Part shown: piece after piece, positions 1-45,667 of the stretch
How the letters are laid out: the number at the start of each line of letters is the position of its first letter
How positions within the stretch are numbered: position 1 is the first letter of the stretch
Origin: Acidobacteriota bacterium
Lineage (GTDB): Bacteria > Acidobacteriota > Blastocatellia > UBA7656
Reading direction: 5' to 3'
Length of the DNA: 45,667 nt
NCBI GenBank assembly: GCA_016201275.1
Contig: JACQDB010000136.1
Location: 1-45,667 of the forward strand
The notes under the pieces: model-generated
What the model was told of the DNA's origin: nothing
The model's input: only the letters and a program-made list of their open reading frames with translations
Database searches by the model: none
Made by a program: the position numbers and the translations under genes

Positions 1-20
1 AACCTACAGAGCATCGGGTA

Positions 21-284
21 AGGTTGGACTTTAACCATCCCCCAACTGCCGTGGGGGGGATTCGTTTCTCGTTGGCAGCGTTTCGTAGGTTGGACTTTAA
101 CTATCCCCCGATTGCCATCGGGGGGATTCGTTTATCCTTGGCGGTGTTTCGTAGGTTGGGCTTTAACTATCCCCCAACTGCGGTTGGGGGGATTGGTTGA
201 TCTTTCACGGCGTTTCGTAGGTTGGATTTTAACAATCCCCCCAATTGCCATCGGGGGGATTGGCAAGCTCGGTTCGCCTCTGAA
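21..284. repeat. Tandem array of four 66-bp repeats
   Basis: Four head-to-tail units start with AGGTTGGRYTTTAAC-like sequence at 21, 87, 153 and 219, an exact 66-bp period. Each unit contains an inverted repeat of the form ATCCCCC-(about 11 nt)-GGGGGGAT, so each can fold into a G/C-rich hairpin. The units differ at scattered positions, including compensating changes in the hairpin arms. Because 66 is a multiple of three, a reading frame stays open across the array, but no protein signature is seen. The array lies downstream of the convergent end of panC. Confidence 0.85.
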
Positions 285-399
285 AAATGTACAAAGTCGA
301 GCTAAGGATTGTGGATTAAATAAAGTACAACCTGTACGGGCGACCACAGCGGGTCGCTCGTACAAGGCATTGAAAAATGTACCAAGTTGAGATAAGGAG
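281..399. repeat. Dispersed hairpin repeat, copy 1, flanked by a direct repeat
   Basis: A 28-29 nt sequence beginning TGAAAAATGTAC occurs at 281-308 and again at 371-399, 90 bp apart. Between them lies a hairpin with arms 333-345 and 352-364 (one mismatch, core GTACGGGCGACC). The stretch from about 302 to 380 matches, in inverse orientation, the sequence at 31692-31783, including AAATAAAGT, CAACCTG and the same hairpin. This makes it a member of a dispersed repeat family. Confidence 0.7.
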
Positions 400-428
400 T
401 TCTCCTTTTGCGTTGAGGGTTGTCGAAA

Positions 429-1286
429 TTAAATTTCGCCGTTCAGCACGATGTTATCAATCAAGCGGGTCTTGCCGAAAAAGACTGCCATCGAAACCAG
501 CGTCGGGCTGACGTAAGGGACCGTCGTCACCGCTTCAAGATTGGTGGTGTCGGTGATGGCGAGGTAATCGAGTCTGGCCAGAGGTTCGGCTTCGATGATG
601 GCACGCATCGCATTCAACAAGCGTCCGCTGTCGCGTTCGCCGCCGTGGTACAGCGAGCGGCATTTTTCCAGAGCGCGGCGCAACACTGTCGCCGCCTTGC
701 GCTCGTCGGTCGAAAGATAAACATTGCGTGACGACAACGCCAAGCCGTCTTCTTCGCGCACCGTCGGGCCGACAACGATTTCAACATCCATCACCAGGTC
801 TTTCACCATGCGTTTGATGAGGATGACCTGCTGCGCGTCTTTGCGCCCGAAAAAGGCGAAGTGCGGATGTACGATGTTGAATAATTTGTTGACCACAGTG
901 GCAACGCCGCGAAAGTGGCCGGGACGCGCAGCACCTTCGAGGCGCTCGCTGATGGTCTCGACATTGATATAGGTTTTATAGCCGTTCGGGTACACATCGT
1001 CCGGCGTCGGCGCAAAGATATAATCCACATTGCGCGTGAACGCCAGTTCCGCATCACGCGCCAAATCTCTGGGATAATGCGCCAAGTCTTCGTGCGCCGC
1101 AAACTGCGTAGGGTTGACGAAGACCGAAGCGATTACCGTATCGCACATCTCCCGCGCCTGACTCATCAAGGCGAGGTGGCCTTCGTGCAGCGCTCCCATC
1201 GTTGGCACCAAGCCGATAATCTTGCCATCGGCGCGCAGGTCTCGCGCCACCGATACCATACGGGTTGCTCTGTTGATGATTTCCAT
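429..1286 (-). CDS. panC: Pantothenate synthetase (pantoate--beta-alanine ligase)
   Basis: This cytosolic enzyme joins pantoate and beta-alanine with ATP through a pantoyl-adenylate, the last step of pantothenate synthesis. The 285-residue product has normal family length. The nucleotide-binding signature PTMGALHEGH lies at residues 28-37, GRKDAQQ at 147-153 and the KMSKS-like SSRN at 185-188. It follows panB on the same strand with a 135-bp gap filled by heptad repeats, and the pair is probably one transcription unit. The ATG at 1286 is preceded by GAGGACTAT; that SD-like GAGGA is part of the repeat tract rather than a separate site. Confidence 0.97.
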   Translation of the reverse strand: MEIINRATRMVSVARDLRADGKIIGLVPTMGALHEGHLALMSQAREMCDTVIASVFVNPTQFAAHEDLAHYPRDLARDAELAFTRNVDYIFAPTPDDVYPNGYKTYINVETISERLEGAARPGHFRGVATVVNKLFNIVHPHFAFFGRKDAQQVILIKRMVKDLVMDVEIVVGPTVREEDGLALSSRNVYLSTDERKAATVLRRALEKCRSLYHGGERDSGRLLNAMRAIIEAEPLARLDYLAITDTTNLEAVTTVPYVSPTLVSMAVFFGKTRLIDNIVLNGEI

Positions 1287-1412
1287 ATAGTCCTCAGTCC
1301 TCAGTCCTCAGTCCTTAGTCCCTAGCCCCTTGTCCTTAGCCTTAGCAGAATCATCAGGCATGGTGAGGGAAGTACAAACTAAGGGCTGAGGACTAAGGGC
1401 TAAGGACTATAT
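1287..1412. repeat. Heptad-repeat inverted spacer between panB and panC
   Basis: About five copies of a seven-base unit of the AGTCCTC/AGTCCTT type run from 1289 to about 1325. The inverse series (GAGGACT, AAGGACT, AGGGCTA) runs from 1379 to 1410. The two arms can pair over about 33 bases with few mismatches. The same style of heptad hairpin recurs at 6114-6193. Confidence 0.75.
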
Positions 1413-1421
1413 AGACATATG

Positions 1422-2315
1422 TTAATTGATTGGGCCGAGCGGCGGCATGGATTGCGAATGCTCTTCTTCAAGATTGACGATAGTGCCTTCGGGCAGCGCG
1501 TAACTTTCTTCGTCGGCAGGGAAGCGGCGCGCCGTAACATCGTCGGCATATTGTTTGAGCGCACTGGCAATCACGGTTTTAACATCGGCATATTGGCGAA
1601 CGAATTTTGCCGTATGCCCGAACGTCAAACCGATCAAATCGGTGAACACGAGAATCTGTCCGTCGCATTCGACTCCCGCGCCTATGCCTATGGTTGGAAT
1701 GCTCAGGCGTTCAGTGATAATCCGCGATAATTCTTTGGGCATCCCTTCGAGAACGACAGCAAAAGCGCCAGCGCCTTCCAGCGCCAGAGCGTCTTCGATC
1801 AACTCTTTAGCGGCTTCCATAGTTTTGCCCTGGACGCGATAGCCGCCCATTTGCAGCAGTGATTGCGGCGTCAAGCCGATATGTCCCATCACTGGGATTT
1901 CGGCTTCGACAATGGCGCGCAGGATGTGTGCGCGTTTGCGTCCGCCTTCGATTTTAACCGCTTCCGCGCCGCCCTCTTTGATGAAGCGTATGGCCGAGGC
2001 GACGCCGCGTTCGGCGCTGTCTTGATAATAGCCGAAGGGCATATCGCCAACGATGAGGGCGCGTTTGACGCCGCGTTTGACGGCGCGGGTGGCGGCAATC
2101 ATCTCGTCCAAAGTGATCGGCAAGGTGGAGTCATAGCCTAAAACGGTTTGCGCCAGACTGTCGCCGACGAGGATGAAATCGAAGCCTGCTTCATCCACCA
2201 GTCGTGCGGTCGGATAATCGTAAGCGGTCAAGGCGACGATGGGTTGTCCGCCTTTGCGAGCGCGGAGTTGCGGGGCGGTGATCTTTTTCCCCTGGGGAGC
2301 GCTGATGTGACTCAT
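1422..2315 (-). CDS. panB: 3-methyl-2-oxobutanoate hydroxymethyltransferase
   Basis: The enzyme transfers a hydroxymethyl group from methylene-tetrahydrofolate to 2-ketoisovalerate to give ketopantoate, the first committed step of pantothenate synthesis. The 297 residues form a complete TIM-barrel family member. Visible signatures are VGDS (50-53), the metal-binding VGD with D91, KIEGG at 121-125 and VLEGMP around the catalytic glutamate at 190. The ATG at 2315 is preceded by GAGGA eight bases upstream. It lies upstream of panC on the same strand. No panE or panD is seen in the window. Confidence 0.97.
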   Translation of the reverse strand: MSHISAPQGKKITAPQLRARKGGQPIVALTAYDYPTARLVDEAGFDFILVGDSLAQTVLGYDSTLPITLDEMIAATRAVKRGVKRALIVGDMPFGYYQDSAERGVASAIRFIKEGGAEAVKIEGGRKRAHILRAIVEAEIPVMGHIGLTPQSLLQMGGYRVQGKTMEAAKELIEDALALEGAGAFAVVLEGMPKELSRIITERLSIPTIGIGAGVECDGQILVFTDLIGLTFGHTAKFVRQYADVKTVIASALKQYADDVTARRFPADEESYALPEGTIVNLEEEHSQSMPPLGPIN

Positions 2316-2367
2316 GGATTTTTTTCCTCGACTATGGGCTTGAGTCGGTGACGGCTCAGTTGGTAAG

Positions 2368-2476
2368 TATAGCGTTCCGGTTGGCGTTTACGAAATCCGC
2401 TCTGACCATTTTTCAAACTACCACACTTGGTTGTGACCGCCTCTCAACAAATCATACGCCTCTGCAACCCGCTATA
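2368..2476. repeat. MITE-like element, copy A (TATAGCG termini)
   Basis: The element starts with TATAGCG at 2368 and ends with CGCTATA at 2476, about 109 bp. Its right half (GACCGCCTCTCAACAAATC, then CTCTGCAACCCGCTATA) closely matches the right half of the copy at 27977-28085. The left half is more diverged. Its right end overlaps the 3' end of the glutaredoxin-like gene. Confidence 0.7.
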
Positions 2477-2741
2477 GGGCGGCGAGGCGGCGCAGTTTGC
2501 GTTGGAACTCCTGCGGCTCAACTGTGTGCTTGAAGGCTTTGACGCCGTTGATGAAGATGACCGGAATATCGTATTGATACTGCTCTTTTAAGGCGGCGTC
2601 TTCTTCGATGTTCACTTCTTCGATGAGGATTGCCGCCAGATCAGCGCTGGCCTCTATGTTGGCTTTGGCTACTTCGCACAGATGACAACCGGGTTTGGAA
2701 TAAATCGTGACGATGGCTTTTTTCTGCGCCGCGTTCTGCAT
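2472..2741 (-). CDS. Glutaredoxin-like thiol-disulfide protein
   Basis: This 89-residue cytosolic protein has a thioredoxin fold. A redox pair CHLC sits at residues 19-22 after the first beta strand (IVTIYSKPG), and a cis-proline IPVIFING motif lies at 59-66, as in the small glutaredoxin-like (DUF836-type) family. It probably reduces disulfides or glutathione mixed disulfides; the partner is unknown. The frame ends in a TAG (2474-2472) that lies inside the inverted terminus of the MITE-like element, so the element provides the stop codon and possibly the last residues. It is transcribed towards panB but separated from it by 156 bp. Confidence 0.85.
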   Translation of the reverse strand: MQNAAQKKAIVTIYSKPGCHLCEVAKANIEASADLAAILIEEVNIEEDAALKEQYQYDIPVIFINGVKAFKHTVEPQEFQRKLRRLAAL

Positions 2742-2812
2742 ATTGCATTTCTACAGGAAAACCACAGGCAGGGCAAATTTGGTAGTGTCCTAAAGTTGTG
2801 GTGATGGCCTCC

Positions 2813-2864
2813 TAGCCCGCCAAGCGGGTGATAGCCAATTGGCTATCACCCGCTTGGCGGGCTA
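2813..2864. repeat. Perfect 52-bp palindrome
   Basis: The two 26-base arms are exact reverse complements around a central CAATTG (centre between 2838 and 2839). Arms contain TAGCCCGCCAAGCGGG. With no loop, it forms a long cruciform or RNA hairpin between the divergent glutaredoxin-like and Rieske genes. There is no T-run, so it is not a typical intrinsic terminator. Confidence 0.9.
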
Positions 2865-3250
2865 ACCATATGGCTGGGCGTTCAGCCACCGGCTAACGCC
2901 CGTGGCTTTATGCTTGCGTCCGCTTCGTGCGCGCTCAACCGCACCATACGATTAAGACACATCGAGACGACAAGAATCGAGATGATTTTTTTCGGCTGAA
3001 GAATTTTTTTCCGGCGTTGCCAGAGAAATCGGCGTTTGCTGCTTTGACACGCTTGCGCGCTCATGCTATAAACGTGGCCATTCATTATAAACGTAGTTGT
3101 AGCAGGATGCAGCAAGAGTAATTGCAAAACCTATGACCGTAGTCACTCTGCAAAATTCATACAGGATAAAGTTGCGAGACGTGCGTAGCGTCTCACGGAA
3201 GGCATCATATTTTTATCGTCTGAATGGACGCACTAATGGGGACCTTCAGT
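2865..3250. other. Intergenic leader of the complex III genes
   Basis: About 385 bp without a recognisable gene. It contains a short G/C hairpin (GGGCGTT/AACGCCC at 2876-2901) and a small hairpin GAGACG/CGTCTC at 3176-3194. No confident promoter could be assigned by eye. The promoter for the Rieske to cytochrome c genes should lie here, since the upstream gene points away. Confidence 0.4.
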
Positions 3251-3928
3251 ATGAGCACAGAAGATATCAAACAGGAGAGTACACCTAAGCCAGAGGTAGA
3301 AGTAAAAGCGCCACCCGTTCCAAAAACTGAAGTCGCAGAAAAGCCCGCGCCGCCGGTCAAAGCGGCAGCGCCACCACCGAAACCGTCAACCGTAGGCTCG
3401 TCCGCTGCCGCCAAAAGCAAGGCCGTAGTGGAAAGCACTGCGCCAGACCCGGTGAATCAATTGCGTCGTGGCATCGTCTGGGCCTCTTTGGGAGGATTTC
3501 TGGCAACCTGTTTTTTGATGTTCCTGCGGTTTTTCCTGCCACGCACCCTGTTCGAGCCGTCCACCAGTTTCCGCATCGGCTACCCTTCAGATTTCGGCTT
3601 CGGCGTAGATACAAAATTCCAGCAACAGTATCGGATTTGGGTGGTGAAAAAATCCGAAAAGCTGTTTGTCATCTATGCCCGTTGCACGCATCTGGGGTGT
3701 ACGCCGGATTGGAAGCCCAGCGAAAATAAATTCAAATGTCCGTGCCACGGCAGTGGCTACACTGACGAAGGCATAAATTTTGAAGGCCCAGCGCCGCGAC
3801 CGATGGATCGCGCTCACGTTGAAGTTGATCCCTCCGGGCAGATCGTCGTTGATGTGGCGCGTTTGTATAAGTGGCCGAAGGGCGAAGAAACGGAATTCGA
3901 CAAAGATGGCGCTTTCCTACAGGTCTAA
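3251..3928 (+). CDS. Rieske [2Fe-2S] iron-sulfur protein of complex III
   Basis: This is the high-potential Fe-S subunit that takes the first electron from quinol in a cytochrome bc/b6f-type complex. Counting from 3251, a proline-rich cytoplasmic N terminus of about 70 residues is followed by one membrane anchor (75-96) and an external Rieske domain. Both cluster motifs are intact: CTHLGC (145-150) and CPCHGSG (163-169). The ATG at 3251 was chosen because GGGGA lies eight bases upstream; an in-frame ATG at 3224 would add nine residues and has no visible SD. The long Pro/Ala/Lys-rich tail is unusual for the family. Cytochrome b follows 136 bp downstream on the same strand. Confidence 0.93.
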   Translation: MSTEDIKQESTPKPEVEVKAPPVPKTEVAEKPAPPVKAAAPPPKPSTVGSSAAAKSKAVVESTAPDPVNQLRRGIVWASLGGFLATCFLMFLRFFLPRTLFEPSTSFRIGYPSDFGFGVDTKFQQQYRIWVVKKSEKLFVIYARCTHLGCTPDWKPSENKFKCPCHGSGYTDEGINFEGPAPRPMDRAHVEVDPSGQIVVDVARLYKWPKGEETEFDKDGAFLQV

Positions 3929-4064
3929 AGCTGTCGGCGTCCCGTTGCTTCATGAGTTTGTGGTATCGCTATCATCACCATCTTTCCGTCATCTTGTTTG
4001 AAATTGAATGTGCCGCTTTTTTCAAAAGCTCTAGCGGCTGCATTGTTCACGTAGGAGGATCGCT

Positions 4065-5021
4065 ATGGAACCTGAAAAGCCTGAGCAACCGGAACCGAAA
4101 ACCCCTGTCGGACTCGCAACCCGAGTGCGCGAAGGCATGAAAGAAGACCTTGAGGCGATTAAGACCAAGGCCAACAAGGACAATGTCAAAGCAGAGATCG
4201 AGAACCTTAAAGACCCGACCAAGACGCAACTGTATAAATCCATCTTTCGCGTCAAGCACGAACCCACGCCGAGGTCGCGGTCGCTGGGCGTTCTCACCAA
4301 CGTCTTTCTGCATCTGCATCCGGCCAAGATCAACCGCGATGCCGTGCGCTTCAGTTATACCTGGGGCATGGGCGGCATCACCTTTTATCTGTTCATCGTT
4401 TTGACCTTTACCGGCATCCTGCTGATGTTCTATTACCACCCCTCGAAAGGGCAGGCTTATCAGGACATTCTGTATCTGGAAAACGATGTGCCGTTTGGCA
4501 AACTGCTACGCAATATGCACCGCTGGGGGGCGCACTTGATGGTCATCACCACCTGGCTGCATATGTTCCGTGTGGTCTTGACCGGCTCCTATAAAACGCC
4601 GCGTGAATTTAACTGGGCGGTCGGCGTGGTGCTGTTGACGCTCACTTTGTTGTTGAGTTTCACCGGCTACCTGTTGCCCGATGACCAACTCGGATTCTGG
4701 GCGGTGACGGTGGGAACCAATATGGCAAAGGCGTCGCCGATGCTGGGCAATGAAGGCCCGTTTGGCGCACAAGCCGGTATGACGCCCTATAACGATGTGC
4801 GCTTCGCTTTGCTGGGCGGCTCAATTGTTGACGCCAACGCTTTGCTGCGAAGCTACATCTGGCACTGCATCGCCATACCGACCATCGTCAGCGTGTTGCT
4901 GGCGGTGCATTTTTGGCGTGTTCGCAAAGATGGCGGGATTTCGGGACCCGCCCCCGTTATGCTGGAATCGGAAATGCGCGCCGCTGGCTCACGCGCTGTC
5001 AAAGGCGCAGCTGGAAAATGA
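4065..5021 (+). CDS. Cytochrome b (b6-type N-terminal half) of complex III
   Basis: This membrane subunit carries the two b haems of the quinol:cytochrome c oxidoreductase. It has 318 residues: a charged cytoplasmic extension of about 95 residues, then four membrane helices. Haem ligands are H152 and H166 in helix B (spacing 14) and H267 and H282 in helix D (spacing 15), the spacing seen in cytochrome b6. The extension is absent from ordinary b6 and looks partly helical and charged ([15 protein letters not shown]). A strong AGGAGG lies at 4053-4058, six bases before ATG. The C-terminal half of cytochrome b is supplied by the next gene, so this is a split cytochrome b. Confidence 0.94.
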
Positions 5022-5026
5022 TTCGA

Positions 5027-5170
5027 TTGCGGATTGCCGATTGCCGATAACCGATTGAAACTTTCAACCGGCTATCCACTATCTACAATCCCTCGTTGAA
5101 CGCGGAATATTCATAACTGTCACGGCAACGGATAGAAATTCTGCAATCGGCACGCCGCAATCCGCAAGGG
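5027..5170. repeat. Heptad-type inverted spacer between cytochrome b and subunit IV
   Basis: A run of GATTGCG/GATTGCC/GATAACC heptads lies at about 5028-5060, and the inverse, GCAATCGGCACGCCGCAATCC, lies near 5143-5166. The arms can pair around a loop of about 80 bases. The SD of the next gene begins just after the right arm. It resembles the spacers at 1287-1412 and 6114-6193 in architecture but uses a different heptad. Confidence 0.6.
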
Positions 5171-5177
5171 AGGAAAC

Positions 5178-6113
5178 ATGGATTGGCATCAACTTTGGAC
5201 AATTGCGACCTTGCCGGACAATATCCCCATCGTCGCCATGTTGTTTTTGATACCGTTCTTCAGTTGGCTGGGATTCCGTCAGGCCATCGCCAACGACCGC
5301 TTGATTGCACAACTGGAAGCCGACCCCAAATTGGCCAAGACGCATCATCGCAAGACCTGGCCGTGGCAACCGAATTGGACGAAAGAACTGCACGTCTGGC
5401 CGTACCTGCTGCGGATCGAATTTCTGGCGACCTTGATTGTCACGATTATTTTGTATGTCTGGTCAATCACCTTGAATGCGCCGCTGGAAGAACCCTCGAA
5501 TCCGAACCTGACGATGAACCCCTCGAAAGCGCCTTGGTACTTTTTAGGGTTGCAGGAAATGCTCGTCTATTTCGATCCGTGGATCGCCGGTGTAGTAATG
5601 CCGACGTTGATTTTGATTGGCCTGATGGTCTTTCCGTATGTGGATGCCAATCCGCTGGGTTCCGGTTATTACACTTGGAAACAACGCAAGATTGCCATCG
5701 GCGCGTTTCTGGTTGGCTTTGCCACCTGGGTGCTGTTAATCATCATCGGCACGTTTATGCGCGGCCCCGGCTGGGTGTGGTTCTGGCCAGGGCAGACCTG
5801 GGATCACAACACCGTGCTGTATGAAGTCAACCGCGATTTGCCGGACCTCGTTGGCATCACCAGTCAACCGTGGAAAGGCATATTTGGCGCGGTGGTGGTC
5901 GGCTTGTTCTTTGCTCTGGCGGGATTCGTCACGCACAAATTGATTATGCGAAAAGAGTTTGACAAGAAGATTTTAGAGCGCACCACGCTGTTGCAGTATC
6001 TGATCTTCCAGTTCTTTGCGATTACCGTCTTGTGGGCATTGCCAATCAAGCTGCTTGCCCGACAATTATTCCGCATCAAGTATGTGATGGTTACACCTTG
6101 GTTCAATATCTGA
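5178..6113 (+). CDS. Cytochrome b C-terminal half / subunit-IV-like protein
   Basis: This supplies the C-terminal part of cytochrome b that forms the quinol-oxidising site. The signature NPSKAPWYFLGLQE (about residues 113-126) occupies the place of the PEWY motif. At 311 residues it is nearly twice the length of PetD-type subunit IV (about 160). About six hydrophobic segments are visible: near 15-32, 77-97, 137-155, 171-191, 230-252 and 265-287. The last two or three have no counterpart in PetD. The SD GGGAGGA lies at 5168-5173 before ATG 5178. The next gene in the operon is the multihaem cytochrome. Confidence 0.9.
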   Translation: MDWHQLWTIATLPDNIPIVAMLFLIPFFSWLGFRQAIANDRLIAQLEADPKLAKTHHRKTWPWQPNWTKELHVWPYLLRIEFLATLIVTIILYVWSITLNAPLEEPSNPNLTMNPSKAPWYFLGLQEMLVYFDPWIAGVVMPTLILIGLMVFPYVDANPLGSGYYTWKQRKIAIGAFLVGFATWVLLIIIGTFMRGPGWVWFWPGQTWDHNTVLYEVNRDLPDLVGITSQPWKGIFGAVVVGLFFALAGFVTHKLIMRKEFDKKILERTTLLQYLIFQFFAITVLWALPIKLLARQLFRIKYVMVTPWFNI

Positions 6114-6193
6114 TTAGTCCCTAGTCCGTAGTCCTTAGTCCTTAGCAGGAAGAACAAATGGCTCAGGACTAGGGACTAGGGACAACTGACTAA
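6114..6193. repeat. Heptad-repeat hairpin between subunit IV and the cytochrome c gene
   Basis: Heptads AGTCCCT/AGTCCGT/AGTCCTT run from 6116 to about 6146. The inverse series (AGGACTAGGGACTAGGGAC) lies at 6165-6183. The arms pair around a loop of about 20 bases. The unit is the same as in the panB-panC spacer. It lies inside what is probably one transcript. Confidence 0.75.
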
Positions 6194-6207
6194 GTTGGAG
6201 GTTCGAG

Positions 6208-9200
6208 ATGGCTGAGAATGAAGTGAGTGAGCAATTAGAGAAAAAGGTTGCGGATGCGCCGCCGCCCGACCCGATTGCCGAGCGTTCATTTAGTTTGCCG
6301 CTAGTGATTTCGGCGCTGTTATTGGTCGTCGTGATGGTCTGGTCTATGTACGATGAAGTGATCGGCCAACGCCCTTGGAAGGCGTATCAAAAAGATTTCG
6401 TGGCAAAATACACCAGCTATCTGGAAAAGGTGCAGGCCAAACAGGGCAAATCCGAAAGGGAATTGAAAGCCTCGGCGGAGTATCAGGAATTAGAGCAGAA
6501 GTACCAAGACGAAGAGGCCAAAGCTAAACCGCGTGTCGCGGAAATCAATGCGCGCATCCAAAAAATTGATGTGCAGCTTGCCGACATCACGCCGCAATTC
6601 CAAGACACCCGCGCCTGGATTGCCGCCAAAACTTTCAATCTGGAAAACACCCCCGAAGCTTCCCGCCCCAGCCTACGCAATGCCATCGCCAACAAGAAAC
6701 AAGAACAGAATAACGTAAAGATTCATCGTGACGCGGGGCAGACCGAAACCAAATCCATGAACTTCACGGAATTGGAACGGATGTACAATTCGCTACGCGA
6801 TGAGAAAGCGCTGCTGTCTTCCGAGGTCGTCGAAATCACCAAGCCGCAAACCGAAGCGAAGAAAAAACTCGATGCTTATACGCAAGATAATTTGACCGGC
6901 TTGACGACCCAGCAAATCGGCCAGTTGATTGATAAGACAAGCAAGTTTGAATTCAAGATCAAACAAATTCACGTCGCCGAAGGCAATCTGGTGGACCGCT
7001 GCGAGTCTTGTCATTTGGGCATACGCGAACCGCTCACCATCACCAAAGCCAATATGAAAGGCGAAGCCGCTTTCGTCTCGCATCCAGACAAAGAGTTGAT
7101 GACCATACACGACCCCGAACGCTTCGGCTGTTCGACTTGTCACGGCGGCAACGGACGCGCCACGGTGTCGGTGGAAAAAGGTCACGGGCGTTACGAGCAT
7201 TGGCTGTGGCCGATGTATTACAAAGAGAATGTGCAGGCCGGTTGCAATCAATGCCATAACCGCGACCGCGTGACGCAAGGCGCGACGGTGTTGAACGAAG
7301 GCAAGAACCTCTTCAACATACGCGGCTGCACGGGCTGCCATCGCTACGAAGGCTATGACCGCGAAACCGATACGCTTTCGAGTTCGCGGCAACAGGTCAA
7401 GCAACTGGAAATGGAGAAGAAAGAGTATCAACTGGCGGTTGAAGATTTGAAACAGGATCGCGGCGAAGACCGCGCCCGGCGCTTGGTTCCCAATGGCGCA
7501 AATCTGGAGATTAATCAACTGCTGGCCTACGTCAGCCAGACCGTCAGCACCATTGATGCGCGCATAGATGAACTCGACCGGCAAGCGAAATACTTGATGC
7601 AGGATCAGAAAAAGGTTGGCCCCAATCTCAAAGAGATCAAGGCCAAACTTCGCAAGGAATGGATACCGGGCTGGTTGAAAGACCCGCAAGCTTTCCGCCC
7701 CGGCACCAAGATGCCTTCCTTCCGTTTGGAAGATGACGAGATCGAAGCCATCTCGGCCTTCATCTGGCAGGATGCCTTGGATGTGCGTGTGCAAACGCAG
7801 GCGCAAGGCGACGCCGAACACGGCAAACAGTTGTTCAAGACGCTGGGATGTCTGGCTTGCCATTCGATCAAGGGCGAAGCCATAGGCATGGGCGAAGGCG
7901 TCATCGGCGGCCACTTCGCGGCCAATCTTTCGCGGCTCGGCGAGAAGGCCAATTACGATTACATCGTGCGCTGGGTTTACAACCCGCGTCGGCGTCTGGT
8001 GCCGTATTCGCCGTCGTTGAAACGCGACATCACCGCCGAGGATTACAAGAAGAAAGGCTTGCCTTTTAACTTCGACGAAGAGCATTCCAAGAGTCCTGTT
8101 GATGGGCGCGAAATGCAGATACACAACATGACCGTGATGCCTAACTTCCGTTTGTCGGACAGCGATGCCCGCGATGTGGCGACGTTTTTAATCGCGCAAA
8201 AGAAACAGGAGCCTAAGTATCCGAGCGCCACTTTTATGGATGACAAAGGGTTGGCCGAAAAGGGCGCGAAATTGGTGAAGACTTACGGGTGCGCCGGTTG
8301 TCATGAAATTCGCGGCCTCGAAGACGAACAGCGCATCGGCACGGAATTGACCCCCGAAGGCAGCAAGCCTATCGAGCGTCTGGATTTCGCTTTGCTGACC
8401 GAGCCAGCCAAAAAAGGCGAAGACCCAGTGACCGGCGAAGAGATGGACAGCGCCAATGGGCGTGAAAACTGGTACGACCACAAAGGCTTCTTTGAAAATA
8501 AACTGAAGAACCCCGGCATCTACGACAAGGGCAAAGAGAAGCCGCCCGAAGAGCGCTTGAAGATGCCCAACATCTACCTTGAAGCGCAAGACATCACGGC
8601 CTTGACGACGTTCTTGTTGGGCAGCGTCGAAAGCAGTTTGCCTGCTTCGATGCGCTACAATCCGACCGGGCAGAAGAAGAACGTGCAGGACGGTTGGTGG
8701 GTGATTCAAAAATATAATTGCATGGGTTGTCACAATGTACTGGTAGGTCAGGACTCGACTTTGATGAGCGTGGCGATGTATCAAGACGCCGATGGCAAAG
8801 AACAATTGCCGCCGCGTTTGACCAGTGAAGGCGCACGCGTTGACCCGACCTGGCTGATGCGCTTTTTGAAAGACCCGTCTTTGAGTTCAACCAATTCGCC
8901 TGCCGATAACAAAGATCCGAGCGTGATTAAAGCAGCGCTGCCGGGGGTGATAGCGCATCTGACCGGCCAAGCAAGCACGGCTGCGATGGCGGCAAAACCG
9001 GCGGCGGGTACAAAATCGGCAACTCCTGCGCCCTCTATGATGGCGGCAAAACCGCCAACCCCTACGTCACCGATGATGGCAACAGCGGCGGCGCTTGATC
9101 CATCTTCGCTGTTAGGCACGCAGATGGGGGCCAATCGCAATGGCGTGCGGTCGTATTTGAAGACTCGTATGCCAACCTTTAATTTCTCGCCCAATGAATT

Positions 9201-9768
9201 GCAGGCGCTGGTCAATTTCTTTATGGGCGCGTCGGCGCAACAGATGCCTTACATACCCGAACGCCTTGACCCCTTGACCAATGATGAGCAGGTCATCGCA
9301 CGTTCGATCTTCACCTCGCAGGCCGCGCCTTGTTTGAAGTGTCACATGACGGGCGACCCTGCACACGATGCCAAAGCGACTGCGCCGAACTTCCTGCTGG
9401 CGCGTGAGCGTTTGAAACCGGCCTGGACGCAACGCTGGGTGGTGGGGCCTGAGTTAATCAGTCCGGGGACTTCCATGCCGTCGGGATTATTTGAGCGCGA
9501 TAAGGAACACGAGCGCTGGATCATCAAAGGCGTGAATTCTCCGAACATTCAAGTCTATGACAAAGACCACGCCAATCTGCTGGTGCGGTATATGTTCCAG
9601 ATTACTCCCGATGAGCAGAAACGCCTGATGGCAAGCGGCAGTAGCGGCGCTGCGGCAACTCCTGCGCCAGCGGCGGGAGGCGCGAAACCTGGCGGAGCGA
9701 CCAAGACCTCGGCGGCCAATTCGTCGCGCAAAGGTGGCCGCCTTTCGGCAATGAGCGGCGGACGTTAG
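6208..9768 (+). CDS. Giant octahaem cytochrome c, likely c1-equivalent of complex III
   Basis: This membrane-anchored, mostly extracytoplasmic protein of 1186 residues probably carries electrons from the Rieske protein onwards. A single anchor lies at about 28-47. A long charged, coiled-coil-prone stretch (about 55-250) follows. Eight CXXCH haem c sites begin at residues 265, 308, 346, 374, 548, 695, 838 and 1042. Candidate axial-Met segments follow several of them (PGTKMPSF, TRMPTF, PGTSMPSG). A second helical stretch lies at about 385-475, between haems 4 and 5. An Ala/Pro/Met-rich linker lies near 925-970 and a Gly/Ala/Lys-rich tail ends the protein. The first four haems are close together, like a NapC/NrfH-style or tetrahaem module; the last four are spaced about 145-205 residues apart like separate mono-haem domains. 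SD GGAGG precedes ATG 6208. No separate cytochrome c1 gene is present, so this is the likely replacement. Confidence 0.93.
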   Translation: MAENEVSEQLEKKVADAPPPDPIAERSFSLPLVISALLLVVVMVWSMYDEVIGQRPWKAYQKDFVAKYTSYLEKVQAKQGKSERELKASAEYQELEQKYQDEEAKAKPRVAEINARIQKIDVQLADITPQFQDTRAWIAAKTFNLENTPEASRPSLRNAIANKKQEQNNVKIHRDAGQTETKSMNFTELERMYNSLRDEKALLSSEVVEITKPQTEAKKKLDAYTQDNLTGLTTQQIGQLIDKTSKFEFKIKQIHVAEGNLVDRCESCHLGIREPLTITKANMKGEAAFVSHPDKELMTIHDPERFGCSTCHGGNGRATVSVEKGHGRYEHWLWPMYYKENVQAGCNQCHNRDRVTQGATVLNEGKNLFNIRGCTGCHRYEGYDRETDTLSSSRQQVKQLEMEKKEYQLAVEDLKQDRGEDRARRLVPNGANLEINQLLAYVSQTVSTIDARIDELDRQAKYLMQDQKKVGPNLKEIKAKLRKEWIPGWLKDPQAFRPGTKMPSFRLEDDEIEAISAFIWQDALDVRVQTQAQGDAEHGKQLFKTLGCLACHSIKGEAIGMGEGVIGGHFAANLSRLGEKANYDYIVRWVYNPRRRLVPYSPSLKRDITAEDYKKKGLPFNFDEEHSKSPVDGREMQIHNMTVMPNFRLSDSDARDVATFLIAQKKQEPKYPSATFMDDKGLAEKGAKLVKTYGCAGCHEIRGLEDEQRIGTELTPEGSKPIERLDFALLTEPAKKGEDPVTGEEMDSANGRENWYDHKGFFENKLKNPGIYDKGKEKPPEERLKMPNIYLEAQDITALTTFLLGSVESSLPASMRYNPTGQKKNVQDGWWVIQKYNCMGCHNVLVGQDSTLMSVAMYQDADGKEQLPPRLTSEGARVDPTWLMRFLKDPSLSSTNSPADNKDPSVIKAALPGVIAHLTGQASTAAMAAKPAAGTKSATPAPSMMAAKPPTPTSPMMATAAALDPSSLLGTQMGANRNGVRSYLKTRMPTFNFSPNELQALVNFFMGASAQQMPYIPERLDPLTNDEQVIARSIFTSQAAPCLKCHMTGDPAHDAKATAPNFLLARERLKPAWTQRWVVGPELISPGTSMPSGLFERDKEHERWIIKGVNSPNIQVYDKDHANLLVRYMFQITPDEQKRLMASGSSGAAATPAPAAGGAKPGGATKTSAANSSRKGGRLSAMSGGR

Positions 9769-9887
9769 AATAGCAGTTCAGAACCCCCTTTGCAGGCGCA
9801 GGCCACAAGCTTGCGCTCGCCGGATGCCGATGTCAAAATCATCTGCTTTGTTGTTCTGCAAATCGTTTACAGTGGGAGGGAATCGCA

Positions 9888-10715
9888 ATGATAAGAAAAT
9901 TAGGTCTGATACTGCTGGTCGTCATCGTTGCCGCTTTTATGATGGTCAGTTGCAAGCCCAGGAAAAAAGGCAGCGGCGATGACGATGAAGGTACGCCGAA
10001 GAAAGCCAAGTATGTTTCCAAGGCCGACGAAGGGACGATAAGCGGCGTGATTAAATTCGATGGCACACCGCCCGAACGCAAGAAGATAGACATGAGTCAG
10101 GATGCCAATTGCGTGACTTCGGCGGGCGATAAACTTTCGGATGACGTGCTGGTAGATGCAGGGAAATTGCAAAACGTGTTTGTATATGTGACCGGTGGGC
10201 CTGCCGATAAATTCGATTTCGGCACGCCAACGGATGCCGTCGTGCTTGACCAATCGGGCTGTCGCTACGAGCCTCGCGTGTTGGGACTACAGGCCGGACA
10301 GACTTTGAAAGTCATGAACAGCGACAAGACCACGCACAATGTTCACCCGTCGCCGTCAAAAAATCCCGAATGGAATCAGGTGATGACGCAAAACGCCGCG
10401 CCGCTGGAAAAGAAATTCACCAAGCCGGAAACGCTCATTCCGGTAAAGTGCAATCAGCATCCGTGGATGACCGCGCACATCGGCGTGCTGGCGCATCCGT
10501 TTTTTGCTGTCAGTGGCAAAGACGGCTCCTATTCGATCAAAGGCTTGCCGCCCGGCGAATACACCTTAATCGCCTATCACGAAACGCTGGGCGAAAAACG
10601 CCAGAAACTCACGGTCGGCGCGAAAGAGTCCAAGACTCAGGATTTTAGTTTTTCGCCGAAGGTCGCCTTCATACCGACATCGCTGGAGGTGGAACCGGCG
10701 CTGGTGTTGCCGTAA
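9888..10715 (+). CDS. Cupredoxin-like lipoprotein with carboxypeptidase-regulatory-like fold
   Basis: This is a secreted lipid-anchored protein of 275 residues. A hydrophobic signal ends in a lipobox (MVSC, Cys at about residue 22), followed by a charged Lys/Asp linker. The C-terminal part has possible type-1 copper ligands: HNVH near 145-148, then CNQHPWM near 187-193 (Cys, His at +3, Met at +6), a pattern related to plastocyanin and methylamine-utilisation proteins. A last segment, GSYSIKGLPPGEYTL, is typical of carboxypeptidase-regulatory beta sandwiches. The copper assignment is inference. It lies between the complex III genes and haem A synthesis genes, so an electron shuttle or copper role in respiration is plausible. 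SD GGGAGGG lies at 9874-9880. Confidence 0.8.
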   Translation: MIRKLGLILLVVIVAAFMMVSCKPRKKGSGDDDEGTPKKAKYVSKADEGTISGVIKFDGTPPERKKIDMSQDANCVTSAGDKLSDDVLVDAGKLQNVFVYVTGGPADKFDFGTPTDAVVLDQSGCRYEPRVLGLQAGQTLKVMNSDKTTHNVHPSPSKNPEWNQVMTQNAAPLEKKFTKPETLIPVKCNQHPWMTAHIGVLAHPFFAVSGKDGSYSIKGLPPGEYTLIAYHETLGEKRQKLTVGAKESKTQDFSFSPKVAFIPTSLEVEPALVLP

Positions 10716-10726
10716 AGATTTTTTTA

Positions 10727-10754
10727 GCACAGCGCTCACCGTTGGGCGCTGTGC
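10727..10754. terminator. Hairpin after the cupredoxin gene
   Basis: Perfect nine-base arms GCACAGCGC (10727-10735) and GCGCTGTGC (10746-10754) with a ten-base loop follow the stop codon by 12 bases. A seven-T run lies before the hairpin, not after it, so it would end transcription better on the minus strand. On the plus strand it may only slow or process the transcript. Confidence 0.45.
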
Positions 10755-10807
10755 CGGTTATCATATTCAGTTGCCGCACGAATATGACGAAAAGAGGTTA
10801 AGCAGTT

Positions 10808-11764
10808 TTGAAGAATCATGTAGAAGTAGCGACGAAGCCAACCCTCTGGCTTCATCGGTTTGCCATTTTTCTAGCATTTTTAATTGTTATTTTATTGGTC
10901 GCCGGAGCTTTGGTGACCAGCAACGAAGCAGGCGATTCGGTTCCCGACTGGCCGTTGTCTTTCGGGCGTTGGGTGATTCATTCGGAAAATTTCATCGCCA
11001 ATGTGCGCTTTGAATATTCGCATCGCTTCATCGCCGGAATCGTCGGCTTTACTACATTTTTATTCGCTCTTTGCATTTGGTTTTTAGACCCACGAAAGTG
11101 GATGAAGCGGCTGGCAGTGTTGGCCTTTTTCGGTGTCGTCGCGCAAGCGGCAATCGGTGGAGTGCGAGTCTTGTTGCCCGCTTATAAAGCGGCAATCGCC
11201 GTACCGCACGCGCTCATCGCGCAAAGTTTCTTTGCCTTGATTGTGGCGCTCGCGGTCTTCACTTCGCGTGGCTGGTTTGCCGATCATGAGGAGCAAGCCG
11301 ACGCAGGCCGCCCCTCTTTACGAAGGCTTGCGCTGTTGACGATTGGCGCGTTGTTGATCCAGTTGGTTCTGGGTGCAGGCTTTCGACATGGCGCTTGGGG
11401 CGTGTTGCCGCACGTTGTGGGCGCGGTGATGGTTGCGGCGCTGATTATCTGGACGGCGAGCGTCGTCTTGATTCGCCATCAGGATTCAGATCTGCGAAGA
11501 CCGGCGTGGAGCGCGCTGTTTCTGGTCTTGGTGCAAATCGCTTTGGGCATCTTTGCTTATTTCGCTCGCGTTGCGGCAAAGGGCGACCCGCAACCCTTGG
11601 AGCCGATGATTTCTTTGACCGCTTCGCACGTTGTGGTGGGCGCTTTGACGCTGGCGGCGATGGTGGTTTTGACGTTGCGAAGCTATCGCTTGCTGGCTCC
11701 GACTGGCGACCGCGTGAACAACGCCGCACCAGATTTGGCAGCTTCAAGAAGGGCTACGGTGTAA
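10808..11764 (+). CDS. ctaA: Haem A synthase (COX15/CtaA family)
   Basis: This integral membrane enzyme oxidises the C8 methyl of haem O to a formyl group to make haem A for the aa3 oxidase. The 318 residues show eight hydrophobic helices. Family signatures are GALVTSNEAGDSVPDWPL near residues 33-50 and four conserved histidine contexts: YSHR, PHAL, PHVV and ASHV. The start is a TTG at 10808 with AGAGG about ten bases upstream. ctaB follows after four bases, so the two are translated from one message, directly upstream of the oxidase genes. Confidence 0.93.
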   Translation: MKNHVEVATKPTLWLHRFAIFLAFLIVILLVAGALVTSNEAGDSVPDWPLSFGRWVIHSENFIANVRFEYSHRFIAGIVGFTTFLFALCIWFLDPRKWMKRLAVLAFFGVVAQAAIGGVRVLLPAYKAAIAVPHALIAQSFFALIVALAVFTSRGWFADHEEQADAGRPSLRRLALLTIGALLIQLVLGAGFRHGAWGVLPHVVGAVMVAALIIWTASVVLIRHQDSDLRRPAWSALFLVLVQIALGIFAYFARVAAKGDPQPLEPMISLTASHVVVGALTLAAMVVLTLRSYRLLAPTGDRVNNAAPDLAASRRATV

Positions 11765-11768
11765 ACAC

Positions 11769-12686
11769 ATGGAAACTATTGAAAGAGTAGCCGCGAATGA
11801 AATGCTGCCCGAAGAGCGAGCGCTGTTATCGGCGTCCGAAACCCTGCGGGCGTATGTGGATTTGACCAAGCCGCGCATCACGTTTCTGGTGGTGTTGACA
11901 ACGATAGCGGGGTTTTGTCTGGCCTCTGCACACGGCCTTGACTGGTTGAACCTGGTGCATTTGATCGTCGGCATCAGCCTTTTGTCATCGGGAATTTCGA
12001 CTCTCAATCAATGGATGGAGCGCGATCTTGATGCCTTGATGCTACGCACCAGAAATCGCCCTTTGCCGACCGGGAAGATGTCGCCAACGCAAGCGCTGAA
12101 GTTTGGCCTGAGTTTGACTCTTGGTGCGATTGTTTATGTGCTGTTTTTCATCAATGGGTTGACGGCTTTGCTGGGCGCGATAACGGCGGCGAGTTATCTG
12201 TTGCTTTATACGCCTTTGAAAACGCGCACGACCTTGTCAACGGTGTGGGGAGCGTTTCCGGGAGCGATGCCGCCGTTGGTTGGTTGGGTGGCAGTGCGCG
12301 GGCAATTAAATATAGAGGGCTGGGTGTTGTTTGCGATTTTGTTCTTGTGGCAATTCCCGCACTTTCTGGCGATTGCCTGGATGTACCGCGACGATTATGC
12401 GCGAGCCGGAATCAAGATGTTGCCGGTGGTCGAACCCGAAGGCCGCATCACCAGTCAACAAATCGTTCTTTATACGGTGATGTTGTTGCCTGTGAGTTTG
12501 CTGCCGACGCTGGTGCAGGTTTCCGGCTGGGTCTATTTTGGCGGCGCGATTATTTTGGGACTGGGCTTTTTGTACTTCAGCATATTGGCGGCGCTGCGGC
12601 GCACGACCTGGCAGGCGCGACGTTTGTTGTTGGCCTCGGTCATTTATCTGCCGCTGCTGTTTGCCTTGATGGTGTTGAATCATTAG
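11769..12686 (+). CDS. ctaB: Protohaem IX farnesyltransferase (haem O synthase)
   Basis: This UbiA-family membrane prenyltransferase adds farnesyl to haem b to give haem O, the substrate of CtaA. Both Asp-rich motifs are present: NQWMERDLDALMLRTRNRPL near residues 78-97 and YRDDYARAGIKMLP near 205-218. The 305 residues have the family length, with about nine hydrophobic helices. The gene starts four bases after the ctaA stop. Confidence 0.96.
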   Translation: METIERVAANEMLPEERALLSASETLRAYVDLTKPRITFLVVLTTIAGFCLASAHGLDWLNLVHLIVGISLLSSGISTLNQWMERDLDALMLRTRNRPLPTGKMSPTQALKFGLSLTLGAIVYVLFFINGLTALLGAITAASYLLLYTPLKTRTTLSTVWGAFPGAMPPLVGWVAVRGQLNIEGWVLFAILFLWQFPHFLAIAWMYRDDYARAGIKMLPVVEPEGRITSQQIVLYTVMLLPVSLLPTLVQVSGWVYFGGAIILGLGFLYFSILAALRRTTWQARRLLLASVIYLPLLFALMVLNH

Positions 12687-12746
12687 CAAGCGTGGTAAAT
12701 CCTTACTTCTTTGGCGACCCACGGATTGTTATATCGGAGCCTGCCG

Positions 12747-12933
12747 ATGAAGGTTAAAGAAGTACTTCACAAGCGGAAAGAAGAGGGCTGGCAGTTAGTC
12801 AGAACGACAGGCAGTCACAGGCAATTCAAACCTCCTGTCAAACCTTGACCCTTGACCCTTGCAGGTAAATTAAATGTGGCAGTGCCGCCAGGTACGGCTC
12901 AACCAAATTTATAAGCAGGCAGGGTGGAAGTCC
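12747..12933 (+). pseudogene. Degraded hicA-like toxin gene
   Basis: From ATG 12747 the frame reads MKVKEVLHKRKEEGWQLVRT, then GSHRQFK, the typical HicA mRNA-interferase N terminus with its GSHRQF catalytic-histidine motif. An in-frame TGA at 12846-12848 stops it after 33 codons. The same frame then continues with AGKLNVAVPPGT. At about 12897 one extra base shifts the match to another frame, which reads LNQIYKQAGWKS, the family's C terminus. The premature stop lies in a small CTTGACC heptad duplication. No hicB antitoxin is nearby. The 3' end abuts the MITE-like element at 12942. Confidence 0.75.
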
Positions 12934-12941
12934 GTGCTGCT

Positions 12942-13060
12942 TATAGCGGGTTGCAGAGGTAGGCGATTGGTTGAGAGGCGGTCTCCGACTATAAATTGCG
13001 GCGGTCACAGACCGCTTCTCAACTAGGTGTTGTGGTCGTGAGCAAATGAAAATCGCTATA
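12942..13060. repeat. MITE-like element, copy B (TATAGCG termini)
   Basis: The element starts TATAGCGGGTTGCAGAGG at 12942 and ends CGCTATA at 13060, about 119 bp. Subterminal inverted segments GGTTGAGAGGCGGTCT and AGACCGCTTCTCAAC lie near 12968-12984 and 13008-13023. It matches the copy at 27977-28085 over the left end and the inner arms. It lies directly after the hicA remnant and before coxB. Confidence 0.75.
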
Positions 13061-13138
13061 AACGTGCCGTTGAGGCGTCGGCTTTAACTTCGAGTTTTGC
13101 GGTTTTCGAGTAGAGATCAAAGCGGATACGAGGTAACT

Positions 13139-13975
13139 ATGGGCAAAATTCTAGCGTTGCTGATTGTTCTTATTGTAGTTGGCTCGGTGTGGTCGTTTGT
13201 CAGTGGGCATTGGTGGTTTCCGGTCGGCATATCGGAACACGCCGGGGCGATTGATGCACAATTCAAACGCACGGCGGTGGTTGTCGCGGTGGCTTTCATC
13301 GCCTCGCAACTGGCGCTGGCCTATGCCGTTTTCAAGTACGGCAGCAAAGGCAGCGAACGCGCTATCTATTCGCACGGCAACAACAAACTGGAAGCCATCT
13401 GGACAGGGATTACGGCGGTGATCTTTATTATTCTCGCTTTCCTCGGTCAAGTGGTGTGGTACAACCTGCACATCCGCGATGCCGCGCCGGGAGCCGTGCA
13501 AGTGGATGTCGTAGGGCAACAGTTTCAATGGAATTTTCATTACCCCGGCAAAGACGGCATCATGGGCAGCACCGATGCCAAATACATCAACGATGCTGCC
13601 TTGAACTACGTCGGCCTCAATCCCGACGATGAAACCAGTAAAGACGATATACAAATGTCCATTCTGGTGATTCCCGAAAAACGCCCGGTCGCCATTAAGA
13701 TTCGCTCGAAAGATGTGATTCACGATCTCTTCATACCGGCGCTGCGAATCAAGCAGGACGCGGTTCCGGGGATGAATGTTGCCATGCATTTTACTGCCAC
13801 CAAAACCGGCAAGTACGAAATCGCCTGCGCCGAATTGTGCGGCTCGCTGCATTACAACATGAAGACTTTTATGCTGGTGGTGTCGCAAGACGAGTACGAC
13901 CAACTGTCGGCCATGAGCGAAGACAAATTCAAAGAACGCATCAATCAGTTGATGGCAGCAGAGCCGTTGCAATAG
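13139..13975 (+). CDS. coxB: Cytochrome c oxidase subunit II
   Basis: This subunit receives electrons from the donor at its CuA centre on the outer side of the membrane. Counting from ATG 13139, two anchors lie at about 5-22 and 38-58, with a third hydrophobic stretch at about 83-105. The CuA site is complete: H195, C230, E232, C234, H238 and M241 in CAELCGSLHYNM. There is no C-terminal haem c domain, so this is aa3 rather than caa3 type. ATG 13139 is supported by CGAGG six bases upstream; a TTG at 13097 would add 14 unlikely residues. coxA follows 104 bp downstream. Confidence 0.96.
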   Translation: MGKILALLIVLIVVGSVWSFVSGHWWFPVGISEHAGAIDAQFKRTAVVVAVAFIASQLALAYAVFKYGSKGSERAIYSHGNNKLEAIWTGITAVIFIILAFLGQVVWYNLHIRDAAPGAVQVDVVGQQFQWNFHYPGKDGIMGSTDAKYINDAALNYVGLNPDDETSKDDIQMSILVIPEKRPVAIKIRSKDVIHDLFIPALRIKQDAVPGMNVAMHFTATKTGKYEIACAELCGSLHYNMKTFMLVVSQDEYDQLSAMSEDKFKERINQLMAAEPLQ

Positions 13976-14079
13976 CCTGGCGGCAGCGCTGTTGACCAGC
14001 GCTTCGGTCGCAGCTTGCACCGCTTTATTAATCAGCATTCATTACTGGCGGCAGTCCACGAATTGATAGGAGGATGACG

Positions 14080-15885
14080 ATGGCAGAAGTGATGCACCCA
14101 ACTCATGGCGAAGTACACCACCATGAACCCCCGACCGGCTGGCTGAGAAAATATGTCTTCAGCCTAGACCACAAAGTTATAGGCATACAATATTTCTTTC
14201 TGGCACTGTTTTCGGTCTTCGTAGGCATGGCGCTGTCTTTATTGATGCGTCTGCAACTGGCCAACCCTGGGCAAAAGATTGCTTTCCTCGCCACGCTCTT
14301 TCCGCAAGCTGCCAAAGATGGCGTGGTGACGCCGGAAATGTATCTGTCCCTGGTTACCATGCACGGCACTATCATGGTGTTTTTCGTGTTGACGACAGCG
14401 CCGCAGGGCGGCTTTGGCAATTACTTTCTGCCGATTCAAATCGGCGCGGCGGATATGGCTTTCCCGCTGTTGAATATGCTGTCGTTTTGGACGACCTTTG
14501 TGGCGCTGGCCTTTATGATTGCCGCGCTCTTTTGCAATGCCACAACGCTTGGGCCCATCGGCGGTTGGACCGGTTACGCGCCATTGAGCGCGCTTGGCAA
14601 CATTGCCGGGCCGGGGCAAGGCATAGGCGTCGTGCTATGGGTTTCGAGCATCGGCTTGTTCTGTATCGCTTCGCTGTTGGGGGCGTTGAATTTCATCACC
14701 ACGATGTTGAATTTGCGTACCAAAGGAATGTCTTTGATGCGGCTGCCGTTGACTTGTTGGGCGTGGTTTACCACGGCGGTGCTGTCGCTGTTATCGTTTC
14801 CAGTGTTGATGGCGGCAGGCGTTTTGTTATTGCTAGACCAACTGGCAGGCACCAGTTTCTTCATACCGACGGGCGAATATGTCAGCGGCAAATTGCTGGA
14901 CACCGGGCAACAAGGCGGCTCACCGATTTTGTGGCAGCATCTGTTTTGGTTCTTCGGTCACCCGGAAGTTTATATCGCCATACTGCCCGGTATGGGCTTG
15001 ACCTCGCATGTGCTTTCGACCTTTGCGCGCAAGCCGGTGTTTGGTTACAAAGCCATGGTCTATGCGATTTTTGCCATAGGCTTGCTGGGCTTTTTCGTAT
15101 GGGGACACCATATGTTTATGAGCGGCATGGATCCGCGCACCGCCATCGCCTTTTCGCTCATTACACTGACGATTGGTGTGCCTTCGGCCATTAAAACTTT
15201 CAACTGGTTAGGCACGATATGGAACAGTCGTATGCGCTTCACCACGCCTATGCTGTTTTCCTTGGGCTTTGTTTCGTTGTTCGTTTCGGGCGGTATTACG
15301 GGGTTGTTCTTAGGCCAGTCCACGATTGATATTCCTTTGCACGACACCTATTTTCCGGTCGGCCATTTTCATTTGATTATGGGCGTGGCGGCGATCTTCG
15401 GCATCTTCACCGGAACCTATTTCTGGTTCCCCAAAATGTTTGGACGCCTGATGCACGAAGGGTTGGGCAAGCTGCATTTCTTCCTCACCTTCATCGGCGT
15501 CAATGCCATCTTCATTCCTTTTCATGTGATGGGTATGGTGGGCGCGCCGCGTCGTTACTCCACGCACGGCGATTTGCAGTATTTGTCCAGCGTGATGCCT
15601 TTACATAAATTCGTCACCTACATGGCGATCATTACGATGGCGGCGCAATTCATCTTTCTGTTCAATCTGTTTTGGAGTATGGCCAAAGGCAAGAAGGCAG
15701 CCGACAACCCCTGGGAAGCGACGACGCTGGAATGGGACATTCCATCGCCGCCGCCGTTCGATAATTTCGGCGGCGTCGAGCCGGTCGTGCATCACGGCCC
15801 CTATGAATTCAGCGTGCCGGGAGCGCCTAACGATTTTGTTATGCAGACGGATCCGATGGTTGTCGAAGGCCAGGAAGCTGAGTAA
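14080..15885 (+). CDS. coxA: Cytochrome c oxidase subunit I (A1-type aa3)
   Basis: This catalytic subunit reduces oxygen to water and pumps protons. Counting from 14080, ligands are H95 (low-spin haem a), H294 with the nearby crosslink tyrosine in GHPEVY, the CuB pair H343-H344, H429 for the high-spin haem and H431 for the second haem a ligand. The glutamate in GHPEVY (E296) is the mark of A1-type oxidases with a D channel. Length is about 601 residues and about 12 helices are visible. AGGAGG lies at 14068-14073, six bases before ATG 14080; an upstream ATG at 14074 touches the SD and is less likely. Confidence 0.97.
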   Translation: MAEVMHPTHGEVHHHEPPTGWLRKYVFSLDHKVIGIQYFFLALFSVFVGMALSLLMRLQLANPGQKIAFLATLFPQAAKDGVVTPEMYLSLVTMHGTIMVFFVLTTAPQGGFGNYFLPIQIGAADMAFPLLNMLSFWTTFVALAFMIAALFCNATTLGPIGGWTGYAPLSALGNIAGPGQGIGVVLWVSSIGLFCIASLLGALNFITTMLNLRTKGMSLMRLPLTCWAWFTTAVLSLLSFPVLMAAGVLLLLDQLAGTSFFIPTGEYVSGKLLDTGQQGGSPILWQHLFWFFGHPEVYIAILPGMGLTSHVLSTFARKPVFGYKAMVYAIFAIGLLGFFVWGHHMFMSGMDPRTAIAFSLITLTIGVPSAIKTFNWLGTIWNSRMRFTTPMLFSLGFVSLFVSGGITGLFLGQSTIDIPLHDTYFPVGHFHLIMGVAAIFGIFTGTYFWFPKMFGRLMHEGLGKLHFFLTFIGVNAIFIPFHVMGMVGAPRRYSTHGDLQYLSSVMPLHKFVTYMAIITMAAQFIFLFNLFWSMAKGKKAADNPWEATTLEWDIPSPPPFDNFGGVEPVVHHGPYEFSVPGAPNDFVMQTDPMVVEGQEAE

Positions 15886-15895
15886 AGTTTGAAGT

Positions 15896-16597
15896 ATGGA
15901 AACAACGATTACCACTGATCTGAAAATTAAAACCGGCATGGGCGCGGGAGGCGGCAAGAACTTCGGCGACGATGGCGGCGGCCCACAAGGCGCGGACTCG
16001 AATTCGTCGGATTGGCCGCCGGGGTACTCGCCTGAAGATGCCATCGAGCCGACCAAATATCGCATCGCCGTGTGGCTGGGGCTGACCAGTATTGCCATGT
16101 TGTTCATCGCCTTGACGAGTGCCTACATACTGCGACAGTACAACGGCATGACGGCAGCGAAACCGGATTGGCAGCCGCTGCATTTGCCTTCGGCGTTGTG
16201 GATTACCACGGCGATCATTTTACTGAGCAGTCTGAGTTTTGAAATTGCTCGCCGTGCCTTAAAGCAAAATCGTTATGAGAAATTCAAGACCTGGATTTCG
16301 CTTACCACGGCGCTCGGTTTTCTGTTTCTGGCCGGGCAGGTGTTGGCGTGGCGGCAACTGGCTTCGCAGGGAATTTATTTGCGGAGCAATCCGCATAGCT
16401 CTTTCTTTTATGTGCTGACCGGATTGCACGCTTTGCATTTACTGGGCGGCATCGTAGTGCTTTCGTATGTGCTGATTTCGGCTTGGCGTTTACGAATTGG
16501 TTTGCGAAAACGCACGACGGTCGAAGTCACTTCGTTGTACTGGCATTTTATGGATGGCCTGTGGGTCTATCTGTTCGTTTTGCTGTTCTTCTTTTAA
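15896..16597 (+). CDS. Cytochrome c oxidase subunit III-like protein, paralogue 1
   Basis: This membrane protein of 233 residues belongs to the haem-copper oxidase subunit III family. An atypical Gly/Asp-rich N terminus of about 50 residues precedes five hydrophobic helices. Family features are YVLTGLHALHLLGG (about 178-191) and the C-terminal VTSLYWHFMDGLWVYLF. It starts ten bases after coxA and is followed by a second subunit III gene. The Gly-rich tail (MGAGGGKNFGDDGGG) is not seen in standard subunit III. No good SD is visible. Confidence 0.88.
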   Translation: METTITTDLKIKTGMGAGGGKNFGDDGGGPQGADSNSSDWPPGYSPEDAIEPTKYRIAVWLGLTSIAMLFIALTSAYILRQYNGMTAAKPDWQPLHLPSALWITTAIILLSSLSFEIARRALKQNRYEKFKTWISLTTALGFLFLAGQVLAWRQLASQGIYLRSNPHSSFFYVLTGLHALHLLGGIVVLSYVLISAWRLRIGLRKRTTVEVTSLYWHFMDGLWVYLFVLLFFF

Positions 16598-16627
16598 GCG
16601 GCTGGCAAATCATTCGGAGGTGAATTA

Positions 16628-17305
16628 ATGGCAGAGGCAAATGTAGTGATGATGCGAGAGGCAAAAGCGCCTTCATTAGCGGACGAGTGGAGCGGCGGGA
16701 GTTTCCCTTATCGCATAGGCCATCGGAAACTCGGTATGTGGCTCTTCATCATGTCCGACACCTTGACCTTCGCGGCGCTGTTGATTGCCTACAGTTATGT
16801 GCGCTTTTCCAGCGAAAACTGGCCAAAGCCATTTCCGTTTTTCCCTAGCATTATCTTCTCCTCGGTGATGACGTTGGTGTTGTTGTCGAGCAGCTTGACG
16901 ATGGTTTTTGCCGTAGCCGCCGCAAAAGCAGGCAGGAAAAAGAAGGCGCGCTACTGGATTTTGGGAACCATGTTTTTCGGCACTGCCTTTATCGTCCTGC
17001 ACGGCATGGAGTGGAGCCATTTGATTCACGAAGGGCTGTACCTCAATGCCTTGCCCGCAGACTGGGCAGAGAAATTTGGCGGCTCTTCGATTCTCTTCGG
17101 CTCAACTTTTTTTGGCATCACCGGCTTGCATATGTTTCACGTCTTCACAGGCGTTTTGTATTTAGGTTTTGTGGCTTTGCGAATTCGCAAGATGACCCCC
17201 GAAGATGTCGAGACTAGCGGTTTGTATTGGCACTTTGTTGACTTGGTGTGGATGTTTGTTTTCCCGTTGATTTATTTGATGTCCATAGATTTTACAGGGC
17301 ATTGA
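16628..17305 (+). CDS. Cytochrome c oxidase subunit III-like protein, paralogue 2
   Basis: This 225-residue membrane protein has five to six helices. Signatures are KLGMWLFIMSDTLTFAALL near residues 35-53, HGMEWSHLIHEG near 124-135, ITGLHMFHVFTG near 164-175 and SGLYWHFVDLVWMFVFPLIY near the C terminus. It matches the CtaE/CoxC pattern better than the preceding paralogue. GGAGGTGA lies just upstream of ATG 16628. The next gene begins about 50 bases downstream. Confidence 0.93.
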   Translation: MAEANVVMMREAKAPSLADEWSGGSFPYRIGHRKLGMWLFIMSDTLTFAALLIAYSYVRFSSENWPKPFPFFPSIIFSSVMTLVLLSSSLTMVFAVAAAKAGRKKKARYWILGTMFFGTAFIVLHGMEWSHLIHEGLYLNALPADWAEKFGGSSILFGSTFFGITGLHMFHVFTGVLYLGFVALRIRKMTPEDVETSGLYWHFVDLVWMFVFPLIYLMSIDFTGH

Positions 17306-17357
17306 TTTGAGTTCAGCTGAACTGCAAACGGAAACTGAAAACGAGAGGGATAGCACG

Positions 17358-17939
17358 ATGGAACAAGCGAATGAGAAAGAGCCGAAATTATTAAACGGCA
17401 TTTTGATTGTGCTGGCGTTGGCCGCCGTGGGTGTAGCGGCGATGACCGCCGGTGATTTGTTGAAGGCCGGAACCGACGACCTGTTTTTGATTCTCGTCTG
17501 TCTGTTGCTGGCGGTGTTGTTTGCGGTCAACCCGCTGCTGTGGGCGTATCGCAACGGCAAGATTTTTCAGCCCTTGGTTGATGAACCAGTTGAAGCGCAC
17601 GGCCATGATGAAGCGCACGGCGGCAGCAATCGCGAAAACCTCATCATCTGGGGCGCGCTGCTGGCACTGACTGGCATTGAAATCTATCTCGGCTACAAAC
17701 ATTTGAATGCCATTCTGATGCTTTCGATTCTCATCGGGCTGTCGTTGATTAAAGCCGGATTGATTGTCGCTTACTTCATGCACATGAAATTCGAGCGCAA
17801 GACGTTTATCTACACGGTGATTCCGACAACCATTGTGTTGTTGTGTTTGTTCGCCATACTGTTTCCCGATGGCAGGCGCTTGCGTGACAATCGCGGCGTG
17901 ACTTCGGCAATGCCGACCGAAGCGAGCGTCGAAAAATAA
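17358..17939 (+). CDS. Cytochrome c oxidase subunit IV-like (CtaF/COX4_pro) protein
   Basis: This small membrane accessory subunit of the oxidase has 193 residues from ATG 17358. Two hydrophobic helices near the N terminus (about 14-60) precede a His-rich loop (HGHDEAHGG). Three more helices follow, with the family motif LIKAGLIVAYFMHMKFE. ATG 17358 is preferred because GAGAGGGA lies seven bases upstream; a TTG at 17307 right after the previous stop would add 17 residues. The His-rich loop might bind metal, which is speculative. Confidence 0.87.
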   Translation: MEQANEKEPKLLNGILIVLALAAVGVAAMTAGDLLKAGTDDLFLILVCLLLAVLFAVNPLLWAYRNGKIFQPLVDEPVEAHGHDEAHGGSNRENLIIWGALLALTGIEIYLGYKHLNAILMLSILIGLSLIKAGLIVAYFMHMKFERKTFIYTVIPTTIVLLCLFAILFPDGRRLRDNRGVTSAMPTEASVEK

Positions 17940-18002
17940 TTTGTTTGATAACCAACGCTTTGCTCAACGCCTATCTTGGGCAAAGCGAAACAGGTGGTAT
18001 TT

Positions 18003-18242
18003 ATGTATCGCAATCTCGTGGTGATTTTATGCGTTGGTGTAATTCTGTTGGCGGCGGTTGAGCCGAGCTTTGCCCAATGCGCGATGTGCAAGCAGACGCT
18101 GGAAAGTTCGGAACAGGCGGTGACGGCGGCGCGTGGCATGAACGCCGCCATACTGATTCTGTTTCTGCCGCCAGTGGCAATGTTTATAGGCATTTTCGGC
18201 TTGATCTTTCGCTACAGCAAAAAACAGGACGAGACCAAATAA
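18003..18242 (+). CDS. Small secreted/membrane protein with a CAMC motif
   Basis: This 79-residue protein has a cleavable-looking signal (VEPSFAQ at about 19-25) followed at once by CAMC, then a helix region and one membrane helix (about 47-70) ending in a Lys-rich tail. Similar small proteins with an N-terminal xCAMCK segment occur beside cytochrome oxidase genes in several phyla; no function is assigned. A role in copper or haem handling or disulfide exchange is possible because of the exported CXXC. AGGTGG lies five bases before ATG 18003. Confidence 0.72.
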   Translation: MYRNLVVILCVGVILLAAVEPSFAQCAMCKQTLESSEQAVTAARGMNAAILILFLPPVAMFIGIFGLIFRYSKKQDETK

Positions 18243-18343
18243 GCCCACAGAGCTTTTGGTTGAGCGTGAAAATCCACCGGCAACCAGCACTTTTCTTCTA
18301 TGACTTTCTTGCGTAAAGGTTCGGCCACTTTATACTCCTTGAT

Positions 18344-18769
18344 ATGTCATTAAGCTTTTTCCCGACCTTAAACGCCATACTGAATGGCACTAGCGCGGTC
18401 TTGCTGTTTTCCGGTTATCTCTTCATACGGCGAAAAAATATTGCTGCACATCGTGCTTGCATGAGCGCCGCGTTGATTGCCTCAATCCTGTTTTTAATCT
18501 GCTATCTGATTTATCACTACAATGTCGGAGCGACGAAATTTATCGGGCCGACCTGGGCGCGAACTCTCTATTTCATCATTCTAATTCCGCATACTATTCT
18601 GGCAGTGGCGATGGTTCCTTTCGTCATCATCACGGCGGTGCGCGCCTTTCGTGGTCAATTCGACAAGCATCGCAAGATCGCCCGTTTGACGTTTCCCGTT
18701 TGGCTGTTTGTTTCGGTGACCGGCGTCATCGTCTATTTCATGCTCTATCATTGGTTTCCTTCGCGATAA
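18344..18769 (+). CDS. DUF420 membrane protein
   Basis: This 141-residue protein has four hydrophobic helices and the DUF420 signature: a conserved HR in the first loop (AAHRACM), IYHYNVG, and HKKIAR-like KHRKIARLTFPVWLFVSVTGVIVYFMLYH. Family members sit beside cytochrome oxidase assembly genes and are thought to help oxidase maturation; the biochemical role is unknown. It lies about 100 bp after the CAMC protein, with no clear SD. Confidence 0.88.
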   Translation: MSLSFFPTLNAILNGTSAVLLFSGYLFIRRKNIAAHRACMSAALIASILFLICYLIYHYNVGATKFIGPTWARTLYFIILIPHTILAVAMVPFVIITAVRAFRGQFDKHRKIARLTFPVWLFVSVTGVIVYFMLYHWFPSR

Positions 18770-18778
18770 TCGAGACGA

Positions 18779-19399
18779 ATGAAAAAACCCACAGCCACAC
18801 CTTCAACCACGAAGAATGCCGATGTCGCAGGCAAGATGAATTCGTCGAATGCGGTGTTTCAATATTTGCCGTTCAATAATTTTGACGAATTGCAACGCGC
18901 CTTCGCCGCAAAGCAATACAGCTTTGGCGTCAATCCGTTGGCGGCTGCGGAGTGGTCTGAACAGCAAAATTCCCAATTAAATCGAGCCTTGATTAGCGGC
19001 CTTTCGATTCTTCTGGTGGTTGCGGCCATCGCGTCAATCGGGGTTGCCGTAGCGATAAAAAATTACTGGTTATTACTGGCCTTACCGATTCAAGTCTTGG
19101 CGTTTTATGCAGCGCATCTGGACGCGCCATATCGTACTTGGGTGACGCTTGGCGGCGTCGCCTCGTTGATCGTCTTTCTCGATTTTCTGTTCAACGACAG
19201 GCCGACCGCAGCAACGCTCACGGCTTATGTCGGGTTGACCTTTGCTGCCGTGCGCGCCTCGACCTTGATTACCAATTCGGCATATCGAAAAGCTCTGGCA
19301 ACCAATGACCAACTCTTTGTCGAGGCGTTTACCAACTGTGCCTGTACCGTGCGCCATAACAAGAGCAAAGAGGTTTTTGCGTACAAAGAGTGCCGGTAA
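18779..19399 (+). CDS. Unrecognised membrane protein
   Basis: This 206-residue protein could not be placed in a family. After a soluble N terminus of about 68 residues, four hydrophobic segments are visible (about 69-90, 93-110, 116-135 and 142-160). A Cys-containing C terminus (TNCACTVRHN and a terminal ECR) follows. It starts nine bases after the DUF420 gene, so it is probably translated from the same message as the last gene of the oxidase cluster. Confidence 0.7.
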   Translation: MKKPTATPSTTKNADVAGKMNSSNAVFQYLPFNNFDELQRAFAAKQYSFGVNPLAAAEWSEQQNSQLNRALISGLSILLVVAAIASIGVAVAIKNYWLLLALPIQVLAFYAAHLDAPYRTWVTLGGVASLIVFLDFLFNDRPTAATLTAYVGLTFAAVRASTLITNSAYRKALATNDQLFVEAFTNCACTVRHNKSKEVFAYKECR

Positions 19400-19461
19400 T
19401 ATAAATAGCGGAGTGGCAAAATTAAACTACGGAAAAGCACCGTGATGAATTCGCCAGATGA

Positions 19462-19549
19462 CTTCCCAGCGGATATGGCGGATTGAGCAGATGAAGACGG
19501 ATGCTCGGCTGTGATCCGCAGCATCTGTCATATCCGCTGGGAGTTTTTA
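19462..19549 (+). terminator. Long hairpin after the oxidase cluster
   Basis: Arms TCCCAGCGGATATG (19464-19477) and CATATCCGCTGGGA (19529-19542) pair perfectly, with further partial pairing inside (CAGATG...CGGAT with ATCCGCAGCATCTG). A five-T run follows at 19544-19548. It is 60 bases after the last gene of the cluster, so it could be its terminator. The long, structured loop also resembles the dispersed palindromes seen elsewhere in the window. Confidence 0.5.
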
Positions 19550-19692
19550 TGCGGATAGCGAACCTCGAACTTTCGCCAATCAACCGATCACCCAGGCAAT
19601 ATCTCGTATGCAGGCAGCTTGACCTTTGCCACAGGGCTTTTTAGAATCGAGGCCGCATCGTTCAACCTTTTGCGAGCGGGAGAACACCAATT

Positions 19693-20592
19693 GTGACAGA
19701 CGAAAATCATCCCCAAAATAACGGTTTTGCGGAACCGGAAAAACCTGAAACTTCAACTCCGCTGCCGCGCCTTTACCCCAGCCGCAAATACCCCTGGGCT
19801 ATCGCTGTGGTGGTGATTCTGTTTGTCATCATACCGTTTTTTGCGTGGTACGGCTCGTGGTTTGGTCGCCCACTTTCCGATGCCCAAATCGAACAATACC
19901 TCAACGACAAACAGAAGCCGCGCAATGTTCAACACGCGCTGTCCTTCATCGGCAACAAGCTTATCGAAGGCGACAAAACCATGCAGCGTTGGTATCCGTC
20001 GGTCATCAACGCTTCGCATAACGACAATGCAGAAGTCCGCAAAATCGCTGCCTGGACGATGGGACAGGATAATACCTCCGGCGATTTTCACAACGCGTTG
20101 CGCGACCTGTTAAAAGATGAGAATGCCGGGGTGCGCCACAACGCCGCTTTGCAACTGGTGCGCTTCAACGATGCCAGCGGTCGCAGCGAATTGCTGGCGA
20201 TGCTGGAACCGCTTTCTTTGCGAAGTGAAAGCGATGGCACGGTGGAATTGATAGTGTCGGAAGAAGGCCGTGCGGTGGCGGCGCATTCGCCGCTGGTGCG
20301 GATTAAAAACCGTAGCGGACAGTTGGCGGAACTGCGTTCACCCGAAGCCGGACGCCTCGAAAGTTTTGCCGTTGCCGATAAAGCGACGGTGAAGGCAGGC
20401 GATACGATTCTCGTTCTTGCGCCCTCGGTTGAACAGGTGCGCGAGGCTTTGAAAGCTTTATATCTGGTCGGTCAAGCAGACGATATTGCCGCTATTCAAC
20501 GCTACGCCGGGCCGGTTTCCGGTATGCCGAACGATGTGCAGAAACAGGCCGTCAATACTATCGAAGCGATTCGCTCGCGCACGGCAAAATGA
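19693..20592 (+). CDS. Membrane-anchored HEAT-repeat protein with lipoyl-like domain
   Basis: This 299-residue protein begins with a cytoplasmic Pro-rich tail and one anchor (about 35-53). HEAT-type helical repeats follow (about 75-175, for example NAEVRKIAAWTMGQ and NAGVRHNAALQLVRF). A small beta domain at about 180-250 resembles a biotinyl/lipoyl or HlyD barrel-sandwich hybrid (AAHSPLVRIKNRSG, then SPEAGRLESFAVADKATVKAGDTILVL), but has no biotin or lipoyl lysine motif. Function is unknown; a scaffold or assembly role is possible. The start is GTG 19693, with GGGAG about ten bases upstream. It is convergent with the ferredoxin gene, with only four bases between the ends. Confidence 0.82.
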   Translation: MTDENHPQNNGFAEPEKPETSTPLPRLYPSRKYPWAIAVVVILFVIIPFFAWYGSWFGRPLSDAQIEQYLNDKQKPRNVQHALSFIGNKLIEGDKTMQRWYPSVINASHNDNAEVRKIAAWTMGQDNTSGDFHNALRDLLKDENAGVRHNAALQLVRFNDASGRSELLAMLEPLSLRSESDGTVELIVSEEGRAVAAHSPLVRIKNRSGQLAELRSPEAGRLESFAVADKATVKAGDTILVLAPSVEQVREALKALYLVGQADDIAAIQRYAGPVSGMPNDVQKQAVNTIEAIRSRTAK

Positions 20593-20596
20593 TGAA

Positions 20597-20962
20597 TTAT
20601 GGATTGAGCATCACGCCGGTGCGTTTTTCCCATTCCACCGTTTCCATCATGGCAATCGCGTCCCACGGGCAGCCTTCGAGGAAGGTGCCGTCGGGGCCTT
20701 TGCTGGTGCAGAGCTTGCAGCCTATGCAGAGGTTCGGGTCAACTTCTATGCGCCCGGCAGGGAAGTAATCGGCGTCGGGAACCCAGAACATACAGGCATC
20801 AACCGGGCAATATTCGGCGCACGCCGGAGAGCCTGCACAGCCTGTGCAGTTGTCTAAAATTACCGCGAGGATTTTCGGTTTCTTCTTTCGCAGGTCAGGG
20901 CGACCATGCGACATCGGCTCCATTTTGACCAGCCCTTCTACCACTTCAACTGTAGCTTCCAT
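20597..20962 (-). CDS. 2[4Fe-4S] ferredoxin-like protein
   Basis: This cytosolic electron carrier has 121 residues. It carries two four-cysteine clusters: C39, C42, C48 and C52 (CTGCAGSPACAEYCP, with an inserted loop between the second and third cysteines) and C79, C82, C85 and C98 (CIGCKLC, then GCPWDAI). Each last Cys is followed by Pro as in bacterial ferredoxins. ATG 20962 has GGGAG about eight bases upstream. The frame is open for 52 more codons upstream but without a fitting start. The ends of this gene and of the HEAT gene nearly meet. Confidence 0.9.
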   Translation of the reverse strand: MEATVEVVEGLVKMEPMSHGRPDLRKKKPKILAVILDNCTGCAGSPACAEYCPVDACMFWVPDADYFPAGRIEVDPNLCIGCKLCTSKGPDGTFLEGCPWDAIAMMETVEWEKRTGVMLNP

Positions 20963-21169
20963 GATGGCGTCTCCCGTGTTTTGAAAACTGATTGTACCGA
21001 GGGGTGATGATAAAACGAACAGCGAAACTTTATCACAAAACCAAGGCGCAGAAAACTCGTCCGTAATTATTTGCAAGCGTAGCCGCACCGTTCGCTTGCC
21101 TGATTGACGAAACTCCAAGGCGTGCCAAACCAGGGTTTTCCATAACTCGACTTTGCCGCACTCCTGCGC

Positions 21170-22534
21170 TTAATTCACCTGTTGCTGGGTTCCCGGTTTG
21201 AATTTGAACAAGGCCACCGACACCGCCAATTCTCTATCGCCGACAAAGTGCGTATAGATCGGCACGACCAAGCCATTATACGCATCTATGCCGTTGTAAT
21301 CGCCAAAGAAAACTCCGGTGTTGCACTCGAAGGGCGGTTGCTGGATTTTGTAATTGACAAAAGTTTTGCCGCCATCAATGCTGCGCGCCAGCGTCACGCC
21401 GGTCTTGGTGCCGGGCAGATCGCGGCGATCATAAAAGACAATGTTGAGCGCGCCATCAATCGGATCAACTGCCATCCAGGTAAAGAACTGCGCCTTGCCG
21501 TTTTTCACCTTGTCATCGTTGACGCGCACGGGTTGCGACCAACTTGCGCCACCATCTTTCGAGGCCATCAAAAACACATCGGGGTCGCCGTTGCGTTCAT
21601 CTATCCAGTTCACATAAAGGGTGCCGCGATACGGTGAATTGCTGCTGTCAACTTTGGTCACAGGCATCCCGTTGGCTCTGCCGATACCGGCAATCTCCAT
21701 GTCCCAACCGCCGGGTAATTCGCTGATGATTTTATCCGCGCCAAAGGTCCAGCCGCCATCGCTGGATTGATCGAAGTACAACCCTTTCGGCCCCGCCCAC
21801 ACGACAAAGATTTCGCCTTTGACGCCCGGCGCGACGATGGCTCCTTCCATCGTGTTGTCGCCATCCACACAATCGCCCAGTGAATCGCTGATGCGAATGG
21901 ACGGCATAAAAGTTTTGCCGCCATCATCCGACTTGGTGAAGTAAATGTGCGAATAACAATCGGGGGCTTTGCTGCCGTAAACATCAAAGCGCGTCCACGC
22001 CATATAGACCTGATTTTTATACGATGAGTTAGCGATGTTGTTGGTCACGACATACGGTTTGTCTTCAAACGGCGTGACGCTGTTGATGTGTTCGATGGCG
22101 GGAACCGCTTCGTTCCAACTCCGGCCCCCATCTTTGGAAGTCTCCACCCACATTCCGCCAACGGCGCGTTTCGGGCGCGGCACGCGTATGCCATCGAAAG
22201 ACATATAAGCGTGATAGGCCGTGCCATCGCTGCCAAAGGCGATGGAATCATCGCCCTGCACTAAGCTCTTGGGGTTTTGCGTCGGCATGGTCTTCCAGGT
22301 TTTGCCGCCATCGGTGGTGACATAAGTGGCGTTGTTGACGCGCCCACCGCCGGGCAATCCATTCATATGCGAAGTGCCGATGATGTTGTTCGGATTGGTT
22401 GGGTTGATGGCGACAGAAACTTCACAAGTGCCAATCGCTCCGGCTGGCGAAATCTGCACGACCGAGTGTGATTGCGCGAAACTGTTGATTGTGAGGATGA
22501 GAAGAATCAGTAAACCTCGGATGCGTGCCTTCAT
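21170..22534 (-). CDS. Secreted BNR-repeat (sialidase-fold) protein
   Basis: This exported beta-propeller of 454 residues has a signal peptide at about 1-20 (ILLILTINSFAQ). Six Asp-box/BNR motifs of the SxDGGxxW/F type are visible: TTDGGKTW, SKDGGRSW, SDDGGKTF, SSDGGWTF, SKDGGASW and SIDGGKTF. Asp-box propellers include sialidases and many non-enzymatic proteins. Catalytic sialidase residues could not be confirmed, so no glycosidase role is assigned. AGGAG lies about ten bases before ATG 22534. Confidence 0.85.
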   Translation of the reverse strand: MKARIRGLLILLILTINSFAQSHSVVQISPAGAIGTCEVSVAINPTNPNNIIGTSHMNGLPGGGRVNNATYVTTDGGKTWKTMPTQNPKSLVQGDDSIAFGSDGTAYHAYMSFDGIRVPRPKRAVGGMWVETSKDGGRSWNEAVPAIEHINSVTPFEDKPYVVTNNIANSSYKNQVYMAWTRFDVYGSKAPDCYSHIYFTKSDDGGKTFMPSIRISDSLGDCVDGDNTMEGAIVAPGVKGEIFVVWAGPKGLYFDQSSDGGWTFGADKIISELPGGWDMEIAGIGRANGMPVTKVDSSNSPYRGTLYVNWIDERNGDPDVFLMASKDGGASWSQPVRVNDDKVKNGKAQFFTWMAVDPIDGALNIVFYDRRDLPGTKTGVTLARSIDGGKTFVNYKIQQPPFECNTGVFFGDYNGIDAYNGLVVPIYTHFVGDRELAVSVALFKFKPGTQQQVN

Positions 22535-22580
22535 TCGTATGCTTCTCCTGAAAAAATTTTTATGGCTGGCTGGTGAAAAA

Positions 22581-22689
22581 ACCGGAGCGGTGAGACACAG
22601 AATCGCAGGCTTAGTCGTTTTTGACTTGTCCTAATAAACGAGGTCGGTTTTCACCGCCTCAAAAGTTTCTGTGTCTCACGACTCCGGTT
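22581..22689. repeat. Long inverted repeat upstream of the BNR gene
   Basis: Arms at about 22581-22602 (ACCGGAGCGGTGAGACACAG...) and 22667-22689 are complementary over about 22 bases with two mismatches. The loop is about 64 bases. It lies upstream of the BNR gene and could form a hairpin on either strand. Confidence 0.7.
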
Positions 22690-22811
22690 GTGCTGGCAGT
22701 GAAAATCATACAACGCGAAGGACAAAGCGCAAAGTTTTTTCGCGCCCCTTTTCGCGGAACCGGCACAACGGGCTATCACCAGTGGTTGATTGGCTTTCAA
22801 GAAAAAAATAT

Positions 22812-22888
22812 AACGACCCAGCCCGTGCTTGCGGCGCAGCCTCTCCGCACCTCAAAGCGGCACCGCCGCAAGCACGGGCTGGGTCGTT
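22812..22888. repeat. Palindrome with 25-bp perfect arms
   Basis: Arm 22812-22836 is an exact reverse complement of 22864-22888. The 27-base loop contains GCCTCTCCGCACCTCAAAGC, which is also part of an arm of the palindrome at 33857-33923. The two therefore belong to one repeat family with exchanged parts. Confidence 0.85.
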
Positions 22889-23263
22889 GCTACGCCGCTC
22901 CTAAAAGGGCAAAAAATATATTTCCGTGACTGTGGAAGAAGCTCGTCAATCGAACTTTATTTACACTGTGCAAAAGATAATAAGTTGATTAAATGCCCTA
23001 AATAGGTAGCGATTGCTGGAGTTGCAAAGCCTTCTTCGGTATGGTAGCTTGAAGGCGTTAAAGAACAACGGTTCGCGTACACAAGGCACCTGTGAAATGA
23101 ACTAGCTTCTGCGATTCCTAGTAAGTGATTACAAGGTCAGCATACTATTTTCGTACCAGGGGTTTAACTGATCCGGGATTCGCCAATCATTAGCAACAGA
23201 AAAATGTTGAACAGCCGTTTGTCTCCTGATGGTTTCTTGAAGGCTGAATAGTGGGAGGGAGCG
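22889..23263. other. Intergenic leader of the signalling genes
   Basis: About 375 bp with no gene recognised. No strong inverted repeat or sigma-54-like site was seen. The promoter for the PocR-GGDEF gene should be here, but none could be called by eye. Confidence 0.4.
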
Positions 23264-24934
23264 ATGGCTTTGGAAATGAATTTAATTCAGGATATCGTGA
23301 CAGAGCCGCTTGCCCCCAATCATGCCAACTCACCGGAATCCCCTCTAGCGGGATGGCTGTGCATTCAACAATCGCTCGCCGAAAAGACTGACTTGGCACT
23401 GCTCACCCTGGCCGCCGATAAAGAGATCATCGGACAAATCGAAAACGACAACAGCATCTGCAAACGCTTTTGGAACTCGGCGGAATACGGCGGCCACTGT
23501 GATGAAGATTGCGGCAAGGCGTACCGTAGAGCCGTGATCGCCAACGAAGCCATCGAGTACCGCTGTCACGCCGGTTTGCAATGTTTCGCCAATCCCATAT
23601 TCCACAACGGCAAACCTTTGGTCGTGCTGGGCGGCAGAGCCTTTACCTCGACCGGCGATTACGCGGGATTTCTGCGCCGCTATCAAGATTGCGAAGCCGT
23701 ACAGGAAGGCGATTGTTTGCACAGCGTCAAATTTATGGACGTCCGCGAAGTGCGCGAAGCCGCCGAGCTAATCAAGTCAACGGCGCATTTTCATTTTCAA
23801 AGTTCCAGCAACACGCTGATGCCTTTCAATGCGGATGCGCCCACCGCCCCCGATTTACTGGACGCCCAACTGGAGATCATAAGGCTTTCCGATGAACTGG
23901 AAAATAAGACTCGCTCGCTGCATCAATACCGGGACTTTTTGCAGATCGTCGCGCAGAGTCTGGATTCGGAAACCGTCTATGCAGAGGTGCTGGAAAAATT
24001 CAGCGAAATCATGAAAGCCGAAACCAGTTCGTTGCTGGTGTTGAACGAAGAATCGGAGGAGCTCGCCCTGGAAGCGGCTGTGGGAGCCGATTTCGAGGCG
24101 CACGCCAAAATTCGTATGAAAGTGGGAGACGGCATTTCGGGATCGGTGATGGCCAGCGGCGCGCCCTTGCTGGTTCGCAATACCGACACCGACCGGCGGG
24201 TTCGCAATCTCAAACACGGGCATTATAAAACCAAATCGTTTATCAGCTATCCGATTACTCTGGGGCAGAAAAAACTCGGCGTCATCAACCTCACCGACCG
24301 CCAGGGCGGCGCTTCTTACGAGAGCAAAGACCTGACCCTGGTCGAGATGATGGCACCGCAACTGGCGCTCATCATTGACCGCACCGAGTGGTTCAAGAAG
24401 GCCGAGCAGTATCAGCAGATGTCTTTAACTGATGCGCTCACCGGCTTGCCCAATCGCCGTTATCTGGAAGAACGCCTGTTTGAAGAGGTCGAACGCTCGA
24501 AACGCCACGCTACGCCGCTCTGCTTTATGTTGATAGACGTTGACCACTTCAAAAAATATAACGACATCTATGGTCACACCAACGCCGATCTGGTGTTGAT
24601 TAAGACGGCGGCGATTTTGCGTCGCTCGGTGCGCGCCATTGATATGCCAGCGCGTTACGCGGGCGATGAGTTCTGCATCATCTTGCCGGAAACCGAAATC
24701 AAGTCCGCCGCCTTCATCGCCGAGCGTTTGTGCAGAGAGGTGCGGCAGACCGAATTTCATTCCGATCAAAGCGAGTTGATGGGACGAGTCACGCTCAGTA
24801 TAGGAGTTTCGTCGTTTGGCCTTGCCCGACAAACCCCGTTGGCGATTATTGAAACCTCTGACCGTGCGCTGTATCAGGCGAAGACCTTGGGGCGCAATCG
24901 TGTGGCGATCTTTGATGACGGGACGCGCGATTAG
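23264..24934 (+). CDS. PocR-GAF-GGDEF diguanylate cyclase
   Basis: This cytosolic sensor protein makes, or formerly made, the second messenger c-di-GMP. In its 556 residues a PocR-type ligand-binding domain (about 30-180) carries a cysteine set C66, C79, C83, C101 and C107, which may bind a metal or cluster or sense redox. A coiled coil (about 200-225) leads to a GAF domain (225-375) and a GGDEF domain (385-550). The active-site motif is AGDEF (466-470) instead of GGDEF; the inhibitory RxxD site is present as RAID (457-460). AGDEF variants are found in some active cyclases, so activity is likely. GGGAGGGAG precedes ATG 23264. Confidence 0.92.
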   Translation: MALEMNLIQDIVTEPLAPNHANSPESPLAGWLCIQQSLAEKTDLALLTLAADKEIIGQIENDNSICKRFWNSAEYGGHCDEDCGKAYRRAVIANEAIEYRCHAGLQCFANPIFHNGKPLVVLGGRAFTSTGDYAGFLRRYQDCEAVQEGDCLHSVKFMDVREVREAAELIKSTAHFHFQSSSNTLMPFNADAPTAPDLLDAQLEIIRLSDELENKTRSLHQYRDFLQIVAQSLDSETVYAEVLEKFSEIMKAETSSLLVLNEESEELALEAAVGADFEAHAKIRMKVGDGISGSVMASGAPLLVRNTDTDRRVRNLKHGHYKTKSFISYPITLGQKKLGVINLTDRQGGASYESKDLTLVEMMAPQLALIIDRTEWFKKAEQYQQMSLTDALTGLPNRRYLEERLFEEVERSKRHATPLCFMLIDVDHFKKYNDIYGHTNADLVLIKTAAILRRSVRAIDMPARYAGDEFCIILPETEIKSAAFIAERLCREVRQTEFHSDQSELMGRVTLSIGVSSFGLARQTPLAIIETSDRALYQAKTLGRNRVAIFDDGTRD

Positions 24935-24972
24935 TTGCACCGCGCAAGCGTCAGCGAAAACTGAATAGCACT

Positions 24973-27333
24973 ATGCAGATTTTGAGTCACCTCACAGACG
25001 ACGAATTCTTTGACCGCGAAAAGGTCGCGGCGCAACTTTACTCGCTGGCCTCGCGCTGCAAAAGCGCGCAGGTGCATAGCCTAGTTTCGCCACACCCCGA
25101 AGCCGACAGCGGCAGGCGCGAACGCCAGAACGGGCGCGCCTTGAACGCCTTGTTGTTGGGCGCGCCACGCACCGGCAAGACCGAACTGTTACGCAAAACC
25201 TTCGACCGCTTGTTTGCCGACAGCGATGATTTAGCGCCCATCTATTTTACTTTTCGCAGCTATGGAGTGAATGTCGAACGCTTTGCGCGAGACTATTTTT
25301 CGCAATTTTTCGCGCAGTTTCTCGCCTTTCGTCTGAATGATCGAACCCTGTTGGCCTTGGCCGGTGAAGCGCTTTCGTCGCTGACCCAGAACACTTCCTC
25401 GGAAGATTATTTCTGGGTGCGGAATTTGGTGGACTCCTTCATCAAAGCCGAGCAAGAGAATGACCCCCTCACCATGTTGCGGCTGGCTTTGAATGCGCCG
25501 ATCATCGCGGCTTCACAAACCCGTGTCGTGCCGTTCATCATGCTCGACAATTTTCATCTGCTGGCCGCTGGCGCGGGTCAACCCGGCGATGACGCGGCGC
25601 GTCAATTGTTGTTCACGGAATTCATCCGCGCCTTCACCTTGCAGGACAGCATAGCGATTAAAACCGGAGCCGATTGCGTGATCTCGCCGGGCTATGTGCT
25701 ATGCGGATTGCGCCGGGTGTTGGTCGAGATGATGCCCGCCGACGAAGGCGTTTTCGAGCGCCTGGAATTGATTCGTCTGGAGCCGCTGGCCGAGGAACCT
25801 TTGGAACAGATGATTCGCGCTACGGCCAATAATTTGGGCGTGGAGATCAGCGACTCGACTGCAGAGTTGATGATTCAACAACTCAACCGCGATATTTTTT
25901 ATACGCGCTCGATGCTGGATGCGGCGGCGGCTGCAGGAGTGCGGCTCAAATCGTTCATGGAATTTGAGCGTCTTTACACCGAAGAGATTTTGCGTGGGCG
26001 AGTCAGTCATTATCTGGATGCCGTGATGCGCGAAGTGGCGGCGGATTCGCGTTTGCGACGCGCTGCCATAGAAGCCTTGGTCTTGGTGATGGATTCGCAT
26101 AGCGCCGTGCCGATAGATGCGGTGATGGAACGCATCAGCGCCTTTACTGCCGACGCCGAAAAATTGTTGCTGCGAATGCACGCCAGAGAACTGGTCGAAA
26201 TCAATTTTGGTTTTGTGCAGGCGGCTGCCGATACCGTGCTTGCCGATTATGTTCAGGCTCGGTATCGCAACGAAATTGCCGGAGCGCGGCGTCCGTTGGC
26301 GGGCGAAGAATTGCTCGGTGAAAAACTGAAGCATTCCTACAAGCTGATGATGAGCCGCTACAATCGCTCGGTTGAAATGCAGTTGATCGAGTTATTGTCG
26401 CGCTACGATTTTCAGGCGGTTCCAACGGTATTGCTTGATGATGCCGAGTACGAAAAATTGTATCGTCGCATGAGTCGTGTGCAGGCGCGGCAATCCTTGG
26501 AAGAGGACACGGCGCGTGTGCGTTTGCCGCAGATGGTGCTGGTGGATGATCTAGGCAGAGGCGATTTGGCGAATGCCAGTTGGCGGATGTTTGCCGCCAA
26601 AGGATTTGAAGGTGGCATCTACAGCGAGGCGAATGAAACTCTGTGGCTGATCGCGCTGATCAATTCCAGAGAGCCTCTGGATGAAGACGCCGTGCAGCAC
26701 ATTGATGCGCGTCTGGAAGCGGCGTCGCGCAATCTGCGAATCGGCAATCAAACCAAAACGGTGCGCTGGTACATCAGCAAAGAAGGCTTTGCGCCGTTAG
26801 CCAAAAAACCGTTGCAGGAGTTGAAGGCGCATCGTTCGACTTATACGCAGCTTGATCTGTTGCATGATTTTCTGCTCAAGAGCGCCGCCAAAGCCGGACA
26901 ATCGCGCAGCGTCAACGAAGTCGAATTAATCATACCGATTGAAGATGAAGCCGAATTGATTGCCGTCCGCACGGTTGAGCAAATCGCTCGTGCCGCAGAT
27001 TTTGATAAAGAGTCCATCAATCAAATCAAGACCGCGTTGATTGAAGCCTGCATCAATGCCGCCGAGCATAGCGACAGCCCCGACCGCAAAATCTATCATC
27101 GCTTCGCCATTGAAAATGATCGGCTGGTGATTTCGGTTTCCAACAAAGGCAAAACCTTCGGCTGGATGAATAGCGCAAATGGCAATGTTGAAAGCAGCGA
27201 AACGGCAAAAGGAACACGCGGTCGCGGCTTGAAGATTATTCGCGGGCTGATGGACGAGGTGCATTTCGAGCGCACCGATGACGGCGCTACGCTGGTCATG
27301 ACAAAGTTGCTAAAATCATCCGATTCGCAGTAA
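24973..27333 (+). CDS. AAA-like ATPase fused to RsbW-type anti-sigma kinase domain
   Basis: This 786-residue protein combines two ATP-binding modules. The N-terminal part is an AAA/STAND-like ATPase: Walker A GAPRTGKT at 63-70 and a Walker-B-like FIMLDNF at about 188-194, then a helical middle region. The C-terminal domain (about 640-786) is a GHKL kinase-like fold of the RsbW/SpoIIAB type: N box EACINAAEH (about 691-699) and G box GRGLKIIRGLMDE (about 750-762). RsbW proteins bind sigma factors and phosphorylate STAS antagonists, and a STAS gene follows 260 bp downstream. The substrate and the sigma factor are not in the window. The start has no clear SD. The gene starts 38 bases after the GGDEF gene. 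Confidence 0.85.
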   Translation: MQILSHLTDDEFFDREKVAAQLYSLASRCKSAQVHSLVSPHPEADSGRRERQNGRALNALLLGAPRTGKTELLRKTFDRLFADSDDLAPIYFTFRSYGVNVERFARDYFSQFFAQFLAFRLNDRTLLALAGEALSSLTQNTSSEDYFWVRNLVDSFIKAEQENDPLTMLRLALNAPIIAASQTRVVPFIMLDNFHLLAAGAGQPGDDAARQLLFTEFIRAFTLQDSIAIKTGADCVISPGYVLCGLRRVLVEMMPADEGVFERLELIRLEPLAEEPLEQMIRATANNLGVEISDSTAELMIQQLNRDIFYTRSMLDAAAAAGVRLKSFMEFERLYTEEILRGRVSHYLDAVMREVAADSRLRRAAIEALVLVMDSHSAVPIDAVMERISAFTADAEKLLLRMHARELVEINFGFVQAAADTVLADYVQARYRNEIAGARRPLAGEELLGEKLKHSYKLMMSRYNRSVEMQLIELLSRYDFQAVPTVLLDDAEYEKLYRRMSRVQARQSLEEDTARVRLPQMVLVDDLGRGDLANASWRMFAAKGFEGGIYSEANETLWLIALINSREPLDEDAVQHIDARLEAASRNLRIGNQTKTVRWYISKEGFAPLAKKPLQELKAHRSTYTQLDLLHDFLLKSAAKAGQSRSVNEVELIIPIEDEAELIAVRTVEQIARAADFDKESINQIKTALIEACINAAEHSDSPDRKIYHRFAIENDRLVISVSNKGKTFGWMNSANGNVESSETAKGTRGRGLKIIRGLMDEVHFERTDDGATLVMTKLLKSSDSQ

Positions 27334-27593
27334 GATAGCGGCGTTTGGCAGGCCACCCTTCCTGCCCAAACCGCTGTAGTTGCAAAAAGCCCTGACGTAC
27401 CAATCCTCTGATTTCCTGAGCCAGGACGATGCAGGAATCAGTCATTTTATTCGCTATAAAAAAATCTATAACGATGGTTGAATAGCTCTGCCTTGCGCTG
27501 TCTCGGTTTGCCGACAACGGCTTTGGCGAGGACTTCAACCTGCGTCATAGAGGTTGTCACTATGCAGGTTCAGGCAGCGACGAAGGAGGCTTT

Positions 27594-27947
27594 ATGAACG
27601 GTATGGAGGTGAAAGCGAAACTTGTTGAGGGGACAGCGATTCTGTATCCGGGCGCTTATCTCAATCAACTCAGAGGCGAAGTCATCGAGCATCGTTGTCA
27701 GGCATTGCTCGATCAGGGCGTGCGGCGGCTGGTGATTAATTTTGCCGAGACCGAATTAATCAACAGCATAGGCATTTCGATTCTGCTCGGCGTCATCGAA
27801 ACCGTGAACGCGGCAAACGGCACGCTGTTGATTTCCAATCTCAATGAATCGAACCGCGAGTTATTCGAGATGCTTGGCTTGTTGTCGCACCTCTGCATAG
27901 AGGAGACCGAAGAGAGGGCGCTCGCCAAGTTCCATTCATGCGCTTGA
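27594..27947 (+). CDS. STAS-domain anti-sigma factor antagonist
   Basis: This 117-residue cytosolic protein has the SpoIIAA/RsbV fold. The conserved phosphorylation region reads LINSIGISILLG, with candidate serines S58 and S62 at the start of the helix. In partner switching the dephosphorylated form binds the RsbW-type kinase and releases the sigma factor. It probably partners the preceding ATPase-kinase. AAGGAGG (27583-27589) gives strong support to ATG 27594. The 260-bp gap upstream holds a hairpin-like GTTTGGCAGG/CCTGCCCAAAC (about 27343-27374), and the MITE-like element follows the gene. Confidence 0.9.
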   Translation: MNGMEVKAKLVEGTAILYPGAYLNQLRGEVIEHRCQALLDQGVRRLVINFAETELINSIGISILLGVIETVNAANGTLLISNLNESNRELFEMLGLLSHLCIEETEERALAKFHSCA

Positions 27948-27976
27948 AGCGAAGAAGCAGCAATGAGAACCGCATG

Positions 27977-28085
27977 GATAGCGGGTTGCAGAGGTGCGCG
28001 CTTGGTTGAGCGATGCTCACAGGCCGCCGTGCGGCGGTCGCAGACCGCCTCTCAACAAATCGCACACATCTGCAACCCGCTATAG
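27977..28085. repeat. MITE-like element, copy C (TATAGCG termini)
   Basis: The element is about 109 bp: GATAGCGGGTTGCAGAGG at the left and ATCTGCAACCCGCTATA at the right, inverse of each other over about 25 bases. Inner segments GTTGAG and GACCGCCTCTCAAC also pair. This is the most symmetrical copy. It lies between the STAS and HD-GYP genes. Confidence 0.8.
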
Positions 28086-28148
28086 GAACAGGGAATGATT
28101 TGAACCGATCAGGAGAGCGGCTGAGAGAACGCTTTCAGAGGGGAAGAC

Positions 28149-29399
28149 ATGATAAAACTCGAAATGCGAAAAATGCTGCACACCATAGCAGCCTTGACCG
28201 ATTTGGGCAACGAGATCAACTCCAGCAAAGATTTCGATGAAGTGATACGAACTTCTTTGCATACTTGTTTAGGCACGCTGGCGATTCCGAAAGGCGCTAT
28301 CGCACGCTACAGCGCCAAGCCCAGGCAATTGAAAATCGTCGCCGCCAAAGGCTTGGCGGGCGTGGTCGGGCAGAAGATTGAATTGGGTGTGGATGAAGTG
28401 GCAAAAATCGCTGCGCGCACACGGCCTATTAAATTGACCGCCGAACGCAATGGCCTGGCGCATTTCGTGCGCCGCAACCAAGAGATGTTTAACAAGCTGC
28501 GCGCCCACCTGGCCGTGCCGATGATCGTGCAGGGCGAATTAATCGGCGTGATTTATTTATCCGAGAAGCTCTCCGGCGAAGCCTTCAGCGACGACGATTT
28601 AACGATCATCAACACCATCGCCCGTCATATCGGACTGGCGTTTTACAATCAACGCTTGATCGTTTCGCTCAAGCGCCGCGCCGAAGAAAATCGGCGGCTG
28701 TATAAAGAGATGCGCCAGGTCTATCACGATGTGGTGCGCGCTTTTGGTTCGGCGATTGATTTGAAAGACGCCTACACCAAAGGCCATTCGGATCGCGTGG
28801 CGCGCTACTCTGAAGCGATTGCCAGAGAGATGGGCTTGAGCGGCGAGGAACTGGAAAACATAGGCGTCGCCGGTTATCTGCACGACATCGGCAAGATCAC
28901 CGTTGACCGCGCCATCATCAACAACCCGCGCCCGCTGACCGAACGCGAATTCAAAGAACTCAATAAACACGCGGTCACCGGTTATGAAATCCTCGCCAAC
29001 ATACGCCACCCTTGGCAGGAGATTGCTTATATGACCAAATGTCATCATGAAAAAGTTGACGGCACGGGCTACCCGCAGGGCTTGCGCGGCGACGAGATTC
29101 CGCTAGGGTCGCGCATCGTAACGCTGGCCGATTCTTTCGATGCGATGATGACCGACCGACCGTATCGCGTCCGCCTGCCGCTGGAAAAAGCCTTGAACGA
29201 TGTCGAACGCAACACCAATTCGCAGTTCGATGCCCGCGTGGTTACGGCTTTCTGTCGCCTGTTATTGAAAGAGCTGAATGGCGCGAGCCGCGAACGCATT
29301 ATCATACCGATGATTGGTTTGAAGTTTGACCGCGCCCAAATCGTCAGCCAACTCGAAGCGATCATCAGTCAGTTTGAAGAGATAAGTCTGGCCGTATGA
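28149..29399 (+). CDS. GAF-HD-GYP c-di-GMP phosphodiesterase
   Basis: This 416-residue cytosolic protein has a GAF domain (about 15-185), a linker coiled coil and an HD-GYP domain (about 205-400). Metal and catalytic motifs are intact: HSDR (217-220), LHDIGK with H245-D246, HHE (299-301) and DGTGYP (304-309). HD-GYP enzymes hydrolyse c-di-GMP to pGpG or GMP. Together with the GGDEF gene upstream, the cluster can in principle make and remove the messenger. An AGGGGA motif precedes ATG 28149. Confidence 0.93.
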   Translation: MIKLEMRKMLHTIAALTDLGNEINSSKDFDEVIRTSLHTCLGTLAIPKGAIARYSAKPRQLKIVAAKGLAGVVGQKIELGVDEVAKIAARTRPIKLTAERNGLAHFVRRNQEMFNKLRAHLAVPMIVQGELIGVIYLSEKLSGEAFSDDDLTIINTIARHIGLAFYNQRLIVSLKRRAEENRRLYKEMRQVYHDVVRAFGSAIDLKDAYTKGHSDRVARYSEAIAREMGLSGEELENIGVAGYLHDIGKITVDRAIINNPRPLTEREFKELNKHAVTGYEILANIRHPWQEIAYMTKCHHEKVDGTGYPQGLRGDEIPLGSRIVTLADSFDAMMTDRPYRVRLPLEKALNDVERNTNSQFDARVVTAFCRLLLKELNGASRERIIIPMIGLKFDRAQIVSQLEAIISQFEEISLAV

Positions 29400-29542
29400 A
29401 CGCTAGTTTCGCGCTCTCGTTCAGCCTCAGCGCCTCAACGCGGTTTGGTGTTGGCGCTCGCTTTGAGGTGGTGGGCCAGCTTTTTTCATCCGGCGCAAAA
29501 TGCTTGCGACAGTTTTCCTGTTACCGGTAGCGAATTGATTTT

Positions 29543-30472
29543 ATGGAAGAGCGCAACCCGCCAGCGACAATGCCAACTACGAAGGCAACCTTTGTGGTAA
29601 CGGCCATGAGTTTTGCAGTGTTGGCGCTGGCCTTTTCTTCCATCTTCATCATCAAGCTGGAACACGCCGAAGTGCCGCCGTTGGTGATCGCTTTTTATCG
29701 CATGGCAATGGCTACGGTGTTATTGCTGCCGTTGGCGTTGGCCTGCAAACGTCGAGAGATGTTTGCCTTCAGCGGCAGAGAATTTTTTCTGCTGGCTTTG
29801 GGCGGCGGATTTTTAGCTCTGCATTTCGGTGCCTGGATTTCGTCGCTGCGATACATACCGATTGCGACCTCTGTGGTGTTGGTCAACAGTCATCCGCTGT
29901 TTGTGGTGCTGGCCTCTTACTTTTTTCTCGGTCACAAGCCTGCACGCTTGAGTGTGGCGGGAACCTTGATAGGCTTGATCGGTATGCTCATCATCAGCAA
30001 AGACGGTTTGAGCCATGCAGAGTTTGCGCTCAAGGGCGATGCGCTGGCCATCGTCGGCGCGCTTGCCGTGGTCGGCTATTTCATCATCGGCAGCAAGGTC
30101 CGCACCCGCGTCAGTCTGCTCGGTTATGTGACGCCGCTTTACGCGGTCTGTGCGCTGGCGTTGTTGGTCTGGACGTTGGCCAGCGGCAACTCTTTGTATC
30201 CGTTTGCCGGAAAGGTCTGGGGCTATTTTTTGGCGCTTGCGATTGTGCCGACGATACTCGGCCACACGGTCTTCAACTGGGCAATCAAGCACGTTGCGCC
30301 GGCGACGATTTCACTAGCCTTTCTGGGCGAGCCAGTGGTGGCCGCGATTCTGGCCTATGTCATTTTCGGGCAACGTCCACCTGCGGCCACCTTCATCGGC
30401 GGGGCGCTGGTGTTAGGCGGAATTTATTTGACCATGCGATCAACGCCCGTGCCTGAAAGTGTCGGCGAATAA
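29543..30472 (+). CDS. EamA-family (DMT) transporter
   Basis: This inner-membrane protein of 309 residues has ten hydrophobic helices in two EamA repeats. The second repeat ends with SLAFLGEPVVAAILAYVIFG, the family's signature. Members export or import amino acids, nucleobases or other small metabolites; the substrate cannot be read from sequence. It lies 143 bp after the HD-GYP gene. No clear SD is visible. Confidence 0.88.
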   Translation: MEERNPPATMPTTKATFVVTAMSFAVLALAFSSIFIIKLEHAEVPPLVIAFYRMAMATVLLLPLALACKRREMFAFSGREFFLLALGGGFLALHFGAWISSLRYIPIATSVVLVNSHPLFVVLASYFFLGHKPARLSVAGTLIGLIGMLIISKDGLSHAEFALKGDALAIVGALAVVGYFIIGSKVRTRVSLLGYVTPLYAVCALALLVWTLASGNSLYPFAGKVWGYFLALAIVPTILGHTVFNWAIKHVAPATISLAFLGEPVVAAILAYVIFGQRPPAATFIGGALVLGGIYLTMRSTPVPESVGE

Positions 30473-30705
30473 CTGCCGCTAGATTTTTCTTGACCGCCTT
30501 GCGCCTACATAAAAAGCCCGTATTTACAGGGGAAATTGCAGACTCGCGTCAAGCCGCCGAATCGCCAGGATGCGCCAAGCCAAGTGCGCTCTCCATACCA
30601 ACATCAGCACAAGTTGCCATTTTGATTGAAACTTGACCACGACGCCTTCGCTTGTCACGCGCTGCGTTTCGTAATAATCTCAAGGTGCAGGAAGGGGGAA
30701 TCAAC

Positions 30706-30891
30706 ATGGCTTCAGATGATTTGAACAAACTACATGGCATTCTTCACCAAACTTTGGTCGAGGTCGAAATCGCTATGGATACCAAGAGCTATCCCGATTG
30801 GGCGGATACCAAAGAGAATCTTTTGAAAGCCATAGACATCACTCGTCGCCTGGAGCGCGACCAAATCTGGGCGAAGTTATCGAAGAAATAA
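30706..30891 (+). CDS. Small unrecognised helical protein
   Basis: This 61-residue acidic/basic helical protein (MASDDLNKLHGILHQTL...) is not recognised. GAAGGGGGAA lies about eight bases before ATG 30706, supporting translation. The upstream 230 bp (30473-30705) holds no gene. It ends 45 bases before pcp on the same strand, so both may share one transcript. Confidence 0.65.
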   Translation: MASDDLNKLHGILHQTLVEVEIAMDTKSYPDWADTKENLLKAIDITRRLERDQIWAKLSKK

Positions 30892-30935
30892 CCGAGGCTT
30901 GCAGATGCTCAATATCTCCAAGTTCGGCAAAGCGT

Positions 30936-31616
30936 ATGAAGAAAGTTTTACTCACAGCCTTTGAACCGTTTGACGGGGAACTCATTAATCCATCTTTTGA
31001 AGTTGCCAGAGCGCTTGCCGAAAGGCGTTGCGCTGCTGCCGAGGTGCAAACTCTGGTGCTGCCGGTTGACCGTTTCGAGGCCATCAATCTGGCGCTGCAA
31101 GCGCTACAGGAAGTCGCGCCGGATGTGGTGATTTTGACGGGCGAAGCGGGAGGCCGATTCCGCGTCACGCCGGAGCGCGTGGCGATCAATGTGGAGGATT
31201 TTCGCATCCCCGACAACGCCGGCAATCAACCGCAAGGCGAGCCGATCATCGAAGGCGCGGCGGTCGGTTATTTTTCGACGCTGCCGATTTACGCGATAGT
31301 GGAACGCTTAATCGCCGCCAACATTCCTGCAAAGATTTCCGACAGCGCCGGAACTTATCTGTGCAACCGGCTGTTTTATTGTGTCAGGCATTTTTTGGAA
31401 AGCGAAAAAATGCCCGTAAAAGCAGGCTTTTTGCACTTGCCGTATCTGCACGAGCAGACTCTGGCAAAGCGTCTGGATGTTCCCGGCTTCGCACGCGAAA
31501 CCCTGATCGAGGCGGTCAAACTCGCTATAGAAGTTGCGGTTGAAGTTGCGCCATCAACTGCGCCGGTTTCGCTTCGTAGCAGCGACCTGTCTATAAAATG
31601 TAGCGAAAGAATGTAG
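30936..31616 (+). CDS. pcp: Pyroglutamyl-peptidase I (C15 family)
   Basis: This cytosolic cysteine peptidase removes N-terminal pyroglutamate from peptides. The 226 residues have the family length. The triad is intact: E80 in PERVAINVEDFRIPDN, C143 in SAGTYLCNRLFY and H167 in GFLHLPY. ATG 30936 opens with KKVLLTAFEPF, the usual N terminus. The frame is open further upstream (to 30798), but that part has no family similarity. Confidence 0.94.
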   Translation: MKKVLLTAFEPFDGELINPSFEVARALAERRCAAAEVQTLVLPVDRFEAINLALQALQEVAPDVVILTGEAGGRFRVTPERVAINVEDFRIPDNAGNQPQGEPIIEGAAVGYFSTLPIYAIVERLIAANIPAKISDSAGTYLCNRLFYCVRHFLESEKMPVKAGFLHLPYLHEQTLAKRLDVPGFARETLIEAVKLAIEVAVEVAPSTAPVSLRSSDLSIKCSERM

Positions 31617-31691
31617 CGAAGAACACATTCCCCAGCCCCGTATTACTTTTTTAGCACTACCGAATTGTGAATGAAATAATCTGCAAAACGT

Positions 31692-31783
31692 GAGTGATTT
31701 TCCCATGCCTGGTACGGGCGACCACCGCAGGCTCGCCCGTACCAGGTTGCACTTTATTTTATCCGCAACCCTTACTCGCAATC
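31692..31783. repeat. Dispersed hairpin repeat, copy 2 (inverse of the copy near 302-380)
   Basis: The core is a hairpin GGTACGGGCGACC...GGCTCGCCCGTACC near 31720-31742. On the minus strand the flanks read AAGGGTTGCGGAT, AAATAAAGTGCAACCTGG and, after the hairpin, CAGGCATGGG. They match the stretch at 302-380 on the plus strand with few changes. It lies just downstream of the serA stop codon and the pcp end, between two convergent genes. Confidence 0.7.
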
Positions 31784-31788
31784 TCTCT

Positions 31789-33369
31789 TTACAATTTCAC
31801 CTGCTGAACTGAAATGACATCAGGCAAGGCGGCCAATTCTTTCAATGCCTCTGCCGGCATTTGATGATCTATTTGTACCATTGCCAACGCGCTTTCGCCG
31901 ATTTTTTTTCTGCCCAGATAGAGCCGCCCGATATTGATGTGCTTATCGCCGATGAACGAAGCGATGCGTCCCAACACTCCCGGCGCGTCGCGGTTGAACA
32001 GCACCAATATGTGACCCTTCGGAATCGCTTCGGTGTTAAAGCCGTTGATGCGAACGATGCGCGCATCGCGTTTGCCAAACAACGCTCCTGCGACTTCGCT
32101 CTCTTTGGCAGCGGTCACCGTTTGCACGCGAATCATGCTGGCGAAATCCACGGCCTTGCGTTGCAGCGATTCGCTGACTTTGATGCCGCGCTCTGCGGCC
32201 ACTAGCGCCGCATTCACCATACTGATGCGCTCGATCACCGGACTGAGCAAGCCCGTCAGAATTGCCTGCGTGATCGGCTTCACGTCATGTTGCGTCACGT
32301 CGCCGGAGTATTCGATTTTTACTTCGCGCAAATCGTGACCGAAGACTTGGCCTTGAAAGAGGCCGAGCTTTTCGCCCAGCGTGATGTAGGGGCCGATGAC
32401 TTCCAACAATTCTGCGCTCACCGAAGGCGCGTTGACCGCGCCGCGCACGGCGTTGTTTTGCAGATAGTCCAAAACCTGTTCGGCAATCATAGTCGCCACG
32501 CCCAATTGCGCCTCTTGCGTTGACGCGCCTAGATGCGGCGTGACGATCACCGCTTCGAGTTGCAGCAGCGGATTATCGGGCGGCGTCGGCTCCTGGGCAA
32601 AAACATCTATGGCTGCTCCGGCAATTTTTCCGGCGCGAATCGCCGCAGCGAGCGCCGCTTCATCAATCAATCCGCCGCGCGCGCAATTGACAATTCGCGC
32701 TCCGGTTTTCATCTTGTCCAGCGAAGCGGCGTTGATGATATTGCGCGTCGCTTCGATGAGCGGCGTGTGCAGGGTGAGGAAATCGGCACGGGCAAAAATT
32801 TCATCCAGCGAAGTCATGTCTATGCCTAATTCTCTGGCGGCTTCGGGAGTGAAGTACGGGTCATAAGCCAGCACATTCATGCCGAAGGCGCGGGCGCGGT
32901 CGGCTACGGTTGAGCCGATGCGCCCCAGCCCGATGATGCCCAGGGTTTTGTTCATCAACTCGACGCCGACGAATTTGGTTTTTTCCCAGCCCCCGTTTTT
33001 AGTTGAGGCGACGGCTTGGGGAATCTTTCTTGCCAGCGCCATCAACATCGCCCAAGTGTGTTCGGCAGTGGTCACGGTGTTGCCAGCGGCGGCATTCATG
33101 ACGATGATGCCGCGCCGCGTTGCCGCCGCTACATCAATGTTATCAACACCGGTTCCGGCACGCCCTACGACGCGCAGCTTGGCGGCGCGTTCGATGAGGT
33201 CTGCCGTAACCTGAGTTTTGCTGCGAACGATCAAACCTTCGAAATCGCCAATGATTTCGGCCAATTCATCGGCCTTGAGATGGGGGCGTTCTGTCACGAC
33301 CAGCCCTTCTACCGATTGCAAAATTTCCACGCCGGTCTTTTCCAGACCATCACAAACCAGTATTCGCAT
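31789..33369 (-). CDS. serA: D-3-phosphoglycerate dehydrogenase (long form)
   Basis: This cytosolic enzyme oxidises 3-phosphoglycerate to 3-phosphohydroxypyruvate, the first step of serine synthesis. Its 526 residues have the long (type I) form. The catalytic part has GLGRIG (147-152), R231 in NCARGG, E260 and H279 in PHLGAS. An intervening domain (about 320-450) and a C-terminal ACT domain (LFNRDAPGVLGRIASFIGDKHINI) follow, as in serine-feedback-regulated enzymes. ATG 33369 has AAGG six bases upstream; ATG 33375 overlaps that SD. Confidence 0.96.
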   Translation of the reverse strand: MRILVCDGLEKTGVEILQSVEGLVVTERPHLKADELAEIIGDFEGLIVRSKTQVTADLIERAAKLRVVGRAGTGVDNIDVAAATRRGIIVMNAAAGNTVTTAEHTWAMLMALARKIPQAVASTKNGGWEKTKFVGVELMNKTLGIIGLGRIGSTVADRARAFGMNVLAYDPYFTPEAARELGIDMTSLDEIFARADFLTLHTPLIEATRNIINAASLDKMKTGARIVNCARGGLIDEAALAAAIRAGKIAGAAIDVFAQEPTPPDNPLLQLEAVIVTPHLGASTQEAQLGVATMIAEQVLDYLQNNAVRGAVNAPSVSAELLEVIGPYITLGEKLGLFQGQVFGHDLREVKIEYSGDVTQHDVKPITQAILTGLLSPVIERISMVNAALVAAERGIKVSESLQRKAVDFASMIRVQTVTAAKESEVAGALFGKRDARIVRINGFNTEAIPKGHILVLFNRDAPGVLGRIASFIGDKHINIGRLYLGRKKIGESALAMVQIDHQMPAEALKELAALPDVISVQQVKL

Positions 33370-33467
33370 AACCATCCTTTACTATGAAATTTTATCTGAC
33401 GATTGTAGCCTCTGGCCGGTCACAGAGAAAGTCTGGGCGCACGGGTTTGGGATTAAATCAGGGACAC

Positions 33468-33600
33468 CCTTGTACAAGCGATCACCGCAGAGTCATTCAT
33501 ACTGTGTCGAATCCACATAGCATCCAATATCATTCAAAGCGAGCGACCACCGCAAGGGCACTCATACAAGAGCATTTGCAAGCCACTCAGGTTTTGCAGT
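33468..33600. repeat. Degenerate dispersed-repeat modules
   Basis: Two imperfect copies of a module with GCGA(T/C)CACCGCA lie near 33479-33502 and 33543-33570. The module matches the hairpin core of the repeats at 333-364 and 31720-31742. No gene is seen in 33376-33997. Confidence 0.45.
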
Positions 33601-33619
33601 GCAGGAAATTTACAACTCT

Positions 33620-33765
33620 TAGAGCGGTTTTTGTTTGAGATTACGGAAACCTCAAAACCCGTTGAACGGCGGTCGAAGACCTTCGTGCGGTCGAAGACCT
33701 TCGTGCGGTCGAAGACCGCTGCTCAACGATAGGGGGTTCCGTACACTCATATGCAAACCGCTCTA
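33620..33765. repeat. Diverged MITE-like element with 18-bp tandem core
   Basis: Ends TAGAGCGGTTT (33620) and AAACCGCTCTA (33765) are inverted, with further imperfect pairing (ACGGAAACC against GGTTCCGT). Inside, GTTGAACGGCGGTC and GACCGCTGCTCAAC are inverted. Between them an 18-bp unit starting CGGTCGAAGACC repeats at 33670, 33688 and 33706. The inner arms relate it to the TATAGCG family. Confidence 0.6.
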
Positions 33766-33856
33766 GGCGGAAGGTTGTTCGCGAAAAACTGTAGCGCCAG
33801 ATGCGACAGTCGGTGTGCTTGATGCGGTGATGACTTGTCACTACTCAGCCAATGAA

Positions 33857-33923
33857 TGCGGCTCTGCCGCTTTGAGGTGCGGAGAGGCCGAGCCTCTCCG
33901 CACCTCAAAGCGGCAGAACCGCA
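33857..33923. repeat. Palindrome with 32-base arms
   Basis: Arm 33857-33888 pairs with 33892-33923 with one mismatch and a three-base loop. It contains the segment GCCTCTCCGCACCTCAAAGC shared with the palindrome at 22812-22888. It lies 74 bases before the start of the ligase gene. Confidence 0.85.
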
Positions 33924-33997
33924 CCGCGCAAATTGTGAGTCACAGTAGAGCCGTTGAATTGAATCGAAAACCATGCCTGACATATAATCGCCGCTTG

Positions 33998-35542
33998 ATG
34001 AACCACGAATCTCCATTCAATCTGCTGGATTATTTTTTTTCTGCCGAACGACTCAAAGAGCATGGCGCACAGGTTGCCATCGAATTTCAAGGGCGCAACT
34101 ATTCTTATCAGGATTTGCGTGATGAAGTTGAACGATGGGCAAATGGACTTCGTCGGCAAGGGATAAAAACAGGCGAGCGCGTTGCGCTGCTGCTTTATGA
34201 TTCGCCGGATTTCATTGCCGGTTTTCTGGCGACGATGGCGCTCGGAGCGATCTGTGTGCCGATTAATACTTTCTTGAATCCCGATGAAATTGCTTTCATT
34301 CTCAAAGATTCGGGCGCAGCGGTTTTATTGGTTGAGCGTGATCTGGCCGATAAACTGAATCAACCATCATCTGATAACGCAGCGGAAAACACGCTTTCGG
34401 TTTTTGTGCTTGATGAATGGCGGCAGTCGTTGCATAGAGATAAAGAGAGCGCCACCAAAGCGGAGAAAGAAGTCTTGTCATCCGTATTGACCGATAGAGA
34501 TACTCCGGCATTTATTCTTTATACTTCGGGAAGCACCGGCACACCGAAAGGCGCGCTGCATCGGCAAGGCAATGTCGAAGCCACGGTCGAAGGCTTTGGC
34601 AAAGCGGTTCTGCAATTGACCGCTGCGGATAAAATCTTTTCAGCCTCGCGGCTCTATTTTGCCTACGGGCTGGGCAACAGTTTGTCGTTTCCGCTCGCCG
34701 CTGCCGCGACGGTGATTTTGCAGAGCGGCAGACCAACGCCGCAAAGCATCGCTGGAATTTTGCGCGAGCAAAAGCCGACGGTCTTTTTTGCCGTGCCTGC
34801 CGTGTATCGCGCTCTGCTCGATTTACAGGAAAAAGAGTCAAGCGTAGATACAACGTCGTTGCGATTGTGCGTGTCGGCTGGCGAAGCCTTACCGGCGGCG
34901 CTTTTTGCAGAATGGAAAACCGTCTTCGGGCTGACGATTCTCGACGGCATAGGGTCAACCGAGATGCTGCATATGTTCATATCGAATCGGCAGGGCGAGG
35001 CCAGAGCCGGTTCCAGCGGTAAGGTTGTTGCCGGTTATGCAGCGCGCATTCTAGATGACGCGGGAAGCGCTGTGGCGCTGGGTGAACAAGGCAATTTATG
35101 GGTGAAGGGCGCAAGCGCCATGTGTGGGTATTGGCAGCGCGAGGATTTGACCAGCGCGGTGGTGCGCGATGGCTGGATGAAGACCGGCGATGTCTATCGT
35201 ATAGACGCGGAGGGTTATTACTTTCACATAGGCCGCAGCGATGATTGCTTTAAGGTGAAAGGCTTGTGGGTTTCGCCCATCGAAATTGAAGCGGTGTTGT
35301 TGACGCATCCTGAGGTAACCGATGCGGCGGTGGTTGCCAGCCGCGATGAAAATGGTTTGGCAACCGCGAAAGCGTTTTTGGTCATCCGAAACAATCGGGA
35401 ATCTCTCAAAACGGAATTGTACGAATTTGCGAAAGCGCGATTGCCGTTGTACAAAACGCCTACGCAATACGAATGGGTCAGCGAGATGCCGCGCACCTCA
35501 ACGGGCAAAGTTCAGCGCTTCAAGTTGAGAGTTCGCCAGTAA
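33998..35542 (+). CDS. Benzoate-CoA-ligase-family AMP-forming acyl-CoA synthetase
   Basis: This enzyme activates a carboxylic acid with ATP and CoA through an acyl-adenylate. In 514 residues from ATG 33998 the core motifs are visible: YTSGSTGTPKGALH, GIGSTEMLHMFISN, TGDVYRIDAEGYY, GRSDDCFKVKGLWVSP and the catalytic-lysine PRTSTGKVQRFKL. The STEMLHxFxSN version is typical of benzoate- and hydroxybenzoate-CoA ligases, so an aromatic acid is a likely substrate; this is not proven. No other aromatic degradation gene is nearby. The frame is open further upstream, but that stretch runs through the palindrome. Confidence 0.88.
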   Translation: MNHESPFNLLDYFFSAERLKEHGAQVAIEFQGRNYSYQDLRDEVERWANGLRRQGIKTGERVALLLYDSPDFIAGFLATMALGAICVPINTFLNPDEIAFILKDSGAAVLLVERDLADKLNQPSSDNAAENTLSVFVLDEWRQSLHRDKESATKAEKEVLSSVLTDRDTPAFILYTSGSTGTPKGALHRQGNVEATVEGFGKAVLQLTAADKIFSASRLYFAYGLGNSLSFPLAAAATVILQSGRPTPQSIAGILREQKPTVFFAVPAVYRALLDLQEKESSVDTTSLRLCVSAGEALPAALFAEWKTVFGLTILDGIGSTEMLHMFISNRQGEARAGSSGKVVAGYAARILDDAGSAVALGEQGNLWVKGASAMCGYWQREDLTSAVVRDGWMKTGDVYRIDAEGYYFHIGRSDDCFKVKGLWVSPIEIEAVLLTHPEVTDAAVVASRDENGLATAKAFLVIRNNRESLKTELYEFAKARLPLYKTPTQYEWVSEMPRTSTGKVQRFKLRVRQ

Positions 35543-35559
35543 GAGTTTCGGAGGAACGC

Positions 35560-36537
35560 ATGAACTATCAGTCATCGGGTCGAGTGGTTTTTTCGAGTTT
35601 GGTGTTCATCCTGTTGTTGTCAACTCTCACCTTCGCGCAACAAGGATGGTCGAAAATCGCCAGCCTCACCAAAGGCAATAATCCAGCAACCGTCAATGCC
35701 GTGGCCTATGATGGCGACACCCTCTGGATCGTCGGGGCGCAGGGCTTGCTGACTTCTTCTTATAACGATGGCGGCAATTTTGAAGAGAAAGATTTGGGCT
35801 TGAGTGTGGGTCTCAACGATGTCTTCATACGTAAAGATCATATCTGGATTGTCGGCGATGGCGGCACTATCGTGCATAGCACCGATGGCGGACGAAGTTT
35901 TATGAAGCGCGTCTATGACGCATCCCGTAGCGCTTACAGGCAATCGAATACACCATATGTAGATTTTTATTCGGTAGAATTCGAGAACGACAAGCGCGGC
36001 TATATCGTCGGCGATGAGGGCATGATTTTGGCGACAAGCGATGGCGGTTTTTCCTGGGAAGAACAGAAAAGTGGCGTCAAAGAGCAACTCTTTCATTTGA
36101 GCTTTCGCGGCAAAGCGGGCTGGATTGTCGGAACCGGCGGCCTCATCATCCATACAGACGATGGCGGCAAAAATTGGTATCCGCAAAAATCAGGCGTTGA
36201 TACAGACCTCAACCGGGTTTACTTCATCACCGAAAAAATCGGTTTGATAACCGGCGACAAAGGGACGCTCTTACGCACCGATAATGCCGGAGCCACTTGG
36301 CAGAAGGTGGAGACGGGCGTGAGCGAGCCGCTTTTTGGCATGAGTTTCGTTGATAAAAAAACCGGCTGGATTGTCGGCTATGAAGGGCGGGTAATTCGCA
36401 CCTATGATGGCGGCATTCATTGGGTCGAGCAAGCCAGCTTTACTTCGACCGATCTATTCTCGGTGTCGTTTCGTGACCATATAGGCTATGCGATTGGCCG
36501 CGACGGATTGTTGCTGCGCTACTTTGAAAAGCGTTGA
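35560..36537 (+). CDS. Secreted Ycf48-like beta-propeller protein
   Basis: This exported protein of 325 residues has a signal peptide at about 1-27 (LVFILLLSTLTFAQ). About six propeller repeats follow, of the form GWIVGxxGxIIHTxDGGKxW, as in photosystem II assembly factor Ycf48/HCF136 and its non-photosynthetic relatives. The role in non-phototrophs is unknown. GGAGG lies six bases before ATG 35560. It starts 18 bases after the ligase, so they may share a transcript. Confidence 0.88.
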   Translation: MNYQSSGRVVFSSLVFILLLSTLTFAQQGWSKIASLTKGNNPATVNAVAYDGDTLWIVGAQGLLTSSYNDGGNFEEKDLGLSVGLNDVFIRKDHIWIVGDGGTIVHSTDGGRSFMKRVYDASRSAYRQSNTPYVDFYSVEFENDKRGYIVGDEGMILATSDGGFSWEEQKSGVKEQLFHLSFRGKAGWIVGTGGLIIHTDDGGKNWYPQKSGVDTDLNRVYFITEKIGLITGDKGTLLRTDNAGATWQKVETGVSEPLFGMSFVDKKTGWIVGYEGRVIRTYDGGIHWVEQASFTSTDLFSVSFRDHIGYAIGRDGLLLRYFEKR

Positions 36538-36601
36538 GGGAAAATTAATTTACGCAAGTGGTCAACGGCAAGCGAAACATATTGAGATCATCGCGCAATG
36601 A

Positions 36602-36644
36602 AAAACCGGGCGCATCGGAAATCACCGATGCGCCCGGTTTTCTT
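36602..36644. terminator. Bidirectional intrinsic terminator
   Basis: Perfect 17-base arms (36602-36618 and 36625-36641) form a G/C-rich stem with a six-base loop, with an A-run on one side and a T-run on the other. It lies between the convergent Ycf48-like and FG-GAP genes and can serve both. Confidence 0.92.
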
Positions 36645-36672
36645 GCCTTAACCGCTAAATGGCTTGAAGGCA

Positions 36673-39402
36673 TTATGGCACAACGACCAGAGTTGTGCCT
36701 TGTCTTCGCACTTTCAGTAGCGTCACGCCGCAAGGTGGCAGGGTGACTCTGATGAAGCGCGTGGCTGTGTCTGGGAAGAAGGTATCAAGTTCCAGATTGT
36801 TGATCGTGCCTTTGGAGATAAGCACGCGACCTTCCTTCTTGAGCTTGGGAGGCTTCGAGAAGGTGAAGAATTGAGTACCGGCATCGGTGCTGGAAATTTC
36901 GAGAACCGAAGTTTCCGTGAAGCGAACTTCATTGCCTATGGGTGGCTGAATGCTTCGCAGCACCAACCTGCCGTCAATTGCCATAGTCGCGGTGTCTATG
37001 GTCGGGCCGGGGCTGTTGATCGTGAAGTTGGCATCGCTGCTGTCGGATGAGCGAGCGCTGGTGGTGCTGGTCGCCACCACTAAAATCCTTGCCGTAGTGG
37101 TGCAGGTATTCGGCACTGTCCAATCGAAAGAGCGTATGGCACTGCCTAAACCGGGATTGATAGGATCAGATTTTACGGAAATCGGGAAAGTGGCTCCGCC
37201 ATCGGTTGACAGGAAGAGGTCGAAGCCTTTGACCTGACTTTCGGCTGCCGTAGGAACTTCCCAGGTGACGCGAAAGACCTGGCCGAACTTGAGCACTTCG
37301 CCGCCATTCGGAGCCAGCAAGTGAACCGAAATACCCGGATCGGTGATCGAGAAATTGGCGTTGCTGTCATCCTGTCCTGTCGCCCCTGCGCTATCTCTGG
37401 CGATGACTCGAATGCGCGCCGTAAGCGTGTCCAAGCCGCCGTTGACTGTCCAGGTGAAACTCCTGGCGCTTCCGGCAAGGCTCGAAGCGATGATGGTATT
37501 GAACGTCGCGCCGCCATCAATTGACAAGCGTATCTCGAAGCTTTGCAAGGTCGCATCACCGTTCGGGTCGGATGCCGTCCAAGTGATATTGAAGGTCGAA
37601 CCGCCGATGAGATTATCCCCGCCGTTGGGCGCGGTCACTTGAACTTGTGGAGGTAGATTGGTCGGCGGCACATTGTCATTGGCGGCAAAGAGAACATAAA
37701 CTTTACCGGCGTCGGTGCGCGTCGGCGACCCGGCATCGGCGAACGGCGCGGATAAAATCAAATCGCCGCCTTGATTATTATCGAGGTCGGCAACCGCAAT
37801 CGCCCAACCCAGATTGTCGCCAGCGGCTTGCCCTATGACGCGCAAATCATCTTGTCCGAGGGCGAGGTCGCGTGCCGAAATCAATGTCAAAGAAGCGCCG
37901 CCGAAAAAGGCCGACACCGTTCCTTTATTTAATTGCGCGCCGGGCGAACCGACCAGCAATTCGGCGATGTTGTCCACATTGCCCGAAGTATTCAGGCGGC
38001 CAACCGCTACGGTGGAGCCGAGATGGTCGTTTGCCGCTTCACCATAGATGGTTAAATTCACAGAGGTCGTTGAGACGTTGATGCGCGTCGGCAAAGTGGT
38101 GGAGCCGGAAATTAAATAAGCTTCGCCGCTGTCCACGCGAGCCTCGCTAGGCCCATCGGCGTCAGGCGCACCCAAAATTAAATCGGCGCGACCATCGCCG
38201 GTGACATCGCCTACGGCTACGGCGGCCCCCAGGTGATCGGCGCTGTTGGCTCCATAGATGGCGACGTTTTGTTCGCCAGCCGCCAAATCAAATGATCTTG
38301 TCGCGCCGCTGATAGGCAGCAGATTGGTGCCGCCAAACACAATATAGGCAGCGCCCGTGTCGCTGATGACCGGGCCGGGAGCCGGGCGATTGGCTTTCGG
38401 TGCGCCCACGACTATATCATTTGGACTACTGCCATCCAGTTCGCCTATGGCCAGGGAACTGCCTAACAAGCTGCCATCCGTGCCAAAGATTTTCACATTG
38501 GGTAACACCGGGTTGGTAGTTGCGCCCAAGTCCAAAACTCTGGTGGTGGTGACCGGGTTGGGCGTCAGCCCGGAGCCGCCATACAGCAGGTAAGCGGCTC
38601 CGGCATCTGTGCGGTCGCCCGCAGGGCCTTTGCTGCCCACCGCGCCAACCAAAATATCGGCGACCGCGCCTGAGCCGCCAACCTCGCCGGAGGCTACGGC
38701 AGTGCCAAATTTATCGCCGGCCTTTTCACCGATGATGGCAATGTTGATGGCATTGGCCTGCGCCAAATCTATGGTTTTGGCGGTCAAGGTTGATGCGCCG
38801 AGCAAGATATACACCGCCCCTGTGTCGGCGCGTGTAGGCGAACTTGCATCCACCCCTGGCGCACCGATTAATAAATCATCCGAGCCATCGCCGTTGATGT
38901 CGCCTACGGCTAGAGAGAAGCCAAGGTTATCGTCTGCCGCCGCGCCGAAGATTTTAATGTCGGGCTGGGTAGCGGCGCTCAAACTGGCATCAATGACGGA
39001 ACCCGTGGTGAAGGATTGTCTGCCGAAGATAATATAAACGGCTCCGGTATTGGCGCGCAGGGGGCCGCCGGTCGGCGTGAAATCCGCTTCAGGTGCGCCT
39101 ATGGCGAGGTCCTGTATGCCGTCGCGATTGAAATCGCCCCTGGCCAAGGGGTGTGAACGCGGCGTGCTGGAAAAGGTATTGGCGCTGCCGTTGCCGCCTA
39201 ACTTGTCGTCCGCCGAGGCACCTATGACGGTGACTCCGGGAGTGGTGGTGGCGAGGTCTATGGTCTGCAATGCTTGTGTGTTTATATCGTCGGCTTTCAG
39301 AGAGGCCACAAAATGTAAGGATAAGAAAAGCGCGACTACTGAGACCATGAAAAACAACAGAGCCTTATGAAAGCCAAAAGGGATTGGCTTGGATTGGTAC
39401 AT
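36673..39402 (-). CDS. Secreted FG-GAP (integrin-alpha-like) propeller with Ig-like domains
   Basis: This exported protein has 909 residues from ATG 39402. A signal-like hydrophobic stretch lies at about 10-36. Seven FG-GAP blades follow (about 55-565), such as GDFNRDGIQDLAIGAPEAD, GDINGDGSDDLLIGAPGVD and GDVTGDGRADLILGAPDAD; their DxDxDG loops should bind calcium. Two similar beta-sandwich domains (about 575-790; APNGGDNLIGGSTFNITW and APNGGEVLKFGQVFRVTW) resemble Kre9/KNH-type or Fn3-like modules. A C-terminal beta domain ends the protein. A role in adhesion or the cell surface is inferred. GGAGG lies about eight bases before ATG 39402; a TTG at 39417 is less likely. Confidence 0.88.
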   Translation of the reverse strand: MYQSKPIPFGFHKALLFFMVSVVALFLSLHFVASLKADDINTQALQTIDLATTTPGVTVIGASADDKLGGNGSANTFSSTPRSHPLARGDFNRDGIQDLAIGAPEADFTPTGGPLRANTGAVYIIFGRQSFTTGSVIDASLSAATQPDIKIFGAAADDNLGFSLAVGDINGDGSDDLLIGAPGVDASSPTRADTGAVYILLGASTLTAKTIDLAQANAINIAIIGEKAGDKFGTAVASGEVGGSGAVADILVGAVGSKGPAGDRTDAGAAYLLYGGSGLTPNPVTTTRVLDLGATTNPVLPNVKIFGTDGSLLGSSLAIGELDGSSPNDIVVGAPKANRPAPGPVISDTGAAYIVFGGTNLLPISGATRSFDLAAGEQNVAIYGANSADHLGAAVAVGDVTGDGRADLILGAPDADGPSEARVDSGEAYLISGSTTLPTRINVSTTSVNLTIYGEAANDHLGSTVAVGRLNTSGNVDNIAELLVGSPGAQLNKGTVSAFFGGASLTLISARDLALGQDDLRVIGQAAGDNLGWAIAVADLDNNQGGDLILSAPFADAGSPTRTDAGKVYVLFAANDNVPPTNLPPQVQVTAPNGGDNLIGGSTFNITWTASDPNGDATLQSFEIRLSIDGGATFNTIIASSLAGSARSFTWTVNGGLDTLTARIRVIARDSAGATGQDDSNANFSITDPGISVHLLAPNGGEVLKFGQVFRVTWEVPTAAESQVKGFDLFLSTDGGATFPISVKSDPINPGLGSAIRSFDWTVPNTCTTTARILVVATSTTSARSSDSSDANFTINSPGPTIDTATMAIDGRLVLRSIQPPIGNEVRFTETSVLEISSTDAGTQFFTFSKPPKLKKEGRVLISKGTINNLELDTFFPDTATRFIRVTLPPCGVTLLKVRRQGTTLVVVP

Positions 39403-39752
39403 TACATTTCCCTCCAAGTGTGATCTATAGATAGGTGATTGTGAGGAACTTCATTCTAACAGTCCGATTTTAAATCTACCAAGAGATTTTTTGAAATGGA
39501 AACAGAATATCCAGAAAATCGAAATAATTGGAAAGAATATGGTTGACGTACCGTGAGTATTTTGTTATTTTTCACAACCTTGAATGGCCAAATTGGTGTC
39601 AGTTTGAAAATCTGATATTTAAGAGCTATGCCCCATCTTTGTTATCACTGGTTCGATTTGGCAAACTGGTGGTAGGAAGAACCAATCGTTGTACGATTCT
39701 CCTAACAGACCGGCTCCTGTGGGAATGTTTTTTTCAAAGTTGAGTTGAAATT
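39403..39752. other. AT-rich divergent intergenic region
   Basis: About 350 bp between the FG-GAP gene and the large activator gene, lower in GC than its surroundings. It must hold both promoters. A search by eye for GG-N10-GC (sigma-54) on either strand found none. A short open frame here has no coding signs. Confidence 0.5.
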
Positions 39753-42700
39753 ATGTTTCAGCCTCTATATGCGCGTGCGCTATTAAACCTAGAAGAAGCG
39801 CAACTGTCGGTCAAAGCGGCTTCTTCTGAGGGTATGGAGGCGCAACGCGCTGAGGCGATTTTATTATCCGCGCAAGGAAGAACCATAACTGAAATCAGCG
39901 AAGCGCTGGGTTTTCATCCGTCCAACATCAAGAAGTGGATACGCAGTTTTAACGATAAAGGACTAGCAGGAATAGCGACCCGAAAGCGTGGCCCACAAGG
40001 TGGCCCTCGACCAAAATTTTCGCGTTCGCAGATCGTCGAAATCATCAGCCTTTCCAAAACCAATCCCCTCTCGAAAGGCTTGGAATTTAAAGAGTGGACG
40101 CCGCAAAAACTCGCCAGCTATGCGATGCATCAGGGCATCGTTGATCGCATAAGCCATGTAACGGTACGGCAATTTTTGAAGAAGTACGAGGGCGAAGTAC
40201 CGATGACGGAAAAGCCCAGAATAATGGATGCAATGATGCAAAGAGCTATCAGCTATTCAGACAATGAATCGTTCCTGGCCGGGAAAGATGCCTTCAACCG
40301 CTCAGAGTACGAGAAGGCCGTAGAGCATCTGCAACAGGTCATCGCCTCGCCCAGAGTTTCGGACGAAGAGGATGCCACAGCGCGCCTGTACCTCAGCCAA
40401 TCGTATGAAGAGTTGAGCCGCTTCGATGAGTCGTTTGCGGTATTGAAAAAATATGAAGATGCGAAAGCCCTGGCCAATCTCAATCCGTTGTTAAAAGCGC
40501 GCTTGAAATTGCGAATCGGTTGGGCCTATAGCTGGTTGCGAGTTTACCCGGAGGCGATAGCTTCGCTCAACGACGCGAAAAAAATATTTCTGGAGATGCA
40601 GAACGATTCAGGGGTTTGCGAATCGCATTATGCCTTGGGGCGAACCTACATAGAGATCAATGAATATCGCATTGCCCGTGACCATCTGCTAACCGCGGCG
40701 AAATTTGAGGGCAAGGTTTACAACCCCGAATTGTTGGCGCAAATCTACTCTCGTCTAGGGACAGTGGATTACAGCGAAGGAGCCTTTTCCAGCGCCAAAG
40801 ATAATTATCTGAAAGCCCTGAGATATGCCGAAGGATCAACCAATAACAACTTATTGGGAATGATTTTATCGAATGTTGGCACGGCTTTCTTGGAAGGGTA
40901 TATCGCCGATCAAACGGAAGCAGCGCGACATAGTAGCTTAGTCACTGAATATCTAGAACGTGCTGTTTATCATTTAGAAAAAGGCGGACACCAAAATTAT
41001 CTGGCGTCAGCTTATAACAATTTAGGTGACCATTTCTTATATGCAGGGTTGTGGACGAAGGCCATCGATAATTTGCAAAAAGCAATAATGGTAAGCGAAC
41101 TTCATTCATTGCCGAAAAATGAAGCGACAGCGAGAGTAAGTCTTGCAGAAATTCAATGTGCCAGAGGCGCATTTCAGGAGGCCGAGCAGAATCTTCGTAA
41201 AAGTTTGGAGTTAGTCAGTGGCAAGGGAGATAAATGGCTTGAAAGTAATGCGCTCAGAATCCTTGCCAATGTTGAAAGATGCAAGGAGAGGATGGATATT
41301 GCCATAAAGACTTTGAGAGAAGCGCTTCATTTATCAACCTCTATTGGTGACCTTCATGGATTAAACTTGGCGCAAATTGTGCTTGCTGATTTTCATCTTC
41401 TGCAAGGTGGCTACGACCAAGCCAGAGAGTATATAGAACTCGCTCAGGGAAGATTGAAAGAAGAAAAATCGTTGATGATGTCGGGCTTGATTCAGCGATT
41501 GACTGGAAAACTGGAAGCGGTTTCCGGCAGAATGGCCGAGGCCAAACAACATATCGCCCAAAGCATTTCCATTTTTACGACTACCGATATTCCTTTTGAA
41601 ATCGCCAAAAGCAATTATGAAATGGGACTGCTGCTCATCAAAGCTCTGGACTTAAAAACCGCCAAAACTTATCTGCTACAAGCCCAAACTATATTTGAGA
41701 ATTTAGCAGCCTTGCCTGATTTGGAGAAGACGAAAAAGGCACTGGCTTCGCTTGCCTCCGGTGAAATCAACCAACCACAATCTCCCAGCGTCGCTCCGAC
41801 CAGTGATGTTTTGTTGATGCAGCGCTTGATTGAAGCTTCGGCTTCCAGTGAATTATTGATCCGAGAACTGACAGCGGTGATCGCTGAAAATTTCCCCATC
41901 TCCCGTGTGATTGTTTGCAAAATTGAGGGAGGCGAGCGGTTGGAACTCTTTGCCATGCAGGGATTGAGCAAACCTGAAGCCGAGCGCTTTGTGGATTCGC
42001 TTGACTTGGAGAACTTGGAAAAATACGGCAAAGATAGCAACCAACGCATCATCAAGATGTGCGAAGGGATGAAAGTGCCGATCTTGCTCTATCTCAGCGC
42101 GGAGTCGAAAATTGACATCAGCCGGTTGCAGCCTTTATTGCGACAGGCGGAATTGGGCTTGGAGATTTGTTCTTTACGCAGCGCGGCTCGTGGCGTGACA
42201 CCGATTCATCAGGAGCAAAGATTCAAAACCATCATGCCGGGGTTCATCATCGGCAGTAAACCGATGTTTGATGTCATTGATAAGATTCAAAAAATTAAGA
42301 CCAGTAATGTCACGGTCTTAATAACCGGCGAATCGGGAACCGGCAAAGAACTGGTTGCCAGAGCCATTCATGCAGAATCGGCCAGAGCCAGAGCGATATT
42401 TCTCCCCTTCAATTGCACCGCTACTCCCAAAGAAATTATAGACAGCCATTTATTCGGTCACCGTCGGGGCGCGTTCACCGGTGCCACCGAAAATTATCCA
42501 GGCATTATACGCGCCGCTGATGGCGGAACTTTGTTCCTTGATGAAATCGGCGACCTCTCTTTGGAAGTTCAACCGAAACTCATGCGGTTTTTGCAGGAGT
42601 CGGAAATTCAACCGCTTGGCGAGACCAGACCCATACGGGTGGATGTTCGCGTCTTGGCTGCTACCAACAGCGATTTGGAACGTGCGGTTGAAGACGGACG

Positions 42701-43292
42701 TTTTCGCACAGACCTGTTTCATCGTTTGAATATCATCCGGATTCATGTTCCGCCGCTGCGCGAACGCAGAGAAGAGGTGCCGATTTTGGCGACGCATTTT
42801 CTTGAACACTTCACCTCAAGAGCAGGGAAGTCCGGCCTACGCCTGACCCAAGATGCCATAGATGCCTTGACCGCTTATGACTGGCCGGGAAATGTGCGTC
42901 AGCTACGCAATGAGATAGAGCGTGTCGTCGCCTATTCGTATGAAGATTCTTTTATTGCCAGCGAAGACCTTTCTACGGAAGTTTCACACCCACGCAAAAG
43001 TTTGCCTAAGCCGATGGCGCGTTCTCACAATGGGTATGATATGAATTCGTCAGGCAATGGCGTGCCGACCCATCGTAGTGCAGAAGGAAATGGCAACTCT
43101 TATACGCAGGTTTTTGAACGCGGCACGAAGTTAAAACAGGCCACTGCCGCTCTCGAAAAACAGATTATTCAACAGGCCTTGGAAAGGAATAAAAACAATC
43201 TTTCCCGCACGGCTTTAGAATTGGGATTATCCAGAAGAGGATTGCGCTTGAAATTAATTCAATTAGGTTTAAGTCGCGACGATAGCGAGTGA
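39753..43292 (+). CDS. Sigma-54 activator with IS630-like HTH, TPR repeats and GAF-like domain
   Basis: This 1179-residue cytosolic regulator has an unusual domain order. At about 28-145 it has two helix-turn-helix segments (AQRAEAILLSAQGRTITEIS, KWIRSFNDKGLAGIATRKRG, and W115-TPQKLASYAMHQG with TVRQFLKKY), which match the DNA-binding part of IS630-family transposases; no DDE catalytic domain follows. TPR-type repeats fill about 165-660. A GAF-like segment lies at about 688-815. The AAA domain has Walker A GESGTGKE (859-866), the sigma-54 contact loop GAFTGA (906-911), Walker B LFLDEIGD (D930-E931) and FRTDLFHRLN. A Fis-type HTH ends it (LSRTALELGLSRRGLRLKL). It therefore opens sigma-54 promoters, probably gated by the TPR/GAF part. 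There is no response-regulator receiver. A -24/-12 promoter lies 290 bp downstream. Confidence 0.9.
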   Translation: MFQPLYARALLNLEEAQLSVKAASSEGMEAQRAEAILLSAQGRTITEISEALGFHPSNIKKWIRSFNDKGLAGIATRKRGPQGGPRPKFSRSQIVEIISLSKTNPLSKGLEFKEWTPQKLASYAMHQGIVDRISHVTVRQFLKKYEGEVPMTEKPRIMDAMMQRAISYSDNESFLAGKDAFNRSEYEKAVEHLQQVIASPRVSDEEDATARLYLSQSYEELSRFDESFAVLKKYEDAKALANLNPLLKARLKLRIGWAYSWLRVYPEAIASLNDAKKIFLEMQNDSGVCESHYALGRTYIEINEYRIARDHLLTAAKFEGKVYNPELLAQIYSRLGTVDYSEGAFSSAKDNYLKALRYAEGSTNNNLLGMILSNVGTAFLEGYIADQTEAARHSSLVTEYLERAVYHLEKGGHQNYLASAYNNLGDHFLYAGLWTKAIDNLQKAIMVSELHSLPKNEATARVSLAEIQCARGAFQEAEQNLRKSLELVSGKGDKWLESNALRILANVERCKERMDIAIKTLREALHLSTSIGDLHGLNLAQIVLADFHLLQGGYDQAREYIELAQGRLKEEKSLMMSGLIQRLTGKLEAVSGRMAEAKQHIAQSISIFTTTDIPFEIAKSNYEMGLLLIKALDLKTAKTYLLQAQTIFENLAALPDLEKTKKALASLASGEINQPQSPSVAPTSDVLLMQRLIEASASSELLIRELTAVIAENFPISRVIVCKIEGGERLELFAMQGLSKPEAERFVDSLDLENLEKYGKDSNQRIIKMCEGMKVPILLYLSAESKIDISRLQPLLRQAELGLEICSLRSAARGVTPIHQEQRFKTIMPGFIIGSKPMFDVIDKIQKIKTSNVTVLITGESGTGKELVARAIHAESARARAIFLPFNCTATPKEIIDSHLFGHRRGAFTGATENYPGIIRAADGGTLFLDEIGDLSLEVQPKLMRFLQESEIQPLGETRPIRVDVRVLAATNSDLERAVEDGRFRTDLFHRLNIIRIHVPPLRERREEVPILATHFLEHFTSRAGKSGLRLTQDAIDALTAYDWPGNVRQLRNEIERVVAYSYEDSFIASEDLSTEVSHPRKSLPKPMARSHNGYDMNSSGNGVPTHRSAEGNGNSYTQVFERGTKLKQATAALEKQIIQQALERNKNNLSRTALELGLSRRGLRLKLIQLGLSRDDSE

Positions 43293-43582
43293 ATTTTTGT
43301 TCTGCTACAAAGTTTAGTTAAGGAAGCATTTTGCTTGACAGCGTAAACCGTTATCCATATTATCGAACTTCTTTGCTGAATCTGTGCGGCTATTTTTATT
43401 GTCCGAATGTGAAGGAATGTTCCAGTGGTACAGTTTAGCCAGTGTTTTGGAAAGATTGTATCCGTTGTGTCTGAACTTTGCGTCTCGACTACCTCAGTTA
43501 TCATACGATTTTTTATTTATCAGGCCCTTTATTTGTACTAGCTTAGATGTTTTTGAAAAGAATTTGGCATTTCATTGAGGAG
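43293..43582. other. AT-rich spacer upstream of the sigma-54 promoter
   Basis: About 290 bp without a gene. Candidate enhancer-type binding sites for the upstream activator would be expected here, but no clear dyad or repeat was seen. Base composition is AT-richer than the coding regions. Confidence 0.4.
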
Positions 43583-43598
43583 TGGCATATGGAATGCT
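43583..43598 (+). promoter_or_regulatory. Sigma-54 (-24/-12) promoter
   Basis: The sequence TGGCATATGGAATGCT has GG and GC separated by exactly ten bases (GG 43584-43585, GC 43596-43597), and TGGCA matches the -24 box. The -12 box is ATGCT instead of TTGCT. Transcription should start about 12 bases downstream (near 43609), giving a leader of about 64 bases to ATG 43673. It lies directly downstream of a gene encoding a sigma-54 activator with an intact GAFTGA loop. Confidence 0.65.
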
Positions 43599-43672
43599 GT
43601 AACAGTGTACAATTTGGGTTGTATCTAATGGTTTTTGTAAGTGTAAACATAGAGTTTTTTGGGAACTAACTT

Positions 43673-45328
43673 ATGAATAAACAAAAGGTTTGGCTAAAAA
43701 GTAGAATGAGAAGAAGCGGGTTTCTGGCCTTTTTAGTTTTGGTTGGTCTAATCAGTCCTTCCTATTCGTGGGTTGATAAATCGGCTTTTCAAGCCGAAGC
43801 AACAGAGGTTCCCGGACTGGCGGATACGAATAATGTTCAATTCGCTTTTGGGCGGTTTATCATTACGGCACCTTACGCCCCGACCACGCCGATCACTACA
43901 GACACCAGCCTTGCCGATTTAGACAATAAGTGGCTGTATGTTTTCGATGCCAAGCGGGTAAATAGTGAGCCTTCAAAATATGATTTAGGCGATTGTTATT
44001 ACCCGACTCGAGTGTTTTTTGATGAAGAGAGCAGCAACGTGTTTATTCGCTGCACTCAGGTAATCGAAAAAGCTAATGGTGATTTAGAGACTCGTGCTGT
44101 AATTAAATACCTGCACTTAAACCTTGGTGAAAATGGCAAGCCTCTTTTTGGCTCTAGCGCCCAGATTATCCCCATACCGGGAGTGGGAACCGAGTTTGCT
44201 GACGATGCTCCAAACGATTTGCTGATTGATAAAGATATATTTCTTTTTACCAATGGCGCTTCGATTTTTACTTTCAGTCTGTTAAAAGGCATTATCTACA
44301 GGGTAGATTTCATCTCTCCCAAAGATTTTGACCTCTACCAGAATGCCATTACTTATTTCGGATTGGACAAGAACAGCGATACGGTCACGATTGTGACCAA
44401 TAAAAAAGAACAATCCGAGGATCAGACCTGGAAGCACTCTTCGGAACTCTATTTTTACAAAGTAAATTCCGATGGCACGATTGATCAGTTGAATCGCGTG
44501 AAGCCCGATTCATTTCCTGAAGGCGTATCCTTGCCTGCCGGAAGTCATGTAGCGATTAATTGGGATGGCGAACTCAAGGATGAGGGATTTGCTTACTTTG
44601 TTGGCAGCGATGGCAATCTCTATCAGGCCACTTGGTATAAAGGGAATGAGGTTTTTGGCTCACTTGAGAGGCTGGCATCCTTTGAGGCGTTAAGGCAGGA
44701 AAACGGAGAAAATCTAAGTTCAGTCAATACCTACTTCAATAAAGACTCGAAGACCTTCGAGATATTGAAGAACGGTTTTACGAGTTATATTCATCGTCCT
44801 TTGAATGGAAGTGGTGGAGGTCGAATCGGGAAAATCCATCGTCCCTTAAATCTGCGATTAAGTGTAGGGACTTCGGCTTTCGCGCTGGCTCAGGTAGGCA
44901 AGAAAAATAAAGTGGTGAATCAGACGGTGTTCACGGATGCTTTTGCCGATCAGGGCGGCTTGCTCAATCTGTTTTCTGATGACCAAGGGAATCGCTATCT
45001 CTCAACCTATTCGGGCAATATTTATGAGTTGAGAAATGCTCAAGAAGTGAATTCTGCTTCAGTCAATCTTTTAGGTAGGTTGGGTGAGCGCTTGGGAAGC
45101 GTCACCTACTTTGCCGCACGGGAAGATTTTGTCGCAACCAATTCTTTAGAGGCAGATGCGTCGGGTGATGCGATTCTTGCACCCGGTTCGCTCTTGCTGG
45201 CAAAGCGCACTGTCGCCAATAACCTTTTGGGGTTTTTGAATTGGCTACCGCAGCGCTCACCGTTTGCCCAACCCTTGGCATTTGGCATCGGTTCGATTCG
45301 CAGGCCGTGTAATCTTGGCCTTCATTGA
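43673..45328 (+). CDS. Secreted protein of unknown function
   Basis: This 551-residue protein has a signal peptide at about 1-33 (FLAFLVLVGLISPSYS). The mature part is rich in beta-type segments of the form DxNxxVFIRC, YFVGSDGNLYQATW and FSDDQGNRYLSTYSGNIYEL, suggesting a propeller-like fold, but no family is recognised. A short segment IHRPLN occurs twice (about 378 and 390). The gene is preceded by the -24/-12 promoter and is the likely target of the upstream activator. No strong SD is visible. Confidence 0.75.
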   Translation: MNKQKVWLKSRMRRSGFLAFLVLVGLISPSYSWVDKSAFQAEATEVPGLADTNNVQFAFGRFIITAPYAPTTPITTDTSLADLDNKWLYVFDAKRVNSEPSKYDLGDCYYPTRVFFDEESSNVFIRCTQVIEKANGDLETRAVIKYLHLNLGENGKPLFGSSAQIIPIPGVGTEFADDAPNDLLIDKDIFLFTNGASIFTFSLLKGIIYRVDFISPKDFDLYQNAITYFGLDKNSDTVTIVTNKKEQSEDQTWKHSSELYFYKVNSDGTIDQLNRVKPDSFPEGVSLPAGSHVAINWDGELKDEGFAYFVGSDGNLYQATWYKGNEVFGSLERLASFEALRQENGENLSSVNTYFNKDSKTFEILKNGFTSYIHRPLNGSGGGRIGKIHRPLNLRLSVGTSAFALAQVGKKNKVVNQTVFTDAFADQGGLLNLFSDDQGNRYLSTYSGNIYELRNAQEVNSASVNLLGRLGERLGSVTYFAAREDFVATNSLEADASGDAILAPGSLLLAKRTVANNLLGFLNWLPQRSPFAQPLAFGIGSIRRPCNLGLH

Positions 45329-45341
45329 TTTTTCGTCGGTG

Positions 45342-45361
45342 CAGGCACTTTCGCCTGTTTT
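45342..45361 (+). terminator. Weak terminator-like hairpin
   Basis: A five-base stem CAGGC/GCCTG with a six-base loop is followed by TTTTC. The stem is short, so the call is weak. It lies 14 bases after the stop of the secreted unknown protein. Confidence 0.35.
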
Positions 45362-45492
45362 CTATTATTTGCGGGAGAGTTCCAAATTGATTGGGCTTGC
45401 TCAATTAATCTGTATCCTTCTACGGCAGGAGTAATTCGTAAACGGATGTAATGTTTGCCTCACTCTTTTAGGCATTAAGGAGAAGAGATTTT

Positions 45493-45667
45493 ATGAATTT
45501 GAAAAGAGCGGTAATGATGGCAGTGCTGGCAGTGGCAGCGCTGGCGGTGCCGATGGCGAGTTGGAAGACTCGTGCGGCCAGCGGCGGCAGCGCCTCGGCT
45601 ACGACGCCGACGGCAAAGGCCGTGCCGGCCGTGGCAGCCAGTGCCAGTCAGCCTAAAGTCGTTGCGA
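45493..45667 (+). CDS. N-terminal part of a secreted protein, cut by the window end
   Basis: ATG 45493 with AAGGAG about ten bases upstream opens a frame of 58 codons that runs off the window. It has a signal peptide-like start (MNLKRAVMMAVLAVAALAVP) followed by an Ala/Ser/Thr/Pro-rich stretch. The family cannot be told from this part. The fragment has a higher G/C content than the preceding gene. Confidence 0.65.
   Translation, partial: MNLKRAVMMAVLAVAALAVPMASWKTRAASGGSASATTPTAKAVPAVAASASQPKVVA

Follow-up and report, generated by a model that had tools for sequence, protein, structure and literature searches.

Described Systems and Their Relation to the Locus

Control of diguanylate cyclases (DGCs) by STAS proteins is already known from the HsbRAD, SiaABCD, and BgrSTUWV–BgrR systems, where HsbA acts on HsbD, SiaC on SiaD, and BgrV on BgrR (PMC8457831, PMC6482189). 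The closest published circuit logic is that of SiaABCD from Pseudomonas aeruginosa, an operon resembling the locus described here in its combination of a kinase (SiaB), a STAS-like protein with an Asn before its phosphoacceptor (SiaC), and a cyclase (SiaD) (PMC8457831). The present locus is nevertheless not of the SiaABCD type, since its STAS protein belongs to PF01740 rather than to DUF1987, the family of SiaC, and its gene set includes no phosphatase that would correspond to SiaA, whereas SiaABCD has no HD-GYP gene. HsbR–HsbA–HsbD, which functions in the HptB pathway of P. aeruginosa, is similar in that a GHKL kinase domain is combined with a STAS protein whose state decides the binding of a DGC. 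HsbR, however, carries receiver and PP2C domains, and the cited part of the Hsb description names no phosphodiesterase, STAND, or restriction endonuclease (REase)-like component (PMC6482189). In turn, the present locus differs from Hsb in having no phosphatase and a GHKL domain devoid of the Asp of the G1 box. BgrSTUWV–BgrR of Sinorhizobium meliloti, likened here by its description as cited in PMC8457831, shares with the locus a STAS protein, BgrV, that governs a DGC by a partner switch.

A search of the literature on STAND–RsbW fusions, PocR-GGDEF proteins, and c-di-GMP in Blastocatellia returned nothing relevant among the papers listed. Among the described STAS–cyclase modules, we found none that includes a matching phosphodiesterase (PDE) and a fusion of a GHKL domain with a STAND-like NTPase, and that lacks both a phosphatase and the G1-box Asp.

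Organization of the Locus

The window, that is, the whole stretch of 45,667 nucleotides that was analyzed, comes from a 6.84 Mb genome of the class Blastocatellia. It contains four consecutive open reading frames on the plus strand, encoding a PocR-GAF-GGDEF cyclase (556 residues, 23264–24934), a fusion protein with a C-terminal GHKL domain (786 residues, 24973–27333), a single-domain STAS protein (117 residues, 27594–27947), and a GAF-HD-GYP c-di-GMP phosphodiesterase (416 residues, 28149–29399). The coordinates are those given in an earlier sequence-only reading, and the domains proposed there agree with the Pfam assignments. The genes are separated by 38, 260, and 201 nucleotides, respectively, which is looser than in relatives, where the median gaps are −4, 70, and 25 nucleotides. 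The looser spacing is due in part to a dispersed, near-perfect palindromic repeat of 106 nucleotides at 27978–28083 (no strand assigned), which lies between the STAS and PDE genes, outside the conserved module, and has 75 matches in the genome and a fold z-score of −5.6. Scans for promoters and terminators returned matches at chance level only.

The cyclase comprises a PocR domain (residues 34–178), a GAF domain (residues 233–372), and a GGDEF domain (residues 388–546, E = 1e-44). The catalytic residues Asp425 and Asp427, the motif AGDEF (residues 466–470), and the I-site Arg457-x-x-Asp460 are conserved in the relatives, and the motifs GG[DE]EF or AGDEF, RxxD, and DxD are present in 83–85 of 85 DGCs, so that, going by its motifs, the enzyme is predicted to be catalytically intact. 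Its match to the NCBIfam SiaD model is far below the cut-off (161 vs. 290). The PocR domain (23363–23797, plus strand) contains cysteines 66, 79, 83, 101, and 107, conserved in 68–74 of 75 relatives. These residues had been put forward as a possible sensor input of the circuit; while their conservation is clear, four of the five are also found in an unrelated second PocR of the same genome, and they are thus a general feature of PocR domains rather than a specific pointer to this circuit.

The PDE starts with a GAF domain (residues 27–164; 28227–28640, plus strand), followed by an HD_5/HD-GYP domain (residues 202–364, E = 4e-34), and its best matches in the PDB are HD-GYP enzymes. Its HD and HHExxDGxGYP motifs are invariant in all 54 relatives with data, and this enzyme is likewise predicted to be catalytically intact.

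The STAS protein consists of the STAS domain only (PF01740, E = 8e-10, 38.9 bits against a cut-off of 22.6) and belongs to the same domain family and fold as RsbV and SpoIIAA of Bacillus (1auz). Its Ser58 (codon 27765–27767) aligns with Ser58 of SpoIIAA, although the surrounding motif is different: Asn57-Ser58-Ile59-Gly60 replaces Asp57-Ser58-Ser59-Gly60, the DSSG of Bacillus. The motif N-S-[IV]-[GA] is found in all 60 STAS proteins compared. The phosphoacceptor Ser is present in every one of them, the preceding Asp in none, and the motif D-S-[ST]-G of anti-sigma antagonists is absent throughout (0 of 60). In agreement with this, the NCBIfam equivalog TIGR02886 scores 40 bits, far under its cut-off of 114.75. 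Of the STAS serines named in the sequence-only reading, Ser58 is the single one equivalent to the phosphoacceptor.

Conservation of the Gene Set

The four-gene module is conserved in Blastocatellia, namely in Pyrinomonadaceae and in the family of the window, and also in several metagenome-assembled genomes (MAGs) labeled 'Deltaproteobacteria', with the gene order kept in two phyla. Full-length relatives of the fusion protein are found in all seven genomes of the window's family (49–59% identity) and in most genomes of family f3 (about 30–36%), which corresponds to Pyrinomonadaceae by the organism names of the matching relatives. A scan of named genomes located the fusion also in the cultured Pyrinomonas methylaliphatogenes K22 (L093), and several 'Deltaproteobacteria' MAGs (L146, L148, L149, and L153) carry it at 24–29% identity, with the gene order preserved. 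A search of 297 Acidobacteriota genomes with a profile of the middle domain returned the fusion in families f1 and f3 only; this profile is stringent, and its matches do not include an f6 genome (G049) in which another search detected a degenerate copy.

The cyclase gene lies directly upstream of the fusion gene in all 72 loci with enough contig, overlapping it in 40 of them and lying within 20 nucleotides in 60 (median gap −4). The STAS and PDE genes follow downstream, in this order, in 39 of 65 loci, and in three more the pair is found 2–3 kb further on. Loci without a downstream STAS gene had suggested its loss, but this explanation was ruled out, since the gene had relocated together with its partner: in nine genomes lacking the pair near the fusion, exactly one strong STAS ortholog is encoded elsewhere, in all nine with a GAF-HD-GYP gene directly after it. 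In the loci that were read, the cluster therefore splits between the fusion and STAS genes and nowhere else. The set is thus composed of two tightly kept halves, the cyclase with the fusion and the STAS protein with the PDE, which are arranged as one cluster or as two intact pairs. As the two pairs are unlinked in about one third of the loci, strict co-transcription is not required.

In f3, the largest family, the STAS protein accompanies the fusion in 86 of 92 genomes, compared to one of 12 genomes that lack the fusion (Fisher p = 6e-10, kinship ignored). In five of the six genomes with the fusion but no STAS, the fusion lies at a contig end or close to it, whereas the sixth, the near-complete genome G073, has no detectable STAS although the N and G2 boxes of its fusion are intact. 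In f6, the one fusion whose GHKL domain is broken, by loss of the Asn of the N box and a Gly of the G2 box, occurs in a genome without such a STAS. The constant order of the cyclase and fusion genes, the co-occurrence of STAS, and the relocation of STAS and PDE as a pair rule out chance adjacency. The conserved synteny that had been anticipated was thus found, and, together with the co-occurrence and co-relocation, it speaks for the placement of c-di-GMP enzymes and partner switching in one circuit.

Structure of the Fusion Protein

The proposal of an uncommon fusion of an ATPase with a GHKL domain was borne out, with a Walker A motif in the N-terminal part and HATPase_c_2 at the C terminus. 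The protein is made up of a STAND/ATPase_2-like NTPase with a winged helix, a putative REase-like domain, and a GHKL domain, and an AlphaFold2 model of it (pLDDT 88) was the source of the N- and C-terminal fold matches. Residues 4–430 match archaeal ATPase_2 proteins (2qen, Z = 23.6 over 328 residues; 2fna, Z = 22.6), as well as STAND proteins of the NB-ARC type (NLR/CED-4, Z = 16–20). The Pfam matches in this region are weak (AAA_22/AAA_16, below the cut-off), and the generic label 'AAA' was abandoned after the fold search in favor of STAND/ATPase_2-like. The N-terminal 430 residues share the NTPase and winged-helix fold with these proteins, but the identity is 12–13%, the Walker Lys is lost in most relatives, and a GHKL domain is attached at the C terminus. 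The Walker A motif itself, GAPRTGKT (residues 63–70; 25159–25182, plus strand), is intact in the window. Its Lys, however, is lost in 72 of 87 relatives and kept in only 15, including the window, its family, and Deltaproteobacteria; ATP hydrolysis by the N-terminal NTPase is therefore no general requirement.

The middle region (residues 435–645; 26275–26907, plus strand), modeled alone with a pLDDT of 94.5, consists of a long helix followed by a part that looks similar in fold to restriction endonucleases. Nearly all of its fold matches are proteins with the PD-(D/E)xK fold (1y88, Z = 9.0; MspJI, 7.5; RPB5, 7.3–7.6; EndoMS, 7.2), with a best Foldseek E of 3e-3, and the model is thus suggestive of that fold. 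No clear PD-(D/E)xK active site is present in the window, where INSR is found in place of the EIDSK of Pyrinomonadaceae.

The GHKL domain (residues 648–780; 26914–27312, plus strand) belongs to the family of RsbW and SpoIIAB of Bacillus and shares their fold (6m36, 1til). HATPase_c_2 (PF13581) covers residues 664–778 with E = 3e-20, and chain C of 6m36 (RsbW) matches with Z = 18.9 and an rmsd of 1.6 over 105 residues. The Bacillus proteins differ in having the G1-box Asp and a sigma factor as a target, and in not being fused. In the GHKL domains of the module, Glu691 of the N box is conserved in 90 of 90 and Asn695 in 89 of 90, and the G2 box, Arg749-Gly-x-Gly752, is kept as well. The exception is the G1 box, which reads SNKG in the window, not DxG, with Asn724 (codon 27142–27144) at the position of the Asp of RsbW and SpoIIAB. 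This position is occupied by Asn in 59 of the 90 domains, by Ser in 31, and by Asp in none. The Asp hydrogen-bonds adenine and was described as absolutely conserved, and its replacement by Ala abolished the function of SspH (PMC9137472). The genome of the window encodes a separate canonical RsbW/STAS pair, in which both this Asp and DSSG are present. Thus, while the family profile, the fold, and the N and G2 boxes agree with the predicted RsbW-type kinase, the absence of the G1 Asp from all 90 domains makes 'RsbW-type ATP kinase' too simple a label for the domain.

A Sister Operon with a Phosphatase

A related operon is found in family f4, which very probably corresponds to Chloracidobacterium and its relatives. 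There, genes for a GHKL protein, a STAS protein with the motif NSIG, and a GAF-GAF-SpoIIE protein follow one another; their GHKL, STAS, and GAF domains are orthologous to those of the module and arranged as they are there. The SpoIIE domain was confirmed by Pfam in two loci (L084 and L085), and the last gene is incomplete in L218, where the contig is short. Unlike in the module, the GHKL protein is free-standing and carries the G1 Asp (in all seven f4 proteins), SpoIIE takes the place of HD-GYP, and there is no cyclase, STAND, or REase-like part. The GAF domain of the PDE in the window has its ortholog in the f4 protein, where it matches the first of the two GAF domains with E = 1e-25 to 1e-28 in four of four sister genomes (1e-10 for the next GAF), about as well as it matches the PDE orthologs of Pyrinomonadaceae.

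In a tree of GHKL domains, built without the two longest branches and one module row, the module forms one clade (95/94) that is joined to f4 (100/100), apart from the canonical RsbW proteins. The unity of the module rests on this tree, the STAS tree being too short for such a call. On the simplest reading of these sequence relationships, the same STAS-linked GAF protein would bear a phosphatase in one lineage and a c-di-GMP phosphodiesterase in the other, with a single loss of the G1 Asp on the branch leading to the module.

Possible Switch Mechanism

The four genes are predicted to make and destroy c-di-GMP, as judged from the domains and motifs that they encode, and probably cross-regulate it as well. 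We consider it reasonably probable that the locus is one dedicated module, in which the synthesis of c-di-GMP is tied to its removal via a partner-switch protein pair. In such a module, the STAS protein would move between the GHKL domain, encoded in the upstream half, and the GAF-HD-GYP protein, encoded in the downstream half. The PocR-GAF cyclase, the STAND part, or both would sense a signal that sets the activities of the DGC and the PDE inversely. More speculatively, the GHKL domain might act as a nucleotide-gated module for STAS binding, possibly with a changed base preference.

The pairing of Asp with SpoIIE in f4, compared to that of Asn or Ser with HD-GYP in the module, raises the likewise speculative possibility that a cycle of ATP-dependent kinase and phosphatase has ceased to drive the switch. 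As a tentative proposal, the phospho-cycle may have been given up, with the phosphatase replaced by the phosphodiesterase and the adenine-reading Asp lost, and the STAS protein would then be switched by the turnover of c-di-GMP, or by another nucleotide (possibly GTP), on the GHKL or the STAND part. This version is weakened by the invariance of the Glu and Asn of the N box, which suggests that the binding of nucleotide and Mg, and perhaps catalysis, are retained. The same residues, and the presence of Ser58 in all 60 STAS proteins, would suit a classical phospho-switch, in which the GHKL domain phosphorylates Ser58 with ATP despite its Asn or Ser, an unlinked SpoIIE protein reverses the reaction, and the state of the STAS protein sets which c-di-GMP enzyme is bound, as in HsbA or SiaC. 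Eight SpoIIE-type matches elsewhere in the genome could supply the phosphatase, and SiaC, which is phosphorylated at Thr68, also has an Asn before its phosphoacceptor (Asn67-Thr68-Ser69; PMC8457831). However, no phosphatase gene accompanies the module at any locus read, and the adenine-contacting Asp, missing in every module protein, is retained by all seven sister proteins and by the canonical RsbW that the window's own genome encodes. We regard a classical switch of this kind as possible but rather doubtful.

The partner switching that had been envisaged from sequence was of the anti-sigma type, in which the GHKL domain would sequester a sigma factor and the STAS protein would free it, while the two c-di-GMP enzymes would merely share regulation. 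Although the family membership of the GHKL domain (SpoIIAB/RsbW) and of the STAS protein (SpoIIAA/RsbV) would fit such a circuit, no sigma factor gene is found in the set or recognized among the neighboring open reading frames of the window, the gene that relocates with STAS encodes a PDE and not a sigma factor, and the genome has its separate canonical RsbW/STAS pair. This part of the proposal is thus left without support, and an anti-sigma circuit is unlikely. Finally, it is very improbable that the cyclase, NTPase, STAS protein, and PDE are separate regulators held together by co-expression, since, even though the halves are unlinked in about one third of the loci, there is a single break point, each half stays intact, and the occurrence of STAS follows that of the fusion also where the two are not linked.

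Significance of the Module

Compared to the systems in which STAS proteins control cyclases, this locus is new in pairing the cyclase with a PDE, in its fusion of STAND, REase-like, and GHKL parts, in having neither a phosphatase nor the G1 Asp, and in its phylogenetic spread. The set is a real unit that soil Acidobacteria and some Deltaproteobacteria have kept over long evolutionary times. The kinase-like part that would be expected to run its switch has systematically lost the residue thought to be essential for its grip on ATP. The sister operon provides a natural comparison, with a phosphatase in one lineage and a phosphodiesterase in the other at the same place of the same GAF protein. 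Through this comparison, the question of whether a partner switch can run without ATP phospho-cycling becomes directly testable in the cultured P. methylaliphatogenes K22.

Variation in gene order and the STAS–PDE gap

In one branch of the Pyrinomonadaceae (L158, L159, L161, L162, and L073), the position after the fusion gene is occupied by a second GGDEF gene, which at L158 encodes an FHA-GGDEF protein. At L073 (genome G059), the locus checked in this branch, the STAS–PDE pair is relocated elsewhere in the genome. At L053 a single frame of 1536 residues (5535–10142) spans the DGC and the fusion; a true joining of the two genes is disfavoured, since GGDEF falls in a different frame (7405–7866), and an assembly frameshift is likely. 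The contig of L098 carries a Deltaproteobacteria label (DP_1), yet resembles the Pyrinomonadaceae copies, and is probably mislabelled or misbinned.

The gap between the STAS and PDE genes contains a palindromic repeat of 106 nt (window 27978–28083), with a predicted fold of −63 kcal/mol (z −5.6). A search of the window's genome returned 75 matches in several dozen distinct places, and the palindrome is therefore a dispersed element of the REP/MITE-like kind.

Co-occurrence of the fusion with STAS and related gene sets

The sole copy of DGC plus fusion in family f6 belongs to genome G049 (L078/L223). Its GHKL domain is degraded, with the N-box Asn replaced by Ser and the G2 glycines lost, and the genome is without the STAS protein, an apparent co-degeneration. 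The single clear exception to the co-occurrence of fusion and STAS is genome G073 (94% complete), where the fusion (L222) keeps intact N and G2 boxes and a search for a STAS ortholog found none.

Elsewhere in the window's genome, L001 (G000:C96) carries a canonical RsbW-like/STAS pair, in which the RsbW-like protein has the G1 Asp and the STAS protein a DSSG motif. In the Blastocatellia family f4, an operon encoding a free-standing GHKL protein, STAS, and GAF-GAF-SpoIIE (L084, L085, and L217–L221) is sister to the module.
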